Assembly: GCA_028874365.1 (NCBI GenBank)
Contig: JAPPJZ010000056.1
Location: 1-64,000 of the forward strand
Length of the DNA: 64,000 nucleotides
Direction: 5' to 3'
Origin: Chloroflexota bacterium
Lineage (GTDB): Bacteria; Chloroflexota; Dehalococcoidia; Bin125
Position numbers and translations under genes: made by a program. Positions 1 through 64,000 of this stretch are shown in pieces; position 1 is the stretch's first letter, and every line of letters begins with the position of its first letter. A model generated the notes under the pieces. That model was not told the origin of the DNA. It made no database searches and worked only from the letters and a program-made list of their open reading frames with translations.

Positions 1-206
1 GCCCCGTTGACACTGCGCAGGGCTGTCGCGTTGGCCATTCCCCTTTGGTTTCTCAGGCTGCGAGATGATCGGATGTCAGAAATGATTCCGGCGCCGACAG
101 TTGCAGCATTCCCGACGGCCGCCATGTGTGAATATAGCGGATCGGCGCGGGGTGTGGTCGAGCCTCCAAGCTTGCGCTCCAGCGATCGCCAACCGAGGCC
201 GCTCGC

Positions 207-1079
207 CTATCCCGCACCCTGGGCGATTCGCGTGCGCACGCGCTCGATGAAATCGGCCACTCGGTCGGCATCGGGGGCGTCCCCGGCGTGCTCGTGGTAC
301 TGCTGGAGGTCGTCAAGCGCCTCGATGTACTGGCCGGTCTGGTAACACAGGAGCCCGCGATCCCGCCGATCCTCGAGCGACCACGGTGAGAGCGCCAGCA
401 GGAAATCGGTGGCCGCGATCGCGGAGACGTAATCGCGCTTGCGCACGCCGGCGCCTTTGAGGTTGGTCAGGATGCGCTGCAAAATTTGTCGCTTCGTCAC
501 CGACGCCAGGAACGACTCCGGGTTCGGTCCTGCGCCCTGATTCGTCGCCCGCAATCGCTCGCTGAGCGCATGACGATCAATCTCGCGCCCGGCGTGGAAC
601 GGATCGAGGAAGTGCTCGACCTGCGTTTCCGCATCCACGTACTTGATCAGAAAGTGGAACGGCGCGCCAACGCCGTGGAGTTCGAGGCCTGTCCGTCGCG
701 CCACCTCGATCATGACGACCGCGAGCGTGATCGGCATGCCTCGTCCGGTCTCAAGCGCCGAGTGCAGGCAGCAGTTGAGCGGGTCGTAGTAGGTGTCCGT
801 GTCGCCGCGGAACCGCTGCTGTTCGAACAGCACGCGGCAGAGCCGTTCCACCTGTTCCGGTTCGCGACCGGGTCCGTCCCCACGCGCCGCATCGGCGAGC
901 TCGTCGAGCCGCGCCAGAGCGGCCAATTGATCGAAGTCCGGTTCGACGATCGGGCCGATCAGAAAGCAGCAGAGATCCAGCCGTACGGCGCGCTCATTGC
1001 CTCGGGCCAGAGTGCCGAACTGGCGCGCGAGGTTGATGCTGTCAAGTTTTACCAAACGTTGCGTTACATCCTCATCCAT
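207..1079 (-). CDS. SirB1-family transglutaminase-like/TPR protein
   Basis: A 290-residue soluble protein. The core around residues 97-146 (YYDPLN, then RGMPITLAVVMIEVARRTGL, then HGVGAPFHFLIKY) matches the SirB1/transglutaminase-like N-terminal domain. The C-terminal third (LLALSPWSLEDRRDRGLLCYQTG, then EALDDLQQYHE) looks like the TPR-like tail usual in that family. Length is typical. The biochemical role is not established in the family, and no catalytic Cys-His-Asp triad can be asserted from sequence. It is monocistronic and divergent from the oxidoreductase at 1168, with about 88 bp between the starts. The ATG at 1079 is the first in frame. Confident on family, not on function. Confidence 0.8.
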   Translation of the reverse strand: MDEDVTQRLVKLDSINLARQFGTLARGNERAVRLDLCCFLIGPIVEPDFDQLAALARLDELADAARGDGPGREPEQVERLCRVLFEQQRFRGDTDTYYDPLNCCLHSALETGRGMPITLAVVMIEVARRTGLELHGVGAPFHFLIKYVDAETQVEHFLDPFHAGREIDRHALSERLRATNQGAGPNPESFLASVTKRQILQRILTNLKGAGVRKRDYVSAIAATDFLLALSPWSLEDRRDRGLLCYQTGQYIEALDDLQQYHEHAGDAPDADRVADFIERVRTRIAQGAG

Positions 1080-1167
1080 GAATCGAGGCTAACAGGCAGA
1101 CGGCGCCCTCGAAGACCTATGATGACCGTAGGTCACACGGTTCAGAGCGAGGAGCGTGTTGGCTGAG

Positions 1168-2691
1168 ATGGCCGAAGAAACGTCTGATCCCGAGCCCGGC
1201 AAGCCGAAACCTTCGGCTGCCACGCGCCGCGCCAGGACTCCACAGCTGACGCGCGCGGGACAGCCGATTGACCGCCGCCAGCGACTGCGGATTCCCCCGC
1301 ACCACGTCACCAAACAGACCCCCCACGACCGCGTCCGCAACTGGGACGAGGTCTACTACGGCTACACCGCCGGGCCGGCGATGTTCGAGGCCCAGCGCTG
1401 CATCCAGTGTCCGGCCGCTCCATGTACCGTCGCCTGTCCGATTGACAACGACATCCCCGGTGCACTGGCCTACCTGGAGATCGGCAAGCTCGCCGACGCG
1501 GCGGCGGTGTTCCGCCGTACCTCCGAGATGCCGGAACTCTGCGGCCGCCTCTGCCCACAGGAGGCGCTCTGCGAAGGCGTCTGCGTGGTCGCCAAGAACG
1601 CCAAGCCGGTCGCGATCGGCAAGCTGGAAGCGTTCCTGGGCGATTGGGATCGGCAGCAACGCGGAGGCTTCCCCATTCCCAACCCGGAGATTGAAACCGG
1701 TCAGCGCGTCGCAATAGTCGGCGCCGGGCCGTCAGGCCTGGCGGTCGCCGAGCAGATGCGCAAGGCCGGTCATGAAGTGACGGTGTTCGAGGCCTGGCCC
1801 TCGGCCGGCGGAGTGCTGCGTTACGGGATCCCCAACTTCAAGTCGGCGAAGCACATCGTTGACGAAAAGACCGAGGCACTGCAGGCGGCCGGTGTCGAGT
1901 TCCGCTTCGAGACGCGAGTCGGGGCCGACATCGGCTGGGACGAACTCTCGAAGTGGGATGCGGTGTTCCTGGCCCATGGGGCGAGCGTCGGCAAACAGCT
2001 GGGTCTCGAAGGGGAGCGGCTGGCCCGGGTCTACAGCGCAACCGAGTTCCTGGTGCGCGCCAACCTCGACGACGAAATGCTGCCCGCGGCGTTGCGCAGC
2101 ACGCCGGACATCGGCCGCAAGGTAGTGGTCGTCGGCGGCGGTGACACCTCGATGGACTGCGTCCGCTCGGCCGTCCGCCTGGGCGCCGAGGAAGTGCGGC
2201 TGCTCTATCGCAGAACCGAGAACGAGATGATCGGCCGCGAAGAAGAACGCCGTCACGCGCGCGAGGAAGGCGTGATCTTCGAGTACCTGACGACTCCGGT
2301 CAGCCTGCTCCGCGAAGACGGCAGGGTCGTCGGCGTCGAGTGCGTGCGAATGAGCCTGGGAGAGCCGGATGAGAGCGGGCGTCGACGCCCCCAGCCCGTC
2401 CCCGGCTCGGAATTCGTGATCGACTGTGACGCGTTCGTCGTGGCCGTCGGCTACGACGTCGGACGTGACCTCTACGGCGACTCGGGCATCGATGTCAATG
2501 ACTGGGGCGAAGTACTCGTCGACGACCACGGTCGAACCTCGCGGCCAGGCGTCTTCGCCGGCGGCGACAACGTCATTGGCGCCGATCTCGTCGTGACCGC
2601 ATTGAAGGGCGCCCACGCCGCGATCCCCGGCATGCTCGCCTACCTCGAAGAGCTGCAGGCCGAGCGCGCCTTCGCAATGGCAGCCGGCTAG
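1168..2691 (+). CDS. GltD-like FAD/NAD(P) oxidoreductase with N-terminal Fe-S domain
   Basis: About 507 residues with the architecture of the glutamate synthase small subunit. An N-terminal Fer4_20-type domain carries two cysteine groups (CIQCPAAPCTVACP near residue 78 and CGRLCPQEALCEGVC near 125). It is followed by an FAD dinucleotide fold (VAIVGAGPSGLAVAEQM near 181) and an NAD(P) fold (VVVVGGGDTSMDCVRSA). No GltB large subunit is in the window, so it may serve another partner as NAD(P)H-to-Fe-S transfer module. The polyferredoxin at 4753 is a candidate partner (inference). Start is uncertain: GTG 1156, TTG 1159 and ATG 1168 are in frame behind GAGGAG at 1149-1154. ATG 1168 was taken because the GTG lies only one base from that site. 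Confidence 0.85.
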   Translation: MAEETSDPEPGKPKPSAATRRARTPQLTRAGQPIDRRQRLRIPPHHVTKQTPHDRVRNWDEVYYGYTAGPAMFEAQRCIQCPAAPCTVACPIDNDIPGALAYLEIGKLADAAAVFRRTSEMPELCGRLCPQEALCEGVCVVAKNAKPVAIGKLEAFLGDWDRQQRGGFPIPNPEIETGQRVAIVGAGPSGLAVAEQMRKAGHEVTVFEAWPSAGGVLRYGIPNFKSAKHIVDEKTEALQAAGVEFRFETRVGADIGWDELSKWDAVFLAHGASVGKQLGLEGERLARVYSATEFLVRANLDDEMLPAALRSTPDIGRKVVVVGGGDTSMDCVRSAVRLGAEEVRLLYRRTENEMIGREEERRHAREEGVIFEYLTTPVSLLREDGRVVGVECVRMSLGEPDESGRRRPQPVPGSEFVIDCDAFVVAVGYDVGRDLYGDSGIDVNDWGEVLVDDHGRTSRPGVFAGGDNVIGADLVVTALKGAHAAIPGMLAYLEELQAERAFAMAAG

Positions 2692-2712
2692 CCGCGGCGC
2701 TATTCAGCCGGC
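2683..2712. terminator. hairpin spanning two convergent stop codons
   Basis: GCCGGCT (2683-2689) and AGCCGGC (2706-2712) form a perfect 7-bp stem with a 16-nt loop. It covers the end of the GltD-like gene and the end of the cupin gene. There is no T-run, so this is a possible bidirectional stop at best. Confidence 0.3.
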
Positions 2713-3146
2713 GAGCACCCTGGTGCTCCGGGAATATCCACTTCCGCAACGATCTCCTCGGCTGCGTTGCGGCAGAGGACGACCTCAGCATCTCGATCCT
2801 CGCGCGGGTTGCTGATCTGGTGGATCGCGCGCGGCGGGACGTAGAGGAAGTCACCCGTCTCCACCTCGTGTACGTGCTCCAACTGCTCGCCGTAGGACAT
2901 CACGATTGGCCCCTGGAGGATGTACATGGCCGTCTCGCAGTTGACGTGCCAGTGCGGCGTCGAGTACATCCCGGGCGGAATCTTCTGGCGGGTCATGAAG
3001 ACCTCTTCGGACCCCGAAAGGTCTCCGGAGACGCCGAACTGAATCGCCATGCCGGAGCGGTGATTCGACCAATCGGCCTCGGCGCCGTTGGTCATCACGA
3101 TGACCCCGTCAAGCGCTCCCTCGGCCTCGCGCTGTTGCTCGGTCAT
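2700..3146 (-). CDS. cupin-domain protein
   Basis: A 148-residue single cupin barrel. Motif 1 is PPGMYSTPHWHVNCETAMYI, with the HxH...E metal ligands, and motif 2 is GDFLYVPPRAIHQISNP, with the second His. Such proteins are metal-binding sensors, isomerases or dioxygenases; the substrate cannot be read from sequence. The ATG at 3146 is preferred over the upstream GTG at 3158 because GGAGG lies five bases before it. The gene converges on the GltD-like gene with only 8 bp between stops. Two acidic Cys-containing segments at the C-terminus are unremarkable. Confidence 0.8.
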   Translation of the reverse strand: MTEQQREAEGALDGVIVMTNGAEADWSNHRSGMAIQFGVSGDLSGSEEVFMTRQKIPPGMYSTPHWHVNCETAMYILQGPIVMSYGEQLEHVHEVETGDFLYVPPRAIHQISNPREDRDAEVVLCRNAAEEIVAEVDIPGAPGCSPAE

Positions 3147-3243
3147 GCCGTCCTCCACACACGAAATGGTTCAGCCCGGTCAGATCGAAACTGACGATAT
3201 CAGCAGCTCTGGGATCGCTTACGCCGAACGTGACTGGTGGATC

Positions 3244-4608
3244 TCAGCCTGGCGGGCCGATGCTGTGGGCCCAGTCATCAACCAGCCAATGGCCTGCGAG
3301 TTGAATCAGCTCGAATCGCATCCAGTCGCTTTCCGAAAGCTGGAAGTAGACCCGTCCGCGCGCCGGATGCAACACGTCCCCGTATGACACCGACTGCAGG
3401 ATTTCGCCCCCCAGGTCAATCGACTGGATCTTCTGAATGTCGCGGCTCACGTCGCCGGAGTCGTCCCAACCCCAGATCGTCAGTGCCTCCGGTCCCGCCA
3501 GCGCGAGAATCGTGGCGGAGTCGCCGTCGCGCAGCGCCTGCAGGAACGTGAGCGCCGCCGCGGCAAGGTCCGAGGCCACGGCCTCATTGACCGGGCTGGT
3601 CGGCAGCCCTTCCTCCGCGGTGATCCGGTATGCGCCGATCAACTGACGCTGACCTGCCTTGTTGGAGGCTGGCCACACCTCGACCCGCCACAGGCCTGCT
3701 TCGTCGGCAGTGAAGTACACCTCTGCGTCGAGACCGTGGCCGCCGTCGTCGTCGATCTGCAGCAGGTTGCCGTCGGGCCGGAAGACCTGCGCGAACACAT
3801 CGACCCCGGTATCGCCGTCAACGAGCACGAAGACCTGCTGTCCGGCCTCGGCCTGGAACTCGAACACGTCCACGTCGCCGGGCAGGTCCAGGCGTCCGTC
3901 GGCACTGCTGCCCAACGCGATGATCGCGTTGTCGTCGTCCGCGCCGACGGTCAGCGTCTGCACCTGGATGATGAAATCGCCCAGACTGTTGGAATCGTAC
4001 GGCTGGACGCGGATGAACTGGAGCCCTTCGACGGGCACCTGCGCGATGATCAGTGAGTCCCGGTTGGTGGTCGATAGGTCGTCGTTCACAGCGACCTCGG
4101 TGCCGTCGGGCTGAAGCCACGTGACCACCGGATCCATGCCGGCCTTACCGTCGACGAAGATGCGAAGCCAGGCCCCGGTCGCAGCCTGGAAGCGGAACGT
4201 GCGCTCGGTCTGATCGGGACTGATGGAGGAGGCGAACAACTCGCCCTCAACCAGCACCTCGCGGTCAGGGTCGCTAACCGGTTCGTCCGTCTGCTCGGCT
4301 TGTTGAGCGCTCTGTTCTTCGCTCGGTTCCGGCTGCGACTGTTGCTCTTGGGCTGCCGGTTCAGCCTCGGCAGCAGCCTCGACCTCTTGCTCTTGCGGTT
4401 GGGCCACCGCGTCCTGCTCAGCGGCGTCGATCGGCTGCGCATCCTGCTCCTCGGCCTCTGCCTCGGATGTCTGCGCTTGTTGTTGCTCAGCCTCCTCGGG
4501 CGCGTCGTCACCGCAAGCCACCGCGAACAGGGAAAGCGAGGTAGTCAGCAAAATCAACAGAACCAGCGCGGCAGCGGTGCGGGGGACGCGCTCAGAATCT
4601 GACAACAT
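3244..4608 (-). CDS. secreted lipoprotein with PPC-type beta domains
   Basis: 454 residues. The N-terminal signal has a hydrophobic stretch (ALVLLILLTTSLSLFAVAC) ending in a lipobox-like AVAC, so lipid attachment at Cys-32 is likely. Residues about 35-115 are a very Gln/Glu/Ala-rich linker of low complexity. Two bacterial pre-peptidase C-terminal (PPC)-like domains follow. The first contains RTFRFQAATGAWLRIFVDG and the second VDVFEFQAEAGQQVFVLVDG. The last about 120 residues resemble a SnoaL/NTF2-like fold only loosely. It is probably an extracellular, envelope-anchored protein. The start is supported by AGGA eight bases upstream, and TATAGT (complement of 4641-4646) is a possible -10. Confidence 0.7.
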   Translation of the reverse strand: MLSDSERVPRTAAALVLLILLTTSLSLFAVACGDDAPEEAEQQQAQTSEAEAEEQDAQPIDAAEQDAVAQPQEQEVEAAAEAEPAAQEQQSQPEPSEEQSAQQAEQTDEPVSDPDREVLVEGELFASSISPDQTERTFRFQAATGAWLRIFVDGKAGMDPVVTWLQPDGTEVAVNDDLSTTNRDSLIIAQVPVEGLQFIRVQPYDSNSLGDFIIQVQTLTVGADDDNAIIALGSSADGRLDLPGDVDVFEFQAEAGQQVFVLVDGDTGVDVFAQVFRPDGNLLQIDDDGGHGLDAEVYFTADEAGLWRVEVWPASNKAGQRQLIGAYRITAEEGLPTSPVNEAVASDLAAAALTFLQALRDGDSATILALAGPEALTIWGWDDSGDVSRDIQKIQSIDLGGEILQSVSYGDVLHPARGRVYFQLSESDWMRFELIQLAGHWLVDDWAHSIGPPG

Positions 4609-4685
4609 ACGGAGTTCCTACTCCCGGCCGCCTCAGGTCCACTATACGAGCAATGACTGTGCGCGGCGCCCGGTTGTTGACTTGA

Positions 4686-4715
4686 TTGAACGCAGATTGG
4701 CCGCGCCGATATACT
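4686..4715 (+). promoter_or_regulatory. sigma70-type promoter for the polyferredoxin gene
   Basis: TTGAAC (4686-4691), an 18-bp spacer and TATACT (4710-4715) form a good housekeeping promoter. It lies 37 bp before the ATG at 4753. The ribosome-binding site GAGGAG is at 4741-4746. Assigned by eye. Confidence 0.5.
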
Positions 4716-4752
4716 TGGCAAAGCGTCTTCACTGAAGACAGAGGAGCAGCCC

Positions 4753-5250
4753 ATGGCTTACGACATCGTCGAGACCTGTATCGGCTGTACGGCCTGTACG
4801 AATCGCTGTCCGACCAACGCCATTTGGGGCGAGCGCAACACGATCCATTACATCGACCCGGCGCTGTGCATCGATTGCGGCGCATGCGGTGCGGTCTGCC
4901 CGGTCGAGTGCATCCTCGATGAAGACGGCGATATCTGCCGCAAGTTTGCCAAGAAGGAATGGCCCAAGGCCGAGGTCGACGCCGACAAGTGCATCGGCTC
5001 GGGCTGCGAGATCTGCATCAACGTGTGCCCCTTCGACGCGCTGGAACTCGACTTCACCGACGCCGCCTCCGACTTCTTCGGTCAGGCGGTCGTGATTGAG
5101 AAGAATTGCACTGGCTGCCGACTCTGCGAACAGTCCTGCGGTTGGGACGCCGTCCACATCTTCCCACGCCGTCCAATGCTGAAGAAGCTCCACTACCCCG
5201 ACGACAAACCCACCCCCGGCCAGGAGAAGTTCCTCCGCAGCCGCGCCTAG
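4753..5250 (+). CDS. polyferredoxin with four [4Fe-4S] motifs
   Basis: 165 residues with four cysteine quartets: C9/12/15/19, C39/42/45/49, C80/85/88/92 (a CxxxxCxxCxxxC variant) and C119/122/125/129. The first three end in CP, as in classic bacterial ferredoxin clusters. The fourth ends CG. The two halves look like a duplicated two-cluster ferredoxin with a 25-residue linker. It probably carries low-potential electrons in the cytoplasm for an oxidoreductase. The physiological partner is not adjacent; the GltD-like flavoprotein 2 kb upstream is one candidate. It has its own promoter and a strong Shine-Dalgarno. No signal peptide. Confidence 0.85.
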   Translation: MAYDIVETCIGCTACTNRCPTNAIWGERNTIHYIDPALCIDCGACGAVCPVECILDEDGDICRKFAKKEWPKAEVDADKCIGSGCEICINVCPFDALELDFTDAASDFFGQAVVIEKNCTGCRLCEQSCGWDAVHIFPRRPMLKKLHYPDDKPTPGQEKFLRSRA

Positions 5251-5350
5251 CTGGTTCCCGCCCCGCTCTATGCGGATGCCGTCACTGCCGTGCCGGGGTT
5301 GCTGCGGTTGTCACGAACCCACAGAAGCCCTGCGCGTAGCGCCCGTAGTC

Positions 5351-5399
5351 TTTCTCCCCCCGCGTCAGCGGGGGGAGATGCCGAAGGCAGAGGGGGGCT
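5351..5399. repeat. dispersed palindromic repeat, family P1
   Basis: CTCCCCCCGC (5354-5363) and GCGGGGGGAG (5368-5377) form a perfect 10-bp stem. It is followed by the conserved tail agatgccgaaggcagagggg. Near-identical copies lie at 25949, 29596, 33876 and, inverted, at 40331 and 41878. It lies between the convergent polyferredoxin and substrate-binding-protein genes, where it could also act as a terminator. Confidence 0.85.
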
Positions 5400-5450
5400 C
5401 CCGGCATGTTTGCCGAGCCCCGCTTCAATCTCAGGTTCTCGCAGCCCGAC

Positions 5451-6491
5451 CTACCGATGGATCGCCTCAAGGAACGACCGATCGATCGCACGCTCGACGT
5501 CCACGTCATTCTCCAGCGCTCCGTACTCGAGCAACACGTCGGTCAACGCGCGGAACTGCTGCTGCGTGAACCAGCCGACCCCGTTGGCCCGGGTCAGGTC
5601 GCTGATCGCGTTCTCGATCTCCGTGTCGAGGATGAAGCGTTCGTGGACCAGGTCCGGCTCGCGTTCCTCGCCGATGAAGGTCGCGGTGTCTTCGATCGCC
5701 GCCTCGGGGTTCTCGACCGCGAACTCGAACGCCCGCACGGTCGCGCGCAGGAAGCGTTCGAGCTTTTCGCGGTTCACCTCATCCTCCAGGAACTCCTCGG
5801 TGACGAGGTAGACCACGCCAAGCGTCGGTACCCCGTCGTCCGCCGCCTCGAAGACGGTGATCTCCTGGTTCAGGTTGCGCGTCAGGGTGTCGGGCTCGTT
5901 CGACAGGAAGACCGGGTAGACCTCGACTTGCTGCTCAACCAGGACGACCGGATTGAAGCCCACATCTTTCATGTTCATGTCATCGGTCGTCAGGCCATGA
6001 GCAGCCAGCATCGCGTGGAACTCCGCCTGCACGATGCCCTTGAAGCCAACATCGCGCCCGGCGAAGTCGGCCGGCGACTCAATGCCCGACGAGTTCAGCA
6101 CCGCGTAGCCGAAGTCGCCGCGCTGCCCGAACAGCATCACCGCGACGTACGGAGCGCCCGAGTTGGCGCGGATCTGCAACATCTCAGAGGCCGGCAACGT
6201 GGTGATGTCGACCTCACCGGCGAGCAACAGGCTCTTGTGGCTACCGGTGAATCCGGCGTGCTGGATGTCGACCTCGAGGTTCTCGTCAGCGAAAAATCCT
6301 TGCTCTTCTGCCACGTAGACAGCGACGAAGGGCAGATTCGCCTGGGCGACGAAACCCCCCATGTAGGTCATCGAGAGCACCTCGTCGGAATCGTCGTCCG
6401 AACAGGCGACGCCCAGGCCGACAGCCAGCACTGCTACGGCCGCGAGCATGATCAACAACGGTTGACGAACGGAAACGGAAAACAGAGGCAT
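5451..6491 (-). CDS. NitT/TauT-family ABC transporter substrate-binding lipoprotein
   Basis: 346 residues. A signal peptide ends GLGVAC with a Ser-Asp-rich linker, typical of lipid-anchored binding proteins, although the -3 residue is Gly. The mature part follows the NMT1/SsuA/TauA fold: NLPFVAVYVAEEQGFFADENL, EVDITTLPASEMLQ, then GRDVGFKGIVQAEFHAML. The ligand is unknown; the family binds sulfonates, nitrate, pyrimidines or aromatic acids. It is the last gene of a four-gene operon with ATPase (7797), permease (6940) and a small protein (6656), with 164 bp between it and the small gene, so a separate promoter is possible. Confidence 0.88.
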   Translation of the reverse strand: MPLFSVSVRQPLLIMLAAVAVLAVGLGVACSDDDSDEVLSMTYMGGFVAQANLPFVAVYVAEEQGFFADENLEVDIQHAGFTGSHKSLLLAGEVDITTLPASEMLQIRANSGAPYVAVMLFGQRGDFGYAVLNSSGIESPADFAGRDVGFKGIVQAEFHAMLAAHGLTTDDMNMKDVGFNPVVLVEQQVEVYPVFLSNEPDTLTRNLNQEITVFEAADDGVPTLGVVYLVTEEFLEDEVNREKLERFLRATVRAFEFAVENPEAAIEDTATFIGEEREPDLVHERFILDTEIENAISDLTRANGVGWFTQQQFRALTDVLLEYGALENDVDVERAIDRSFLEAIHR

Positions 6492-6655
6492 TGGTCCCAG
6501 GCTCCTAGGGCTGGTCGGACGCCGGGCGTTTCATGGTGTTCTACTGGGCCGGGCCGGCTAGCCGGAGCCGCTTCCATGGGGTTGCCACGGCGATAGCGAC
6601 CGTCGTCAGCGTATGAATCAGGCAGGTATGGGGCAAGCGCAGAACGCCCCGGCAG

Positions 6656-6919
6656 CTACTCGTTGGCCTGCACACGCGTTGGGTCGCGCAACACCGCAGA
6701 CTTGAACCACCAGCCGTCGACCGCGTCGCGCCGGAACTCGGCAATCAGGCGATGCTCGCGTCGTACCTTCAGGTCGGTCCCGAGATCCACGTCGTCGCCC
6801 TCAAGTTCGAGGACCAGTCCGTCGTTGGAAAACTTGATCACGACCGCGTCGGCCTGCTGCGGCGCCTGACGTTCGGGCAGGCGGTAGTCGGTGCGCTCGG
6901 ACTCGTCCGAAGTGGTCAT
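6656..6919 (-). CDS. small protein of unknown function inside an ABC operon
   Basis: 87 residues, soluble, with no signal or membrane segment. The middle (VVIKFSNDGLVLELEGDDVDLGTDLKVRREH) reads as beta strands, and the segment EFRRDAVDGWWFKSAVLRDPTR is strongly polar. No family is recognised. It begins 20 bp after the permease stop and is co-oriented with the transporter genes, so it is probably co-transcribed. It could be an accessory of the importer or of substrate metabolism; that is inference only. Confidence 0.6.
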   Translation of the reverse strand: MTTSDESERTDYRLPERQAPQQADAVVIKFSNDGLVLELEGDDVDLGTDLKVRREHRLIAEFRRDAVDGWWFKSAVLRDPTRVQANE

Positions 6920-6939
6920 GACTGCTCCCTCTACTGAGC

Positions 6940-7788
6940 CTAAGCCGCTGCGACGGGCTGGTCGAGACGCCAGGAGAACAACCGCTCCGCCAGCACGACC
7001 GCCGTCGACAGCGTGACGCCGATTAGGGTCAGCATCAAGACCGCGGCGAACACCTTCTCGAGGCGCAGGTTGTTCTGTTCGATCCAGATCACCGCGCCGA
7101 GTCCGCCGTGTCCCGACAGGAACAATTCCGCGACCACAGCGCCGATCAGCGACAGCGTGACCGAGATCTTCAGCGACGCAAACAGGTACGGAATGGCCGC
7201 CGGAAGTCGCAGGTGGCGGAAGATCTCCCAGGTCGATGCGTCGACCGAGCGGAAGAAGTCGTGCATGCGCGGATCGACATCGCGGAATCCGGCGATCGCA
7301 TTGATCAGAACGGGGAAGTAGATGATCAGCGCGGCAATCGCGATCTTCGGATTCCAGCCGTGGCCGAGCCAGATGATGAACAGCGGGATCAGCGCAACGA
7401 CCGGCGTGACCTTGACCATGATCGCGATCGGCAGCACGGCGCGTTCGAGGATGTTCGAGTGCGCGACACCCGCAGCCAGTAGCGTCGCCGCCGCCGTTCC
7501 GATCGCCAGACCACCCAGCGATACGCCGAGGGTCTTCAGCCCCTCCGTGAAGTACAGCCCGAAGTCGGTGAAGAAGTTCTCGACCACGGTGGTCGGTCGA
7601 GGCATCACCCAGATCGAAACCTCGGCAACGCGGACCCAGATCTCGACAGCGACGGCCAACAGCAGCAGAGCGATCAGCGGCGGCAGCACCCAGGCCAGCA
7701 TGGGGCGGACGTCAGGCGGGCCGAGTGGGATACGCCCTGTCGCTTCGGCGTCCAGGTGGTCCAGTTCTCGCAGCGGTTCGGAGACCAT
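6940..7788 (-). CDS. NitT/TauT-family ABC transporter permease
   Basis: 282 residues with about six hydrophobic segments and the binding-protein-dependent transport signature. The EAA-like loop (DASTWEIFRHLRLPAAIPYLFASLKISVTLSLIGAVVAE) is the site that contacts the ATPase. An extended cytoplasmic N-terminus of about 30 residues precedes the first membrane segment (PLIALLLLAVAVEIWV). Closest architecture is SsuC/TauC. It starts 8 bp after the ATPase stop, so the two are translationally close. Imports the ligand of the lipoprotein at 5451. Confidence 0.9.
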   Translation of the reverse strand: MVSEPLRELDHLDAEATGRIPLGPPDVRPMLAWVLPPLIALLLLAVAVEIWVRVAEVSIWVMPRPTTVVENFFTDFGLYFTEGLKTLGVSLGGLAIGTAAATLLAAGVAHSNILERAVLPIAIMVKVTPVVALIPLFIIWLGHGWNPKIAIAALIIYFPVLINAIAGFRDVDPRMHDFFRSVDASTWEIFRHLRLPAAIPYLFASLKISVTLSLIGAVVAELFLSGHGGLGAVIWIEQNNLRLEKVFAAVLMLTLIGVTLSTAVVLAERLFSWRLDQPVAAA

Positions 7789-7796
7789 GATCGTCT

Positions 7797-8678
7797 TCAG
7801 GCGGCGTCGAGCGGGACGGCGGGCGTGGTCGGTGAGCGCAGCGCGGCGCGGACGATCGCGGTGTCGTTGACGAAGCGGTCGGAGTGCTCATGCTCCGGCC
7901 GGCGCGGGCGAGGCGCGGTGATCGGTATGTCGGCGATGATCCGTCCCGGTCGAGGCGACATCACCAGCACCCGGTCCGCGACCGCCACGGCTTCGGGCAC
8001 GGAGTGAGTCACAAAGATCGCCGAGCGAGGTGGGTCGGTCGGATCGTGCGAGATCCCCCACAGCCGCTGCACCTCGTATCGCATCTGTTCCCGCGTGATT
8101 TCGTCGAGCGCGGCGAACGGCTCATCCAGCAGCAGCAACGGCGGGTCAATCGCCAGCGCGCGCGCCAGGGCGACCCGCTGCTGCATTCCGCCCGAGAGTT
8201 CGGCCGGTCGGTAGCGGCGGAACGCGGTCAGGCCAACAATGTCGATCAGTTCGTGGACATCGGTCGACGAGTGAGTCTCCTTCGGGTTCAGTTGCAAACC
8301 GAGCCGCACGTTGTCCTCGACGCTCCGCCAGGCCAGCAGGGCCGGTTCCTGGAAGACCAGACCGAGCCGCTTGTGCCGCTGAGCCTCCTTCGGCGATTCG
8401 CCGAAGACCTGTACCTCGCCTCCGGAAACCGGAATCAGACCACCGATCATGCGCAGCAGTGAGGTCTTGCCGCAGCCCGAGGGGCCGACCAGCGCGGTGA
8501 ACTCGCCGGCGCGAATCGTGAGCGTCGTCGGGCTGACGGCTTCCAGCGGATTGCCCGCCTTGGTCTGATAGGTCAGGCGCGCCTCGCGCAGGCGCACGGC
8601 CGGCTCGGCATCCGGCTCTATTGGATGCTTGATGACCAGCGGCGCCGACGGGTTGCTCTGAGACGTCGATGTGGTCAC
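7797..8678 (-). CDS. NitT/TauT-family ABC transporter ATP-binding protein
   Basis: 293 residues of the SsuB/TauB type. Walker A is GPSGCGKTS (near 77), the Q-loop is VFQEPALLAW, the signature is LSGGMQQRVALARAL, Walker B is LLLLDEPFAALDE, and the switch His is in FVTHSVPEAVAVADRV. All catalytic residues are intact. It starts with GTG at 8678 and is the first gene of the operon, divergent from npdG with about 95 bp between starts. The last 40 residues extend beyond the usual ATPase end and are of unknown role. Confidence 0.92.
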   Translation of the reverse strand: MTTSTSQSNPSAPLVIKHPIEPDAEPAVRLREARLTYQTKAGNPLEAVSPTTLTIRAGEFTALVGPSGCGKTSLLRMIGGLIPVSGGEVQVFGESPKEAQRHKRLGLVFQEPALLAWRSVEDNVRLGLQLNPKETHSSTDVHELIDIVGLTAFRRYRPAELSGGMQQRVALARALAIDPPLLLLDEPFAALDEITREQMRYEVQRLWGISHDPTDPPRSAIFVTHSVPEAVAVADRVLVMSPRPGRIIADIPITAPRPRRPEHEHSDRFVNDTAIVRAALRSPTTPAVPLDAA

Positions 8679-8773
8679 GGTGCTCGTACCGAGTGGCAGT
8701 AGCCTAGAACGCGTGCGTCTCGCGCGAAGCGTGCGCGAACGTCTTTCAGTTTAGGCGTAGATCGGGAGTGGGT

Positions 8774-9442
8774 ATGGCGACCATTGGCTTTATCGGCGGC
8801 ACGGGACCTGAGGGTCTGGGACTGGCGATGCGCCTCGCGATCGCGGGCGAGCGGGTCCTGATCGGTTCACGACGCATCGAGCGCGCGGAAGACGCAGCGC
8901 AGACCATTCGTGACGCCGTCTCCGAGGCCGGTGGGACAGCCGACGCCGGCGGCGGCGTCAACCGCGACGTGGTCCAGCAATCGGACATCGTCATTGTGGT
9001 CGTGCCCTTCGACGGACATGAAGCGACCCTCAACGACCTGCGAGACACCATCGGAGACAAGCTGGTCATCGACGCTGCCGTGCCCCTGACGATGGAGAAC
9101 CGCGTGCCCGGCATCTCCGATGTCCCGCAAGGCTCCGCCACCGAGCAGGCGCAGGCGCTGTTGCCCGACGCTCGCGTCGTCGGCGCGTTCCACAACCTCA
9201 GCGCGCGCAAGCTGCAGAAGCTCTCCGACCCGATGGAGGGCGACGTGCTGATCACGGCCGACGACGACGAGGCCAAGCAGGAAGTGATCGACCTCGTCGG
9301 CAAGATGCCCGATCTGCGCCCGATTGACGCAGGACCGCTCTCGATGTCGAAGTTCGTCGAGGATCTGACCGCGCTGATCATCGGCATGAACATGCGTTAC
9401 AAGACGCAAGCGGCCGTCCGTATGGTCGGAATCGACGACTAA
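8774..9442 (+). CDS. npdG: NADPH:coenzyme F420 reductase
   Basis: 222 residues. The N-terminal Rossmann motif IGFIGGTGPEGLGLAMRLA has the GGTG form, and IGSRRIERAED follows. Further conserved blocks of the F420-dependent NADP reductase family are present: DIVIVVVPFDGH, KLVIDAAVPLT, and VVGAFHNLSARKL. The enzyme moves hydride between NADP(H) and F420 in the cytoplasm. ATG 8774 is preferred to the GTG at 8768, which overlaps the GGGAG ribosome site (8764-8768). It is followed without a gap by a palindromic repeat and then cofE. The pairing with cofE supports an F420-using organism. Confidence 0.9.
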   Translation: MATIGFIGGTGPEGLGLAMRLAIAGERVLIGSRRIERAEDAAQTIRDAVSEAGGTADAGGGVNRDVVQQSDIVIVVVPFDGHEATLNDLRDTIGDKLVIDAAVPLTMENRVPGISDVPQGSATEQAQALLPDARVVGAFHNLSARKLQKLSDPMEGDVLITADDDEAKQEVIDLVGKMPDLRPIDAGPLSMSKFVEDLTALIIGMNMRYKTQAAVRMVGIDD

Positions 9443-9480
9443 CTCCCTCTCCCCGAGGGAGAGGGTTGGGGTGAGGGAGG
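9443..9480. repeat. dispersed palindromic repeat, family P2, supplying the cofE ribosome-binding site
   Basis: CCCTCTCCC (9445-9453) pairs with GGGAGAGGG (9457-9465) around a CGA loop, followed by TTGGGGTGAGGGAGG. Copies are at 31981, 38223 (inverted) and 38281. The repeat starts directly after the npdG stop and ends six bases before the cofE start. Its terminal GAGGGAGG (9473-9480) is the cofE Shine-Dalgarno. Confidence 0.85.
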
Positions 9481-9486
9481 ACAACT

Positions 9487-10248
9487 GTGACTCCGCCATC
9501 GGAGTACCGGGTTTTCGCGGTCGGCGGCATCCCCGAGGTTGTCGAGGGCGACGACCTCGCGGAGCTGATCCACGACGCGTTGGTCGCGCAGGAGACGCCG
9601 CTCGAAGCGGGTGATGTCCTGGTCGTAACCCAGAAGATTGTGTCCAAGGCCGAGGGTCGAGTCATCCCGCTCGACGACGTGACGGCCGGGTTGTTCGCTC
9701 AGGACTGGGCCGACGATTGGGAGAAGGATGCGCGCGCCGTCGAGTTGGTGCTGCAGGAGTCGAAGCGGATCGTGCGCATGACCCGCGGCCTGATCCTCTC
9801 CGAGACGCGCCACGGCTGGGTCTGCGCCAACGCTGGCGTCGACCAGTCCAACGTCGGCGGCGGAGACGCTGTCGCGCTCTTGCCGATCGACTCATCCGCA
9901 TCGGCGCTGGCCATTCGCCATGGCCTGGTCCGGAGAGGTCAGGTTGACGTGCCGGTGATCGTTTCCGACACGTTCGGCCGCCCCTGGCGAAACGGACTGA
10001 CCAATGTGGCAATCGGGGTCAGCGGAATGAATCCGATCCGCTCCTACGTCGGCGAGGTCGATGCGGAAGGTTACGACCTCCGGGTAACCGAGATGGCCAT
10101 CGTCGATGAATTGGCCTCAGCCGCCGAACCGGTGATGAACAAGCTCGACGCGGTCCCGGTCGCGGTGGTCCGCGGGCTGGATATTCCTGTCGAGGAATAC
10201 GACCATTCAACGCTCGTCCGACCCGCAGAGATGGACCTGTTCAGATAG
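9487..10248 (+). CDS. cofE: coenzyme F420-0:L-glutamate ligase
   Basis: 253 residues, the normal length for stand-alone CofE. It opens with the family pattern (FAVGGIPEVVEGDDLAELI, then GDVLVVTQKIVSKAEGR). It continues with RIVRMTRGLILSETRHGWVCANAGVDQSNV and VIVSDTFGRPWRNGLTNVAIG. The enzyme adds glutamate residues to F420-0 using GTP. It starts with GTG at 9487, with GAGGGAGG six bases before it inside a dispersed repeat. It is separate from FbiB-type nitroreductase fusions seen in Actinomycetota. It probably shares a transcript with npdG upstream and the two SRPBCC genes downstream. Confidence 0.92.
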   Translation: MTPPSEYRVFAVGGIPEVVEGDDLAELIHDALVAQETPLEAGDVLVVTQKIVSKAEGRVIPLDDVTAGLFAQDWADDWEKDARAVELVLQESKRIVRMTRGLILSETRHGWVCANAGVDQSNVGGGDAVALLPIDSSASALAIRHGLVRRGQVDVPVIVSDTFGRPWRNGLTNVAIGVSGMNPIRSYVGEVDAEGYDLRVTEMAIVDELASAAEPVMNKLDAVPVAVVRGLDIPVEEYDHSTLVRPAEMDLFR

Positions 10249-10257
10249 GACGAACCG

Positions 10258-10713
10258 ATGGCCGCGGCCTTCAGCATTGAAGCCGACTTCGACTGCTCGC
10301 TCGATCATCTCTGGTCGTTCGTCGCACACGTGCCCAACCAGGATCACTGGGTCTTCGGCATGTCCGACTCCGAGGTGGTCGGCGGCGGTGAGATCGGCGT
10401 TGGCTCTCAGATCATTGGCACCTCGACCGAGCGCGGTACGGCCTTACGCGTGACGATGGAAGTAGTGGAACACGACCCGCCCAATCGAATCTCCTGGGAA
10501 AACACCGACGGCCACACTCCCTTCGTCACCGTGATCACCTGTTCCGGCGACGAATCCACGTCGCACATGACGTATCACGTCACGCTGTACCCAACATCGT
10601 CCTTGATGAAGGTCGTCATGGGACCCCTGCGTCCGCTCGGCAGCATTGTCGCCAACCGGATGCTGCGAGACGAGATTGCCCTGCTGAGAGCAGCGCTGCA
10701 GGAGAGCTCGTAA
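10258..10713 (+). CDS. SRPBCC (polyketide cyclase/START-like) protein, copy 1
   Basis: 151 residues with the SRPBCC layout: FSIEADFDCSLDHLWSFVAHVPNQDHW at the N-terminus, a beta-rich middle, and a C-terminal helix (IVANRMLRDEIALLRAALQE). The fold makes a hydrophobic ligand pocket, and the ligand here is unknown. It starts 9 bp after cofE and shares a TAATG junction with copy 2. Both copies keep NQDHWV-GMS-SE, showing recent common origin. Confidence 0.75.
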   Translation: MAAAFSIEADFDCSLDHLWSFVAHVPNQDHWVFGMSDSEVVGGGEIGVGSQIIGTSTERGTALRVTMEVVEHDPPNRISWENTDGHTPFVTVITCSGDESTSHMTYHVTLYPTSSLMKVVMGPLRPLGSIVANRMLRDEIALLRAALQESS

Positions 10714-11174
10714 TGGTCAGTCTGTCGGCCAGCGCAACGATCGAGATCGATCGAGATCCGTCCGACGTCTGGGCCTACGTATCAGACGTAACCAACCAGG
10801 ACCACTGGGTCGATGGCATGTCCGAGTCGGAACTGCTCAGCGACGAGCCGGTCGGTCGCGGCTCCCAGATCCGCGGAACCTACACCTACGGAGGTGGTTC
10901 GGCGCCGGTGCTGATGACGATCACAGAGTTCCGCGAAGGTCGGCAACTCTCGATTGACGCCACCGAGGGACCGTTCCCCTTCAGTGGAACCTTGAGTCTC
11001 CAGCGTTCAGGTCCATCAACGACCGTCACCAACTCGATGAGCGCCGGCAGCGATCACATCTTCACCTCGATCATGTTCACCGTGTTCCGACCGTTGACGA
11101 AGCTGATGATGAGCCGCCAGATGAAGAAAGAGCTGGGACAGCTCAAGGCGATCCTGGAGTCGGCTAACCCCTAG
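10713..11174 (+). CDS. SRPBCC (polyketide cyclase/START-like) protein, copy 2
   Basis: 153 residues, paralogous to the preceding gene: ATIEIDRDPSDVWAYVSDVT, NQDHWVDGMSESELL, and the long C-terminal helix LTKLMMSRQMKKELGQLKAI. Its ATG overlaps the TAA of copy 1 by one base, so the two are translationally coupled. Ligand is unknown. It ends in a CTAG shared with the convergent gene, both stop codons lying within 11171-11174. Confidence 0.75.
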   Translation: MVSLSASATIEIDRDPSDVWAYVSDVTNQDHWVDGMSESELLSDEPVGRGSQIRGTYTYGGGSAPVLMTITEFREGRQLSIDATEGPFPFSGTLSLQRSGPSTTVTNSMSAGSDHIFTSIMFTVFRPLTKLMMSRQMKKELGQLKAILESANP

Positions 11175-11761
11175 GGTTCGCGCTCGTCGGTAAACGCAAT
11201 CAGAAAATCGTCGAACAGTACGCCGGCTTCCTCCGCGGCTCCGGCAGTCCGGGCGTGCGCCTCGAGGAATGCCTCTCGCTCACCAGCTTGCAGGGCGCGG
11301 AACTGGGCGTTGTAGCCGCTGTGCAGCTGCGCGATCGCGGTCAGATAGCGCCCGTGCCAGTCCTCGGCCTGTTCAGGCGGATTGAGTTCGAACAAGGCGT
11401 CGCGGAAGCGTTCGATTGTCGGCAGCCCCTGCCGCAGGTTCTCTCGATGCGTGCGGCAATCCCTGCTCTGCTCAACGCAAGCCTCGGCGGCCTCCGGAGT
11501 AATGACCGTCTGGATCTCGACCGTCGCACGCGCGACGAGATTGCAGAGCTGATCGAAGTAACTGCCGACCGGATAGTCGCAGGAACCGTTGACGATCGGT
11601 CCCACCGGAGCGGCATCGCCCTCGAAGATGTCGAGTTCGCGCAGCAGGAACAGCGCCGCGATGAACCCGATGATCGCCCCGATGATCGGGATCAGCAGCG
11701 AAGAGGAACGGCGCGCGCGCGAACCGCCGGAGCGCCGTCCTGAACCCGCGCTAGAGGACAT
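11171..11761 (-). CDS. single-pass membrane protein of unknown function
   Basis: 196 residues. A basic Ser/Arg-rich N-terminus (residues 1-20) precedes one hydrophobic segment (LLIPIIGAIIGFIAALFLL), giving a likely N-in, C-out topology. The extracytoplasmic part has four cysteines (in NGSCDYPV, QLCNLVA, EACVEQSRDC) that could form two disulfides. It then continues as helices rich in Glu and Ala. No family recognised. It overlaps the stop of the hydrolase gene upstream by 11 nt, so the two form an operon. Confidence 0.65.
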   Translation of the reverse strand: MSSSAGSGRRSGGSRARRSSSLLIPIIGAIIGFIAALFLLRELDIFEGDAAPVGPIVNGSCDYPVGSYFDQLCNLVARATVEIQTVITPEAAEACVEQSRDCRTHRENLRQGLPTIERFRDALFELNPPEQAEDWHGRYLTAIAQLHSGYNAQFRALQAGEREAFLEAHARTAGAAEEAGVLFDDFLIAFTDEREP

Positions 11762-12584
11762 CGTCGAGGAACTCGCGGACGGCTTCGGTGAATGCCTCCG
11801 GTTGGTCTCCGGCGACAGAATGTCCCGCTTCCGGTATCGTCACCAGCCGCACGCAATCCACACTATCGGCGAACTCCTCCGCTTGCTCTCGCTTGAGCAC
11901 CGGGCTCTTCTCGCCATGCAGCAGCAGGGTCGGGACGCGAAGCGCTCGAGCCGTCTCCCAGATCCCGCTGCGGGCGTCGGCGACGCCGCGGAAATCCGCC
12001 TCGCGGAAGCGCTCATCGAACATCTTCGCCATCTTGCCCTCGGCGGTCTCGCGCAGCGAGACCTCAAGCCGCTTGCGGATGCCCTCCTTGGAGCGGAAGG
12101 GGTAGTACTGATGCGTCATCTCGACCCACGCATCGAGCGAGTCAAGTTCATACGGCCCGGCCACGAACTGTCGCACCTGTTGCACCCCGTCCACGCTGAC
12201 CCCGGGCCCCACATCGATCAGCACAAGCGCGCGCAGCCGCTCGGGATGCGTCGCGGCAAAAGTCATCGCATTCATGCCGCCCATCGAGTGACCCACAACC
12301 ACCGGACGGTCCAGCTGTTGAGCATCGATAAAGCCCCGAATGTCGTCGGCCATGTGATCTCGCGAGTAGTCGGATAATTCGCTGGCCCGATCGGAGCGAC
12401 CGTGTCCCCGCTGGTCGAGCGCGTACCAGCGCAGACGGTCCGAGAGTGCCGGCGCGACCTCGTCGAACGAGTGACAGTTGAGCGCGAATCCGTGCAGCGC
12501 GACCGCGCTGACACCGGCCTCGCCGCCGTGGTCGAGATAGTGCAGGTCGAGCCCGTTGACGTTGACGGTCAGTCCATGATTCAT
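11751..12584 (-). CDS. alpha/beta hydrolase
   Basis: 277 residues of the Abhydrolase_1 fold. The oxyanion region is ALHGFALNCHSF, the nucleophile elbow is VVGHSMGGMNAMTFA (Ser in GHSMGG), an acid follows LLLHGEKSPVLK, and the catalytic His is in IPEAGHSVAGDQPEAF. The triad therefore looks intact. The substrate is unknown. ATG 12584 is chosen over the ATG at 12644 because homologous N-termini begin near VNGLDLHYLDHG and because the longer form would overlap the divergent permease start. About 58 bp separates the two divergent starts. Confidence 0.88.
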   Translation of the reverse strand: MNHGLTVNVNGLDLHYLDHGGEAGVSAVALHGFALNCHSFDEVAPALSDRLRWYALDQRGHGRSDRASELSDYSRDHMADDIRGFIDAQQLDRPVVVGHSMGGMNAMTFAATHPERLRALVLIDVGPGVSVDGVQQVRQFVAGPYELDSLDAWVEMTHQYYPFRSKEGIRKRLEVSLRETAEGKMAKMFDERFREADFRGVADARSGIWETARALRVPTLLLHGEKSPVLKREQAEEFADSVDCVRLVTIPEAGHSVAGDQPEAFTEAVREFLDDVL

Positions 12585-12642
12585 CGAAATGCCTGTCGCT
12601 GGAGCGTTCCGCAATAGCCGCTGCCTATAGACTACGCGCGCC

Positions 12643-14403
12643 ATGAGCCAGCGCGGACCAACTCTCCGTTACGACGTTCACGAGCGTCCGCCTCTGGTCA
12701 TCGCGGCCGGTCTTGGCCTCCAGAACGCGCTGTTCGTCATCTCTGGCGCGATCCTGCTCCCAATCCTCTTGCGCGCGGCCGACCTGATCACCGCCGGAGA
12801 AGCGGCCTTCCTGGTATCCGCGTCCCTGCTGACGGCGGGCCTGTCAACTGCGGTGCAGGCCTTCCGCGTCGGGGCGGTGGGATCCGGCTTCATGCTCTTC
12901 ATGGGCACTTCGGGCACGTTCTTCGCCGCAACCTTTGACGCGATCGAACTGGCCGGAATCGGCTTTGTCGCGGCCCTGGCGCTGATCGCGGCGCCTGCTG
13001 AGCTGTTAGTCGCACGCTTCTTCCGCTTCTTCCGCAACATCTTCACGCCGACGGTCGGCGGCGTGGTCGTGATGTGTGTGGCCGTGACAGTCGTGCCTCT
13101 GACGATCCAGCAGTGGAACGGCGTCGGAACCGACAGGGCCGGCTCGCTCGAATACATGTTGATCGGCGGCGTGGCCGTCTTCGTCATGGTCGCGATGATC
13201 GTCATCGCACCCGCGCGCTACCGTCTCTGGTCGCCGATCGCTGGATTGGCAGCAGGATGCGTCGCAGCCGCCATCACCGGTGACTGGTCCTTTGGCCATG
13301 CCACCGATGCTGCCATCGTCGGATTTCCGATTAGTGAATGGGAAGCGCCGACGTTCCCGACCTCGGGCGCCGCCTTCGCCGTGCTGGGCGCCTTCGTGAT
13401 CGCCACCCTGGCCGGCACGTTCGAGACCGTCGGCGACGCAATCGCGATCCAGAAAGTATCGCTTCGAAACTTCACCCGTATCAACTACGAAGCAGTTCGC
13501 GGTGCGCTGAACGCGGACGGTGTGGGCAACGCGCTCGCCGGTGTGTTCTGCACGACCCCCAACACGACCTACTCCTCACCCATCGGCATGGTTCCCGTAG
13601 TGGGAGTTGGTTCGCGTTGGGTTGCGCTCTGGGGCGCCGGGATCATGGTGGTGATGGCCTTCTTCCCCATTCTCAGCGGGTTCGTGCTCGACTTGCCTGG
13701 CCCCGCAATTGGCGGCGTGTCGTTCGTGGCGATGCTGCTGCTCTTCATCGTCGGAATGCGGACCGTGGTGGACGCCGGACTGAATTCGCGCGCCGCGTTG
13801 GTCGTCTCTCTCGGCTTCTGGGGCGGCTTCTGCGGCGAGTTCGCCGACGAGCTGGGCCTGCCATTCCTCGAGCACATCCCCGACGTCCTCGCGCCAATCA
13901 CTGGCAACGCGATCTCGCTGGGTTCGGTGATCGCCGTGCTCGTATCGACCGCGTTGCTATTGATTCCGCAGCGCCGCTTTCGCTGGCGCGGAGATGCCTC
14001 CACGGACTCGTTGCAACACGTGCTCGCGTTTGGCTCGGACGTGTCGAAGGGCTTCAATCTGGAATCCAGTTCCGCCAATCGGCTCGAGCTCTGTCTGGAA
14101 GAGCTATTCACTCACGTGGTCGAGAACGGCGATCCGGGCCGCACGGTTCGGATCGAAGCGACGGCCAACGAGGACGAAGTACAGGTCGTCGTCACCGACC
14201 GTTCCGACGTACCCAACGTTGAGCTGCCCAATGTGCCGCCCGATCTGTTGCAGGCCGACGACGAGGAGTTGCAGGACCTCGGTCTGGTCCTGCTGACTCG
14301 GTTGGCGGTTAGCGTCAGCCACACCACCATCTCAGGCTGGCAATATGTCTCATTCGTCATCGCCCGGCAACCCAACGAGCTCCAGCTCGTCCAGCAGCGA
14401 TAG
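12643..14403 (+). CDS. SLC23-type nucleobase permease fused to an RsbW-like ATPase domain
   Basis: 586 residues. Residues about 15-440 are a xanthine/uracil (NCS2, SLC23) permease with about 12-14 hydrophobic segments. The family region [16 protein letters not shown] and the downstream [23 protein letters not shown] match NCS2 carriers. Residues about 470-580 are soluble and resemble the HATPase_c_2 fold of anti-sigma kinases. An N-box-like [15 protein letters not shown] is near 480, an acidic VTDRSDVP follows, then a G2-like [13 protein letters not shown] and a terminal strand YVSFVI. The fusion suggests transport coupled to a signalling module (inference). The next gene starts 59 nt before this stop. 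Confidence 0.85.
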
Positions 14404-14929
14404 CGACTGGCTCACACTGTCCGACGAACAGTTGTTGGCACAGTGCCGGTTGGAGCGCTTTCGCGTCTCAGGACCGGGCGGCCAGCATCGCAACCGGACC
14501 GATTCGGCCGTGCGCCTAACTCACGCACCGAGCGGCGCGGTCGGATACGCCTCTGAGCGGCGCTCCCAACATCAGAATCGAGCGATGGCGCTGAGCCGCC
14601 TGCGTCGCGCCATCGCGCTCGAGGTCCGGCGCGACATCAAGCTCGATATGTACCACCCGCCACTGGCGTTGCAGCGAGTGCTACCCCGCTCGATCCGCAC
14701 TGAAGTACCGGGCAAGGACAGAGTCGGACCCCGGCACCGTGAGTTCTGGACAGGAATCGGACCGCTGCTCGATCTGTTTGAGGCTGTAGGCGGATCGACT
14801 GCCGACTGCGCCGCGCTGATCGGCTGCTCGTCAAATCAACTGGCGAAGCTGTTCGCCTCTGAGCCGCACCTGTGGGCCGCGGCCAACGCGGCTCGAGCCC
14901 GATTCGGGCTCAATCCGCTGCGTCGATAA
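14345..14929 (+). CDS. class I release-factor-like GGQ-domain protein
   Basis: 194 residues. A Ser-rich leader (residues 8-18) precedes an RF-1 domain with [20 protein letters not shown], the GGQ peptidyl-tRNA hydrolysis motif. A further [22 protein letters not shown] block follows. No codon-recognition domain is present. The C-terminal 60 residues ([30 protein letters not shown]) form a helix-turn-helix-like unit rather than the basic tail of ArfB. It is probably a ribosome-rescue or accessory hydrolase. ATG 14345 overlaps the permease gene by 59 nt. A TTG at 14432 would avoid the overlap and still keep the domain. Confidence 0.8.
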
Positions 14930-15305
14930 TCGCTTCGGCCTCGATCTCGACAATCATCTCGGGGTCGACCAGGCCGTTGACCTCGACCAATGTCGAGGTT
15001 GGCGGTGAGTCGGCGAAGGCGGAGCGGAGATGTTCCCCCATCGAGGCAGCCTGGTCGATGTCGGTGATGTACATCCGAAGCCGCACGACGTCCGCGAGCG
15101 TCCCGCCCAGATCTTCGATCGCTGACCGGATGATCTCGAGGCAACGCGCGGTCTGCGGACCGGCGCCGCCCGGAGTGACGCTGCCGTCAGCCTCGACCGC
15201 CGCCGTGCCGCTGACGTGAATCAGATTGCCAACCCGCAGTGCGCGGCAGTAGGCGAATCGCGCTTCGAAGGCAGGATTCGAGTGGGTTCGTTGTCGCTCG
15301 GTCAT
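14910..15305 (-). CDS. Rid family (YjgF/YER057c) protein
   Basis: 131 residues with the RidA fold: [57 protein letters not shown], and [24 protein letters not shown]. The Arg of VVRLRMYIT and the Glu near the C-terminus are positions used by imine deaminases. ATG 15305 is chosen; the longer frame to 15401 has a non-family Arg-rich N-terminus. It overlaps the hpnE stop by ATGA, so it is the last gene of the hopanoid operon. Its 3' end overlaps the convergent release-factor-like gene by 20 nt. Confidence 0.85.
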
Positions 15306-16726
15306 GGTCGATGTTCCTGTTCTTCCAGCAGCGCCTCGGCGGCGGCGCGTCCGCTGCGAACCGCCGACTCCATCGTCGCCGGCCAACCAGTCGCCGTCCA
15401 CGCGCCAGCCAACACAAGGTTGCGGATCGAGGTTCGTGGCCGCAGACGGTGTGCGTTCATGCCCGGCCTCGGTCGGAAGGTTGCTTCGGTTTCTTTGACC
15501 ACCCGTGACGCCAGCAGCTCGGCGCCCGCGGTCCGTTGCAACGCGCGACGCACGGCGCGCTCGACCCGCTCGACAATCTCGTCCTGCGGCAGGTCGACCA
15601 GCTCATGCGCCCCACTCAGCGACACCGAAATCCAGTGCGGCGGAGTCGGCCAGCCGTGAATCTTCGAACGATGGAAGATGAACTGAGCGTCGGGGTCGAG
15701 CACCGCCACGAAGTCGCGCCGCATCACCTGGCGGTCCCACTGCATGTGGACGTTGACGATCGGGCTGACCTCGTGCTGCGCCAGCCGCCAGAACGGTTCC
15801 CGCCGACGCCAGCCGGCCGGGATCAGCTCAAACGCAGACCTGGGCGGCAATGCGAGCACCACCGCGCTCACATCGAGCGACCCGTCTCGCCCGTAGTGCA
15901 CGGTCCTCGCGTCCGCATCTGATGCAGCAATCCCGCGAACGGTGGTGTTTAACTCCATCCGGCAGCCCCGCTCGCACAGCCGCCGATAGGCGGTCTCCGC
16001 CACCTCGCCGAGCCCGCGCACGAACACACCGATATCCGCCGCCCGCGCATCACGGCTGAACCCTTCCTGGAACACCTGGATCGCCTGCGTCGCCGACACG
16101 TCCTTCGAGCGGTCGTTACAGGTCGGCAGCACGATCAGATCCCAGAACCGCTCGATCGCCCGCTCCGTCTGACGGCGTTCACGCAGCCAGTCCGCAAACG
16201 ACTGCCGATCCAGCGCCAAACGCTCAAACTCGCTCATCCGCCGGATCGGCTCGATCGCCAGCGCCAGCCGAGCCTTCTCGCCTACGCTCAGGTGCTCATA
16301 GGTCACCAACGAAGGAAACATGTGCAGCGGCGCCGGCAAGAGCTGCCGTCCCAGCCGCCCCAACCCGCCCAGCCCACGCGGACCACCCAGTCCGCCACCG
16401 GCGATCACACTGACCCGATGACCGCGCGACTCCGGATCGATCACTGCAACTTCGAGATGGTCCTGGTAACGCACGATGTCGGCGCAATCGATGCGCTCCA
16501 GGAACGACTGGAACGCCGTGCAGCAACGCATCGTGATGTGCTGCCCGTTATCGAGCACAACATCGTGATTCGGGTCTTGGAAGGAGTACGCCTTGCCCCC
16601 GACGTAAGGCCGACGCTCGAACAACACCACTTCCCGACCAGCCTCGGTGAGTTCGAGCGCAGCGCTCAGACCCGCGAGTCCACCACCGATGACGGCGATC
16701 GGCCCGTCGTCGCGGTAATCGATCAC
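15302..16726 (-). CDS. hpnE: hydroxysqualene dehydroxylase
   Basis: 474 residues of the phytoene desaturase/amine oxidase superfamily. The FAD-binding motif is IAVIGGGLAGLSAALELTEAG at residues about 11-30, followed by FERRPYVGGKAYSF. It ends with the family C-terminal FAD motif (LVLAGAWTATGWPATMESAVRSGRAAAEALL). It reduces hydroxysqualene to squalene using FADH2 in the HpnCDE route. Context fixes the assignment: it lies directly after hpnC and hpnD with 7-8 bp gaps, and the block also has shc. It overlaps the Rid gene by 4 nt. Confidence 0.9.
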   Translation of the reverse strand: MIDYRDDGPIAVIGGGLAGLSAALELTEAGREVVLFERRPYVGGKAYSFQDPNHDVVLDNGQHITMRCCTAFQSFLERIDCADIVRYQDHLEVAVIDPESRGHRVSVIAGGGLGGPRGLGGLGRLGRQLLPAPLHMFPSLVTYEHLSVGEKARLALAIEPIRRMSEFERLALDRQSFADWLRERRQTERAIERFWDLIVLPTCNDRSKDVSATQAIQVFQEGFSRDARAADIGVFVRGLGEVAETAYRRLCERGCRMELNTTVRGIAASDADARTVHYGRDGSLDVSAVVLALPPRSAFELIPAGWRRREPFWRLAQHEVSPIVNVHMQWDRQVMRRDFVAVLDPDAQFIFHRSKIHGWPTPPHWISVSLSGAHELVDLPQDEIVERVERAVRRALQRTAGAELLASRVVKETEATFRPRPGMNAHRLRPRTSIRNLVLAGAWTATGWPATMESAVRSGRAAAEALLEEQEHRP

Positions 16727-16733
16727 GGTCGGA

Positions 16734-17639
16734 CTACCCAGCGCGAGCGAAATTCGGCAGCGCGCCCATCAACCAGAGCTCGAGCATCCGCACCACCCGC
16801 CCGGCCTTCGATGGCGACACTCGCTCGCTGTAGACGTCGTACTCACGCGCCACGATGGCGTCCAGGATCATCCGGTAAACGCCCTGCAATCCGTTGCAGC
16901 ACGCGCGGCTGCGCGGCCCATTGAGCAGCGGGATCAGCCGGTTGCCCTCGCCATAGAAGCCGTATGCCCGCTGGGCGTAGTCGGCCATCAGGCTTCGGAA
17001 CTCGTCGCTGTAGACGCTGCCGAGGATGTCGTCTTCGGAGACACCGTGCTGAGCCAGGTCCTCTCGGGCGAGATAGATCCTGCCGCGCTCGGCATCCTCC
17101 TTGACGTCCCGCATGATGTTCGTGATCTGCAGCGCCTTGCCCATCGCAACCGCCGAGTCGATCGCAAGCTGCGTCTGCGCCCGGTCATAGCCGAAGATGC
17201 AGATGCACACCAACCCGATCACCGACGCCGCACGGTAGCAGTACTGTTCGAGCTCTTCGAAGGTCTCGTAGCGCGTGTGCGTGAGGTCCTGCTCCATGCC
17301 ACGGACGAGCTCCTCGAAATGATCTCGTGGGATCTCATAGCGCTCAACCGCGTCCGCCAGGCCGGTGGCAAGCCAGCCGGGCTCGGCCTCGCCGCCCGAG
17401 TAGGCGGCGTGTAGCAGCGTGTGCGCCTGCTCGAGAGCCGCAGCCCGCTCGTCTTGGGTTCCCGCGTCGTCAACGGCGTCGTCGACCGTGCCGGCGTAGG
17501 CGTAGGCGGCGTAGATGGCTTGCCGCTTCCGCTGCGGCAGTGCCGAGAACGCGATGTAGAAGTTCGTCGCTCGTCGGCGCGTAAACGCCTGGCATTCCTG
17601 ATAGGCATCGGAGACGTGCGGCTCGATTCGGCGTTGCAT
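16734..17639 (-). CDS. hpnD: presqualene diphosphate synthase
   Basis: 301 residues of the squalene/phytoene synthase fold. The first Asp-rich motif is YAGTVDDAVDDAG and the second is QITNIMRDVKEDAERGRIYL. The N-terminus ATNFYIAFSALPQRKRQAIYAAYAYA is the HpnD/CrtB pattern. The enzyme condenses two farnesyl diphosphates to presqualene diphosphate. It is 7 bp after hpnC. HpnC and HpnD are close paralogues; the assignment of this copy as D rests on the FSALP start motif and on operon order. Confidence 0.87.
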   Translation of the reverse strand: MQRRIEPHVSDAYQECQAFTRRRATNFYIAFSALPQRKRQAIYAAYAYAGTVDDAVDDAGTQDERAAALEQAHTLLHAAYSGGEAEPGWLATGLADAVERYEIPRDHFEELVRGMEQDLTHTRYETFEELEQYCYRAASVIGLVCICIFGYDRAQTQLAIDSAVAMGKALQITNIMRDVKEDAERGRIYLAREDLAQHGVSEDDILGSVYSDEFRSLMADYAQRAYGFYGEGNRLIPLLNGPRSRACCNGLQGVYRMILDAIVAREYDVYSERVSPSKAGRVVRMLELWLMGALPNFARAG

Positions 17640-17646
17640 CGTGGCG

Positions 17647-18567
17647 TCAGCCTAGTTTCAGTCGCGCCGCCGCGCGCAAGGCGAGCCAGGCGCGAGTCGA
17701 TTTGCCGACCCGCGGCCGGCGGCTCAGCGTGTCGTAGTCCTGGCGTTCAATCGCCTTGAGCACGGCCCGTCCGCCGTCCGTGAACAGGCGCAGGTCAATC
17801 GCCAGCTCTCGCGGGACCTCTTGGATCAAGCGCTCGCCCTTGCGAAACCAGACCTCGGCCCGGTCGACCTGGAAGCGCATCATCGTGCGGAAGTCGTCCG
17901 GACACTGTTTCTGGCGAATGCCTTCGGCGATCTCCTCCTCCGAGAGGCCGAAGCGGCGGATGTCCTCGAGCGGCAGGTAGATCCGCCCCGAGTCGAGGAA
18001 GTCGCGTCGCACATCCTGCCAGTGATTGGCAATCTGCAGCGCCGTGCAGGTCGCATCCGAGAGATCGCGCCGGTACCGACCCTCCTCGGTTTCGGTATCG
18101 ATGTCCCAGAGGGCGAGCACCATCTCGCCGACAGGATTCGCCGACAGGTCACAGTACGCGAGCACGTCCTGGAACGTCTCGTAGCGGGACTTGCGTTGAT
18201 CGAGCCGGTTCGCCTCGATCAGGCGACGAAACGGATCGGCGCGCAGCGGCTTTTGCTCAGCCACCTGTCGCAATGCCACGTTGATCGGGTGCTGCGGCTG
18301 CGATCCGTCGAACGCGCGCTCCAGGTCGACTTGCCACGTGTCAAGACGCTCCAGCCGTTCGCTCGGCGAGCCCTCAGACTCGTCCCCGAGGTTGTCCGTG
18401 AAGCGGCAAAAGGCGTAGACCGCGAACATCGGCGCCCGCAGCTCGCGCGGTAGAAACCAGCTGACCACGGTGAAGTTCTCGCCGTGCCGACGCGTGTAGC
18501 GCCGACACCAGCGGAGCGCATCGTCTGCGCTCCCTTCAAACGCGATGCTCTGAGGCGTCGTCGTCAT
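17647..18567 (-). CDS. hpnC: hydroxysqualene synthase
   Basis: 306 residues, second squalene-synthase-fold protein. The first motif is VYAFCRFTDNLGDESEGSP and the second is QIANHWQDVRRDFLDSGRIYLPLEDI. The segment NFTVVSWFLPRELRAPMFAVYAF is typical of HpnC, where FLPR replaces the FSLLP of HpnD. It converts presqualene diphosphate to hydroxysqualene. It is the first of the C-D-E trio. The dodecin gene stop is 24 bp upstream on the same strand. Confidence 0.88.
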   Translation of the reverse strand: MTTTPQSIAFEGSADDALRWCRRYTRRHGENFTVVSWFLPRELRAPMFAVYAFCRFTDNLGDESEGSPSERLERLDTWQVDLERAFDGSQPQHPINVALRQVAEQKPLRADPFRRLIEANRLDQRKSRYETFQDVLAYCDLSANPVGEMVLALWDIDTETEEGRYRRDLSDATCTALQIANHWQDVRRDFLDSGRIYLPLEDIRRFGLSEEEIAEGIRQKQCPDDFRTMMRFQVDRAEVWFRKGERLIQEVPRELAIDLRLFTDGGRAVLKAIERQDYDTLSRRPRVGKSTRAWLALRAAARLKLG

Positions 18568-18591
18568 CGCCGCGTAGTGCCAGCCGCCCGG

Positions 18592-18831
18592 TTATTCCTT
18601 CTCGAGGTCCGCCGGGTCGAGGACGCGGAAGCCCACGCCCAGCTTGACCTGGAACCAGCCGATCTCGCCCTCGTGCATCGCCCCGCGGATCTCCCGGACC
18701 TCAAACCAGTCCAGGTTGCGCAGCGTCTCGCCGGCTCGCTCGATCGCGTTGCGAATCGCCTGGTCAACGCCGTCCGGCGAGGAGCCGACAAGCTCGACGA
18801 TCTTGTACGTGTGGTCTCGATGTTCCGCCAT
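18592..18831 (-). CDS. dodecin family flavin-binding protein
   Basis: 79 residues. YKIVELVGSSPDGVDQAIRNAIERAGETLRNLDWFEVREIRGAM matches dodecins, including the Trp in LDWFEV that stacks on flavin and the REIRG strand. Dodecins form hollow dodecamers that store or buffer FMN or lumichrome. ATG 18831 is chosen over 18849 because GGAGGA precedes it at proper distance. It sits between the GNAT gene and hpnC on one strand. FAD use by HpnE offers a loose link (inference). Confidence 0.9.
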   Translation of the reverse strand: MAEHRDHTYKIVELVGSSPDGVDQAIRNAIERAGETLRNLDWFEVREIRGAMHEGEIGWFQVKLGVGFRVLDPADLEKE

Positions 18832-18859
18832 ACCGTCCTCCAGTTCCATCTACCCGTGG

Positions 18860-19555
18860 CTATCCCGCTCCGAGCTCGTGGTCGAGGATCTCGTAGCAGG
18901 CCCAGCAGAGCTGTTTGCCCTGCATTGGGATGAGCGTCAGCACCGGCAGCCCGCATTCCTCGCAGACCAGCCGCTGATTGGTATCGAACCGCATCACCAC
19001 CAGGTCGTGCAATTCGCCGTCGGACGAGGCCACGTGACGCGTCAGCACCGCGTCCTCGACGAAGCCGAGGCGTTCGAAGATCTTCCGCGCACCCACCTGG
19101 TCGGGCGTCATCTGCGCGATGATCTTGGCCACGTCGTCGTTCAGCGCGCTCTCAAACGCCAGACCAAGCAGGATGTGTCCCAATCCGAGCCGGCGGGCAG
19201 TGACGTCAACCATCACGCGAATCTCGGCGACGTGACGCGTCCAGCGCAGGCGGCCGCGCTCGATCGTCGTGTAGCCGATGATCGCGCCGCTCTCCTCGGC
19301 CACCACCGAGCGAACCCGCCCCGCTTCGGTTTCGTGGATCCAGTCGCCGATGTCGGCGACGTTCGTGATGTCGCGTTCCTGGAACAGCAGGTCCTCGTTC
19401 GGTTGGCGGCGGCCAAAGTCCAACAGCGCGTTGCCGTCGTCGCTGGCCAGATAGCGCAGTTTGATCGTTCGATCACCGCGCCGCATGTCGAGAGGCAGCT
19501 GGTGGATCTCAATATCGGCGCCGGTGCTCTCTTGCGCACCTTGTGCGGTTGTCAT
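18860..19555 (-). CDS. GNAT N-acetyltransferase with C-terminal zinc-ribbon-like tail
   Basis: 231 residues. The GNAT domain spans about residues 30-185, with the acetyl-CoA loop VTARRLGLGHILLGLAFESAL (a variant of the Q/RxxGxG/A motif) and GARKIFERLGFVEDAVL. The last 40 residues carry CEECGLP and CWACYEIL, a CxxC-x(n)-CxxC pair that should bind zinc. The substrate is unknown. ATG 19555 follows a strong GGAGGGGG site; two upstream in-frame ATGs (19579, 19570) lie before or in that site. Lies in the hopanoid run without obvious pathway link. Confidence 0.82.
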   Translation of the reverse strand: MTTAQGAQESTGADIEIHQLPLDMRRGDRTIKLRYLASDDGNALLDFGRRQPNEDLLFQERDITNVADIGDWIHETEAGRVRSVVAEESGAIIGYTTIERGRLRWTRHVAEIRVMVDVTARRLGLGHILLGLAFESALNDDVAKIIAQMTPDQVGARKIFERLGFVEDAVLTRHVASSDGELHDLVVMRFDTNQRLVCEECGLPVLTLIPMQGKQLCWACYEILDHELGAG

Positions 19556-19676
19556 GCTGCCCCCTCCCATCGAGTGCAATGCCCTGGATCGTGATCTGTC
19601 ATGCTAGCCGTTCTCAGAGTCGGCCCTCTTGACATCACGACGCCAGGGGCTCACGAATCGCATCGACGCAGCGTGT

Positions 19677-21611
19677 CTATCGCGGAGCGATCGCCCGTTC
19701 GTATCGTCCCAGCGCCATCAGCGGGAAGTAGTGGCGGTACAGGTGATAGTTGATCATGAAATCGCTGGGGAATCCGGTGCCGGTGAACTCAGGTTCGTCC
19801 CACGTGCCGTCCTCGCGTTGCCGTTCGACGAGGTACTGGACGCCGCGCGCGACCGACTCGTGTTCCGCTTCGCCCGCCGCAATCAACGCCATCAGCGCCC
19901 AGGCGGTCTGTGAAGGCGTCGACGGTCCCAGGCCGCGCAACGACGGATCTGCGTACGTATCGCAGGACTCGCCCCAGCCGCCGTCCGCAAGCTGGTGGCG
20001 AAACAGCCACTCCACCGCCTTGCGCACCGGCGGCGCCGACATCGGCTCGCCCAGTGTGTTGAGCGCGGGCAGTGCGGCGCCCAGACCGTAGATGTAGTTG
20101 ACTCCCCATCGACCCCACCACGAGCCGTCCGGCTCCTGCAGTTCGTAGAGGAACCGCAAGCCTCGGCTCGCGGGCGGATACTGCCCGCTGTAGCCGAGCT
20201 GGCCGATGTACTCCAGCGCGTGGGCGGTGACATCGGCGGTAGGCGGGTCGAGCAGTTCGCCGAAATCGGCGAACGGGATATCCGCGAGAAACGTCTTCTC
20301 GTTGTCGACATCGAACGCGCCCCAACCGCCGTTCGACGACTGCATCGAGAGCATCCAGTGCAACCCCCGGTCGAGCGCGAGTTGGCGCTCGGATTCCAGA
20401 CCCGGCAGCGGAATCCGCTCCAGCGCCATCATCACCACCGCCGTGTCGTCGACATCGGGATAGACGTCGTTGTCGAACTCGAACGCCCAGCCGCCCGGCG
20501 GTGTATCGGGGTTCTTCACCTGCCAGTCGCCGCCCGACAGCACCTGCTCCCGCAGCATCCAGCGGGCCGCGTCCTGCAGCGCCGGATGTTGCGGATCGAG
20601 GCCGGCGTCAAGCAGACCGAGCGCCGCGAGGCAGGTATCCCACACCGGTGACTGACAGCTCTCTGTCCACACCTGCTCGCCGCTCGAGCTGTTGCGCTTC
20701 CATGTGAAGCGCTCGAATCCGGCAAGCGCTCGGCGGATCACAGGATGGTCGAGCGAATATCCCATCGCTCGCAACGCGAGCACCGCGTAGACCCACGGCG
20801 GTTGAATCCCGCCCCAGCAGCCATCCGCCTCCTGACGATCGAGCAACCAGCGCTCCGAAAACGCCAGCGCTCGGTGTTCGAACGGCCTGATCCGATTGCG
20901 GTCCAGCAGCCGAAGCAACGAATCGAAGACATAAAGCGCACCCTCCGCCGAGAACGGATTCTTCGGCGGCGCGACGGCAAAGCGACGCCGGTCCGACGGC
21001 TTGACCCATAGTTCCGGCACCCCCGCGCCGGCCGGCAGCGCGGCCGTCGGCCGCAGGGTCATGATCACGGTGATTCCGACGACAGTGGCCCGTGCCCAAC
21101 TGGCGAACTCATAGAGGTTCACCGGCAGCCAGGACGGCAACAAGTTGATCCACGGCGGCATCGCCGGCAACCGATCCCAGTCGAACTCCCCAAATAGAGC
21201 CAGCCAGATCTTCGTGAACACGCGGGCCCGGACGATCCCGCCCTGGTCGAGAATCCACTCACGCGCCCGACTCATGTGCGGCGAGTCGGGATCGTCACCG
21301 GCCAGCTTGAGCGCGAAGTACGCCTCGACCGACGTCGAAACATCTCCGGGTCCGTTGAGATACTGAGCCCAGAATCCCTCCGGCCGCTGTTGCCCACGGA
21401 TGTACCGCGCGATGCCATCCCATTGCTGCCGGTCGGCAACGCCAAGGTGATGCGTGAGCAGCAGGTACTCCGCCGTGATCGACGCGTTCGACTCCAGTTC
21501 GCCCCACCAATACCCCGCCGGATCCTGCTCCTCGATCAGCCAGTCTGTGGCCCGCTTGATCGTGCGGCTCAGTGCCGCGTCGGGGACCTGCGCGCGCGAG
21601 ACCGTGGTCAT
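19677..21611 (-). CDS. shc: squalene-hopene cyclase
   Basis: 644 residues, normal for SHC. The protonating DxDD motif is DVDD at residues 386-389. Many QW-type repeats are visible (for example QDPAGYWWGELE, QRPEGFWAQYL, QEADGCWGGIQPPW, QSSNGGWGAFDV, QEPDGSWWGRWG, RQREDGTWDE). The enzyme cyclises squalene to hopene or diplopterol at the membrane surface. It lies 9 bp after the polyprenyl synthase, in one operon with it and the Fur-family gene. The downstream GNAT gene is 121 bp away. Confidence 0.95.
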   Translation of the reverse strand: MTTVSRAQVPDAALSRTIKRATDWLIEEQDPAGYWWGELESNASITAEYLLLTHHLGVADRQQWDGIARYIRGQQRPEGFWAQYLNGPGDVSTSVEAYFALKLAGDDPDSPHMSRAREWILDQGGIVRARVFTKIWLALFGEFDWDRLPAMPPWINLLPSWLPVNLYEFASWARATVVGITVIMTLRPTAALPAGAGVPELWVKPSDRRRFAVAPPKNPFSAEGALYVFDSLLRLLDRNRIRPFEHRALAFSERWLLDRQEADGCWGGIQPPWVYAVLALRAMGYSLDHPVIRRALAGFERFTWKRNSSSGEQVWTESCQSPVWDTCLAALGLLDAGLDPQHPALQDAARWMLREQVLSGGDWQVKNPDTPPGGWAFEFDNDVYPDVDDTAVVMMALERIPLPGLESERQLALDRGLHWMLSMQSSNGGWGAFDVDNEKTFLADIPFADFGELLDPPTADVTAHALEYIGQLGYSGQYPPASRGLRFLYELQEPDGSWWGRWGVNYIYGLGAALPALNTLGEPMSAPPVRKAVEWLFRHQLADGGWGESCDTYADPSLRGLGPSTPSQTAWALMALIAAGEAEHESVARGVQYLVERQREDGTWDEPEFTGTGFPSDFMINYHLYRHYFPLMALGRYERAIAPR

Positions 21612-21620
21612 CGGCGATCC

Positions 21621-22673
21621 TCAGCGATCCCGTTCCAGCGTGAACAGCGCCAGCTCTTCCAGATCGGCAACCGCCTCCGGCCGAGGCTGGCAAGCGGCAA
21701 GCTCGCCTCGGAACGCCTCATACTCCTCACGCGCCGCGCGGTCGGTAGCAGCGTCCGCCCCCACCTCACTCAGCAGACTGTGGATCCATTGGACCTGTTC
21801 GTCGGGAAGCTCAGCGCCATCGCCTCCAAGTTCGCGGCCGTAGATCTCCGCAAGCTCCTGCCTCGCGGCGGACGGCGCATGACTCAACGCATAGAGAATC
21901 GGATACGACTTCTTCCGCCGCCGGATATCGGCGTCGGTCGGCTTGCCCAACGCGCCCGGATCCGCCCAGATCCCGAGCCAGTCATCCCGCATCTGGAAGC
22001 ACCGACCCAGCCGCACGCCCGCGCGGTCGAGCGTGTCCGCCTGCTCCGCCGACGCTCCCGCGAGCGTCGCCCCAATCGCCAGCGACACGCCCATCATCGC
22101 GCCCGTCTTCCGTTCCACCATCGCCAGGTATTCGTCAACCTCAACATCCAGCCGCTGCTCGAAAGTCAGGTCGAGGTACTGACCCTCGATCATCAGCATC
22201 GTCGCCTGGTTCAGACGGCGGATCGATTCGACCACCGACTCCGCTGACGCCCCGTGGATCAACGCGCGTCTCAGGGCCGCGTCTGCCAGCTCGCGCATCA
22301 GATCGCCCGTGTTGATCGCCTGAGCAATCCCCCATACGCGCCAGACCGTCGGCCGCCCGCGCCGCTCCGCATCCCCGTCCTGAACGTCGTCGTGCACGAG
22401 CGAGAAATTGTGGACCATCTCGACCGCGGCCGCTCCAGACGCGGCGCGGCGCTGGGCATCGGCGTCGCTGCTGATCGCCTCTGCGCCGAGCATGGTCAGA
22501 GCCGCGCGCGCCCCTTTGCCCGAAGCGTCGGCCGGACGACCCGCTTCATCGAGCCAGCCCAGCGCGTAGCGCGCCATGTCGTAGATCGGCAGAGCAACCT
22601 CGGGGAATGACGCCCGCATCTCCTCCTGCACCAGAGCGTGATAGCGCGTCAACGAGGAGGGAGTAGCGCTCAT
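21621..22673 (-). CDS. isoprenyl diphosphate synthase (polyprenyl synthetase)
   Basis: 350 residues. The first Asp-rich motif is SLVHDDVQDGD (D95, D96, D99) and the second is FQMRDDWLGIWAD, with KKSYPILYAL after it. Phe-90 lies five residues before the first motif, a position that limits product length, so farnesyl or geranylgeranyl diphosphate is likely. In this operon it probably supplies farnesyl diphosphate to HpnD. ATG 22673 overlaps the fur TGA as ATGA. The longer frame to 22709 is rejected because it lies inside fur and lacks family sequence. Confidence 0.9.
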   Translation of the reverse strand: MSATPSSLTRYHALVQEEMRASFPEVALPIYDMARYALGWLDEAGRPADASGKGARAALTMLGAEAISSDADAQRRAASGAAAVEMVHNFSLVHDDVQDGDAERRGRPTVWRVWGIAQAINTGDLMRELADAALRRALIHGASAESVVESIRRLNQATMLMIEGQYLDLTFEQRLDVEVDEYLAMVERKTGAMMGVSLAIGATLAGASAEQADTLDRAGVRLGRCFQMRDDWLGIWADPGALGKPTDADIRRRKKSYPILYALSHAPSAARQELAEIYGRELGGDGAELPDEQVQWIHSLLSEVGADAATDRAAREEYEAFRGELAACQPRPEAVADLEELALFTLERDR

Positions 22674-23119
22674 CGTTCCTGCTCGTGCGCCCGCGCACTG
22701 TCGGCGCATTCGCGGCAGCGACCGTAGACGGCCCAGTGGTCCGGGTCGGCCTCAAAGCCGAACTCCGACTGCAGTTGAATCGCGAACTCCGACAGGAAGT
22801 CGTGCGGCAGTTCGCTCAAGACCCCGCAGGCAGTGCAGACCAGGTGATGGTGCGGACGCTCAGTTCTCCAACTGAACGTGCGTTCCCCGCCGCCGAGGTC
22901 GGTCTGCGAGACCAGGCCGACGTCGCGCAACTGCGTCAGCGTGCGATAGACCGTCGACGCGTTCAGTTCCGGTGCCTCCCGCCGAGCGAGCTCAAACACG
23001 TCCGACGCCGTGATGTGCTGGTCCGAGTGGCGCAGCACGCTGAGTACCGCGAGACGTTGGCGCGTCACGCGCAGCTCCTTGCTGCGCAGCAGATCTTCCG
23101 ATTCGATCGTGCAGACCAT
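22670..23119 (-). CDS. Fur-family metal-responsive transcriptional regulator
   Basis: 149 residues. The winged helix lies at about 18-85 (RVTRQRLAVLSVL, HITASDVFELARRE, LNASTVYRTLTQLRDVGLV). The metal/dimer domain has PHHHLVCTACG (C95, C98) and CRECA (C135, C138), the structural zinc site, with HHH at 90-92 as likely sensory ligands. Fur, Zur and PerR cannot be told apart by eye. It is the first gene of a translationally coupled set with the polyprenyl synthase and shc, and starts 17 bp after the propeller gene stop. Confidence 0.92.
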   Translation of the reverse strand: MVCTIESEDLLRSKELRVTRQRLAVLSVLRHSDQHITASDVFELARREAPELNASTVYRTLTQLRDVGLVSQTDLGGGERTFSWRTERPHHHLVCTACGVLSELPHDFLSEFAIQLQSEFGFEADPDHWAVYGRCRECADSARAHEQER

Positions 23120-23136
23120 CGCCCCCTCAGCCTGTC

Positions 23137-24375
23137 TCAGCCTGTCGTTTCCGGAAGTCCCGGTGGGAAGAAGGCAATACTACCGGCCGACACGCGCCGC
23201 GGCGGCGCGGAACCATCCGTCGGAACGATGTAGGTACCGTTCTGCGGACCAAAGCCTCGACGGCCGGAACCGCCGTTGCCCAGCGCCAGGCCGGCGAACG
23301 TAATCCAGCTGCCGCAGGGACTGATGATCTGGTGCGAGTGCGCGAACTGGTCGTGGAAATTGAGCATCGTCGCGAACTCCGCCGATGGCTGGAAACGTGC
23401 CAGCCGTTCACTGCCGACATACTCGCCTTGGCGGTCGAGCTTGTACTTGGTCAGAGCGATCATCGTGCTTGAGGGTTGCGGTTCAAAGGCATATAGCGCC
23501 CGCCCGTCCGGATCCCAGACGATGCCATTGATCGCCCGATCGATGATCGGCTGCTGCATGCCGGTAATCGGATCGAGGATGGTCAGGTTGCGCCCTTCCG
23601 CATCGCCGGCCGAGAGCGTCAGCACGGCCAGCCGATTGTCGCTGCGCGACGCTACGAACGAGGCGGCGCCCGTCAGTTCCATCAGCTCTTCGTGCTCCCC
23701 CCTTTCGCCGATCTCGCTGCGTCGCGCGCCGACGATGATCGAACCACCGCCCGGTCGTGGCTTGGCGAAATAGACCGCCGAGCCGTCAGCCGACCAGGCC
23801 GGCGAGCGAAAGCTCGGCCGAACCCGCTGAATCTGGATCGGGCCCTCGGACTCAGCGGTCAAATCGAACAGGATCAGTTGAGCCGCACGGTGGACGATCA
23901 CCGCCCGACCATCCGGCGCCCAGGCGAAGTACAACGGTGCGCCATCAACCAGCCGCCGCGGACGACCCTGGCCGCTGGCCGCCACGAGATTGACGGCCAG
24001 TCCACTACCGACGTTGGCAACTACGGCCAGCGCCCGTCCCGAAGGAGCCCAGTTCACGTAGTGGGCCAGACCCGCAGCAATGACCTGCCGACCGTCTCGT
24101 GGGTTCTGAAAGATCGGTTCGGTCTCTCCGTCCTCGCATGAGGTCCGCCAGAGCTCCAGCTTGGGGTCATCTCGACGTTGTGACGACGCCGAGACTGCGA
24201 TGTGTTCGCCGTTGGGCGACCACGAGGGCCACATGAAAACCATGCCCTCGGCCTTCATGTCCAGGCGCTTCTCAAGATCCGCCGTCCAGTCCGCCCCCTC
24301 CCCCGAGATGCGGGCGATCTGGAGCGAGGCGTCGTCTGAGATCAACGCGAGCGGCGTCGACGTCATGTCACTCAC
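23137..24375 (-). CDS. TolB-like beta-propeller (WD40/PD40) protein
   Basis: 412 residues built of repeating PD40-type blades: MVFMWPSWSPNGEHIAVSAS, HYVNWAPSGRALAVVANV, LYFAWAPDGRAVIVHRA, SPAWSADGSAVYFAKP, GIVWDPDGRALYAFEP. No signal peptide is seen, so the protein may be cytoplasmic, unlike TolB. It probably forms a six- or seven-bladed propeller for protein or ligand binding. The GTG start at 24375 overlaps the PduO stop (GTGA); an ATG at 24366 is an alternative. Role in this operon unknown. Confidence 0.75.
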   Translation of the reverse strand: MSDMTSTPLALISDDASLQIARISGEGADWTADLEKRLDMKAEGMVFMWPSWSPNGEHIAVSASSQRRDDPKLELWRTSCEDGETEPIFQNPRDGRQVIAAGLAHYVNWAPSGRALAVVANVGSGLAVNLVAASGQGRPRRLVDGAPLYFAWAPDGRAVIVHRAAQLILFDLTAESEGPIQIQRVRPSFRSPAWSADGSAVYFAKPRPGGGSIIVGARRSEIGERGEHEELMELTGAASFVASRSDNRLAVLTLSAGDAEGRNLTILDPITGMQQPIIDRAINGIVWDPDGRALYAFEPQPSSTMIALTKYKLDRQGEYVGSERLARFQPSAEFATMLNFHDQFAHSHQIISPCGSWITFAGLALGNGGSGRRGFGPQNGTYIVPTDGSAPPRRVSAGSIAFFPPGLPETTG

Positions 24376-24944
24376 GGCGCCGTCGCATCCGCGGTCGAGG
24401 CGGGACGCGAGCGAATCGCATCGACGCCCGCCTGTTGCTCCTCGTACCGCGCCAGATCGAAGAGCACGGACGACGCGCGATTCAGGTAACGAATGGTCTC
24501 ATCGTTCACGGGATGCCCGTGTCCCCGCAGGCGAACGGTCTCACGCTCGGCCCGCCGAATCGTGGTCCGCGCCAGGTCGAGCGCCGCCGACCCGGGCGAA
24601 CCGCCCGGCAGCACGAACTCGTTCGGTGGCGGCGCGAGTCGTTCCAGCTCGGCCGCCCAGGCCTCCAGTTGCTCCACGTCGGAACTGTGGGTCGCGAAGT
24701 CGTCCGGAATCGGCTTACCCGGCGCGACCGCCAACTCGGCCATGATCAGGTACAGGCGCCGCTGAATCTCGACAGCGATCTCTCGCGTGCGCGGGTCGCT
24801 GGACAACGCGCGACCAAGGCCGAGCGCGGACGAGGCCTCATCGATCGCACCGTACGCCTCAGGCTGCGGATGATCCTTGGGGATCCGTCCGCCGCCCCAT
24901 AGCGTCGTCGAGCCGTCGTCGCCGGAGCGCGTGTAGTGCGGCAT
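24372..24944 (-). CDS. cob(I)alamin adenosyltransferase, PduO type
   Basis: 190 residues. MPHYTRSGDDGSTTLWGGGRIPK is the PduO N-terminal ATP-binding pattern (TRxGDxGxT). The C-terminal FVLPGGSPGSAALDLARTTIRRAER and LNRASSVLFDLARYEEQQAG complete it. It makes adenosylcobalamin from cob(I)alamin and ATP. ATG 24944 is chosen from family alignment. Frames extending to 25148 are not family-like. It is the first gene of the long minus-strand run. No cobalamin riboswitch was recognised in the 44 bp upstream gap. Confidence 0.9.
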   Translation of the reverse strand: MPHYTRSGDDGSTTLWGGGRIPKDHPQPEAYGAIDEASSALGLGRALSSDPRTREIAVEIQRRLYLIMAELAVAPGKPIPDDFATHSSDVEQLEAWAAELERLAPPPNEFVLPGGSPGSAALDLARTTIRRAERETVRLRGHGHPVNDETIRYLNRASSVLFDLARYEEQQAGVDAIRSRPASTADATAP

Positions 24945-24988
24945 GGGCCAATTGTATCCGCGAGTCTGTATCTGCGAATCGCAGGAAC

Positions 24989-25345
24989 CTAGTCGACCGC
25001 CGCCGGCTGAAGTTCCGTCCACGCCCCAAGCAGCTCCGGAGTCGTGCTGATCCCCAGGACGATTCGCCCCTTCGCACGCGGGCGCCGATCGTCCACGTAG
25101 CCGAGGAACTCGAACAGCGGCTCGCCCTCTGCATCGACCAGCCGCCACGTCTGATCTGGCGCATTCGGGTCGAGCAATGCCGAATCGGCTTCGTTGGGCA
25201 GCGCGATCACGCGCCCCTGATCAACGCCGCAACCGGCCGGAGCGAACCCCGTCCATTCCGCGTCGCTGAGTGCGGTCACCCTTGTCCATTCAGCGCCCGG
25301 CGATCGTTGAACCTGCAACTCGCAATGGTCGATACGTCGTGACAT
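24989..25345 (-). CDS. conserved-looking protein of unknown function
   Basis: 118 residues, soluble, Trp- and Pro-rich, predicted mostly beta (CELQVQRSPGAEWTRVTAL, TWRLVDAEGEPLFEFLGYVDD, GRIVLGISTTPELLGAW). No family is recognised. It sits between the PduO gene and the macrodomain gene on the same strand with gaps of 44 and 38 bp. Coding nature is supported by codon use and by lack of a better frame in the interval. Confidence 0.55.
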   Translation of the reverse strand: MSRRIDHCELQVQRSPGAEWTRVTALSDAEWTGFAPAGCGVDQGRVIALPNEADSALLDPNAPDQTWRLVDAEGEPLFEFLGYVDDRRPRAKGRIVLGISTTPELLGAWTELQPAAVD

Positions 25346-25383
25346 GTGGGTCTCCCGAGTTTGAGCAGTGACCTGCGTTCAGA

Positions 25384-25917
25384 CTATTGATGCATCTCCG
25401 CAGCCGACTCAAGGTTGTCCGCGACCTCATCGAAGGCTTCGAAGGCTCGCTGGTCGAATAGAACGAAGCGAATCGTGCGGACGCTCTGGGCACTGCCGGA
25501 TCGCTCGTAGCAGACCGTGAGCATGATCTCGGCGGCCTGCGTGTAGTCGAACCCGCCAACGCCCGTGCCAAGCGCGGGGAAGGCGACCGAATTGAGGCCC
25601 AGCTCCTCCGCCCGCTTGAGCGCGTTGTCGGTCGAGGCGCGGATCTTGTCGGCCGAGGTATGCAGATCCTGCCCCATCGCCGCGGCGTGAATCACGTGGC
25701 GACAGGCAAGGTTGCCCGATCCGGTGACCACCGCCTCGCCGACCTCGATCGGACCCTGGCGGATCGCTTCGTCCTCAATCTCACGACCGCCGGCGCGGAC
25801 GATCGCGCCCGCCGTGCCCGCCCCCATCCACAGATGGTTGTTCGCCGCGTTGACGATCGCGTCAACCTCTTGCTTCGTGATGTCGCCCTGGACAATTTCG
25901 ATCTTCGAGTCGGTCAT
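25384..25917 (-). CDS. macrodomain protein (ADP-ribose hydrolase type)
   Basis: 177 residues. KIEIVQGDITKQEVDAIVNAANNHLWMGAGTAGAIVRAGG carries the GDIT and NAAN motifs, and VAFPALGTGVGGFD is the phosphate-binding loop. The fold binds ADP-ribose or O-acetyl-ADP-ribose and often hydrolyses it. The residues in the NAANNHLWMGAGTAGAI segment resemble MacroD/YmdB rather than PARG. No toxin (ADP-ribosyltransferase) gene is adjacent. Confidence 0.9.
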   Translation of the reverse strand: MTDSKIEIVQGDITKQEVDAIVNAANNHLWMGAGTAGAIVRAGGREIEDEAIRQGPIEVGEAVVTGSGNLACRHVIHAAAMGQDLHTSADKIRASTDNALKRAEELGLNSVAFPALGTGVGGFDYTQAAEIMLTVCYERSGSAQSVRTIRFVLFDQRAFEAFDEVADNLESAAEMHQ

Positions 25918-25948
25918 GTCCCGCGCCTTAGTCCGTCATTCCCGTTCC

Positions 25949-25996
25949 GCTCTCCCCCCGCGCAGCGGGGGAAGATGCCGCAGGCGGATGGGGCTC
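25949..25996. repeat. dispersed palindromic repeat, family P1
   Basis: A copy of P1 with the stem CTCCCCCCGC/GCGGGGGAAG, slightly decayed, then the tail agatgccgcaggcggatggg. It lies between the macrodomain gene and the cyclase gene. The tail differs at several positions from the 5351 copy. Confidence 0.75.
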
Positions 25997-26025
25997 CCAC
26001 CAGATGGCACCCACTTAGGCTACTC

Positions 26026-27006
26026 CTACTTGATAGCCAGCCCGTTCGGGGGACTGCCCGTCCCCCCGCTCACATTGAGCGGGGCCGCAGCGAAGAACGA
26101 CTCGTACACACCGTCCTCTGCGCAATCCTCCGCGAGCGCGTCGAGCGTGAACATCTCCCCGATCGCCATGCCGAAGCGACCGATGATCCAGTGGTGCAGG
26201 AAGCCGTCCGGATCGGCGAAGTTGGGCGGCGGCCAGGCTTCGAGTGCCGGGTTGTCCGAGCAGACCGCGGACGGGTGGTGGTCGAAGAGGTACGCCGCCA
26301 TCTCCTCCGAGCATCCGAGCCCCGGGAACGCGAGATTCGGCATCTGCGACAGTTCCTGGCGCTTCATGAAGTCGGTCTGCTCGTACCAGCCGATCCAGCC
26401 GATACGAATCAGCAGCACATCCCCGTCCCGCAGCTCAACCCCCTGCGCCGCCCGGCACGCCTCCACCTCGTCCGCCGAAATCGGCCGGTACTCGTCCAGC
26501 GTCAACGGCTCGCCCTGCGACTCGAACCACCGCCCCAGGTCGAGCAGCACCGCCCGACCCGCAATCCCGCGCTGCGCCCAGTGCTCAATCCCCAGCTTGG
26601 GAGCGTCCTGGTTCTCGAGCAGCCACTCATTGGTCACGCCGCCCCAGAAGCCATGCTCGAAATCGCCCACGTGCGTCAGCGCGTCCCACTGCGACGACTG
26701 CTGCGTATAGAAGTTGTCCAGCACGTCGTCCCCGTGGTGACCAAACCCCGCCCGACGCATCACCGTATGCCGAACCGCGCCACGGTTGTACAGCGGAGGA
26801 CTGGGCAACGACTGGTCCCAGTTCATCGGGAACATCTTGCCCTTGTTGATCAGCGACGCCGCCTGCACAATCCGCTCAGGAGTCTGCAGGTTGAACATCC
26901 CCACCTGATCGTCATCCCCAAACAACCCCCAGGCCGTCTTGGCCGGATTCCCGGATTTGTAAGGAAGCTGGTCGTACGTCGGGAGCGCGTCAGGTATGTC
27001 AGACAT
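26026..27006 (-). CDS. cyclase family (KynB-like metal-dependent hydrolase) protein
   Basis: 326 residues. The metal-site block SQWDALTHVGDFEHGFWGGV is a divergent form of the HxGTHxDxPxH signature, with the Asp and His kept. ADGWV-like strands and GDVLLIRIGWIGWYE follow the family. Relatives include kynurenine formamidase and putative polyketide cyclases. The N-terminus (YKSGNPAKTAWGLFGDDDQVGMFNLQTPERI) is typical of the longer cyclases annotated in soil and marine bacteria. Substrate unknown. Confidence 0.82.
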   Translation of the reverse strand: MSDIPDALPTYDQLPYKSGNPAKTAWGLFGDDDQVGMFNLQTPERIVQAASLINKGKMFPMNWDQSLPSPPLYNRGAVRHTVMRRAGFGHHGDDVLDNFYTQQSSQWDALTHVGDFEHGFWGGVTNEWLLENQDAPKLGIEHWAQRGIAGRAVLLDLGRWFESQGEPLTLDEYRPISADEVEACRAAQGVELRDGDVLLIRIGWIGWYEQTDFMKRQELSQMPNLAFPGLGCSEEMAAYLFDHHPSAVCSDNPALEAWPPPNFADPDGFLHHWIIGRFGMAIGEMFTLDALAEDCAEDGVYESFFAAAPLNVSGGTGSPPNGLAIK

Positions 27007-27053
27007 CTCAGATCCAGGTTCAACAAGAACGAATTTGCAAGAAGTCTAGCCGC

Positions 27054-28277
27054 TCAGTCAACCAGACCCGGATACAGGATCTGCTTGATCTGACCCCGGA
27101 AGTTGAATGTCCCCGACGGCATGAACTGCGTCAGGAAGATCACGATCATCTCCTCCGCCGGGTCGATCCAAAAGATCGTGCTCGCCGCGCCGCCCCAGTA
27201 GTACTCGCCGATCGAGCCCACATTCTGCGTCCGCGGAAGATCAACGATCATCGCAAACCCCAGACCAAACCCCACGCCGTCGTTCGCCGTCTCCGAGAAG
27301 CTGCCCAGCGCCCGCTCCGACAGATCCTGACCGTCCGGCAGATGATTCATCGTCATCAGCTCGATCGTCTTCGGACCCAGCAACCGAGCCCCGTCCAGCT
27401 CGCCCCCGTTCAGCAGCATCTGGCAGAACCGGTGGTAGTCGTGCGCCGTCGATACCAGCCCGCCGCCGCCCGAGAAGAACGTCTGCGGCTCCGCGTAGTG
27501 ACTCGTCGCCGGATCGTCCATCAACCGCAGCCGCCGGTCAGGACCCCGCTCATAGTTGGCCGCGAACCGCTCAATCTTCTCCGCCGGCACATCGAACCCC
27601 GCATCCACCATCCCCAGCGGCGCAAAGACGTGCTCCGCCAGGTACTCGTCGAACCGCTGACCCGAAATCACCTCCACCAGGTACCCGCACACATCCGTCG
27701 ACACCCCATAGTTCCACTGCTCACCCGGCGAGAACTTCAGCGGCATCTCCGCCAGCCGATCGATCATCGACTGCAGGTCCCGTCCCCGCATCGTCCCCGC
27801 CGAGTACACGTCGGCCTGGTTGTAGGCCATCTCCAGCGACCCCTCCATGAACCCGTACGTCAGCCCCGACTGGTGCGACAGCACATCCCGCACCGACATC
27901 GGACGCGCCGGCGGGCAGACATCCGTGACCGGTCCGTCGGGATCGGACATCACCTGCAGATCCCGCCACTGAGGGATGAACCGGCTCACCGGATCCGTCA
28001 GTTGGAACATCCCCCGCTCATGCAGCTGCATCAGCGCCACCGACGTAATCGGCTTCGTCATCGAGTAAAACCGGAAGATCGTATCCGTCGCCATCGGCTT
28101 CCCGCGCTCGCGATCCATGCTTCCCATCGCCGACAGATGTGCAATCTCCCCCCGCCGCGAGATCAGCGTCAGACAACCCGCGATCTTCTCCGGCTCGATG
28201 TACCGAGCCAGCAAGTGCCGGTCCAGCCGAGCCAGCGATTCAATCGAGATGCCGGTATTCCCAACCGTGGTTGCCAT
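27054..28277 (-). CDS. serine hydrolase (class C beta-lactamase-like), copy 1
   Basis: 407 residues. The nucleophile motif is FYSMTKPITSVALMQL with Ser-72 and Lys-75 (SxxK). A Tyr motif (WNYGVSTDVCGYLVEVI) and a C-terminal GLGFAMIVD block follow. No signal peptide is seen, so it is likely cytoplasmic and an esterase or peptidase rather than a resistance enzyme. It is 31 bp from its paralogue at 28309, sharing the same strand. The two are alike along their length. Confidence 0.88.
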   Translation of the reverse strand: MATTVGNTGISIESLARLDRHLLARYIEPEKIAGCLTLISRRGEIAHLSAMGSMDRERGKPMATDTIFRFYSMTKPITSVALMQLHERGMFQLTDPVSRFIPQWRDLQVMSDPDGPVTDVCPPARPMSVRDVLSHQSGLTYGFMEGSLEMAYNQADVYSAGTMRGRDLQSMIDRLAEMPLKFSPGEQWNYGVSTDVCGYLVEVISGQRFDEYLAEHVFAPLGMVDAGFDVPAEKIERFAANYERGPDRRLRLMDDPATSHYAEPQTFFSGGGGLVSTAHDYHRFCQMLLNGGELDGARLLGPKTIELMTMNHLPDGQDLSERALGSFSETANDGVGFGLGFAMIVDLPRTQNVGSIGEYYWGGAASTIFWIDPAEEMIVIFLTQFMPSGTFNFRGQIKQILYPGLVD

Positions 28278-28308
28278 GTTCTCGTCACTTTCATGTCAGT
28301 GTGATGTG

Positions 28309-29529
28309 TCACACGAGCCCGGAATACACCACCTGTTTGAGCACGCCTCGAAAGTCGAAGGTATCCGACGGCATCAACTGGGTCATGAAGACCACCACCA
28401 ACTCCTCAGCCGGATCGATCCAGAACGTCGTGCTCGCCGACCCTTCCCAGTAGTACTCCCCAGCGCTGCCCGGAGACTGCGTCCGAGTCGGATCCAGCAC
28501 CACAGCGAATCCCAACCCGAAGCCAATCCCGTCATACGCCGGATCGGCCCACGTCCCCAGAGCGCAAGCGCTCAGCTCGGCACCGCCTGGCAAGTGATTC
28601 ATCGTCATCAACTCAACCGTCTTCGGACCAATCACCCGAACCCCGTCAAGCTCCCCGCCGTTCAGCATCATCTGGCAAAACCGCCAGTAGTCCTCAGCGG
28701 TCGAAACCAGCCCGCCCCCGCCCGACAGAAACGTCGGCGCCTGCAGGAACTCATCCGCCCCAAACAGCTTGCTCTCCCGCAACTCGCCGTCCGACCCCAT
28801 CTCATAGTTCGCCGCCACACGATCATGCTTCTCGGCCGGCACGTGGAAGCCCGTATCCACCATGCCCAGCGGCTCAAAGATCTCCGCCCGCAGATACTCG
28901 TCAAATCCCCGTCCCGAGATCACCTCCACGAGGTAACCGCACACATCCGTCGACAACCCATAGTTCCAATGATCCCCGGGCGAAAACTTGAGCGGCAGCT
29001 CGCCCAACCGCTCCACCATCGACGGCAGGTCCCGACCCCGCATCGTCCCCGCCCGATACACCTCCCGCGCGAAGTACCCCTCCTCGACCGGTCCCCCCTG
29101 GAACCCATACGTCAGCCCCGACTGATGCGATAACAAATCCCGCATCGTCATCTCCTGATCCACCTCCCGCGTCTCATAGTCCGGATACGCGCCCCCCGCA
29201 AACACCCGCAACCCCCGCCACTCAGGGATAAACCGCGAAACCGGATCGCTCAACTGGAACAACCCCCGCTCGTAGAGCTGCATCAGCGCCACCGATGTGA
29301 TCGGCTTCGACATCGAGTAGATCCGAAAGATCGAGTCCACCTCCATCCGCCGCCCAGCTTCGAGGTCCATCATCCCCAGCGCCGACAAATGAACAACCTC
29401 CCCCCGATGAGCCACCAGAACCACACACCCCGAGATCTTCCCCGCGTCCACGTACCGACACAACAAGTGCTGGTCCAGCCGCGCCAATGCTTCCCCGTCG
29501 ATCCGCGAATGTCGTGCGATTGAGGCCAT
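28309..29529 (-). CDS. serine hydrolase (class C beta-lactamase-like), copy 2
   Basis: 406 residues, tandem paralogue of copy 1. Ser-72 and Lys-75 lie in YSMSKPITSVALMQL, and WNYGLSTDVCGYLVEVISGRGFDEYL matches copy 1 closely. The open frame continues to 29913, but family homology begins at MASIARHSRIDGEALARLDQHL. The ATG at 29529 therefore matches the start of copy 1. The upstream part would read through a P1 repeat and is rejected. No signal peptide. Confidence 0.88.
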   Translation of the reverse strand: MASIARHSRIDGEALARLDQHLLCRYVDAGKISGCVVLVAHRGEVVHLSALGMMDLEAGRRMEVDSIFRIYSMSKPITSVALMQLYERGLFQLSDPVSRFIPEWRGLRVFAGGAYPDYETREVDQEMTMRDLLSHQSGLTYGFQGGPVEEGYFAREVYRAGTMRGRDLPSMVERLGELPLKFSPGDHWNYGLSTDVCGYLVEVISGRGFDEYLRAEIFEPLGMVDTGFHVPAEKHDRVAANYEMGSDGELRESKLFGADEFLQAPTFLSGGGGLVSTAEDYWRFCQMMLNGGELDGVRVIGPKTVELMTMNHLPGGAELSACALGTWADPAYDGIGFGLGFAVVLDPTRTQSPGSAGEYYWEGSASTTFWIDPAEELVVVFMTQLMPSDTFDFRGVLKQVVYSGLV

Positions 29530-29595
29530 AGCGCTGTCCGTGCAATGTCGCCAAGCCGAGGCTAGTCCGAAACCCGCCTGCGCTCCGAATCTCCC

Positions 29596-29646
29596 TTTCT
29601 CCCCCCGCGCCAGCGGGGGGAGATGCCGAAGGCAGAGGGGGGCAGC
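29596..29646. repeat. dispersed palindromic repeat, family P1
   Basis: CTCCCCCCGC (29600-29609) and GCGGGGGGAG pair, then the tail agatgccgaaggcagagggg, nearly identical to the 5351 copy. It lies between the divergent serine hydrolase and carboxylesterase genes, so it is not at a shared 3' end. Confidence 0.85.
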
Positions 29647-29729
29647 CGCCACAAGCAATTCGCAACGGTCCAACCCAAACGGTCCTACCCTGCGCCACGC
29701 AACATCTCCCGACCCGAGGATCCACTGCC

Positions 29730-31235
29730 ATGCCCCCCATCGCCCACACCACCGCCGGACGCCTCCAGGGCGCCATCGAGGACGAGCTCCACATCTTCCG
29801 AGGCGTCCCATACGCCGACCCGCCGATTGGCGACCTCCGCTTCTGCGCTCCCCGGCCCCATCCCGGCTGGGACGGCGTCCGCGACGCCACCGAGTTCGCC
29901 CCAATCGCGCCACAGGAAGGCATGGACGCCCTCGACGCCCTCCTCCCCTCCCCGCCGCAGGAACAGAGCGAGGACTGCCTCTACCTCAACCTCTGGACCC
30001 CCGGCCTCGACGACGCCTCCCGGCCGGTCATGCTCTGGATCCACGGCGGAGCCTTCACCCTCGGCTCCGGTAGTGAGCCGCTCTACTCGGGAGCCAACCT
30101 CGCCCGCCGCGGAGACGTGGTCGTCGTCACGATCAACTACCGCCTCGGCGCCCTCGGATTCCTTCACGATCTTGTCCTCGGAGACTTCAACTTCGGCATG
30201 CGCGACATGATCGCCGCCCTCCGCTGGGTCCAGGACAACATCGCCAGCTTCGGCGGCGACCCCAACAACGTCACCATCTTCGGCGAGTCCGCCGGCGGAG
30301 CCGCCGTCGCCTGCCTGCTCGTCTCCCCAGAAGCCCAGGGCCTGTTCCACCGAGCGATCGGCATGAGCACCGCCGGCGACCACGGCATCCTCTTCAACGG
30401 CACCCAGCCGACGACCGGGCAGCTCTACGCCCAGCTCGGCGTCGAGGAGCTCACCGCCGATCAACTCCGCAGCCTCCCCATGGCCGATCTGCTCGCTGCC
30501 CAGGCAGCCGTCGAGGCCGCCGCCTTCGAGAGCCTGAACGAAATGTGGTCCGTCCGCCTCCCCTTCGGACCAACGATCGACGGAGCATTCCTCACCGAGC
30601 CGCCCCTCGCAACCGCTGCCGCAGCCAGCGCCGACCACGGCATCCCCTTCCTCTCCGGTAACCCCGATGAAGAGATGAAGCTCATCCGCGCGATGATGCC
30701 CCCGGAAGTGCTCAGCCGGGACGACGTCATGGCTCGGCTCGCGGCAATCCCCGGCGGCGCAGACCGTGTCTACGCCGCGTATCACGACGCCCGCGCAGCA
30801 CGTGGAGAGCCGAGTGCGCCGGACGACATCCTCGACGCCGTCGCCAGCGACTTCCTCGAGATCATGCCCTCCCTCCGCTTCGCCGACGCATGGGCCCGCG
30901 GCGGCGCGCCGACCTTCGGCTACACCCTCGACTGGAATTCGCCGATGAACGACGGCGCCCTCGGCTCCTGTCACGCGCTCGATATCCCCTTCGCCTTCGG
31001 CACCCACCGCGACGCGCCCGACTTCGCCGGAACCGGCCCTGCCGCCGACGCCCTCGCCGACACCATGCTCGACATCTGGACCACCTTCGCCCGCACCGGC
31101 AACCCGTCAATCGATGGACTCGAGTGGCCACAGTACCTTCCCGATTCGCGACCCCAGGTGATGCTCGGACCCGATCTCCGCGTCGAAACTGCATGGCGCG
31201 CGACAGAACGCGCTGTCTGGGATGACGTGTTCTAG
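29730..31235 (+). CDS. type-B carboxylesterase, copy 1
   Basis: 501 residues. The N-terminal GVPYADPPIGDLRF and SEDCLYLNLWTPG are the carboxylesterase-B signatures. The oxyanion stretch is MLWIHGGAFTLGSG, the nucleophile is in TIFGESAGGAAVACLLVSP (Ser near 187), and the catalytic His is in GSCHALDIPFAFG. No signal peptide, so it is likely cytoplasmic. It hydrolyses carboxylic esters; natural substrate unknown. It is paralogous to the gene at 32342, with a DM13 gene between. Confidence 0.92.
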   Translation: MPPIAHTTAGRLQGAIEDELHIFRGVPYADPPIGDLRFCAPRPHPGWDGVRDATEFAPIAPQEGMDALDALLPSPPQEQSEDCLYLNLWTPGLDDASRPVMLWIHGGAFTLGSGSEPLYSGANLARRGDVVVVTINYRLGALGFLHDLVLGDFNFGMRDMIAALRWVQDNIASFGGDPNNVTIFGESAGGAAVACLLVSPEAQGLFHRAIGMSTAGDHGILFNGTQPTTGQLYAQLGVEELTADQLRSLPMADLLAAQAAVEAAAFESLNEMWSVRLPFGPTIDGAFLTEPPLATAAAASADHGIPFLSGNPDEEMKLIRAMMPPEVLSRDDVMARLAAIPGGADRVYAAYHDARAARGEPSAPDDILDAVASDFLEIMPSLRFADAWARGGAPTFGYTLDWNSPMNDGALGSCHALDIPFAFGTHRDAPDFAGTGPAADALADTMLDIWTTFARTGNPSIDGLEWPQYLPDSRPQVMLGPDLRVETAWRATERAVWDDVF

Positions 31236-31318
31236 ACCCCGGTGCTTGGCGACAGGCGTACGTTGGTCCGTAAGCCCATTCGCTCCTGAATCACTGACTT
31301 GATCGGAAGGAGAACGCG

Positions 31319-31960
31319 ATGAGGCAACCAATCAATCTGCTCAAACGAATCCTGAACTGGCTCTGGACCACCCGGAACGGCCGCATCACGTTGGTCGGCA
31401 TGATCGCCGCCGCCATCCCGCTCCTCCTCCTCGTCGGTTGGCTCATCCGCCCACTCTTCGTCGACACCGTCGTCGATGAAGCCTTCCCCCTCGGCGCAGA
31501 CGCCACCATTCCCGAAGAACTGTCCGAGGACGAGGCCACCGTCATGATGTCCGCCGCATCGAAACTCGAAATCGAAGTCGACGAATCGATGACTGAGGCG
31601 ATGTCGGCGGCGAGCCTCCTCAAGACCGGCGCATTCGTAGACGGCGACGCCTTCCACAAGGGCGAAGGTACCGCCACCATCTACCAGCTCGAGGATGGCT
31701 CGCACGTCCTCCGCTTCGAGGACTTCCGCGTGACCAACGGCCCCGCCCTATTCGTCCTCGTCAGCCCGCATCCCGACCCACAGGGCCGGGGAGACATCTC
31801 CGACGCCGGCTACACCGAACTCGCCCGCCTCAAGGGCAACGTCGGCAACCAGAACTACCTCCTGCCCGCCGACCTCGACCCCGAAGACATCAACTCCGTC
31901 ATCATCTACTGCAAACCCTTCCGAGTCGTCTTCAGCACCGCCCCCCTCACCACCAACTAG
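31319..31960 (+). CDS. membrane-anchored DM13-domain protein
   Basis: 213 residues. One N-terminal membrane segment (ITLVGMIAAAIPLLLLVGWL, residues about 24-43) precedes an acidic linker. The C-terminal DM13 domain (residues about 100-210) has LKTGAFVDGDAFHKGEGTA, LRFEDFRVTNGPALFVLVS, and GNQNYLLPADLDPEDI then VIIYCKPFRVVFSTA. The conserved Cys near 197 is the proposed redox residue of DM13. AAGGAG lies seven bases before the ATG. Such domains are thought to be extracytoplasmic redox or adhesion modules; the link to the esterases is unknown. Confidence 0.85.
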   Translation: MRQPINLLKRILNWLWTTRNGRITLVGMIAAAIPLLLLVGWLIRPLFVDTVVDEAFPLGADATIPEELSEDEATVMMSAASKLEIEVDESMTEAMSAASLLKTGAFVDGDAFHKGEGTATIYQLEDGSHVLRFEDFRVTNGPALFVLVSPHPDPQGRGDISDAGYTELARLKGNVGNQNYLLPADLDPEDINSVIIYCKPFRVVFSTAPLTTN

Positions 31961-31980
31961 CCCCGCTCCCGCTCCGTCTC

Positions 31981-32020
31981 CGGCCCCCTCTCCCCGAGGG
32001 AGAGGGCTGGGGTGAGGGCC
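31981..32020. repeat. dispersed palindromic repeat, family P2
   Basis: CCCTCTCCC, CGA loop, GGGAGAGGG, then ctggggtgagggcccc. It matches the 9443 copy with two or three changes. It lies 20 bp downstream of the DM13 stop. Confidence 0.85.
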
Positions 32021-32341
32021 CCGAATCCCTCCAACCCCTCCCACCCCTCCGAATCCCCCTACCCCTCCGATGCCCCTACCCATCCGATGCCCCGCACTTG
32101 ATGCGGGGCCCAGAGCACCCAACAGCGAGAGCAGAAAACCCCCACACCCACCTCAGCCAACAAACGCGCCCCCAAACCCGCCACCAACCGACCAATCCCG
32201 CACAAATCAGTCCAACATCGAACAAGATTCCCCGCGTTCCCCCGCAAATCACGCCAAATCAAGTTCCGCAATCAGGACTGCCCGCCAACTCCCGGCTAAT
32301 CTGCATCCCGAACAACAACCAACAAAGCTGGGAGCAACGAC
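32021..32341. other. non-coding C/A-rich stretch before carboxylesterase 2
   Basis: About 320 bp without a convincing gene. The first part has short imperfect units of the type cccctccgaat/cccctaccc. It is followed by a P3 palindrome at 32089-32109. The remainder (32110-32340) is strongly C and A biased on the plus strand, with few G or T runs, unlike its surroundings. GGGAG at 32328-32332 is the ribosome site of the next gene. No promoter was identified with confidence. Confidence 0.5.
32089..32109. repeat. dispersed palindromic repeat, family P3
   Basis: GCCCCGCA (32089-32096), loop CTTGA, TGCGGGGC (32102-32109): a perfect 8-bp stem. Other members at 39804, 41850, 41948 and 42009 have different stems but keep the CTTGA/TCAAG loop. 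Confidence 0.8.
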
Positions 32342-33850
<1,509 letters not shown>

Positions 33851-33875
33851 GGAGATTGGCGTTTCCCTGCGGTTC

Positions 33876-33927
33876 CCCTCTCCCCCCGCGCCAGCGGGGG
33901 GAGATGCCGAAGGCAGAGGGGGGCATC
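33876..33927. repeat. dispersed palindromic repeat, family P1
   Basis: CTCCCCCCGC, loop, GCGGGGGGAG, then gatgccgaaggcagaggggg. It is nearly identical to the copies at 5351 and 29596. It lies between the convergent carboxylesterase 2 and CoA-transferase genes. Confidence 0.85.
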
Positions 33928-34008
33928 CGAGACAGCGACCGACTGGCCCCACATTCACCCGCCTCAGCGCAGATTCACACTACGAAGAGGTCCTCCGCTT
34001 GCCAGAGC

Positions 34009-35307
34009 TCAAGCGATGACCCCACGCGACCTCAGATCAGCGATTTCCTCGACCGTGTAGCCCGCGCTCCCGACGATCTCGTCCGTATCCCGACCCAGCG
34101 GCGGCGATGACCCCTGCGCTGCCGTCGGCGTCGCGCTCATCTTCAGCAGCGGCCCTACCTGACGCTGCGGCCCCGAAAGGTCGTGGTTCAGGTCCACGAC
34201 CATCTCATTGGCCTCGATCTGCGGGTCATGCGCCAGTTCCTCCGGAAACTGGATCGGCCCGCTCGGAACCCCGTGCGCCTCAAAACGCTCCAGCCAGTAC
34301 GCCGTGCTCTTCGACCGAACATGCGCCTCGACCTCGCGCACGCGGGCCGTCGCTTCAGCCAGTTGCTCGGGATCGGTCGGATCGAGATTCGGGTCAGCGA
34401 AGCCGAGGAAGTCCGTCTCCAACGCGGCCCGAACCTTGGTCCACAGCGACGCCGAGAGCGCACCGATCGCGACCGCCCCGTCACGAGTCTCGAAACAGCG
34501 GTAGTAGATGTTCAACGCCCCCTGCGCGCCGCGATCCTTGTAGACATCCTGCAGCTCGGAGTACGGCGCACCCTCCCCCCGCAGCTCGTCGATCCGCGCC
34601 ATCTTCGCGTCCGATAGCTCGTCGGCCAGCGGCAACTGCATCACGTTGCTTCCCTGCATCGCCAGCGCCGTGTTGAGCAGCGTCGTCTCGACCATCTGGC
34701 CTTCGCCCGTCTGCTGACGATGGAACAGCGCCGCACAGACGCCTAGCGCGATCACGATCCCGGTCCCGTAGTCGGCGACCGGAGCCGACACCGGCGACGG
34801 CGCAGTGCCGTTGTCGTCCAGCTTGCCGTCCAACGCCATCAACCCGGTGACCGCCTGCGCGACGATGTCGTAGCCCGGACGCTGCGCCCACGGACCCTGC
34901 CGCCCGAACGCCGTGTTGTCGACGTAAATCAGGTCCGGTCGGATCGCCCGCAGCGTGTCGTAGTCGAGGCCAAGCCGCGCGGCGACGTCCGGTCGATAGT
35001 TGATCACGACGACATCGATTTCAGGAACCAGCTTGTGCACAATCGCCTGCGCCTCGGGATCGCGCAGCGCCAGCACCAGCGATCGCTTGCCCCGGTTGAG
35101 CGACTGGAACCACTTCGATTCGCCCGGCATGAACTGCGAGAACTGCCGCCAGGCTTCGCCCTCCGGCGGCTCGACCTTGATCACCTCGGCCCCCAGGTCC
35201 GAGAGATTCTGGCAGCCGAACGGCCCCGCGATGATCTGCGAGAACTCAAGCACGCGAATGCCGCTCAACGGACCTCGATGAGGCGCCCCGTCATGGGTGG
35301 TGGTCAT
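34009..35307 (-). CDS. CaiB/BaiF family (class III) CoA-transferase
   Basis: 432 residues. The start GIRVLEFSQIIAGPFGCQNLSDLGAEVIKVEPPEGE is the family hallmark, and the candidate catalytic Asp is in PVSAPVADYGTGI (about residue 180). RPDLIYVDNTAFGRQGPWAQRPGYD and HRQQTGEGQMVETTLLNTAL complete it. The enzyme moves CoA between acyl groups; formyl-, carnitine- and succinyl-type donors are known. The substrate is not given by context. It is divergent from the VCBS lipoprotein, with 82 bp between starts. Confidence 0.92.
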   Translation of the reverse strand: MTTTHDGAPHRGPLSGIRVLEFSQIIAGPFGCQNLSDLGAEVIKVEPPEGEAWRQFSQFMPGESKWFQSLNRGKRSLVLALRDPEAQAIVHKLVPEIDVVVINYRPDVAARLGLDYDTLRAIRPDLIYVDNTAFGRQGPWAQRPGYDIVAQAVTGLMALDGKLDDNGTAPSPVSAPVADYGTGIVIALGVCAALFHRQQTGEGQMVETTLLNTALAMQGSNVMQLPLADELSDAKMARIDELRGEGAPYSELQDVYKDRGAQGALNIYYRCFETRDGAVAIGALSASLWTKVRAALETDFLGFADPNLDPTDPEQLAEATARVREVEAHVRSKSTAYWLERFEAHGVPSGPIQFPEELAHDPQIEANEMVVDLNHDLSGPQRQVGPLLKMSATPTAAQGSSPPLGRDTDEIVGSAGYTVEEIADLRSRGVIA

Positions 35308-35389
35308 CTTCGTTTACCCTTTCGCACTAGCGACTTGCGCAGCGGCAATGTCCAGCCTGTCGGACGCCGCGCCGGATCGAGGTAGGACG

Positions 35390-37165
35390 ATGCAGGCAGT
35401 ATCAGGCAGATTCGCGTTACGGGTGGCCGTGTTCGCGGCATGGTGCTCGGCCATGGCGCTGCTGGCCGCCGGCTGCGTTGACGACATTCCCGAACATTCG
35501 GCCGGCGAGGTTCGAGTCGTCGAACCCACGGCGACCCTGTTCACCGAGGACACCGGCGCCGCCGGATTGACGTACGTCCAGCATGAGAAGAACGAGCCCG
35601 GCACGTGCCTGTTCGACAACATGACCCGCGAGTCCGAGGAAGAGCGGAGCGGCACGCTCTGCGATGCCGAGCGCATGACCGGCGGCGCAGCGGCCGGCGA
35701 TTTCGACGGCGACGGCGCGACCGACCTGCTCGTCACCCGCCTGGACGGTCACGACCTGCTCTTCCGCAATCGAGGAGACGGCACGTTCGAGGAAGTCTCG
35801 GCCCAGGCAGGACTCGAACGCTGGAATCTGGCGACCAACGGCGCCGTCTGGGGCGATGTCGACAACGATGGCGACCTCGACCTCTTCGTCACTACCGTCG
35901 GCGACACCCGCCACTACCTGTTCATCAACGACGGCGGCGTGTTCACGGAAGAGGGCCTGGAACGCGGCGTGTCGGTCGATACGGGCGACCGCCGCATCGG
36001 CTTCTCCGCCTCGTTCGGAGACTACGACCTCGACGGCTTCCTCGATCTGCACGTGACTGAATGGCGGCCGTCGCAACTCGTCGGCGAGGCCGTCGCCGGG
36101 GTCCGCCTGCTGCGCAACCTCGGCGCTCAGTCGCCCGGCTACTTCGAGGACGTCACCGAGGCGGCCGGCGTGCAGATGCAAGGCGTGGTCTCGCAGACCC
36201 AGGCACAACTCACCGAGGGCACCTTCGCCTTCGGTTCGACCTTCGTCGACCTCGACGGCGACGGCTGGCCCGAGCTCGCGATCGCCTCCGACTTCGGCAC
36301 CAGCCGCCTGTTCTGGAACAACCGCGACGGCACGTTCACGGACGGCACCCTGGCGGCAGCCGTCGGCACGGCGCAGAACGCGATGGGCACCACCTTCGGC
36401 GACTACGACGCCGACGGCGACCTGGACTGGTTCGTCACCTCGATCTACTCCGTCCAGCGCGGCAGCCCCGGCGGAGACGAGGAGGGCACCAAGGACGGCA
36501 ACCGGCTGTTCCGCAACGACGGCGGACGCAGATTTAGCGACGCAACCGACGACGCCAACGTGCGCGACGGCTCCTGGGGCTGGGGGGCGGCCTTCTTCGA
36601 CGCCGACAACGATGGCGACCTCGACCTGACGATGACCAACGGCATGGAGATGATGCCGGGCTACCACGCGGACGCGATGCGCTTCTGGCTGAATGACGGT
36701 CGCGGCCGATACCGCAGCATGAGCACCGCCGCCGGGCTCGACGACATCGAAGACGGCAAGGGCCTGCTGATCTTCGACGCCGACAACGATGGCGACCTGG
36801 ATGTCTTCGTGGTCAACAACGCGTCCGAACCTCGTTTCTACCGCAATGAGACGCGCGGCGCCGGGTCCTGGCTCCGCGTATCGCTGGAGGGGACGATCAG
36901 CAATCGGCAAGGGCTGGGCGCGCGGGTATCGGTGTTCGCCGACGGGCTGTCGGAGCAGATTCGCGAAATGGGCGTCTCCAGCCACTTCCTTGGACAGAGC
37001 GAGGACACATTGCACTTCGGACTGCGGACCTCTCGCCGCGCCGACATCGTCATTCGTTGGCCGGCCAGCGGCCTGGTGACCACGCTCAACGACATTCCGG
37101 CGGATAGCTGGATTCGGGTGACCGAGGGTGAGGCAGGCTACGAGCTGGTCACTCCTCGGAGTTGA
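35390..37165 (+). CDS. VCBS/FG-GAP repeat lipoprotein with ASPIC/UnbV domain
   Basis: 591 residues. A signal peptide (ALRVAVFAAWCSAMALLAAGC) ends in a lipobox, so the protein is probably lipid-anchored outside. Repeats with the calcium-binding pattern DxDxDGxxD recur (AGDFDGDGATDLLVT, GDVDNDGDLDLFVT, VDLDGDGWPELAI, GDYDADGDLDWFVT, FDADNDGDLDLTMT), which would build an integrin-like propeller. The last 110 residues (RNETRGAGSWLRVSLEGT, then ISNRQGLGARVSVFA) are ASPIC/UnbV. ATG 35390 is chosen because it begins a proper signal peptide. The 3' end overlaps the LLM gene by 17 nt, convergently. Confidence 0.9.
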   Translation: MQAVSGRFALRVAVFAAWCSAMALLAAGCVDDIPEHSAGEVRVVEPTATLFTEDTGAAGLTYVQHEKNEPGTCLFDNMTRESEEERSGTLCDAERMTGGAAAGDFDGDGATDLLVTRLDGHDLLFRNRGDGTFEEVSAQAGLERWNLATNGAVWGDVDNDGDLDLFVTTVGDTRHYLFINDGGVFTEEGLERGVSVDTGDRRIGFSASFGDYDLDGFLDLHVTEWRPSQLVGEAVAGVRLLRNLGAQSPGYFEDVTEAAGVQMQGVVSQTQAQLTEGTFAFGSTFVDLDGDGWPELAIASDFGTSRLFWNNRDGTFTDGTLAAAVGTAQNAMGTTFGDYDADGDLDWFVTSIYSVQRGSPGGDEEGTKDGNRLFRNDGGRRFSDATDDANVRDGSWGWGAAFFDADNDGDLDLTMTNGMEMMPGYHADAMRFWLNDGRGRYRSMSTAAGLDDIEDGKGLLIFDADNDGDLDVFVVNNASEPRFYRNETRGAGSWLRVSLEGTISNRQGLGARVSVFADGLSEQIREMGVSSHFLGQSEDTLHFGLRTSRRADIVIRWPASGLVTTLNDIPADSWIRVTEGEAGYELVTPRS

Positions 37166-38195
37166 TCTCGTCGATCAGGTGCATGAAGTGCTCGAGGTTG
37201 GCGATGCGGTCGCGAACCGTCTCGCCCTCGACCCCGGCGCGGAACGTGTTCACGCCGGCGTCGCGGTAGACGCGCAGCCGTTCCTTGATCTGCTCGTCGT
37301 TGCCGATCACGTTGATCTTGTAGGCCAGCTCGACCGGCACGCGATCGCGGGCCAGGTCGCGTTCGCCGGAAATCCACAGCCGCTGGACTTCCTTGGCCGC
37401 GTCGGCCCAGCCCTGGCGGCAGAACGCGTCGTTGTAGAAGTTGGTCTTGGCCGAGCCCATCGCGCCGAGCGTGAACGCGATCCCGCGCGCGTGGCGAGCC
37501 GCGTCCCGCTCGGGATCGTCGCTAAACACCACCCCGCCGCCGGCTTCGAGGTCGATCTCGTCGATGCTGCGCCCGGCGCGCTCCGCCCCGACGCGGATGT
37601 CGTCGAAGAAGACGTCGGCGGTTTCCGGCACGAACGACGAAGCCAGCCAGCCGTCGGCGATTTCGCCGCACATCTCCAGGCTGCGCGGGCCGAGCGAGGC
37701 CATGTAGATCGGGGGTGGTTCGATCGGCGGCGAGCCGGAGCGGATCGCCTTGCCCTCGCCGCCGGGCAGCGGGAGGGTGTAATGCCAGCCGTCGTAGACG
37801 ACGCGCTCGCCGTTGCAGACCATGCGCACGATCTCGGCCGTCTCCTTGAGCCGCGACGTTGCCCGGGCGAAGGGCACGCCGTGCCAGCCCTCGACGACCT
37901 GCGGTCCCGAGGTGCCCAGGCCGAGCATGAAGCGGCCGCCCGACATGGACTGCAGGCTCATCGCGGTCATGCCGACCAGCGCCGGCGTGCGGGTGCCGCC
38001 CTGGATGATGCCGGTGCCCAGCTTGATCGTCTCGGTCTTCCCGGCCAGGTAGGCCAGGGGCGTGATCCCGTCGTAGCCCCACGCCTCCGCCGACCAGATC
38101 GAATACACCCCCAGCTTCTCCGCCTCCTGCGCGTACAGCGCCGCCGAGTCCCAGTCGTCAATCCGGTCGCGATGTAGGCCGATAGCGACTCTCAT
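37149..38195 (-). CDS. LLM-class F420-dependent oxidoreductase
   Basis: 348 residues of the bacterial luciferase-like fold. The N-terminal MRVAIGLHRDRIDDWDSAALYAQEAEKLGVYSIWSAE and LGTGIIQGGTRTPALVGMTAMSLQSMSGGRFMLGLGTSGPQVVEGWHG stretches match F420-dependent family members (Mer/FGD-like). The non-prolyl cis-peptide region near GTSGP is present. With npdG and cofE in this window, F420 is the likely cofactor, though FMN is possible. Substrate unknown. Its stop lies inside the end of the VCBS gene. Confidence 0.9.
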   Translation of the reverse strand: MRVAIGLHRDRIDDWDSAALYAQEAEKLGVYSIWSAEAWGYDGITPLAYLAGKTETIKLGTGIIQGGTRTPALVGMTAMSLQSMSGGRFMLGLGTSGPQVVEGWHGVPFARATSRLKETAEIVRMVCNGERVVYDGWHYTLPLPGGEGKAIRSGSPPIEPPPIYMASLGPRSLEMCGEIADGWLASSFVPETADVFFDDIRVGAERAGRSIDEIDLEAGGGVVFSDDPERDAARHARGIAFTLGAMGSAKTNFYNDAFCRQGWADAAKEVQRLWISGERDLARDRVPVELAYKINVIGNDEQIKERLRVYRDAGVNTFRAGVEGETVRDRIANLEHFMHLIDEINSEE

Positions 38196-38222
38196 GGTGG
38201 TTCCTCTCCTTGAGGCTGGCCC

Positions 38223-38260
38223 GGACCCTCACCCCGGCCCTCTCCCAGAGGGAGAGGGAG
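38223..38260. repeat. dispersed palindromic repeat, family P2 (inverted)
   Basis: An inverted P2 copy: cctcaccccggCCCTCTCCC, loop AGA, GGGAGAGGG. It is 21 bp from a forward copy at 38281, so the two make a large inverted pair upstream of the LLM start and at the end of the DinB gene. Confidence 0.85.
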
Positions 38261-38280
38261 TAGGAGCCTTCCCTATCCGG

Positions 38281-38319
38281 TCCCCTCTCCCTGAGGGAGA
38301 GGGTTAGGGTGAGGGCCCC
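38281..38319. repeat. dispersed palindromic repeat, family P2 (forward), overlapping the DinB 3' end
   Basis: CCCTCTCCC, loop TGA, GGGAGAGGG, then ttagggtgagggcccc. On the minus strand its tail reads gggccctcaccctaa, encoding GPSP and the TAA stop of the DinB gene at 38304-38306. Confidence 0.85.
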
Positions 38320-38864
38320 TCTGGATAGCCCTCGGTCTCCTTGATCGCGTTGACCTGGTTGACGTGGTCGAGGTCGTGGACGCGTTGGAACATGAACCAG
38401 GCGCGCGAATGCAGCGGTCCGAAGAAGGGATGCGCCGGGCGCGGCTCGTACGCCGGCGGCTCGGGCAGGCCGTCGATCACGTTGCTGAACTGGCGTGAGT
38501 CGTCGAGCAGGGCGTCAACCAGTTCGGGCCAGGCGAGCGCCGCGGCGCGCTGCGCCGGATCGATCGCGCCGATCCCCTGCGGCCCGAGATTGGGTTCCCG
38601 CCCGAAGGCCAGGTTGGCGATCATGTCGGCGTTGCGCCGCGAGCCGTCGAGCACGTGCTGCGCGACCTCCTCGATGCTCCAGTCTTCGGGAGCGGGTTTC
38701 CAGGCGGCTTGTTCTGGCATAACCCGGTTGAGGGTGTTGAGGAAGTCAATGCGCGCATCGACGACGCGGGGCCACAGGGCGAGCCAGCTATATTTCTCGC
38801 CCTGTGCGAGGAGGTAACTGGAAACGCGCTGGCGTTCGTCGTCGGCAACTGGTCGTTGTGGCAT
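38304..38864 (-). CDS. DinB-family protein
   Basis: 186 residues, a four-helix DinB/YfiT-like metal-binding bundle. WSIEEVAQHVLDGSRRNADMI carries the first His, and FMFQRVHDLDHVNQVNAIKETEG carries the His pair of the third site. Family members include thiol-dependent S-transferases and unknown enzymes. It is upstream of the LLM gene on the same strand. The last four residues and the stop are encoded by a P2 repeat, so the original C-terminus may have been different. Confidence 0.85.
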   Translation of the reverse strand: MPQRPVADDERQRVSSYLLAQGEKYSWLALWPRVVDARIDFLNTLNRVMPEQAAWKPAPEDWSIEEVAQHVLDGSRRNADMIANLAFGREPNLGPQGIGAIDPAQRAAALAWPELVDALLDDSRQFSNVIDGLPEPPAYEPRPAHPFFGPLHSRAWFMFQRVHDLDHVNQVNAIKETEGYPEGPSP

Positions 38865-38886
38865 GGCGTTCTGGTTTCTTGACTCG

Positions 38887-39708
38887 CTAGCGGCCCTGGA
38901 AGTTCGGCTCCCGCTTCTCCATGAAGGAGCGGACGCCTTCTTTGAAGTCGTCGGACTGGAAGAGCGGCAGCAGTTGCAGGTAGATGTGGTCGACGGCGGC
39001 CTCGAACGGCTCGTCCATACCCAGGCGCATCATGCGCTTGGTCGCCTGCACCGAGAGCGGGGCGTTGGCGGCGATCTCGTCCGCCAGCTCTAGCGTGCGC
39101 GTCATCAGCTCCTCGTGCGGGACGATCTCGTTGACCAGTCCCACCTCGAGCGATTCCTGCGCGTCGAGCACGCGGCCGCGGAAGGCGACCTCCGCCGCTC
39201 GCGCCCAGCCCAACAGTCGCGGCAGGATCCAGGTGCCGCCCGATTCTGGCAGCACCCCGCGCTTGGCGAACACGGCGCCCATCTTGGCCTGGTCGGAGGC
39301 GACGCGGATGTCGGCCAGCAGGGCCATGTCCATGCCGTAGCCGGCGGCCGCCCCGTTGAGCGCGCAGATCACCGGCTTGTCCATCCGCTGCAGCACGACC
39401 GGCGGCGCGTCGCGCAGGTCGAACAACGAGTAGCCCGGCGCGCCGATGTTGCTCTCGCCGGAGCCCTGCAGCCGCTGCTGCTGATCGACCAGGTCGAGAC
39501 CGGCGCAGAAGCCGCGTCCGGCGCCGGTCAGGACGATCACGCGAATCTCGGGCTCGCGCTGGCAGGCGATCAATTGCGCCGAGAGCGCCTCAAGCATTTC
39601 GCCGGTGATCGCATTCAGTCGTTCCGGGCGGTTGAGCGTGATGATCGCGACGTGTCCACGCTCTTCATAGAGCAGCGTCTCGGTCGCGGGTGCGGTCAAG
39701 GTGGTCAT
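38887..39708 (-). CDS. enoyl-CoA hydratase/isomerase family protein
   Basis: 273 residues of the crotonase fold. It shows HVAIITLNRPERLNAITGEM, GAGRGFCAGLDL and KPVICALNGAAAGYGMDMALLADIRVAS. The oxyanion-hole loops are intact, and the Glu in VLPESGGTWILPRLLGW matches the second catalytic acid. The first acid position is replaced (Asp/Met region of GYGMDMAL), so hydratase activity is not certain. The last part, DFKEGVRSFMEKREPNFQGR, is typical. Probably acts in fatty acyl or aromatic CoA breakdown. Confidence 0.92.
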   Translation of the reverse strand: MTTLTAPATETLLYEERGHVAIITLNRPERLNAITGEMLEALSAQLIACQREPEIRVIVLTGAGRGFCAGLDLVDQQQRLQGSGESNIGAPGYSLFDLRDAPPVVLQRMDKPVICALNGAAAGYGMDMALLADIRVASDQAKMGAVFAKRGVLPESGGTWILPRLLGWARAAEVAFRGRVLDAQESLEVGLVNEIVPHEELMTRTLELADEIAANAPLSVQATKRMMRLGMDEPFEAAVDHIYLQLLPLFQSDDFKEGVRSFMEKREPNFQGR

Positions 39709-39803
39709 TTGGCCTCCAGATCGTGTGTCGTCACGAGTGTATAGGCGCGTGGGGAGTAGCCCTCCGTGTCCCGTAATGGCGTCGGGGGCAGGGATGGGGC
39801 TGG

Positions 39804-39822
39804 TCCCCGATCAAGTCGGGGA
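39804..39822. repeat. dispersed palindromic repeat, family P3
   Basis: TCCCCGA (39804-39810), loop TCAAG, TCGGGGA (39816-39822). It lies just downstream of the terminase stop. Other P3 members flank the other end of the terminase pair. Confidence 0.7.
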
Positions 39823-39844
39823 ACGGGAACGGCATGATCCAGCT

Positions 39845-41356
39845 TCATCGACCGGGCCAGTGGGCCATCTTGCCCCGCGGACCGTTGAGGATCACGATTT
39901 CGGGCCCGGTCGTGGAGCGCGGAACCTGCTGCAGCAGTTCGTGCATGTAGCGGTCTGCATCGAGCAGGTCGTCGTTCCGCTTGCGCGGCTTCGGGTCCGG
40001 GTCGTCTTCGCGCTGCTCCCAGACGTACTCGCTCATGCGCAGCGGAAACTGGCTGAGTTCGGGCATGTAGAAGGAACTGGGCGGGTCCGAGGCGACGCGC
40101 TCGTGGACGAGGTTGACGCCGTAGAGCACCGAGCCGGGGCTGCCGGCGGCGGCCACGACGTCCATGCCCTGGCGTTTCTGGTGGTCGATCCAGGCGGACT
40201 GCGAACGGTCGGCGGCCCAACGGATGCGTCCAAAACGCTGTTGGCATCGGCGCTGCCACTGTTCGAGCCGCTGGATGACGCCGGGACCGCGATCCTCGAA
40301 CTCGGCGAGGCGGATGAGGGTGTAGGCGGGAGGCCCCCCTCTGTCCCTACGGGACATCTCCCCCCGCCTGACGGCGGGGGGAGAGCGGAACAGGCCGGCG
40401 ACGATCCCGGCGGTGTAGTGAGCGGTCTCGGTCTGGCCGCCGAAGTCGAGCCCGCCGATGTAGCGGGTGAAATGCGGCAGCGGTTGCTCCCAACGGTGAC
40501 GGTCGGGCTCGAAGTCGGGGTAGACGCGGCCCATCAGGGCGTCGAAGCGGCCCTCGATGAAGCGCTCGCGCCAGCGCGGCGGCATGAGGGCGTGGTTGAG
40601 TTCGGCGTAGTTGGCGGGCAAATGCGGGTTGTCGGCGATCTTGGCGGGGATGAAGCTGACCTGCCCCCGGGCAGCGTTGAGCGCGTCCTCTGGGAGTTCG
40701 CGGCCCACGAACCAGCGCTGGAACCAGCCCGGCCAGGGGTTCGAGGCGGCCACGAACCAGCGCTGCGCCTGGGCCGGATGGCGCAGCCGGGTGAGCAGCA
40801 TCAGAGCCGCTTCCTCGTCGACCTGTCCGGCCTCATCGATGAGGACCGAGCCGTACTGCTGCGAGCCGAGGCCGGGCCAGTCGGACAGATGGCGGAAGTT
40901 GACCACTGAAGTCTTGCCTGGGGGCCAGGCGGGCAGACGCAGCTCGACCAGTTGGGTCGGGGCCTGCTGGCGTCGCTGGATCAGGTCGGGCGGGCAGACC
41001 TGGAAGAACTCCTTCATCGTGGTGGCTGAGAGGTCGGAGAGATGGTGCCGGGCGACCAGGACGTTGTTGCCGGGAAAGGCGCAGGCGGCGTCGATCGCGA
41101 GTTCGGCGATGGCGCGCGTCTTGCCGCCGCCCATCGCGCCGCCGTAGCCGAGCAGGTTGAGGCGGTCACGACCGCCGGGCAAGGTGAGGCGGTCCGCGTC
41201 CTGATCGATGTCTGGAGCGGGGTAGGGGGCGCTCAGGAGCGCGTCGAAGAGTTCGCGTTGGCGGTCGGTCGGAAAAAAACCGCGCCGCTCGTGCAGCAGC
41301 TCGACAATCGCGAACTGCCGGGTGGTCTGTGGATTAGGGTGGTTCGTCCTCGTCAT
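39845..41356 (-). CDS. phage-type terminase large subunit, solitary
   Basis: 503 residues. The ATPase has Walker A at 71-80 (YGGAMGGGKT), Walker B at 171-176 (VLIDEA) and a coupling motif FVAASNPWPGW near 201. The nuclease (RNase H-like) domain has its first Asp at 304 in YIGGLDFGGQTE and a late acidic pair in RNDDLLDADRYMHEL (461-466). All catalytic parts appear intact. Residues about 324-342 come from an inserted P1 repeat. No capsid, portal, integrase or lysis gene is near, so it is a remnant or a domesticated DNA-packaging motor. It overlaps the small partner gene by 23 nt. Confidence 0.88.
   Translation of the reverse strand: MTRTNHPNPQTTRQFAIVELLHERRGFFPTDRQRELFDALLSAPYPAPDIDQDADRLTLPGGRDRLNLLGYGGAMGGGKTRAIAELAIDAACAFPGNNVLVARHHLSDLSATTMKEFFQVCPPDLIQRRQQAPTQLVELRLPAWPPGKTSVVNFRHLSDWPGLGSQQYGSVLIDEAGQVDEEAALMLLTRLRHPAQAQRWFVAASNPWPGWFQRWFVGRELPEDALNAARGQVSFIPAKIADNPHLPANYAELNHALMPPRWRERFIEGRFDALMGRVYPDFEPDRHRWEQPLPHFTRYIGGLDFGGQTETAHYTAGIVAGLFRSPPAVRRGEMSRRDRGGPPAYTLIRLAEFEDRGPGVIQRLEQWQRRCQQRFGRIRWAADRSQSAWIDHQKRQGMDVVAAAGSPGSVLYGVNLVHERVASDPPSSFYMPELSQFPLRMSEYVWEQREDDPDPKPRKRNDDLLDADRYMHELLQQVPRSTTGPEIVILNGPRGKMAHWPGR
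40331..40387. repeat. palindromic repeat P1 inside the terminase gene (inverted)
   Basis: The inverted P1 palindrome reads gcccccctctgtccctacgg, then gacatct and the stem CCCCCCGCC/GGCGGGGGG. It lies entirely in frame within the terminase and encodes about 19 residues (SPPAVRRGEMSRRDRGG and flanks). The frame and later motifs continue intact. Confidence 0.8.
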
Positions 41357-41738
41357 TGCCGGAGCCTTCCTCTTCTTCCTCTTCTGCTTCCTCGCGCTGC
41401 TTGACGAATTTGGCGAAGCCGCCGAGTTCCTCCTCGGTGGGGTCCGCTCCGTTCTTGAGTTCGGTGATGCGCTCGTAGCCGGTCAACACCTTTTCGGTGG
41501 CCTGGTCGGTGGCCTCGTGGGCGGCGTCGCGGACGGCGTCGCGGGCGGTCTCGAAGGCGAGTTGGGCCTCGTAGCGGGCTTCGGCGTAGAGGCCGGTGAG
41601 TCGGGCGAGGGCCTTGGTCGCGCCGAGTTGGACGTAGGCGGGTCCGTTGGTGGCGTGATGGGCGAGGTGGTTGAGGATGGCGTCTTTGCGCAGCGGCAGC
41701 GGGGGGTTGACCTGCTGGGTGGCGGTGATGACGGTCAT
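41334..41738 (-). CDS. putative terminase small-subunit-like partner
   Basis: 134 residues. The middle is helical and Ala/Glu-rich (YVQLGATKALARLTGLYAEARYEAQLAFETARDAVRDAAHEATDQATEKVLTGY is shown here only by its ends: GATKALARLTGLYAEA and EKVLTGY). The last 25 residues are a run of Glu with Asp (EEAEEEEEEGSGNDEDE). No known small-subunit motif is seen. The call rests on position: it overlaps the terminase start by 23 nt. ATG 41738 follows GGAAGGA. It may instead be an unrelated small protein. Confidence 0.5.
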   Translation of the reverse strand: MTVITATQQVNPPLPLRKDAILNHLAHHATNGPAYVQLGATKALARLTGLYAEARYEAQLAFETARDAVRDAAHEATDQATEKVLTGYERITELKNGADPTEEELGGFAKFVKQREEAEEEEEEGSGNDEDEPP

Positions 41739-41849
41739 GGGTTGGCGTCCTTCCGGGTGCGATTGGCGATTGATCATATACGTACTGGTGTTCGATGTGG
41801 GGATGGCGGGTGTGTCGGAGTTTGCGGAGGATGGGCGAGGGGGAGCAGG

Positions 41850-41868
41850 TCCCCGATCGAGTCCGGGA
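41850..41868. repeat. dispersed palindromic repeat, family P3 (decayed)
   Basis: TCCCCGA, loop TCGAG, TCCGGGA, an imperfect stem. First of four palindromes packed into 41850-42029, before the terminase pair. Confidence 0.55.
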
Positions 41869-41877
41869 ACTGGGGAT

Positions 41878-41931
41878 GCCCCCCTCTGCCTTCGGCATCT
41901 CCCCCCGCCGGAGGCGGGGGGAGAGGGGAAT
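41878..41931. repeat. dispersed palindromic repeat, family P1 (inverted)
   Basis: An inverted P1: gcccccctctgccttcggca followed by the stem CTCCCCCCGCC/GGCGGGGGGAG. It is in the same orientation as the copy inside the terminase, and is about 1.5 kb from it. Confidence 0.85.
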
Positions 41932-41947
41932 GGGGAGTGCGGGATGG

Positions 41948-41968
41948 GCCCCGCATCAAGTGCGGGGC
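41948..41968. repeat. dispersed palindromic repeat, family P3
   Basis: GCCCCGCA (41948-41955), loop TCAAG, TGCGGGGC (41961-41968): a perfect 8-bp stem, with ATGG/CAT flanks also partly paired. Confidence 0.8.
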
Positions 41969-42008
41969 ATCGGAGGGGGAGAGCGGGGCGTCGGTCCCGC
42001 CTCCCGAT

Positions 42009-42029
42009 CCCCCGCGCTTGACGCGGGGG
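42009..42029. repeat. dispersed palindromic repeat, family P3
   Basis: CCCCCGCG (42009-42016), loop CTTGA, CGCGGGGG (42022-42029): a perfect 8-bp stem. The 3' flank (ccagagca) matches that of the 32089 copy, so the repeat unit extends past the palindrome. Confidence 0.8.
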
Positions 42030-42090
42030 CCAGAGCAGCCAATGCGGCGCTCGGAGGGCAGGGACTGTAGGGGCTGGGGGTGGCGATGCG

Positions 42091-44534
<2,444 letters not shown>

Positions 44535-44538
<4 letters not shown>

Positions 44539-44882
44539 CGTCGTCGCTCCATTCGTGGGCCGTCGGGCTGGACGGCGGGAAGTTGTTGGTCGCGGACTCG
44601 CTGGAGTTCTCGCTTGAGATGTCGGTTCTCGTGCTTCAGTTCGTCGATCTGTTGCCGCAGGCGGAGGATGATGTCGGCGCCGGCGAGGTTGACGCCGAGT
44701 TCGTCGATCAGGCGGCGGATCAAGAGCAGGCGCTCGATGTCGTTCTGGCTGTAGAGGCGTTGGCGGCCGGCGCTGCGGGCGGGGATGAGCAGGCCTTCGC
44801 GCTCGTAGGTGCGCAGGGTCTGCTGGTGGACGCCGACGAGCTGGGCGGCGATGCGGATCGTGTAGACGGGCTGGTCGGTCAT
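44535..44882 (-). CDS. hspR: HspR-type MerR-family heat-shock repressor
   Basis: 115 residues. The MerR helix-turn-helix covers YTIRIAAQLVGVHQQTLRTYEREGLLIPARSAGRQRLYSQNDIERLL, then RRLIDELGVNLAGADIILRLR and a coiled coil. HspR proteins bind the HAIR inverted repeat and repress chaperone genes, with DnaK as usual co-repressor. Its place between dnaJ and clpC, with 4-nt overlaps on both sides, fixes the assignment. A HAIR-like site lies upstream of the operon at 45900-45918. Confidence 0.9.
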
Positions 44883-45838
44883 TGGTCTCCGCCTTCCAGA
44901 TCACGGAGTTGTTGGAAGAGTTCGATCTGTTCGGGGGTGAGCTGGTCGGGGATCTGCAGCGAGACCTCGGCGAGGATGTCGCCGCGGCCGTCGCGTTTGA
45001 AGCGGGGCATGCCCTGTCCGCCCAGGCGGAAGACGCGGCCGTTCTGCGTGCCCGCTGGAATCGTCAGGGCGAGGCCGCCGCTGCCGCTGAGGCTGCGGAC
45101 GACGGCTTCGCCGCCGAGGGCGGCCGTCGTGACGGGGACGTCGACGAACACGTGGACGTCGTCGCCGCGGCGCTCGAAGACGGGGTCTTCATCGACGCTG
45201 ACGACCAGGTAGAGGTCGCCGGGTTGTCCCTGGGCCGGGTAGGGCGACTCCTCGCCCTTGCCGGAGATCTTGATCCGCGAGCCGGTGTCGACGCCGGGCG
45301 GGATCGTGACCTCGATGCGGGAGCCGCCGGGGCGCTGGATGGTGCGGGTGGTGCCGCGGAAGGCTTCGCGCAGCGAGACGGTCAGGTTGTGCTCGATATC
45401 GCGACCCCGAGTCGGCGCCTGGGGGGCTCGTTGGCCTCCACGTCCACCATGGGCGCCGAAGAGGTTGCCGAACAGGTCGCCCAGATCGCCGGCGTCGCCG
45501 AACTGCTCGCCGAATTCGAAGTGGATGTTGCCCTGCCGTCCGCCCGGCTGTCCGCCGAATCCGCCAAAGCCTCCGAAGCCGCCGCGCTGGCGCTGCATCT
45601 CTTCGAGCTGCTCGGCGTGCTCCCACTGGTCGCCCCACTTGTTGTAGGCGGCGCGCTTGTCCGGGTCGCCGAGCACGTCGTGGGCGGCGTTGACTTCCTT
45701 GAAGCGCGCTTCGGCATCGCGGTCGCCGCCGTTTACATCCGGGTGATACTGTCGAGCCAGTTTGCGATATGCTGAACTAATGTCCTTATCGGAGGCGTCG
45801 CGATTTATCCCGAGGATCTGATAGAAGTCCTGAGCCAT
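44879..45838 (-). CDS. DnaJ/CbpA-type co-chaperone
   Basis: 319 residues. The J domain is at 5-70 with HPD in ARQYHPDVNGG, and a Gly/Phe-rich linker follows (GGFGGFGGFGGQPGGRQG). The C-terminal substrate-binding domains (EHNLTVSLREAFRGTT, RIEVTIPPGVDTGSRIKISGKGE) lack the four CxxCxGxG zinc repeats, so it is a type II (CbpA-like) J protein. It activates DnaK ATPase; no dnaK is in the window. It is the first gene of dnaJ-hspR-clpC and overlaps hspR by ATGA. Confidence 0.92.
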   Translation of the reverse strand: MAQDFYQILGINRDASDKDISSAYRKLARQYHPDVNGGDRDAEARFKEVNAAHDVLGDPDKRAAYNKWGDQWEHAEQLEEMQRQRGGFGGFGGFGGQPGGRQGNIHFEFGEQFGDAGDLGDLFGNLFGAHGGRGGQRAPQAPTRGRDIEHNLTVSLREAFRGTTRTIQRPGGSRIEVTIPPGVDTGSRIKISGKGEESPYPAQGQPGDLYLVVSVDEDPVFERRGDDVHVFVDVPVTTAALGGEAVVRSLSGSGGLALTIPAGTQNGRVFRLGGQGMPRFKRDGRGDILAEVSLQIPDQLTPEQIELFQQLRDLEGGDQ

Positions 45839-45899
45839 GCCGTGTTTTTCCTGCCTACCGCTGATGATACCATTGCTGATGGAAGTGTGATACGGATAG

Positions 45900-45918
45900 T
45901 TGAGTGGTACACACTAAG
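45900..45918. promoter_or_regulatory. HAIR-like HspR operator
   Basis: TTGAGT (45900-45905), seven bases, ACTAAG (45913-45918). The actinobacterial HAIR consensus is CTTGAGT-N7-ACTCAAG; 10 of its 14 defined bases match. It lies between the divergent dnaJ operon and hsp20 and abuts the hsp20 -35 box. Position and nearby hspR raise confidence above the base match alone. Confidence 0.6.
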
Positions 45919-45923
45919 AGTTG

Positions 45924-45952
45924 TTGACATAGATTCCTCTCCTGCATAGGGT
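45924..45952 (+). promoter_or_regulatory. sigma70-type promoter of hsp20
   Basis: TTGACA (45924-45929), a 17-bp spacer, then TAGGGT (45947-45952). The -35 box is perfect and the -10 weak. It begins six bases after the HAIR-like site, so HspR binding should block polymerase. On the opposite strand, ATGATA at 45864-45869 (TATCAT) is a possible -10 for dnaJ. Confidence 0.55.
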
Positions 45953-46002
45953 GGCCTTACAGCCGCCGGAAGAGAACCCCGGCGGAGGAAAGGAAATCAG
46001 CA

Positions 46003-46419
46003 ATGACTCACCTCGTTACCCGAGACCCGTTCGCCGCGTTCGCCCCCTTCACCCGACGCCGCGGCGCGCATGCCGCAAGCATGCCGGTCAACGTCTACGA
46101 GACTGACACCGGGATCGCGATCGACGCGACGCTGCCGGGATTCGACAAGGACGACATCGAAGTCACGGTCGAGTCGGGACGGCTGCGGATCAGGGCGGAG
46201 CACAACGTGGAGAACTGCGAGGATGCAGCGCACGATCACGAGGATCGCCGCTACCGCTATCGCGAAGTCTTCCGCCGCACGGCCGAGCGCAGCTTCGAGA
46301 TTGGCGAGCGCTTCGACGCCGGCGCGATCCAGGCCGAGCTGGACAAGGGCGTGCTGCACCTGGAGCTGCCGCGCGCGGAAGCTGACCAGGCCCAGAGAAT
46401 CGAGATCAGCGCCAACTAG
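46003..46419 (+). CDS. Hsp20/alpha-crystallin small heat-shock protein
   Basis: 138 residues. The alpha-crystallin domain runs from about residue 28 (MPVNVYETDTGIAIDATLPGFDKDDIEVTVESGRLRIRAEHN) to about 130, with the ending GAIQAELDKGVLHLELPRAE replacing the usual A-x-x-x-n-GVL motif. It has a short C-tail (QRIEISAN) without a clear IXI motif. Small heat-shock proteins hold unfolding substrates for DnaK and Clp machines. GGAGGAAAGGA precedes the ATG. Its promoter is overlapped by the HAIR-like site, so it is probably HspR-controlled. Confidence 0.95.
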   Translation: MTHLVTRDPFAAFAPFTRRRGAHAASMPVNVYETDTGIAIDATLPGFDKDDIEVTVESGRLRIRAEHNVENCEDAAHDHEDRRYRYREVFRRTAERSFEIGERFDAGAIQAELDKGVLHLELPRAEADQAQRIEISAN

Positions 46420-46467
46420 GCAGAAGGCACGCGCGGTCCGTTGAGCCCCGCTCAGCGGCGGGTCGGG

Positions 46468-46493
46468 TGGCTCCCTCGGAAGCGGGGGAGCCA
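46468..46493 (+). terminator. hairpin after hsp20
   Basis: GGCTCCC (46469-46475) pairs with GGGAGCC (46486-46492) around a 10-nt loop, and the outer T/A pair extends it. Only a short T-run (gtggttt) follows, so strength is moderate. Confidence 0.5.
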
Positions 46494-46513
46494 TCGTGGT
46501 TTAACCTGATCTC

Positions 46514-47077
46514 ATGGTGCAACGGATGCTGGCCCTGGTGCCCGACGAACAGGCGCGTGCTCAGATTGACCTGGTTCGGGCGCTCTACGACCGGGAGCGG
46601 GTCGACGCGACCCCGCCGCACATCCCGGTCACCGACGAGTTCGACGACCACTACGGTCTCGAGGGTCTGCAGCAGATGCTCGAGGTCATCCTCGGCCTCT
46701 TCCATCCCTTCATGCTGGAACTGGGAGCGCCGCAGTCCTGGTACGACGACGGCGAGCACCTGTTGCAGATGGTCGCCGAGCAGGGCGCGGAAGACGCCCA
46801 GCGGATCTCGTCGATCGTGTATCGCGATCTCTACCCCGAGCAGGCGCCCAACGCGCTGATCCGCTCGCGCTCACCGCTCGAGCGGACCGCACTGACGGTC
46901 GGACGCTTCCGGCGCGAGGCCGAGGCGCTGAGCGCGGCCGAGTCGCTGTCGGCCCAGAAGTACTTCCTGGTCGTGACCCATGTCGGCGTGTTCGATCAGG
47001 TGGAGCAGGCTGAAGGGCCGTCGGGCTGGTCGCTGCGGCGATCGTTGCCGCTCGGTTCGATGATGGCCGACCTCTAA
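46514..47077 (+). CDS. protein of unknown function, possibly 2H-phosphoesterase-like at its N-terminus
   Basis: 187 residues with no signal peptide. The first 45 residues (MLALVPDEQARAQIDLVRAL, then PPHIPVTDEF) faintly resemble the start of 2'-5' RNA ligase-like proteins. A second HxT/S motif is not clear, so that family is not claimed. The middle is helical and acidic (GLEGLQQMLEVILGLFHPFML) and the C-terminus has KYFLVVTHVGVFDQVEQ. No Shine-Dalgarno is visible before ATG 46514, and TAACCT at 46503-46508 could be a -10 of a nearly leaderless message. Confidence 0.55.
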   Translation: MVQRMLALVPDEQARAQIDLVRALYDRERVDATPPHIPVTDEFDDHYGLEGLQQMLEVILGLFHPFMLELGAPQSWYDDGEHLLQMVAEQGAEDAQRISSIVYRDLYPEQAPNALIRSRSPLERTALTVGRFRREAEALSAAESLSAQKYFLVVTHVGVFDQVEQAEGPSGWSLRRSLPLGSMMADL

Positions 47078-47149
47078 CCAATCGCTCATCAGCGGTACTC
47101 CTGTTGGGGTACTCTGGGCGTGCCATCAGGTCAGCCCCGGAGGTGTGCG

Positions 47150-47851
47150 ATGCCGGTCGTGACTGTATCGAGCCAATACGGCGCAGGGGCGCGCGATGTG
47201 GCGCGGCGTCTGAGCCGCGAACTCGGTCTTGAGTACATCGACCAGACGGTGCTAGTTGACGCCTCCCGCCAGCTCGGTCGGACGGTGTCCGAGGTGGCCG
47301 AGAAGGACGAGCGGACGGACTCGCTGCGCGCCCGAATGGGGCACTTCCTCCAGCGCGCGCTGGAACGTTCGGCCGCGGGCGGGGCGATCGATCCGATGCT
47401 CGGATCCGGCAACCTGGAGCTGATGCTCTCGCAGAGCTACCAGGAACTGAGCGACAGCGGCTCCGGCGTGGTCGACGACCGCGCGATCCTGGCCACGACC
47501 TCGCAGATCATGGAGTCGATCGCCCAACGCGGGAACGTCGTGATCATCGGTCGCGGCAGCCAGATGGTGCTCCGCGACCTGCCTGATGCGACCCATGTGC
47601 AGTTAGTCGCCGATCCAGCCGTCGCCTTGGCGCGCGTGCAGGAGTGGGAAGGCGTCGACGAGATCCAGGCGGCGCGCTCAATTGAGGAATTCAACAAGGG
47701 CCGGGCCGCCTTCCACCAGAAGTTCTGGAAGGTGGACGTGTGGTCGGCCTTGCTCTACGACGTCGTGATCAACACGACGCATTTGAGCTATGTGCAGGCC
47801 GCAGAGTTGATCGCCGAGGTGGTGGAGAAGAAGGCGGCGGCGGTGGTGTGA
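47150..47851 (+). CDS. cytidylate kinase-like family protein
   Basis: 233 residues. The N-terminal P-loop-like VVTVSSQYGAGARDVARRLSRELGLEYID resembles the cytidylate kinase-like family (GxGx region without the usual final Lys-Ser/Thr). IIGRGSQMVLRDLPDATHVQLVADPAVALARVQEW is also family-like. The true substrate may not be CMP. ATG 47150 is chosen because GGAGG lies about seven bases upstream; the frame from 47120 adds no family residues. Confidence 0.75.
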   Translation: MPVVTVSSQYGAGARDVARRLSRELGLEYIDQTVLVDASRQLGRTVSEVAEKDERTDSLRARMGHFLQRALERSAAGGAIDPMLGSGNLELMLSQSYQELSDSGSGVVDDRAILATTSQIMESIAQRGNVVIIGRGSQMVLRDLPDATHVQLVADPAVALARVQEWEGVDEIQAARSIEEFNKGRAAFHQKFWKVDVWSALLYDVVINTTHLSYVQAAELIAEVVEKKAAAVV

Positions 47852-47859
47852 GCCCGGTT

Positions 47860-47883
47860 CAGGTAACCAGTCAGGTAACCAGG
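47860..47883. repeat. tandem 12-bp repeat containing two GGTAACC palindromes
   Basis: CAGGTAACCAGT followed by CAGGTAACCAGG, differing in one base. The second copy overlaps the last codons and stop of the minus-strand gene at 47871. It may be a protein-binding site or chance duplication. Confidence 0.6.
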
Positions 47884-48146
47884 CCGCGGAGGACATCCTC
47901 GGCGGCGATCAGGCGCGGCGCCATGCCGTAGGGGCCGTGAATCTGCAGGCCTTCGGCGTCGAGCGACTCTCGCGCGCCGATCGCTTCTCGGTAGCTGGCC
48001 ATCACCGGATGATCCTCGCCGACGGCGTCGGCCAACAGTTCTTCGGTCGAATCGCGCCAACGCATGAAATCTTCGGTGGTCGGACCGATCGCGCGGATGT
48101 AGCGGGAGCGTTCGAGCAGCGCTTCGATCTGTTCGTTGAGGTTCAT
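47871..48146 (-). CDS. small protein of unknown function
   Basis: 91 residues, helical and charged (NEQIEALLERSRYIRAI, EDFMRWRDSTEELLADAV). No membrane segment and no recognised family. It converges on the kinase-like gene and its stop lies in the tandem GGTAACC repeat. It starts 24 bp after the stop of the GNAT gene upstream, so the two may be co-transcribed. Confidence 0.55.
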   Translation of the reverse strand: MNLNEQIEALLERSRYIRAIGPTTEDFMRWRDSTEELLADAVGEDHPVMASYREAIGARESLDAEGLQIHGPYGMAPRLIAAEDVLRGLVT

Positions 48147-48170
48147 GGCGGGAAGTGTATCGCAGGCGCG

Positions 48171-48740
48171 TCAGCGGTCCGGCCAGTGCTCCTCCGTTGA
48201 GCCCCCGCGATCGTCCCAGCGCAGCAGCAGCCCGCTGGGCCTACCGGCGCCGACCCGTCGCCAGGTTGCATGGTCGATCTGTGCAGGCGTCGGCATGCCC
48301 ATCAGGACGCCGTCCTCGCGCGGGTTCGAGTACAGATTGGAGCGCACGGCCTCTTCGTTGAATCCTCGGCTGCGGTAGAGCGACCTGGCGACCTCGTTGG
48401 ACTCCCGCACCTCGAGCTGGATCAGCCCACACTGCAGCCGTTGCGCGAGCCGGACGACGCAGTTGAGCAGCAGCGCGCCGAGCCCCCGTCCCTGTCGATC
48501 CGGATCGACGGCGAACGTGCAGAGATGCAGTTGATCGACCACGTGCCAGGTACCGAAGTAGCCGACGATCCCTCGTCGCGCATCGGCCAGCACGTAGAAG
48601 ATGCTGATCGGCGACTGGGTCAATTCGCCTTCGAAGTAGCGGCGGCTCCAGCCCGACTCGCCGAACGCGCGAGAGTCCAACTCGGCGACGTCGTCAAGGT
48701 CGTCCAGGCTCATCGGTCGGAGGAAGAGTAGGTCGGTCAC
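48171..48740 (-). CDS. RimI-like GNAT N-acetyltransferase
   Basis: 189 residues. The acetyl-CoA motif is FAVDPDRQGRGLGALLLNCVVRLAQ (QGRGLG), followed by LIQLEVRESNEVARSLYRSRGFNEEAVR, the RimI-type motif B. Preceding blocks LDDVAELDSRAFGESGWSRRYFEGEL and DARRGIVGYFGTWHVVDQLHL fit ribosomal-protein acetyltransferases. The C-terminal 30 residues are extra. It starts with GTG at 48740 and no strong ribosome site is visible. Protein substrate unknown. Confidence 0.88.
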   Translation of the reverse strand: MTDLLFLRPMSLDDLDDVAELDSRAFGESGWSRRYFEGELTQSPISIFYVLADARRGIVGYFGTWHVVDQLHLCTFAVDPDRQGRGLGALLLNCVVRLAQRLQCGLIQLEVRESNEVARSLYRSRGFNEEAVRSNLYSNPREDGVLMGMPTPAQIDHATWRRVGAGRPSGLLLRWDDRGGSTEEHWPDR

Positions 48741-48766
48741 GCAGATGGTCTTGCTCGGGCGGTCCC

Positions 48767-48794
48767 GGTTGAGTCAGAGTGGTTGAGTCAGAGT
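48767..48794. repeat. perfect 14-bp tandem direct repeat upstream of the ABC exporter
   Basis: GGTTGAGTCAGAGT occurs twice in a row (48767-48780, 48781-48794). It lies about 45 bp before the TATACT box, a position suitable for an activator or repressor operator. Confidence 0.75.
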
Positions 48795-48838
48795 AAGGCG
48801 GTGCGTTGCGGGCAACTGTGCAGCAGCAGGGCCGCGAC

Positions 48839-48844
48839 TATACT
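48839..48844 (+). promoter_or_regulatory. -10 element of the exporter operon
   Basis: TATACT at 48839-48844. A good -35 is not seen at 17 bp upstream, so an activator at the tandem repeat may be needed. A transcript start near 48851 would leave only about five bases before the leader ORF. Confidence 0.45.
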
Positions 48845-48855
48845 GCGGTCGAGTT

Positions 48856-48927
48856 ATGAGTGAGTTCCAGCGGCGCGCCGACGCCGGGGCGATGCAGACC
48901 AGCCGCCCGGTCGGGAGCCGAAATTGA
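48856..48927 (+). CDS. 23-codon leader ORF overlapping the exporter start
   Basis: ATG at 48856 opens a 23-residue frame (MSEFQRRADAGAMQTSRPVG then SRN) that ends TGA at 48925-48927. The stop overlaps the TTG start of the exporter at 48924 as TTGA. Its start is almost at the predicted transcript 5' end. The arrangement fits translational coupling or attenuation, but at this length chance cannot be excluded. No homologue is known to me. Confidence 0.4.
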   Translation: MSEFQRRADAGAMQTSRPVGSRN

Positions 48928-50807
48928 CCACCCTGAGCAGTGAAGTCGAGCCGCAGCGGCGGTTGCGTGTGCCGATCTCAATTCTGATCCTGGGCCGCGT
49001 GCTGCGCTTCGCCCTGCCCTACTGGAAGGGTTTGTCGGTCACGGCCATTGCGATCCTGGCCACCGCGGCGTTCGCGATTGCGACGCCGGTGTTGCTGAGC
49101 TGGGCGATCGACATCGCGATCTCGACGGAGATCGTGAACGGCGAGACCGTGATCGCGATCACCGGCTGGCTGGTGCTCGTGGCCGGGCTGGCGCTGGTCG
49201 GCGCCGCGGTGCTGCGCGGGACCTCGATGTTCGTGCAGCGATACCTGGCCGAGTGGGTCGGCCAGACGGTCGCCTACGACCTGCGCAACGCGATCTACCA
49301 GCGCCTGCAGACGCTCTCATTCCGCTATCACGACGGCGCCGAGACCGGGCAGATCATGGTCCGGGCGACGCAGGATGTCGAAGTCGTGCGGATGTTCATC
49401 AACTTCGGCGGCGTGCAACTGACATTCACGCTCGTGCTGGGGGTGGGCACGCTGGTGATCATGCTGCTGATCAACTGGCCCTTGGCGCTGATGGTCTGGG
49501 GCATCATGATCCTGATCGCGGCGCGCTCGGCCTTCGTCGCGCGGCGCTTACGCCCAATCTGGAACGACGTGCAGGAATCACAGGCGCAACTGGGCACGGT
49601 GCTGCAGGAGGCGTTGTCGGGGATTCGCGTCGTCAAGGCGTTTGGCCGCTCGGAGTTCGAGGGACAGAAGTTCGGTCGCGCCGCAGGTTGGTTGCAACAG
49701 CGCTCCTACGACGCGTCGATGGTCCAGGCGGTGAACATGCCGCTGATGACCATGCTGGGCGCCGTGGCGATCGTACTGACGATCTGGTACGGCGGCCGCG
49801 AGGTCGTGAACGGCAACTTCACCGTGGGCGAACTGACGATGTTCCTGATGTTCCTGACCGTGCTGCAGATGCCGATTCGCGGCCTCGGCTGGATGGTGAT
49901 GATGGTGCCGCGCGCGGCGACTGCCGGGGTGCGGATATTCGAGATCCTGGACCAGGAATCGGAAGTGCAGGACAACCCGGAGGCGGTCGCTCCCGAGCAC
50001 CCGCAAGGGCACATCAAGTTCGACCAGGTCGGATTCGCCTACGATCCGCGTTCGCCGGTGCTGGGCAACATCGACTTTGAGGCGAAGCCGGGCGAGCTGA
50101 TCGCGCTGTTGGGTCTGACCGGCAGCGGCAAGACCACGGTGGTCAACCTGATCCCGCGCTTCTACGACGTCAGCACGGGCCGGGTCACGTTCGACGACCA
50201 GGACGTGCGCGAGTGGCCGCTGGAGGCGCTGCGTCAGCAGGTCGCGATCGTCCAGCAGGAAGTGTTCCTGTTCGCCGCCACGCTGAAAGAGAACATCGCC
50301 TACGGTCGGCCCGACGCGACCGACGAGGAGATCGAAGCGGCGGCCAAGCTGGCCCGGATCCACAACTTCATCAATCGACTGCCGGAGCAATACGACACCT
50401 GGGTCGGCGAGCGCGGTGCCAACTTCTCGGGCGGCCAGAAGCAGCGGATCGCGATCGCGCGGGCGTTGCTGATGGACCCGCGGGTGCTGATCTTCGACGA
50501 CTCGACGTCGTCGGTGGATGCGGCGACGGAGTTCGAGATTCAGCAGGCGATGGCGGCGCTGATGCGGGGTCGCACGACGTTCGTGATCGCTCACCGGCTG
50601 CGCTCACTGCGCGAGGCGGATCAGATCCTGGTCCTCGACAAGGGCCGCATCGTTCAGCGCGGCAAGCACGACGAGTTGCTGGAAGAGGGCGGGCTGTACC
50701 GCGAGATCTACGAGTTGGAGCTGCGCGATCAGGAGTCGGCGCAGGCCGAGACTGAGGAGTTGGAAGAGCAGGCGGAGGCGGCGGTCGTGTCGGGTGGGAG
50801 CGGCTAG
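48924..50807 (+). CDS. ABC exporter half-transporter, degenerate-site subunit
   Basis: 627 residues. Six membrane segments (ABC_membrane type) occupy about 20-320, and the nucleotide-binding domain about 350-590. Walker A is GLTGSGKTT (near 396), the signature FSGGQKQRIAIARAL, and Walker B is VLIFDDSTSSVD, in which Asp replaces the catalytic Glu. The switch His is in FVIAHRL. Degenerate Walker B in one subunit is usual in heterodimeric exporters such as TM287/288 and BmrCD. It starts with TTG at 48924, six bases after GGGAG, and its stop abuts the second subunit gene. Confidence 0.92.
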   Translation: MTTLSSEVEPQRRLRVPISILILGRVLRFALPYWKGLSVTAIAILATAAFAIATPVLLSWAIDIAISTEIVNGETVIAITGWLVLVAGLALVGAAVLRGTSMFVQRYLAEWVGQTVAYDLRNAIYQRLQTLSFRYHDGAETGQIMVRATQDVEVVRMFINFGGVQLTFTLVLGVGTLVIMLLINWPLALMVWGIMILIAARSAFVARRLRPIWNDVQESQAQLGTVLQEALSGIRVVKAFGRSEFEGQKFGRAAGWLQQRSYDASMVQAVNMPLMTMLGAVAIVLTIWYGGREVVNGNFTVGELTMFLMFLTVLQMPIRGLGWMVMMVPRAATAGVRIFEILDQESEVQDNPEAVAPEHPQGHIKFDQVGFAYDPRSPVLGNIDFEAKPGELIALLGLTGSGKTTVVNLIPRFYDVSTGRVTFDDQDVREWPLEALRQQVAIVQQEVFLFAATLKENIAYGRPDATDEEIEAAAKLARIHNFINRLPEQYDTWVGERGANFSGGQKQRIAIARALLMDPRVLIFDDSTSSVDAATEFEIQQAMAALMRGRTTFVIAHRLRSLREADQILVLDKGRIVQRGKHDELLEEGGLYREIYELELRDQESAQAETEELEEQAEAAVVSGGSG

Positions 50808-52802
50808 ATGGGCATGATGGGCGGCGGCATGGCCGGTGGCTGGAGCTCCAACCTGGGCGGCGGCGGACACGGTCCGCGCAGTGGCTGGGCGAGTTCCGCC
50901 TCGATGGCCGACGGTTGGGACAAGGAATACGGCTCGCTGTACAACCCCCGGCTCGTGCGGCGGTTCGGGCGCTACATCGGACCGCACAAGAAGCGATTGG
51001 CGGCCGCGATCATCGCCAACGCGATCTTTGCGGTGGCGCAAAGCGTGCAAGTGCTGGTCGTCTACGAGGCGCTGCAGGGCGCGCTGGACAACGGTGTCAT
51101 CGCGACGCTTGACCGGATTGCGGTCCTGTTCGGGATCGTGGTCCTGGTGTCGTGGGGCAGTGAGTTTGTCCGTCAGTGGCTGATGGCCAATGTCGGCCAT
51201 CCGATCCTGCGGAAGATGCGGCAGGAGGTCTTCGACCACCTGATGAAGCTGGAGCATCGGTTCTACGACCGCGGCGAGGTCGGGGCGATCATGTCTCGGG
51301 TCACGTCGGATGTGCAGGTACTGCAGGAGATGCTGACCTCGGGCGTGCTGACCGTGATCGGCGACATCTTCGGCCTGTTGATCATGATCGGCGTGTTCCT
51401 CTACATCGACTGGCAGATGGCGCTGGGCACGTTCACGATTCTGCCCATCCTGGTGGTCTGCATGGCGTTCTGGAGCCGTCGGGCGCGGAAGGCGTTCCTT
51501 GAGACACGGGTGGCGATCGCGGCGGTGAACTCGACGCTGAATGAAGATCTCAACGGTGTGCGGGTGGTGCAGAGTCTGAACCGGGAATCGGAGAACGCGC
51601 GGCGATTCGACCGGATCAACAACTGGAACCTGCGCGCGACCCGGCGCGCGGGCCTGCTGTCGGCGGCGATCATGCCGCTGGTGGAGATCCTGATTGCGGT
51701 CGCGACGGCGATCGTGATCGCGATTGCGGTGGCTCGATTGACCAACGGCAGCCTGGAAGAGGCGGCCGGCGTGGCCGGGATCGTGGCGTTTGCGATCGGG
51801 ATCCAGCGGTTCCTCGATCCGGTGCGCGACCTGGTGCTGCAGTACACGATGTTCCAGCGGGCGATGGCCGGCGCGGAGCGCGTGTTCGAAGTGCTCGACA
51901 CTGACCCGGAGATCGAGGACTCAGAGGAGGCGCGGGAGCTGCCGGATATTGCCGGACACGTGCACTTCGACAACGTCTCGCTGGAGTACGTCGACGGGGT
52001 GCGGGTGTTGTTCGACCTCGACCTGGAGGTTGAGCCGGGCGAAACGGTGGCGCTGGTTGGCGAGACCGGCGCCGGCAAGACGTCGATCACCTCGTTGATC
52101 ACGCGGAACTATGAGGTCACCGAGGGCGCGGTGCTGATCGATGGGCATGACGTGCGCGAGGTGACGCGGGCGTCGTTGGTGCAGCGAGTTGGCGTGGTGC
52201 TGCAGGATCCGTTCCTGTTCTCGGGCACGGTGCTGGACAACATCCTGTACGGGAACCTTGAGGCGACTCGCGAGCAGGCGATCGCCGCGGCCCAGGTGGT
52301 TGGCGCGGATGAGTGGATCGAGCGGCTGCCGCAGAGCTACGACACGCCGCTGGCGGAGCGGGCGCAGAACCTGTCGATCGGTCAGCGCCAGTTGGTGGCG
52401 TTTGCCCGGGCGATCCTGAGCGATCCGCGGATCCTGATCCTCGACGAGGCGACGGCGAACGTTGATTCGCAGACGGAGGCGATGATCCAGCAGGCGATTG
52501 CGCGGGTGTTGAAGGGTCGCACGGCGTTCGTGATTGCGCACCGGCTGTCGACGATTCGGTCGGTCGACCGGATCATCGTGCTGGAGTACGGGCGGATCCT
52601 GGAGCAGGGGTCACACGATGATCTGCTGGCCCAGGATGGGCACTACGCCCGGCTGTACCGGATGATGTACGCGGACCAGGAGTCGGTGGAGTTCGACGAG
52701 GACGCGGCGCTGGCGGTGTTGGACCGGATGCGGGAGCGGACGACGGCGAACGGCCGCAACGGGACGGCGGCACCGCCGGAGCCGGCAGCGGCGCTCGACT
52801 GA
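50808..52802 (+). CDS. ABC exporter half-transporter, catalytic-site subunit
   Basis: 664 residues. A Gly-rich N-terminus (MGMMGGGMAGGWSSNLGGGG) of about 50 residues precedes six membrane segments and an NBD. Walker A is GETGAGKTS (near 417), the signature LSIGQRQLVAFARAIL (Ile for Gly at its third position) and Walker B is ILILDEATANVD with the canonical Glu. The switch His is in FVIAHRLST. It starts on the base after the first subunit stop, so equal production is likely. Together they should form a heterodimeric drug or lipid exporter. Confidence 0.93.
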   Translation: MGMMGGGMAGGWSSNLGGGGHGPRSGWASSASMADGWDKEYGSLYNPRLVRRFGRYIGPHKKRLAAAIIANAIFAVAQSVQVLVVYEALQGALDNGVIATLDRIAVLFGIVVLVSWGSEFVRQWLMANVGHPILRKMRQEVFDHLMKLEHRFYDRGEVGAIMSRVTSDVQVLQEMLTSGVLTVIGDIFGLLIMIGVFLYIDWQMALGTFTILPILVVCMAFWSRRARKAFLETRVAIAAVNSTLNEDLNGVRVVQSLNRESENARRFDRINNWNLRATRRAGLLSAAIMPLVEILIAVATAIVIAIAVARLTNGSLEEAAGVAGIVAFAIGIQRFLDPVRDLVLQYTMFQRAMAGAERVFEVLDTDPEIEDSEEARELPDIAGHVHFDNVSLEYVDGVRVLFDLDLEVEPGETVALVGETGAGKTSITSLITRNYEVTEGAVLIDGHDVREVTRASLVQRVGVVLQDPFLFSGTVLDNILYGNLEATREQAIAAAQVVGADEWIERLPQSYDTPLAERAQNLSIGQRQLVAFARAILSDPRILILDEATANVDSQTEAMIQQAIARVLKGRTAFVIAHRLSTIRSVDRIIVLEYGRILEQGSHDDLLAQDGHYARLYRMMYADQESVEFDEDAALAVLDRMRERTTANGRNGTAAPPEPAAALD

Positions 52803-52832
52803 CGCTCCACGATTCCACCCAACGCGTGCGTG

Positions 52833-53906
52833 CTAACCGGAGCCCGTCTCGAAGAGGGTTCCCTGGTCGGGGCTCGATGGCGTCGGGGTGAGGCCGAGGT
52901 GGTTCCAGGCGGCGGGCATGGCGACGCGGCCTCGGGGGGTTCGGGCGAGGAAGCCGAGCTGGATCAGGTAGGGCTCGTAGACGTCCATGACGGTGTCGGC
53001 GTCCTCGGCGACGGCGGCAGCGAGCGTATCGAGGCCGACGGGACCGCCGTTGAAGCCCTCGATCAATGCCCGCAGCAGGCCGCGGTCGTGCTCGTCGAGG
53101 CCGAGTTCGTCGACGCGCAGTCCGCGCAGGGCCTCGTCGGCCACTGCGTCGGTGATGATGCCGTCGGCGCGGACCTCGGCGAAGTCGCGGACCCGCCTCA
53201 GCAGTCGGTTGGCGATTCTGGGGGTGCCTCGTGCGCGCTCGGCGAGGTTGCGGGCGCCGGCCGGTTCGAGTTCGATTTCGAGCGCCTCGGCCGAGCGAAT
53301 GATGACCTGTTCAAGCTCCCCGGTGCTGTAGAAGTCGAGTCGTTGGACCATACCGAAGCGGTCGCGCAGCGGCGGTGAGATCATGGCATAGCGCGTCGTC
53401 GCGCCGATCAGGGTGAATGGCTTGACCGAGAGTTGGACGCTGCGGGCGGCCGGTCCGCTGCCGATCATCATGAAGAGCTGGAAGTCCTCCATCGCCGAGT
53501 ACAGAACCTCCTCGGCCGAGCGGGGCACGCGGTGGATCTCGTCGATGAAGAGCACGTCGTGCGTCTGCATCGTGGTCAGGATGGCGGCGATGTCACCGGC
53601 GCGTTGAATCGCCGGTCCGCTGGTCGGTCGCAGGTTGACGCCGAGTTCTCGGGCGACGATCCGCGCCAGCGTGGTCTTGCCCAGGCCGGGTGGTCCATAG
53701 AGCAGCAGATGGTCGAGCGCCTCGTCGCGCTGCTTGGCGGCGTCGACGGCGATGCGGATCGCCTCGTGGACGCTGGATTGGCCAACGAAGTCGTCCAGCC
53801 GGGTCGGGCGTAACGCGCGGTCGTGGCTGTCGGTCTCGGTCGGGGCCGAGTCGATGATGCGTCCGGCGGCCGCGCCTTCCTCGCCGGCGTTCTCCTGCGT
53901 CGTCAT
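52833..53906 (-). CDS. ruvB: Holliday junction branch-migration helicase RuvB
   Basis: 357 residues. [18 protein letters not shown] is the RuvB start, Walker A is GPPGLGKTT (71-79), Walker B is VLFIDEIHR, and sensor and winged-helix parts follow ([19 protein letters not shown], then [20 protein letters not shown]). It drives branch migration with RuvA. Neither ruvA nor ruvC is adjacent here. It overlaps the yqeK-like gene by ATGA, so the two are coupled, and ends 30 bp from the convergent exporter gene. Confidence 0.96.
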
Positions 53907-54499
53907 AGCGCTCGCCGCAGGAACGCGTTGCGGCTGGCGACCGCGAGCGGGTGCAGCGGCTGGCCGTTGTTCAGTTGGCTCGTCAGCCGCCGCTCAAGGA
54001 ACATCGCCGCCGCGGCGTAGAGGTCATGTTCGGCGGCCGCGGCGACCGCCATCAGGCCGGGATCGTTGCGCGCCTTCCGCGGTTCAACCTTGTCAGCGAG
54101 GAACACGGCCAGCGACTCGAGCGAATAGTCGGGGTGCGCCGTGGTGTGATAGCTGATGGCCGAGAGGATCTCGTCGTGTTCAACCTGCATCGCTTCGCGC
54201 GCGTAGATCGCGGCGAGCGGGCCGTGCAGGACGATTGGGGCGACGAGTTCGTCCTCGCCGATCGGTACGCGGTAGTGGCGTGAGAGGGCAAGCAGCTCTG
54301 AATCCTTGCAGTGACGGAAGAGATCATGTCCAGCGGCCGCCGCTGCACAGATGTCGCGGTCGAGTTCGTGGACCGCAGCGAGATGCAACGCGCCACGCTC
54401 GACGCGCCTGGCGTGCTTCTGCAGTTTCTCCGGCCGGTCGGCCATGGCCTCGACGAACCGCTCCCGGATTGCTTCAGGATCAGTCAGGGTCGCGGTCAT
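53903..54499 (-). CDS. YqeK-like HD-domain hydrolase
   Basis: 198 residues. [29 protein letters not shown] with His-Asp at 58-59, [15 protein letters not shown] and [28 protein letters not shown] match the YqeK family. That family is a diadenosine tetraphosphatase that removes the alarmone Ap4A and is usually beside nadD. Here nadD is absent and the partner is ruvB. The gene overlaps both neighbours by 4 nt, giving a three-gene operon. Confidence 0.82.
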
Positions 54500-55110
54500 C
54501 GGCGTCCCCGGCGACGGTTCTCGGCATCGGGGCGCTCAAGTTGGACGCCGACGAAATCCGACACGGCATTGCCGATATCGAGCGCCTCGGCTTCGGTTGG
54601 GAAACGGCCGATGCGCATGAGGTTGCCGTTGGCGAAGGCGATATGGGTGCTGTGCGAGCCGCTGAACTGGAGCAGGAGTGGACGCGCGCGCTGCTCTTTC
54701 ATGGTGATGGTGTCGATGTCGTAGAGCTCGAAGCTCCAGTCGCGGTTGACGACCCAGAGCATCGACTGATGGACGCGGGCGATGTCGTCCTCCAGGTCGA
54801 AGTCGACCTCAAGCACGTCGCCACCGATCACGCCGAGGATGGCCCAGAGGATGCCGCCGCCAAAGTAGCCGGCGGCCGCGCCGATCATGATGACGCCGAT
54901 CGGGTCGGACCCGCCGAAGGCGAGGAGGGCGATGACCGCCGTGATCACGGCGGGGATGCCGCCGTAGGCCCAGTTGGGCAGCGGTGACCAAAAGGTGCGC
55001 AGACGCAACGTATCCTGATTGGGATAGGAGAGGCGCACGATGGAGGAGCGCGTTTTGGGGGCGGCCGGCTCGGGACCGTCGGCCGGTCGTCGGCGTCGTC
55101 TGCGGGCCAT
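54496..55110 (-). CDS. membrane protein of unknown function
   Basis: 204 residues. The basic N-terminus (ARRRRRRPADG) is cytoplasmic. Two hydrophobic segments follow (IPAVITAVIALLAFG near 55 and IGVIMIGAAAGYFGGGILWAILGVI near 75-98). The rest is a soluble beta-rich domain (DVLEVDFDLEDDIARVHQSMLWVV and FELYDIDTITMKEQRARPLLLQF), perhaps PH-like. No family was recognised. It is the first gene of the operon with yqeK and ruvB, overlapping yqeK by ATGA. Confidence 0.6.
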   Translation of the reverse strand: MARRRRRRPADGPEPAAPKTRSSIVRLSYPNQDTLRLRTFWSPLPNWAYGGIPAVITAVIALLAFGGSDPIGVIMIGAAAGYFGGGILWAILGVIGGDVLEVDFDLEDDIARVHQSMLWVVNRDWSFELYDIDTITMKEQRARPLLLQFSGSHSTHIAFANGNLMRIGRFPTEAEALDIGNAVSDFVGVQLERPDAENRRRGRR

Positions 55111-55126
55111 GATCAGAGGCTATCCG

Positions 55127-55360
55127 ATGCTCCGCTGGCCGATGCACCGCTCGTCAGGCGTCGCACTGGCTGTGCTGACCTGGGCGATGGCGGTGTCGCC
55201 GGCGCTCGCCCAGGAGGTTGTCATGTCGGGGAGCCGTTACTCGGCTCCCCTGTGGGCGTGGATCGCGTCGATCGCGGTGGCGGTTGGGTTGGGTGTGATC
55301 GGGTTGGGAATCGGGTTCTGGTTCCTGCGCAAACGATCGCGGATTGAATCCTCGGACTGA
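55127..55360 (+). CDS. small secreted or membrane protein
   Basis: 77 residues. An N-terminal signal-like segment (SSGVALAVLTWAMAVSPALAQ) precedes a linker and one C-terminal membrane segment (WAWIASIAVAVGLGVIGLGIGFWFL) with a basic tail (RKRSRIESSD). ATG 55127 is supported by AGAGG seven bases upstream. An ATG at 55109 would extend into the divergent gene. No family known. It is divergent from the 54496 gene, with the two starts only 16 bp apart. Confidence 0.6.
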   Translation: MLRWPMHRSSGVALAVLTWAMAVSPALAQEVVMSGSRYSAPLWAWIASIAVAVGLGVIGLGIGFWFLRKRSRIESSD

Positions 55361-55365
55361 TACGA

Positions 55366-55395
55366 CGAAGCGCGCCCTCGAAGGAGCGCGCTTCG
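55366..55395. terminator. strong bidirectional hairpin between convergent genes
   Basis: CGAAGCGCGC (55366-55375) and GCGCGCTTCG (55386-55395) form a perfect 10-bp stem; CCT/AGG inside may extend it. There is no T-run on either strand. It lies between the small protein gene and the acyl-CoA dehydrogenase gene. Confidence 0.55.
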
Positions 55396-55418
55396 CGGAT
55401 TGACGTGGATCGAGGCGC

Positions 55419-56549
55419 TTAGATCTCGAGTAGTTCGGCGACCTTCTCGCGGTGGTGGTCGGCGTCGCCCCACATCAGCTCGGCCATCTTCTGGCGGCGG
55501 AAGTAGAGCTGGATGATGTACTCCTTGGTGAAGCCGATGCCGCCGTGGATCTGCTGGCCGTGGGCGACGACGCGGCGGGTGGCGTCGGAGCACCAGGCCT
55601 TGGCCATGGCGACCTGGAGGTCGGCGTCGTCTTCGCCTTCGGTGACGGCCCAGGCGGCGCGGTACATGATGAAGCGCGAGCCGTCGACGTCGGTGATCAT
55701 GTCGGCGGCCTTGTGCTGGATCGCCTGGAACGAGCCGATCGGGCGACCGAACTGGATGCGCTCCTTGGCGTAGTCGACCGAGATCTCGAAGTCGCGCTGG
55801 GCCAGACCGACGAGGTAGGCGCAGTAGGCGACGGTGTAGTAACGCTTCGCCGCCTCGATGATTGGCCAGGCTTCGCCGTTCGGGCCGAGCAGCGCGTCTC
55901 CGCTGACTCGGACATTCTCCAGCTTGACCTCGCACTGCTTGTCGGCGGCGATGGTCTGGAGAACGGTGGTCGAGAGGCCGTCGGCGTTGCCGGGAACGAG
56001 GAAGAGCGAGACGCCTTCATCGCCTTCGGAGCCGGCTGCACGGGCGGCGACCAGAATGGTGTCCGCGACGTGGGCGTCGGGGATGAACAGCTTGGTGCCG
56101 TTGAGCACAAAGCCGTCGCCGTCGGCCTCGCAAGTGGTCTCGATGCCCGAGCTGTCGAAGCGGGCAGAGGGTTCGGTCAGGGCGAAGGTCATCACGTGCT
56201 GACCGGCTGCGACGGCGGTGCAGTACTGCTGCTTCTGCGCGTCGGTGCCGATCGCCTCAACGAAGGCGGCGGTGAGCACGGTGTTGATGTACGGCCCGGG
56301 AACGAGCGCGCGGCCGAACTCTTCGAGCAGCACGCAGAGGTCGAGGAAGGAGAGACCCGCGCCGCCGAGCTCCTCGGCGGTGATCAGCCCCATCCAACCC
56401 TGGTTGGCCATGCCGTTCCAGAGGTCGTCGGTGTAGCCGCGCTCGTCCTCTTCCATGTCGCGCACGAGCTTCTCCGTGCACTCGTTGGTGAGGAAGTCGC
56501 GGGCGAAATTCTTCAGCAGTTCCTGTTCTTCGGTCAGTCCGAGGTCCAT
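55419..56549 (-). CDS. acyl-CoA dehydrogenase family protein
   Basis: 376 residues. MDLGLTEEQELLKNFARDFL is the usual N-terminal helix. VMTFALTEPSARFDSSGIETTCEADGDGFVLNGTKLFIPDAHVAD is the FAD and substrate region. The C-terminal ARHQ-like QIHGGIGFTKEYIIQLYFRR block is present. The catalytic Glu is not obvious at the standard position. Substrate class unknown. It is divergent from the amidase gene with about 200 bp between starts and probably serves acyl-CoA beta-oxidation. Confidence 0.92.
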   Translation of the reverse strand: MDLGLTEEQELLKNFARDFLTNECTEKLVRDMEEDERGYTDDLWNGMANQGWMGLITAEELGGAGLSFLDLCVLLEEFGRALVPGPYINTVLTAAFVEAIGTDAQKQQYCTAVAAGQHVMTFALTEPSARFDSSGIETTCEADGDGFVLNGTKLFIPDAHVADTILVAARAAGSEGDEGVSLFLVPGNADGLSTTVLQTIAADKQCEVKLENVRVSGDALLGPNGEAWPIIEAAKRYYTVAYCAYLVGLAQRDFEISVDYAKERIQFGRPIGSFQAIQHKAADMITDVDGSRFIMYRAAWAVTEGEDDADLQVAMAKAWCSDATRRVVAHGQQIHGGIGFTKEYIIQLYFRRQKMAELMWGDADHHREKVAELLEI

Positions 56550-56750
56550 GTCATCCTCCGTGGCGGCCCACCAGCGCTCGATGGAACCGCAGCAGTTGCA
56601 AGTGAAATGGGCACGCGCGAACGCGCAACGTTTCAGAGGCTATCGGAAAGGTCGGTATCGCGCCAGATAGGGAGTTGCGATTGCAGTCGTCGACGGCCAA
56701 TAACGCGCTGAGCCCGATGACCATCGACCGCCCGATATTCTCAGACCGTG

Positions 56751-58895
56751 ATGGTCGGGGCCACCGAGCGGGCGTCGCACTGGGGATTGGCTGCATGTCT
56801 CGCAGTCGCGGTTGTCGCGGCGCTGAGCGCGCTGGTCGTCTCCGGTCTCTGGGCGTCGCGATCGGCCCTGGCCGAAACGTTTCGTCCGATCGTTCGCGAT
56901 GCCGCGATCAATGGCCCGCTGGACGTGGACTGGTTCGTCCTGTTCGCGCTGGCCGGGGAAACCTATTCGCTGACGCTGGAACGCCACACGCTGCGCGCGG
57001 GTGAGATCACGATCTGGCAGCCTGCGACCGACGGGTCTGAGGCACGGATGGTGGCTCGGGCTCCGGGCTCGCCGCATCCGATGATCTGGACGGCGCCGAG
57101 CAGCGGCGCCTGGCGCGCTCGCGTGTCGGGAGTGAGAGGATCGACCGGTTCCTACCGGCTGCGCATCCAGGGCCATTCCGATGCAGTTGGTGCGGATCTG
57201 CCCACGGCCCAACTGGGCTCCTACGACGCAGCCGGTGTGCTGATCGAGCGATCGCTGATCGACGATCCTGGCGATGTGGACTGGTTCGCCTTCCCGGTGG
57301 CGGCCGAGAATCGATACGAGATCTGGTCGGTGCCGGGCTCCGTGGCGGGCCTCTCGGCGAGCGTGAGAGAGCCGGAAGGCAACGGCTTTGAAGAGGTACA
57401 TACCAAGGGACATGCCTTCAGCGACATCCTCGAGCCGTCCAGGGACGGCCTGGCGGTCATCGCCGTGCGTGGGAGAGAGCCGTGGATGACCGGCAGTTAC
57501 GCGTTTGGCATCACCCGACGGGGATCGGCGCCGGAGCTGGAGTTCGTTCTTCCGGAGCGGGAGCCGTCGAGACTGCTGATCGGGTCGATCGAGGCCGCCG
57601 GATCGCCGGGCCTGGCGGAATTCTCGTTTGCGGGTGAATGGGGTCCGCTGTCGCAGCGCAGCGGACTGCGTGTCTGGATCGATTCCGACCCGGATTCCGA
57701 TGAAGAGGGCGAGTGGGAGTACCTGTTGCGCTCGCTGGACGGGCGGAACTGGCGACTGTGGTCATTCGAGGGCCGCGAGTGGATTGCGCGTGGCTACGTG
57801 TCGGCTGATGGGTTCGACACGCTAGTGATGGGTTGGAGCGGCCGCACGGCCGATGAGCGGATTCGCTGGCAGGCGAGCGTGAAGAACTCGGACGGTACCT
57901 GGACGTTGTCCAGACCGCAGTGGTTGGACGTTCCGCATCCGCGGCCGGCGCTGCCGCCGCTGTGGGCCGCACGCGAACGGACGGGAGCGGAGGACCCGCG
58001 CTATCACGCGGAACTGAGGGCGGCGGGCGTCGTCGAGGAGGTGCCGGACGACGCGCTGGTGGTGGTGCTGGACCCGGGGCACGGCGTAGATACGGGCGCC
58101 TGGGACAACGGGGTCTTGGAGGCTGAGTCGAACCTGAGGTTCGCGCTCCGAATCGAGGAGCTGTTGGAGGCCAACGGTGTGTACGTGGCGCTGACGCGAC
58201 GTTCCTCCGGACGCCCGTACCTGAATCTCGATGAGGCGCTGTGGAGACCGGACTACCAGGCCCGCGCGGAGTTGGCGCATCGGGCCAACGCCGATCTGTT
58301 CGTCTCGATTCACTCCAACGCCAACTTCCGCCTGCCGATCAACGGTCTCGAGGCGTGGTATCTGCCTCGCTGGCACGGGGACGAAGCGAACCTTCGCCTC
58401 TCTGAGCTGCTGCTCGACCATGTGCAGCGCGGCCTGGCGGAGTACGGCTATCCAACCTCGACACTGGTCTACGACTCGACTTGCTGGGAGCTCGTCAACA
58501 ACGTCTGCGATCCGATCTACGTGCTGGCGCCGTTCCTGCAGGTCGACGCGGATGCCGCGCGTCGTTGGGGCTACGAACCGGCCGAGCTCGGGCTGTCTGA
58601 GGATCCCTTTGCACCGGCCGTCAACCATTGGCTGTGGCAGAACGACATCACGGTCGGGGAGCCGCCGATCGATCTGATCGATCCGGACACGCAGTCCGGA
58701 CCGGGGAAGATCATTCGCGGCAACCTGATGCCGACCGTGTTGTTGGAGCTGCTGTACGTGACCCACGAAGGGGACGCGCGAATCCTGCGAGATCCGGCGG
58801 CCCGCGAGGTCATCGCCCAGGCGATTGCGGACGGAATTCTGGAGTTTCTCGGCGTGGAGTTGGCAGCGTGCGAAGGGTCGTTGTGTCGCGGTTGA
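56751..58895 (+). CDS. secreted N-acetylmuramoyl-L-alanine amidase (Amidase_3) with PPC-like repeats
   Basis: 714 residues. A signal or anchor segment (GLAACLAVAVVAALSALVV) is followed by two PPC-like domains with the same DVDWF motif (GPLDVDWFVLFALAGETYSL near 60 and DDPGDVDWFAFPVAAENRYEI near 175). A third beta-rich segment follows (near 270-410). The C-terminal Amidase_3 domain has VVLDPGHGVDTG (zinc His), LEAESNLRFALRI (Glu), LFVSIHSNANF (His) and a late catalytic Glu in TVLLELLYVTHEGDA. It should cleave peptidoglycan stems outside. GTG 56748 directly precedes ATG 56751. Confidence 0.88.
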   Translation: MVGATERASHWGLAACLAVAVVAALSALVVSGLWASRSALAETFRPIVRDAAINGPLDVDWFVLFALAGETYSLTLERHTLRAGEITIWQPATDGSEARMVARAPGSPHPMIWTAPSSGAWRARVSGVRGSTGSYRLRIQGHSDAVGADLPTAQLGSYDAAGVLIERSLIDDPGDVDWFAFPVAAENRYEIWSVPGSVAGLSASVREPEGNGFEEVHTKGHAFSDILEPSRDGLAVIAVRGREPWMTGSYAFGITRRGSAPELEFVLPEREPSRLLIGSIEAAGSPGLAEFSFAGEWGPLSQRSGLRVWIDSDPDSDEEGEWEYLLRSLDGRNWRLWSFEGREWIARGYVSADGFDTLVMGWSGRTADERIRWQASVKNSDGTWTLSRPQWLDVPHPRPALPPLWAARERTGAEDPRYHAELRAAGVVEEVPDDALVVVLDPGHGVDTGAWDNGVLEAESNLRFALRIEELLEANGVYVALTRRSSGRPYLNLDEALWRPDYQARAELAHRANADLFVSIHSNANFRLPINGLEAWYLPRWHGDEANLRLSELLLDHVQRGLAEYGYPTSTLVYDSTCWELVNNVCDPIYVLAPFLQVDADAARRWGYEPAELGLSEDPFAPAVNHWLWQNDITVGEPPIDLIDPDTQSGPGKIIRGNLMPTVLLELLYVTHEGDARILRDPAAREVIAQAIADGILEFLGVELAACEGSLCRG

Positions 58896-59082
58896 CTCAG
58901 ATCGTGTAGTGGGTTGTGCGGAGTCAGTCGTTGCGGTCGTTGTGACACAGGTTGTGTGTGCTGCGTGGAACTTGTGATTCGGACCACAACACGGAGTATC
59001 CGCGCTCGGGCATACGGTCGGTTCCAGGCAGAGGCACGCGGTGTGCTTCACCACCCCAGAGGACAACCGGGAGGTAGATGAC

Positions 59083-59580
59083 ATGACCCGCACGAGCATG
59101 ACCGGGGCGAGCGCCGTGACACCGGTTCCTGACGTGGCCGACGCGCTGGTTGATCAGCAGAAGATCTTTCCCTACCTGACGTACTCCGACGCGCCGGCGG
59201 CGATCGAATGGCTCTGCCGCGTGTTCGGGTTCGAGTTGGCGAACTCCTACACCGTGGCGGACGGTCGGATCGCTCACGCCGCGCTGTGCCATGAGGGCCT
59301 GTACGTGATGCTCTCGTCGGAGATGGAGCAGCTCGGCAATTGCGCTCCGGACGGTGAGGCGCGGCCGACCTCGCGGGTTCACATCCATGTACGTGATGTC
59401 GAGGCGCACTACGAGCGCGCTCTGCTCGAGGGCGCGACGATTGTCCAGGGGATGCAGGACCACTTCTGGGGTCTGCGGTCGTACCACGCGCTGGATTCGG
59501 AGGGTTACCGCTGGAGTTTCTGTCAGCGCGTGCGCGAAGTCCCACGCGAGGTGGTCGAGCGTCAGCTGTCGGCCTGGTAG
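59083..59580 (+). CDS. VOC-family (glyoxalase/PhnB-like) protein, tandem copy 1
   Basis: 165 residues. A 30-residue N-terminal extension precedes the VOC core (IFPYLTYSDAPAAIEWLCRVFGFELANSY, ending SYHALDSEGYRWSF). The fold is a paired beta-alpha-beta-beta-beta with metal ligands; here the ligand residues are partly changed (HVRDVEAHYERALLEGA, HFWGLRSYHALDSEG). GGGAGG precedes ATG 59083. It is the most divergent of five tandem paralogues. No resistance or dioxygenase activity can be claimed. Confidence 0.82.
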   Translation: MTRTSMTGASAVTPVPDVADALVDQQKIFPYLTYSDAPAAIEWLCRVFGFELANSYTVADGRIAHAALCHEGLYVMLSSEMEQLGNCAPDGEARPTSRVHIHVRDVEAHYERALLEGATIVQGMQDHFWGLRSYHALDSEGYRWSFCQRVREVPREVVERQLSAW

Positions 59581-59606
59581 CCGAACCGCCGCGCGATATG
59601 TCACGT

Positions 59607-59627
59607 CGCCCCGCGCTACGCGGGGCG
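59607..59627. terminator. hairpin between VOC copies 1 and 2
   Basis: CGCCCCGCG (59607-59615), loop CTA, CGCGGGGCG (59619-59627): a perfect 9-bp stem. An outer GATATG (59595-59600) and CATATC (59633-59638) also pair. It probably ends the first transcript, so copies 2-5 may have their own promoter. Confidence 0.6.
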
Positions 59628-59700
59628 GCTTGCATATCAGAACATATATGCGCTAACGTCGAACTCGTGCGCGATTGATGGAGTGAGGGAGCTGAGCGAG

Positions 59701-60165
59701 ATGTCGGATGCCGTCGAACTGGAACACCAACGGATCGTTCCCTACCTGACCTATGCCGACGCACCGACGGCGATCGACTGGCTCTGCCGGGTGTTTGGAT
59801 TCAACGAAGTCCGGCGCATGGAGACCGGCGATGGCCGGATCGGTCACGCGGCGCTGAGTTTCATGGGCGAACAGGTCATGATCTCGTCGGCCTTCGACGA
59901 GGCCGGCACCAGGTCGCCTCGCGATCTGCCCGGTCTGCACCAGCAGATCACGGTGTACGTCGACGGTGTCGATGCCCATTTTGCTCACGCTCAGACGGAG
60001 GGCGCGGCCATACTGTCGGAGCCTGAGGACCAGTTCTGGGGCGACCGCACGTATTGGGTGCAGGACCTGGAAGGGCACCGTTGGACCTTCCAGCAACATC
60101 TGCGCGTCGTGCCTGACGAGGAGTCGGCGGCGGCGATGCGGAGGATTGCGAGCGAACGAGAGTAG
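59701..60165 (+). CDS. VOC-family protein, tandem copy 2
   Basis: 154 residues. RIVPYLTYADAPTAIDWLCRVFGFNEVRRM starts the fold, and DQFWGDRTYWVQDLEGHRWTFQQHL is the shared C-terminal signature. ATG 59701 follows GAGGGAG eight bases upstream; a GTG at 59683 overlaps that site and is rejected. Expected product is a small dimeric metal-binding protein; substrate unknown. The promoter may lie after the 59607 hairpin. Confidence 0.85.
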   Translation: MSDAVELEHQRIVPYLTYADAPTAIDWLCRVFGFNEVRRMETGDGRIGHAALSFMGEQVMISSAFDEAGTRSPRDLPGLHQQITVYVDGVDAHFAHAQTEGAAILSEPEDQFWGDRTYWVQDLEGHRWTFQQHLRVVPDEESAAAMRRIASERE

Positions 60166-60217
60166 GCGCGCTCGGCTCTGGGCGTGCTGCGACGTATTGG
60201 AACGAGAGGACGGAATC

Positions 60218-60679
60218 ATGGTTCAGAATCCACCAGAGGGCAATCAGCGGGTGATCCCGTACTTGTCCTACGCCGATGCGCCGGCGGCAATCGAGTTTCT
60301 CTGCGGTGCGTACGGTTTCGAAGCCGGGACGCAGATGGATATGGGCAACGGCGTGCTCGGGCACGCTGAACTGCATCTGCAGGACAATGTGGTCTTCCTC
60401 GCCACCGCCTTCGATGAGATGGGCCTCGCCAGCCCCCGCAGCCTGAGCGCTGTGCACGGGCAGGTGATGGTCTATGTGGACGACGTCGACGACCACTACG
60501 AACACGCCAGGGCGGCTGGCGCCGAGATCGTTGAGGAGATCGCCGATCAGTTCTATGGCGACCGCAGCTATCGCACCGTCGATCCTGAGGGGCACCAGTG
60601 GATCTTCACGCAGCACATCCGCGATGTCACTCCGGAGGAGCTGATGGCGGCCGTGGAGCAGATGAGCGACGGAGCGTGA
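60218..60679 (+). CDS. VOC-family protein, tandem copy 3
   Basis: 153 residues. RVIPYLSYADAPAAIEFLCGAYGFEAGTQM starts the fold, and DQFYGDRSYRTVDPEGHQWIFTQHI ends it. The frame is open from 59966, but only the ATG at 60218 begins at the family start and follows GAGAGGACG. It lies 52 bp after copy 2 and 4 bp before copy 4. Closest to copy 4 by eye. Confidence 0.85.
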   Translation: MVQNPPEGNQRVIPYLSYADAPAAIEFLCGAYGFEAGTQMDMGNGVLGHAELHLQDNVVFLATAFDEMGLASPRSLSAVHGQVMVYVDDVDDHYEHARAAGAEIVEEIADQFYGDRSYRTVDPEGHQWIFTQHIRDVTPEELMAAVEQMSDGA

Positions 60680-60683
60680 CGAG

Positions 60684-61151
60684 ATGACGGAGCAACAGGA
60701 CCTCGCAGCCGGCCGTAGACAACGGATCGTGCCGGCGCTGTCGTACGACGACGCGCCGGCGATGATCGAGTTCCTCTGCCGTGCGTTCGGCTTCGTCGAA
60801 CGATTCCGGCTCAACATGCCGGACGGCAGTATTGGCCATGCCTCGCTGCTCAGTGACGAGGATGAGGTGACCCTGGCGTCGGCCTTCCCGGAGGGCGGAC
60901 TTGGCGGGCCGAGCGGGCTGCCTCACCTGCACGCCAGCGTGATGGTCTACGTCGACGATGTCGACGCGCACTACGCTCGCGCCGTCGCTGAGGGCGCGAC
61001 GATCCTGCAAGAGCCGGAGGACCAGTTCTTCGGCGACCGGACCTATCGGGCAGAGGACCCGGAGGGCGGGCGCTGGTGGTTCCATCAGGAGCTACAGAAG
61101 TTCACGGGCGACGAGGTGCAAGCCACGATCGACGCGATGTCGGAGGAGTAG
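60684..61151 (+). CDS. VOC-family protein, tandem copy 4
   Basis: 155 residues. RIVPALSYDDAPAMIEFLCRAFGFVERFRL starts the fold and DQFFGDRTYRAEDPEGGRWWFHQEL ends it. Its ATG follows the copy 3 stop by 4 bp. The middle is DDVDAHYARAVAEGATILQEPED, as in copy 2. Substrate unknown. Likely co-translated with copy 3. Confidence 0.85.
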   Translation: MTEQQDLAAGRRQRIVPALSYDDAPAMIEFLCRAFGFVERFRLNMPDGSIGHASLLSDEDEVTLASAFPEGGLGGPSGLPHLHASVMVYVDDVDAHYARAVAEGATILQEPEDQFFGDRTYRAEDPEGGRWWFHQELQKFTGDEVQATIDAMSEE

Positions 61152-61163
61152 CTGGCAGCGGAT

Positions 61164-61634
61164 ATGGCTGACGTCCCACTGCCTGGGGGATCGCAACACA
61201 TTGCGCCCTACGTGTACTACGACGACCCGCGCGCGGCGACGGCGTTCCTATGTGAAGTGTTCGGCTTTGAGCAGACGATGCTGCTGGAATGGCCCGATGG
61301 CGCCGTGGCGCACGCGGAGGTCTCGCTCAATGGCGAGCGGGTGTTGATTGGATATGCGGATCCGAGCTTTGGTCTGAGCACCCCACGAACACTCGGAGCC
61401 CAGCACACGGTGCTTTGTGTGTACGTCTCCGATGTCGACGCCCACTGCGAACAAGCGACGAAGGCCGGGGCGGAGATCGTCCGTCCGCTGGCTGACCAGT
61501 TCTACGGTTCGAGGGCGTACACGGCGCGCGATTGCGAGGGCACGCTCTGGGAGTTTCGCCAGCATCTGCGCGAGCCGTCGCATGAGGAGTTGACGGAGTC
61601 GCTCGCGAACCTGGCGCGGCTGATTGGTCGTTAG
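61164..61634 (+). CDS. VOC-family protein, tandem copy 5
   Basis: 156 residues. HIAPYVYYDDPRAATAFLCEVFGFEQTMLL starts the fold and DQFYGSRAYTARDCEGTLWEFRQHL ends it. The DAP of other copies is DPR here. It converges on the PPOX gene at 61646 with 11 bp between stops, too little for a separate terminator. Confidence 0.85.
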   Translation: MADVPLPGGSQHIAPYVYYDDPRAATAFLCEVFGFEQTMLLEWPDGAVAHAEVSLNGERVLIGYADPSFGLSTPRTLGAQHTVLCVYVSDVDAHCEQATKAGAEIVRPLADQFYGSRAYTARDCEGTLWEFRQHLREPSHEELTESLANLARLIGR

Positions 61635-61645
61635 ACGCCCGGAGA

Positions 61646-62491
61646 CTACTCCCCGTAGACCACTCGGTGGGTCGTCTCGACGCGGACGACGACTCCCTGG
61701 CTCAGGTCGTAGCCGTCGTTGCGTTCGTCCGGGTACTTGTCAAGCTTCCAGTAGAGCGGCGTGAGTTCGTCGAGCATCTCGTGGCCCCGTACCGACGTGA
61801 GCGTCGCTTGACCTCGTAGTTCCGTGTAGCGGTAGGGGTTGGCTTCGTCGTGAATGCTGACCGCGATCGCCGGATTGCGCTTCAGGTGCAGCGCCTTGAG
61901 CGTCGTGGGCATGGTCCAGAACTCGAGATCGTCCTGGCCGCCGCCCGATGCGCGGCGGTGCCAGACGACTGAAGAGCGTGGCTGACCGGTCGAACTGACG
62001 GTCGCGATGTGGGCGAAGTGCGGCGGGCTGAGCAGGTCGGTACCGGGCTCCGGCGGATCGACCACTTCCTCGGGGACGAAGTCGAAGGTCACCGTGCGCT
62101 CGACCGTCACGGTGACGCCCCATCCTTCGCCGCTGCCCTCGCCCTTCCCCGGGTAGTCGCGTCCGATGTACGAGCGCGAGATCTCGTCCACATCGTCCCA
62201 GCCAGTTCGCGCGCTGAGCGAGGCTGTGCCCACTATCTCGAGGGCGCGATAGGGATTGGCCGCGTCGTGGACCGAAATCGCAACTCGCGGCTCGCGCAGC
62301 ATGTTGAGCGACTTGCGATAGCGTTTGCCGGTGCTGAAGTAGACGGATGAGACCGAGCCGTCGGGGTTGACCTGTTCGGGACGGAACCAGACCGGCGACG
62401 ATTGCGGCGAGCCGTCGCGGTTGACGGTCACGACGTGGGCGAAGTGGGGCGCGCCGCAGAGATCGGCGAATTCTGGTGGAACGGATGCCAT
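61646..62491 (-). CDS. PPOX/F420-binding double-domain protein, copy 1
   Basis: 281 residues made of two pyridoxamine 5'-phosphate oxidase-like split barrels. Domain 1 begins at APHFAHVVTVNRDGSPQSSPVWF and domain 2 at PPHFAHIATVSSTGQPRSSVVWH. Both share YRKSLN/LKALHL and the ending AVSIHD-ANPYR. The gene is thus an internal duplication. Such domains bind FMN or F420; the F420 genes in the window make F420 plausible. It is 96% of the length of copy 2 in one operon with it, 35 bp apart. Confidence 0.85.
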   Translation of the reverse strand: MASVPPEFADLCGAPHFAHVVTVNRDGSPQSSPVWFRPEQVNPDGSVSSVYFSTGKRYRKSLNMLREPRVAISVHDAANPYRALEIVGTASLSARTGWDDVDEISRSYIGRDYPGKGEGSGEGWGVTVTVERTVTFDFVPEEVVDPPEPGTDLLSPPHFAHIATVSSTGQPRSSVVWHRRASGGGQDDLEFWTMPTTLKALHLKRNPAIAVSIHDEANPYRYTELRGQATLTSVRGHEMLDELTPLYWKLDKYPDERNDGYDLSQGVVVRVETTHRVVYGE

Positions 62492-62526
62492 CTTGTCTTC
62501 CTGTCAGCGCGTGGATTGGGCCTCGG

Positions 62527-63351
62527 TCAGCCGACTCGGTGGGTGGTCTCGACCCGGATCGCGACGCTGTCCATCTCGCTCACGTCCATGGGGAACTGGT
62601 CGAGCTTCCAGTAGAGGCGGGTCAGTTCGTCGGCCATCTGGCGGCCGTCGATGGGCGTGATCTGCGCCTGGCCGCGTATCTCCGTGTAGCGGTACGGGTC
62701 GACTTCATCATGGATGCTGACCGCGACGGCGGGGTTGTTGCGTAGGTGGCGGGTCTTGAGCGTCTCGGCGCCGGTCCAGAACTCGATGTCGTTCTCGCCG
62801 CCGCCTGCGGTCCGGCGATGCCAGACGACGGATGAGCGCGGCTGCCCTGTCGAGCTGACCGTGGCGATGTGGGCGAAGTGCGGTGGCATGAGCAGGTCGG
62901 AGCCGGCGGCGGGTTGGTCGACCGATGGCGGTTGCTCGCCGTCGTTGGGCAAGGTGACGCGGTCGATCTCGACGGTCACGTGCCAGCCCGCCGGGTCGTC
63001 GCCCTTGTACGGGTAGTCGGTGCCGAGGTAGGTGTTGGAGATCGCGTCGAGTTCGTCCCATGACTTTCGCGACACCATCGAGGCGGTGCCGACGATCTCG
63101 AGCATCCGATAGGGCTGGTCGGCGCCGTGGATCGAGAGGGCCACGCGCGGCTCGCGCTGCATGTTCAGCGCCTTGCGGTAGCGCAGTCCGGTGACGAAGA
63201 AGATCGACTCGACCGCGCCGTCGGCGGAGACCCGCTCGGGCCGAATCCAGATCGGAGAGGACTGTGGCGAGCCGTCGCGGTTGACGGTGACGAGATGGGC
63301 GAAGTGGGGCGCGCCGACGAGGTCGGCGTGCTCCGCAGGAACCGATGCCAT
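62527..63351 (-). CDS. PPOX/F420-binding double-domain protein, copy 2
   Basis: 274 residues, paralogue of the next gene downstream. MASVPAEHADLVGAPHFAHLVTVNRDGSPQSSPIWIRPE is nearly the copy 1 N-terminus, and domain 2 (PPHFAHIATVSSTGQPRSSVVWHRR) is almost identical. The linker (DRVTLPNDGEQPPSVDQPAAGS) differs. Each domain probably contributes to one dimer-like flavin site within a single chain. Likely F420- or FMN-dependent reductase; substrate unknown. Confidence 0.85.
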   Translation of the reverse strand: MASVPAEHADLVGAPHFAHLVTVNRDGSPQSSPIWIRPERVSADGAVESIFFVTGLRYRKALNMQREPRVALSIHGADQPYRMLEIVGTASMVSRKSWDELDAISNTYLGTDYPYKGDDPAGWHVTVEIDRVTLPNDGEQPPSVDQPAAGSDLLMPPHFAHIATVSSTGQPRSSVVWHRRTAGGGENDIEFWTGAETLKTRHLRNNPAVAVSIHDEVDPYRYTEIRGQAQITPIDGRQMADELTRLYWKLDQFPMDVSEMDSVAIRVETTHRVG

Positions 63352-63371
63352 GATTCAGGCCTTTGCAGATG

Positions 63372-63400
63372 ACAGAGGCGGGGCCGAACCCCGCCTCTGT
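63372..63400. terminator. strong hairpin between the ThDP enzyme and the PPOX gene
   Basis: ACAGAGGCGGGG (63372-63383) and CCCCGCCTCTGT (63389-63400) form a perfect 12-bp stem with a 5-nt loop. It lies just after the ThDP gene stop and would end that transcript. The T-run is missing. Confidence 0.65.
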
Positions 63401-63423
63401 GGCTGTGTCTCGACGTACGAAAT

Positions 63424-64000
63424 CTAACGGCTCAGTGTGGCTGAGTAGCCGCCAAAGCGGGCCTGGCCCGGCATGGCGTGTTGCTCGACCTCGACGTTGA
63501 CGACGGCCGGCAGACCCGATTCCATCGCCCGCTCGATCGCGGGGCCGATCTCCTCGGGCTTGGTGACGTGCTCGCCGTGGCCGCCGAGGGCGACGGCGAT
63601 GTCCTCGTAGCGCTGGCCGTAGCCGAGCGGTCGGCCCGGCGTGTCGTTCGTGCCCGCGGTCCAGCCGGCGTTATTGGAGATCACGATCGTGCCCGGCAGG
63701 TTGTGCCGGACCATCGTGTCGATCTCCTGCACGTTCATCAGGAACGAGCCGTCACCGACGAAGCCTATCACCTGCCGCTCGGGCGCGGCGGCCTTGGCGC
63801 CGAGCACGTAGGGCAGACCCACGCCCATGCAGCCGTTGGGGCCGGGGTTGAGCCGGCCGCCCTCGGCATACGAGGGGATGTACTGCCGCGCAAACGCCAG
63901 AGTCGCGTTGCCGTCGACGCAAACGACCGCATCGCGGTCCATACGCTGCACGACCTCGTCGGCCAGGCGCAGCGGGTGAATCGGCACGGTCGAGGAGTGC
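63424..64000 (-). CDS. ThDP-dependent enzyme (acetolactate synthase-like), 3' part
   Basis: At least 187 residues, cut by the window edge. The ThDP-binding motif is VIGFVGDGSFLMNVQEIDTM, with NN in ISNNAGWTA (GDG-x(n)-NN). GANGCMGVGLPYVLGAKAA and VNVEVEQHAMPG also fit the C-terminal pyrimidine domain of the acetolactate synthase, oxalyl-CoA decarboxylase and benzoylformate decarboxylase superfamily. The first in-window start is GTG 63987, but the frame stays open to 64000 and the family is about 550 residues, so the true start is outside. Substrate undetermined. Confidence 0.85.
   Translation of the reverse strand, partial: HSSTVPIHPLRLADEVVQRMDRDAVVCVDGNATLAFARQYIPSYAEGGRLNPGPNGCMGVGLPYVLGAKAAAPERQVIGFVGDGSFLMNVQEIDTMVRHNLPGTIVISNNAGWTAGTNDTPGRPLGYGQRYEDIAVALGGHGEHVTKPEEIGPAIERAMESGLPAVVNVEVEQHAMPGQARFGGYSATLSR

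Follow-up and report, generated by a model that had tools for sequence, protein, structure and literature searches.

As far as we know, terminases are thought to be useful only together with a capsid. The window, i.e. the whole stretch of 64 kb analysed here, raises the question of whether one can also be kept without it, and for what: it carries a terminase pair whose neighbours are all of the housekeeping type. The window is contig C59 of a Chloroflexota draft genome of 3.1 Mb that comprises 82 contigs and is 96% complete. We followed its terminase through a sample of 100 relatives, with 15 members of the genus; the related loci were drawn from MAGs. All genomes are drafts, and because contigs break at repeats, the copy numbers of terS and terL given in the following are lower bounds.

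An intact terminase pair among housekeeping genes

The pair occupies the following site.

38887–39708, minus strand: enoyl-CoA hydratase gene, downstream flank of a site shared between species
39845–41356, minus strand: terL, terminase large subunit with ATPase and RNase H-like nuclease, 503 aa (Pfam, PHROG and PDB matches, motifs)
41334–41738, minus strand: terS-like small partner, 134 aa from ATG 41738, with an acidic C-terminus (alignment A1, position relative to terL)
42091–44538, minus strand: clpC-type ATPase gene, upstream flank of the shared site; the clpC–hydratase adjacency is conserved

Judged by its motifs and its modelled fold, the window TerL is a member of the phage terminase large subunit family. 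With Pfam Terminase_3 it scores above the cut-off (24.8 bits), and it further matches PHROG_2, the terminase large subunit (E 1.2e-25), and, by sequence, the solved D6E terminase. Its structure model is of low confidence (mean pLDDT 58.5), yet the best Foldseek matches are still terminases, namely those of D6E, Sf6, P74-26, T4 and HK97. The protein retains Walker A (GGAMGGGKT, residues 72–80), Walker B (VLIDEAG, residues 171–177), the coupling motif (ASNP, residues 204–207) and the nuclease acids (D304, D383 and D462/463/466/468), and every catalytic motif is invariant in an alignment of 28 copies.

In most copies, a terS-like gene overlaps or adjoins terL; the two are divergently arranged in G009, G011 and the type-C copies of G000 and G001. 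The window terS has its likely start at ATG 41738, within an open frame that begins at 41777, with a ribosome site (GGAAGGA) at 41748–41754, and its stop overlaps the start of terL. Pfam and PHROG searches yielded no family match for the small subunit; the name ‘terS’ is given for its position beside terL and for the mutual similarity of the copies.

An earlier note on this DNA had described the pair as intact and free of phage genes nearby. The complete set of TerL motifs and the overlapping small partner bear out the former, and as to the latter, no portal, capsid, tail or integrase gene was recognised within the 64-kb window. Among the remaining window genes, the PHROG matches point to cellular proteins; a ‘minor tail’ match at 27054–28118 and an ‘endolysin’ match at 56751–58895 each concern a single gene, which we read as encoding a serine-hydrolase-like and a multidomain protein, respectively. 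Elsewhere in the window, at 59041–61634, five small look-alike ORFs of 153–179 aa, probably glyoxalase/VOC-like, stand in tandem.

Vertical maintenance of terL within one genus

The pair is not isolated, as it had first appeared to be. The host genome holds three full terL genes (the window copy and those on C14 and C18) and partial copies on C17 and C21, besides many dispersed terS copies with LexA boxes. Among the 100 relatives searched, terL is present in 14 of the 15 genus members, with one to three full copies per genome, and a search with the phrog_2 profile gives the same tally (14/15). Outside the genus, it was found in one member of a sister genus, while the rest of the class gave two weak matches alone. 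In one species, G012, neither terL nor terS was detected, and its radical-SAM site carries a remnant of the terL 5′ end without terS.

The dN/dS of terL among these relatives is mostly 0.1–0.2 (core dN/dS 0.02–0.33, one exceptional pair at 0.60), and that of the window gene against its same-site orthologs in G009, G011 and G013 is 0.17–0.19, which indicates purifying selection. Three other species have terL at the orthologous place, flanked by clpC and the enoyl-CoA hydratase gene. The type-A TerL tree broadly tracks the species tree, though the genomic sites differ, and paralogous terL genes within one genome have their C-terminal ends in common. Selection and synteny were two of the checks that the earlier note had proposed for its reading of domestication over decay; together with terL in 14 of 15 species and its invariant catalytic residues, both speak for domestication or long maintenance. 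As a separate observation, the two TerL paralogs L033 and L050 of G013 are near-identical in protein (dN 0.008) yet have a dS of 0.35; for two copies in the same genome, this ratio is very low.

Dispersed terS copies at recurring sites

While terL genes are few, terS-like genes are many, with about seven or more in the host genome. Searched with a profile made from 13 small subunits (A1), 12 of the 15 genomes give matches, up to 27 in a single genome, of which the weakest are doubtful; as A1 was built mostly from type-A-linked copies, these counts lean towards genomes that have type-A terL. In the loci fetched, 64 terS genes were called, and about 45 of these stand without terL. These copies sit intergenically amid unrelated housekeeping genes, and the same sites are reused across species: clpC/enoyl-CoA hydratase, GGT/PhyH-type, purC, radical SAM, glutamine synthetase, CoA-transferase, ABC transporter, PHP and rarA-type, as named from their protein sequences, mostly without a profile test. 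At a single site, the orientation or subtype of terS sometimes varies by species. For instance, the clpC/hydratase gap is short and empty in seven species (G002, G003, G004, G007, G008, G010 and G012), holds terS alone in two and divergent terS and terL in two others, and carries terS–terL in the window; in a further species, terL stands at the start of a contig, and the remaining contig is cut.

Most terS frames are open, and some of the G011 copies are frameshifted. In close pairs, terS dN/dS ranges from 0.07 to 1.1, i.e. selection is weak to moderate; we discarded the all-pair values (median 1.17) for saturation and misaligned acidic tails. The 10 genomes that have type-A terL show higher terS counts than the 5 that lack it (Mann–Whitney p 0.002, uncorrected for kinship), and with a profile that leans towards type-A copies, this link between type-A terL and terS number is suggestive only.

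Predicted SOS control and a T-run beside terS

Two short elements accompany most terS genes. Their window copies are:

41782–41793, minus strand: probable LexA (SOS) box GAACACCAGTAC in the terS promoter, one mismatch to GAACN4GTTC
41271–41281, minus strand: T-run site GGTTTTTTTCC, the sole run of at least six T or A in the window, inside terL codons 26–28

The motif GAACN4GTNC occurs within 150 bp upstream of 40 of the 59 terS genes, against 9 of 541 other genes (Fisher p 5e-39), and the sister-genus copy also has a perfect box. Of the 14 lexA loci of the genus, 9 have its perfect form, GAACN4GTTC, upstream of the LexA-domain match; this form agrees with the Gram-positive LexA motif (PMC3323433, PMC2248561). 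The element before terS is thus most likely a LexA box, and since a perfect box precedes lexA itself, we predict that terS is under DNA-damage (SOS) control.

The second element, a T-run of six or more (GTTTTTTC type), lies less than 150 bp downstream of the stop in 44 of 59 terS genes and in none of 541 other genes. The next base after the run is C in every case, and the base before it is usually G. The 958 kb scanned hold only 74 runs of at least six T or A, of which 57 are less than 200 bp from terS or terL. We considered an intrinsic terminator and rejected it: no hairpin abuts the run, and folding energies equal those of shuffled sequences.

Copying of a defined unit within genomes

The promoter and terS belong to a larger repeat, and further repeats lie within terL itself.

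41184–41980, minus strand: dispersed repeat unit comprising upstream repeats, LexA box, terS and the first 58–62 terL codons, 97% identical to the C17 copy
41150–41197, minus strand: duplicated junction DRLTLP-GGR-DRLNL, at the join of repeat unit and terL body
40328–40390, minus strand: in-frame dispersed palindromic repeat inside terL, PPAVRRGEMSRRDRGGPP, at a loop of TerL that holds different inserts in many type-A copies

The window unit and the C17 copy are 97% identical over 798 bp between unrelated flanks, and the C17 copy lacks the terL body. Among recent within-genome copies, the common unit mostly starts 70–115 bp before terS and ends either at the terS stop or at about terL codon 58–62. 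These common boundaries, together with the unrelated flanks of the window and C17 copies, show copying or conversion of a defined unit, consisting of the LexA-box promoter and terS, sometimes with the terL 5′ end. The duplicated junction is common to the G002:C22 copy and not found in the G009/G011 orthologs. No transposase lies in the unit, and neither target-site duplications nor terminal inverted repeats could be established for the cassettes; at the clpC–hydratase and radical-SAM sites, intergenic divergence is too great to reveal target-site duplications. Ordinary recombination by RecA among the repeats could account for the copying.

Two palindromes recur in and around these genes. The first (CTCCCCCCGCC..GGCGGGGGGAGATG..) is found at 40328–40390 and 41873–41930 as well as in L007, L008 and other loci; it lies in frame inside terL and apparently also inside some terS genes. 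The second, GATGCCCCGCACTTGATGCGGGGCCC, is dispersed between genes (41938–41967, 42010 and 32090), and the 798-bp unit common to C59 and C17 has one of these copies at its left edge.

Head genes and phage relatives

If the terminase still packaged DNA into heads of its own, portal and capsid genes would be expected elsewhere in the genome, and the earlier note had named a gene transfer agent as one possible form of domestication. Profile searches found neither the portal phrog_12 nor the HK97 capsid PF05065 in any of the 13 good genomes, and PF04860 is absent from the host genome. The sole phrog_12/PF05065 match pair comes from a phage-like contig in a fragmented genome (G003:C209; L106/L201), which carries a portal, a protease-like gene and a capsid; another phage-like contig of that genome (G003:C107; L156) carries an unrelated TerL.

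A single-sequence search gave no close relative of the window TerL among viral contigs, and the best matches in phage records are 24–30% identical over less than half of the protein. Using the TerL alignment, four distant viral contigs were matched, the best of which (L217, L218 and L219) encode TerL proteins 39–43% identical to those of the genus. In these related viral contigs, terS–terL is followed by a gene at the portal position that encodes a protein of 550–730 aa. This protein matches no PHROG or Pfam family, and its profile (A3) gave no significant match in the genus (lowest E 0.06; none in the 13 good genomes).

Nor do the inspected terL sites look like prophages: no integrase, head, tail or lysis genes were seen around terL. 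With phrog_12, PF05065 and the portal-position protein all absent from the 13 good genomes, the proposal of a gene transfer agent is unsupported, though a capsid of an unknown family may be present.

Discussion

The observations made here concern the genes present and their conservation, the LexA boxes and T-run sites, the boundaries of the cassettes and the lack of recognisable head genes. We tentatively suggest that they are best explained by a capsid-less, phage-derived, SOS-controlled terminase that is kept vertically in one Chloroflexota genus, with terS cassettes that spread or undergo conversion inside the genome. A few motor genes (one to three terL) would serve many dispersed terS cassettes. 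On DNA damage, the loss of LexA would release TerS from many places and TerL from few; TerS rings may bind sequence beside their own genes, with the T-run region as a candidate site; bound TerS would recruit TerL, whose ATPase and nuclease might cut or reel the chromosome there; and repair of the break from another cassette would copy the promoter and terS, sometimes with terL ends, between sites. Such cassette-templated repair would account for the within-genome homogenisation and for the spread of terS in genomes with type-A terL. In its full form, this amounts to an intragenomic selfish element of a new class, a virus-less terminase that homes SOS-induced terS cassettes via T-run cutting and repair from another copy, which we consider possible but doubtful.

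The strongest rival, in our view unlikely, is a head-borrowing satellite or an unrecognised packaging system akin to gene transfer agents. Each terS cassette, with the site beside it, would mark chromosomal DNA; TerS and TerL made under SOS control would load cassette-flanking DNA into the capsids of co-resident phages or into an undetectably divergent particle, and the cassettes would move between cells by homologous recombination of their flanks, without an integrase. The predicted SOS control, the position of terS beside a conserved site, the many chromosomal positions, the sites common to several species and the lack of an integrase near terL would all fit, as would the phage relatives in which terS–terL precedes a portal-position gene. 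However, the 13 good genomes hold no portal, HK97 capsid or relative of the cognate portal-position protein, the identity of the clpC-site flanks looks, by inspection, like ordinary species divergence, and within-genome copying of the unit alone is not explained by flank transfer.

Slightly less likely still, the terminase may serve the host, either recruited for the processing of damaged DNA or supplying, upon damage or phage attack, TerS/TerL decoy subunits that hinder the packaging of incoming phages. Vertical retention of terL in 14 of 15 species under strong purifying selection, the predicted SOS control and a diversified terS set per genome are consistent with such a role, but terS numbers vary widely (0–27 matches) and G012 appears to have neither gene, unlike a core repair gene, and no phages with a close TerL are known (24–30% identity in phage records, 39–43% in viral contigs). 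A known defence system was rejected, as a PADLOC search gave no match.

That the genes are passive leftovers from the decay of one or several prophages, with chance duplication as the only cause of their number, is improbable. The terL remnant in G012 and the frameshifted terS copies in G011 are what this would produce, yet purifying selection on terL in many lineages contradicts decay, as do the invariant catalytic residues and mostly open terS frames; moreover, most terS copies have a LexA box and a T-run, and the inspected terL sites hold no other phage genes. An assembly or binning artefact, which an 82-contig draft with several contigs ending at terS copies might suggest, can practically be dismissed, given the same families at the same insertion sites in many separate genomes and the contig breaks to be expected from near-identical repeats.

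If a whole genus indeed keeps a terminase without a capsid, under predicted DNA-damage control and with numerous scattered small-subunit cassettes, then packaging motors can be retained for another purpose. The cassettes and T-run sites offer a direct handle on the action of TerL on chromosomal DNA. The system looks like an undescribed domesticated or self-spreading genetic element, as judged from general knowledge and limited open-access literature. That literature, with subscription journals outside its scope, gave no account of a domesticated terminase, and the titles and abstracts of open-access work on sponges, Chloroflexota and terminases mention nothing of this system.

Comparison with known systems

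With the tailed-phage terminase (TerS–TerL; D6E-type, PHROG_2), the genus terminase shares the ATPase and nuclease motifs and the overlapping terS–terL order, but its genome has no recognised head genes, terS is multiplied and set apart from terL, and most copies have a LexA box. Gene transfer agents such as RcGTA and CcGTA also keep a phage-derived terminase vertically in chromosomes, and the genus terminase resembles them in being phage-derived, vertically kept and chromosomal; it differs in that no portal/capsid cluster was found and terS is dispersed.

Phage-inducible chromosomal islands (PICIs) and satellites carry their own TerS. SaPI is an example of such a TerS-carrying satellite (PMC12409344). 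Like PICI-type satellites, the genus system has TerS without a full set of head genes and a link to SOS, whereas its cassette is a unit of about 0.5–0.8 kb and it keeps its own TerL; in neighbourhoods read by eye, no integrase, replication or capsid-redirection genes were seen beside the terS cassettes, which sets them apart from PICIs.

Finally, REPIN/RAYT systems combine one RAYT (HUH) transposase acting in trans with REP hairpins. REPIN populations consist of many short dispersed copies that persist vertically (PMC8049555). The likeness, in the economy of copy number alone, lies in few catalytic genes, many short dispersed copies and long vertical persistence; in the system described here, by contrast, no REP-like hairpin ends were defined, the enzyme is a terminase, and the units encode a protein and carry LexA boxes.
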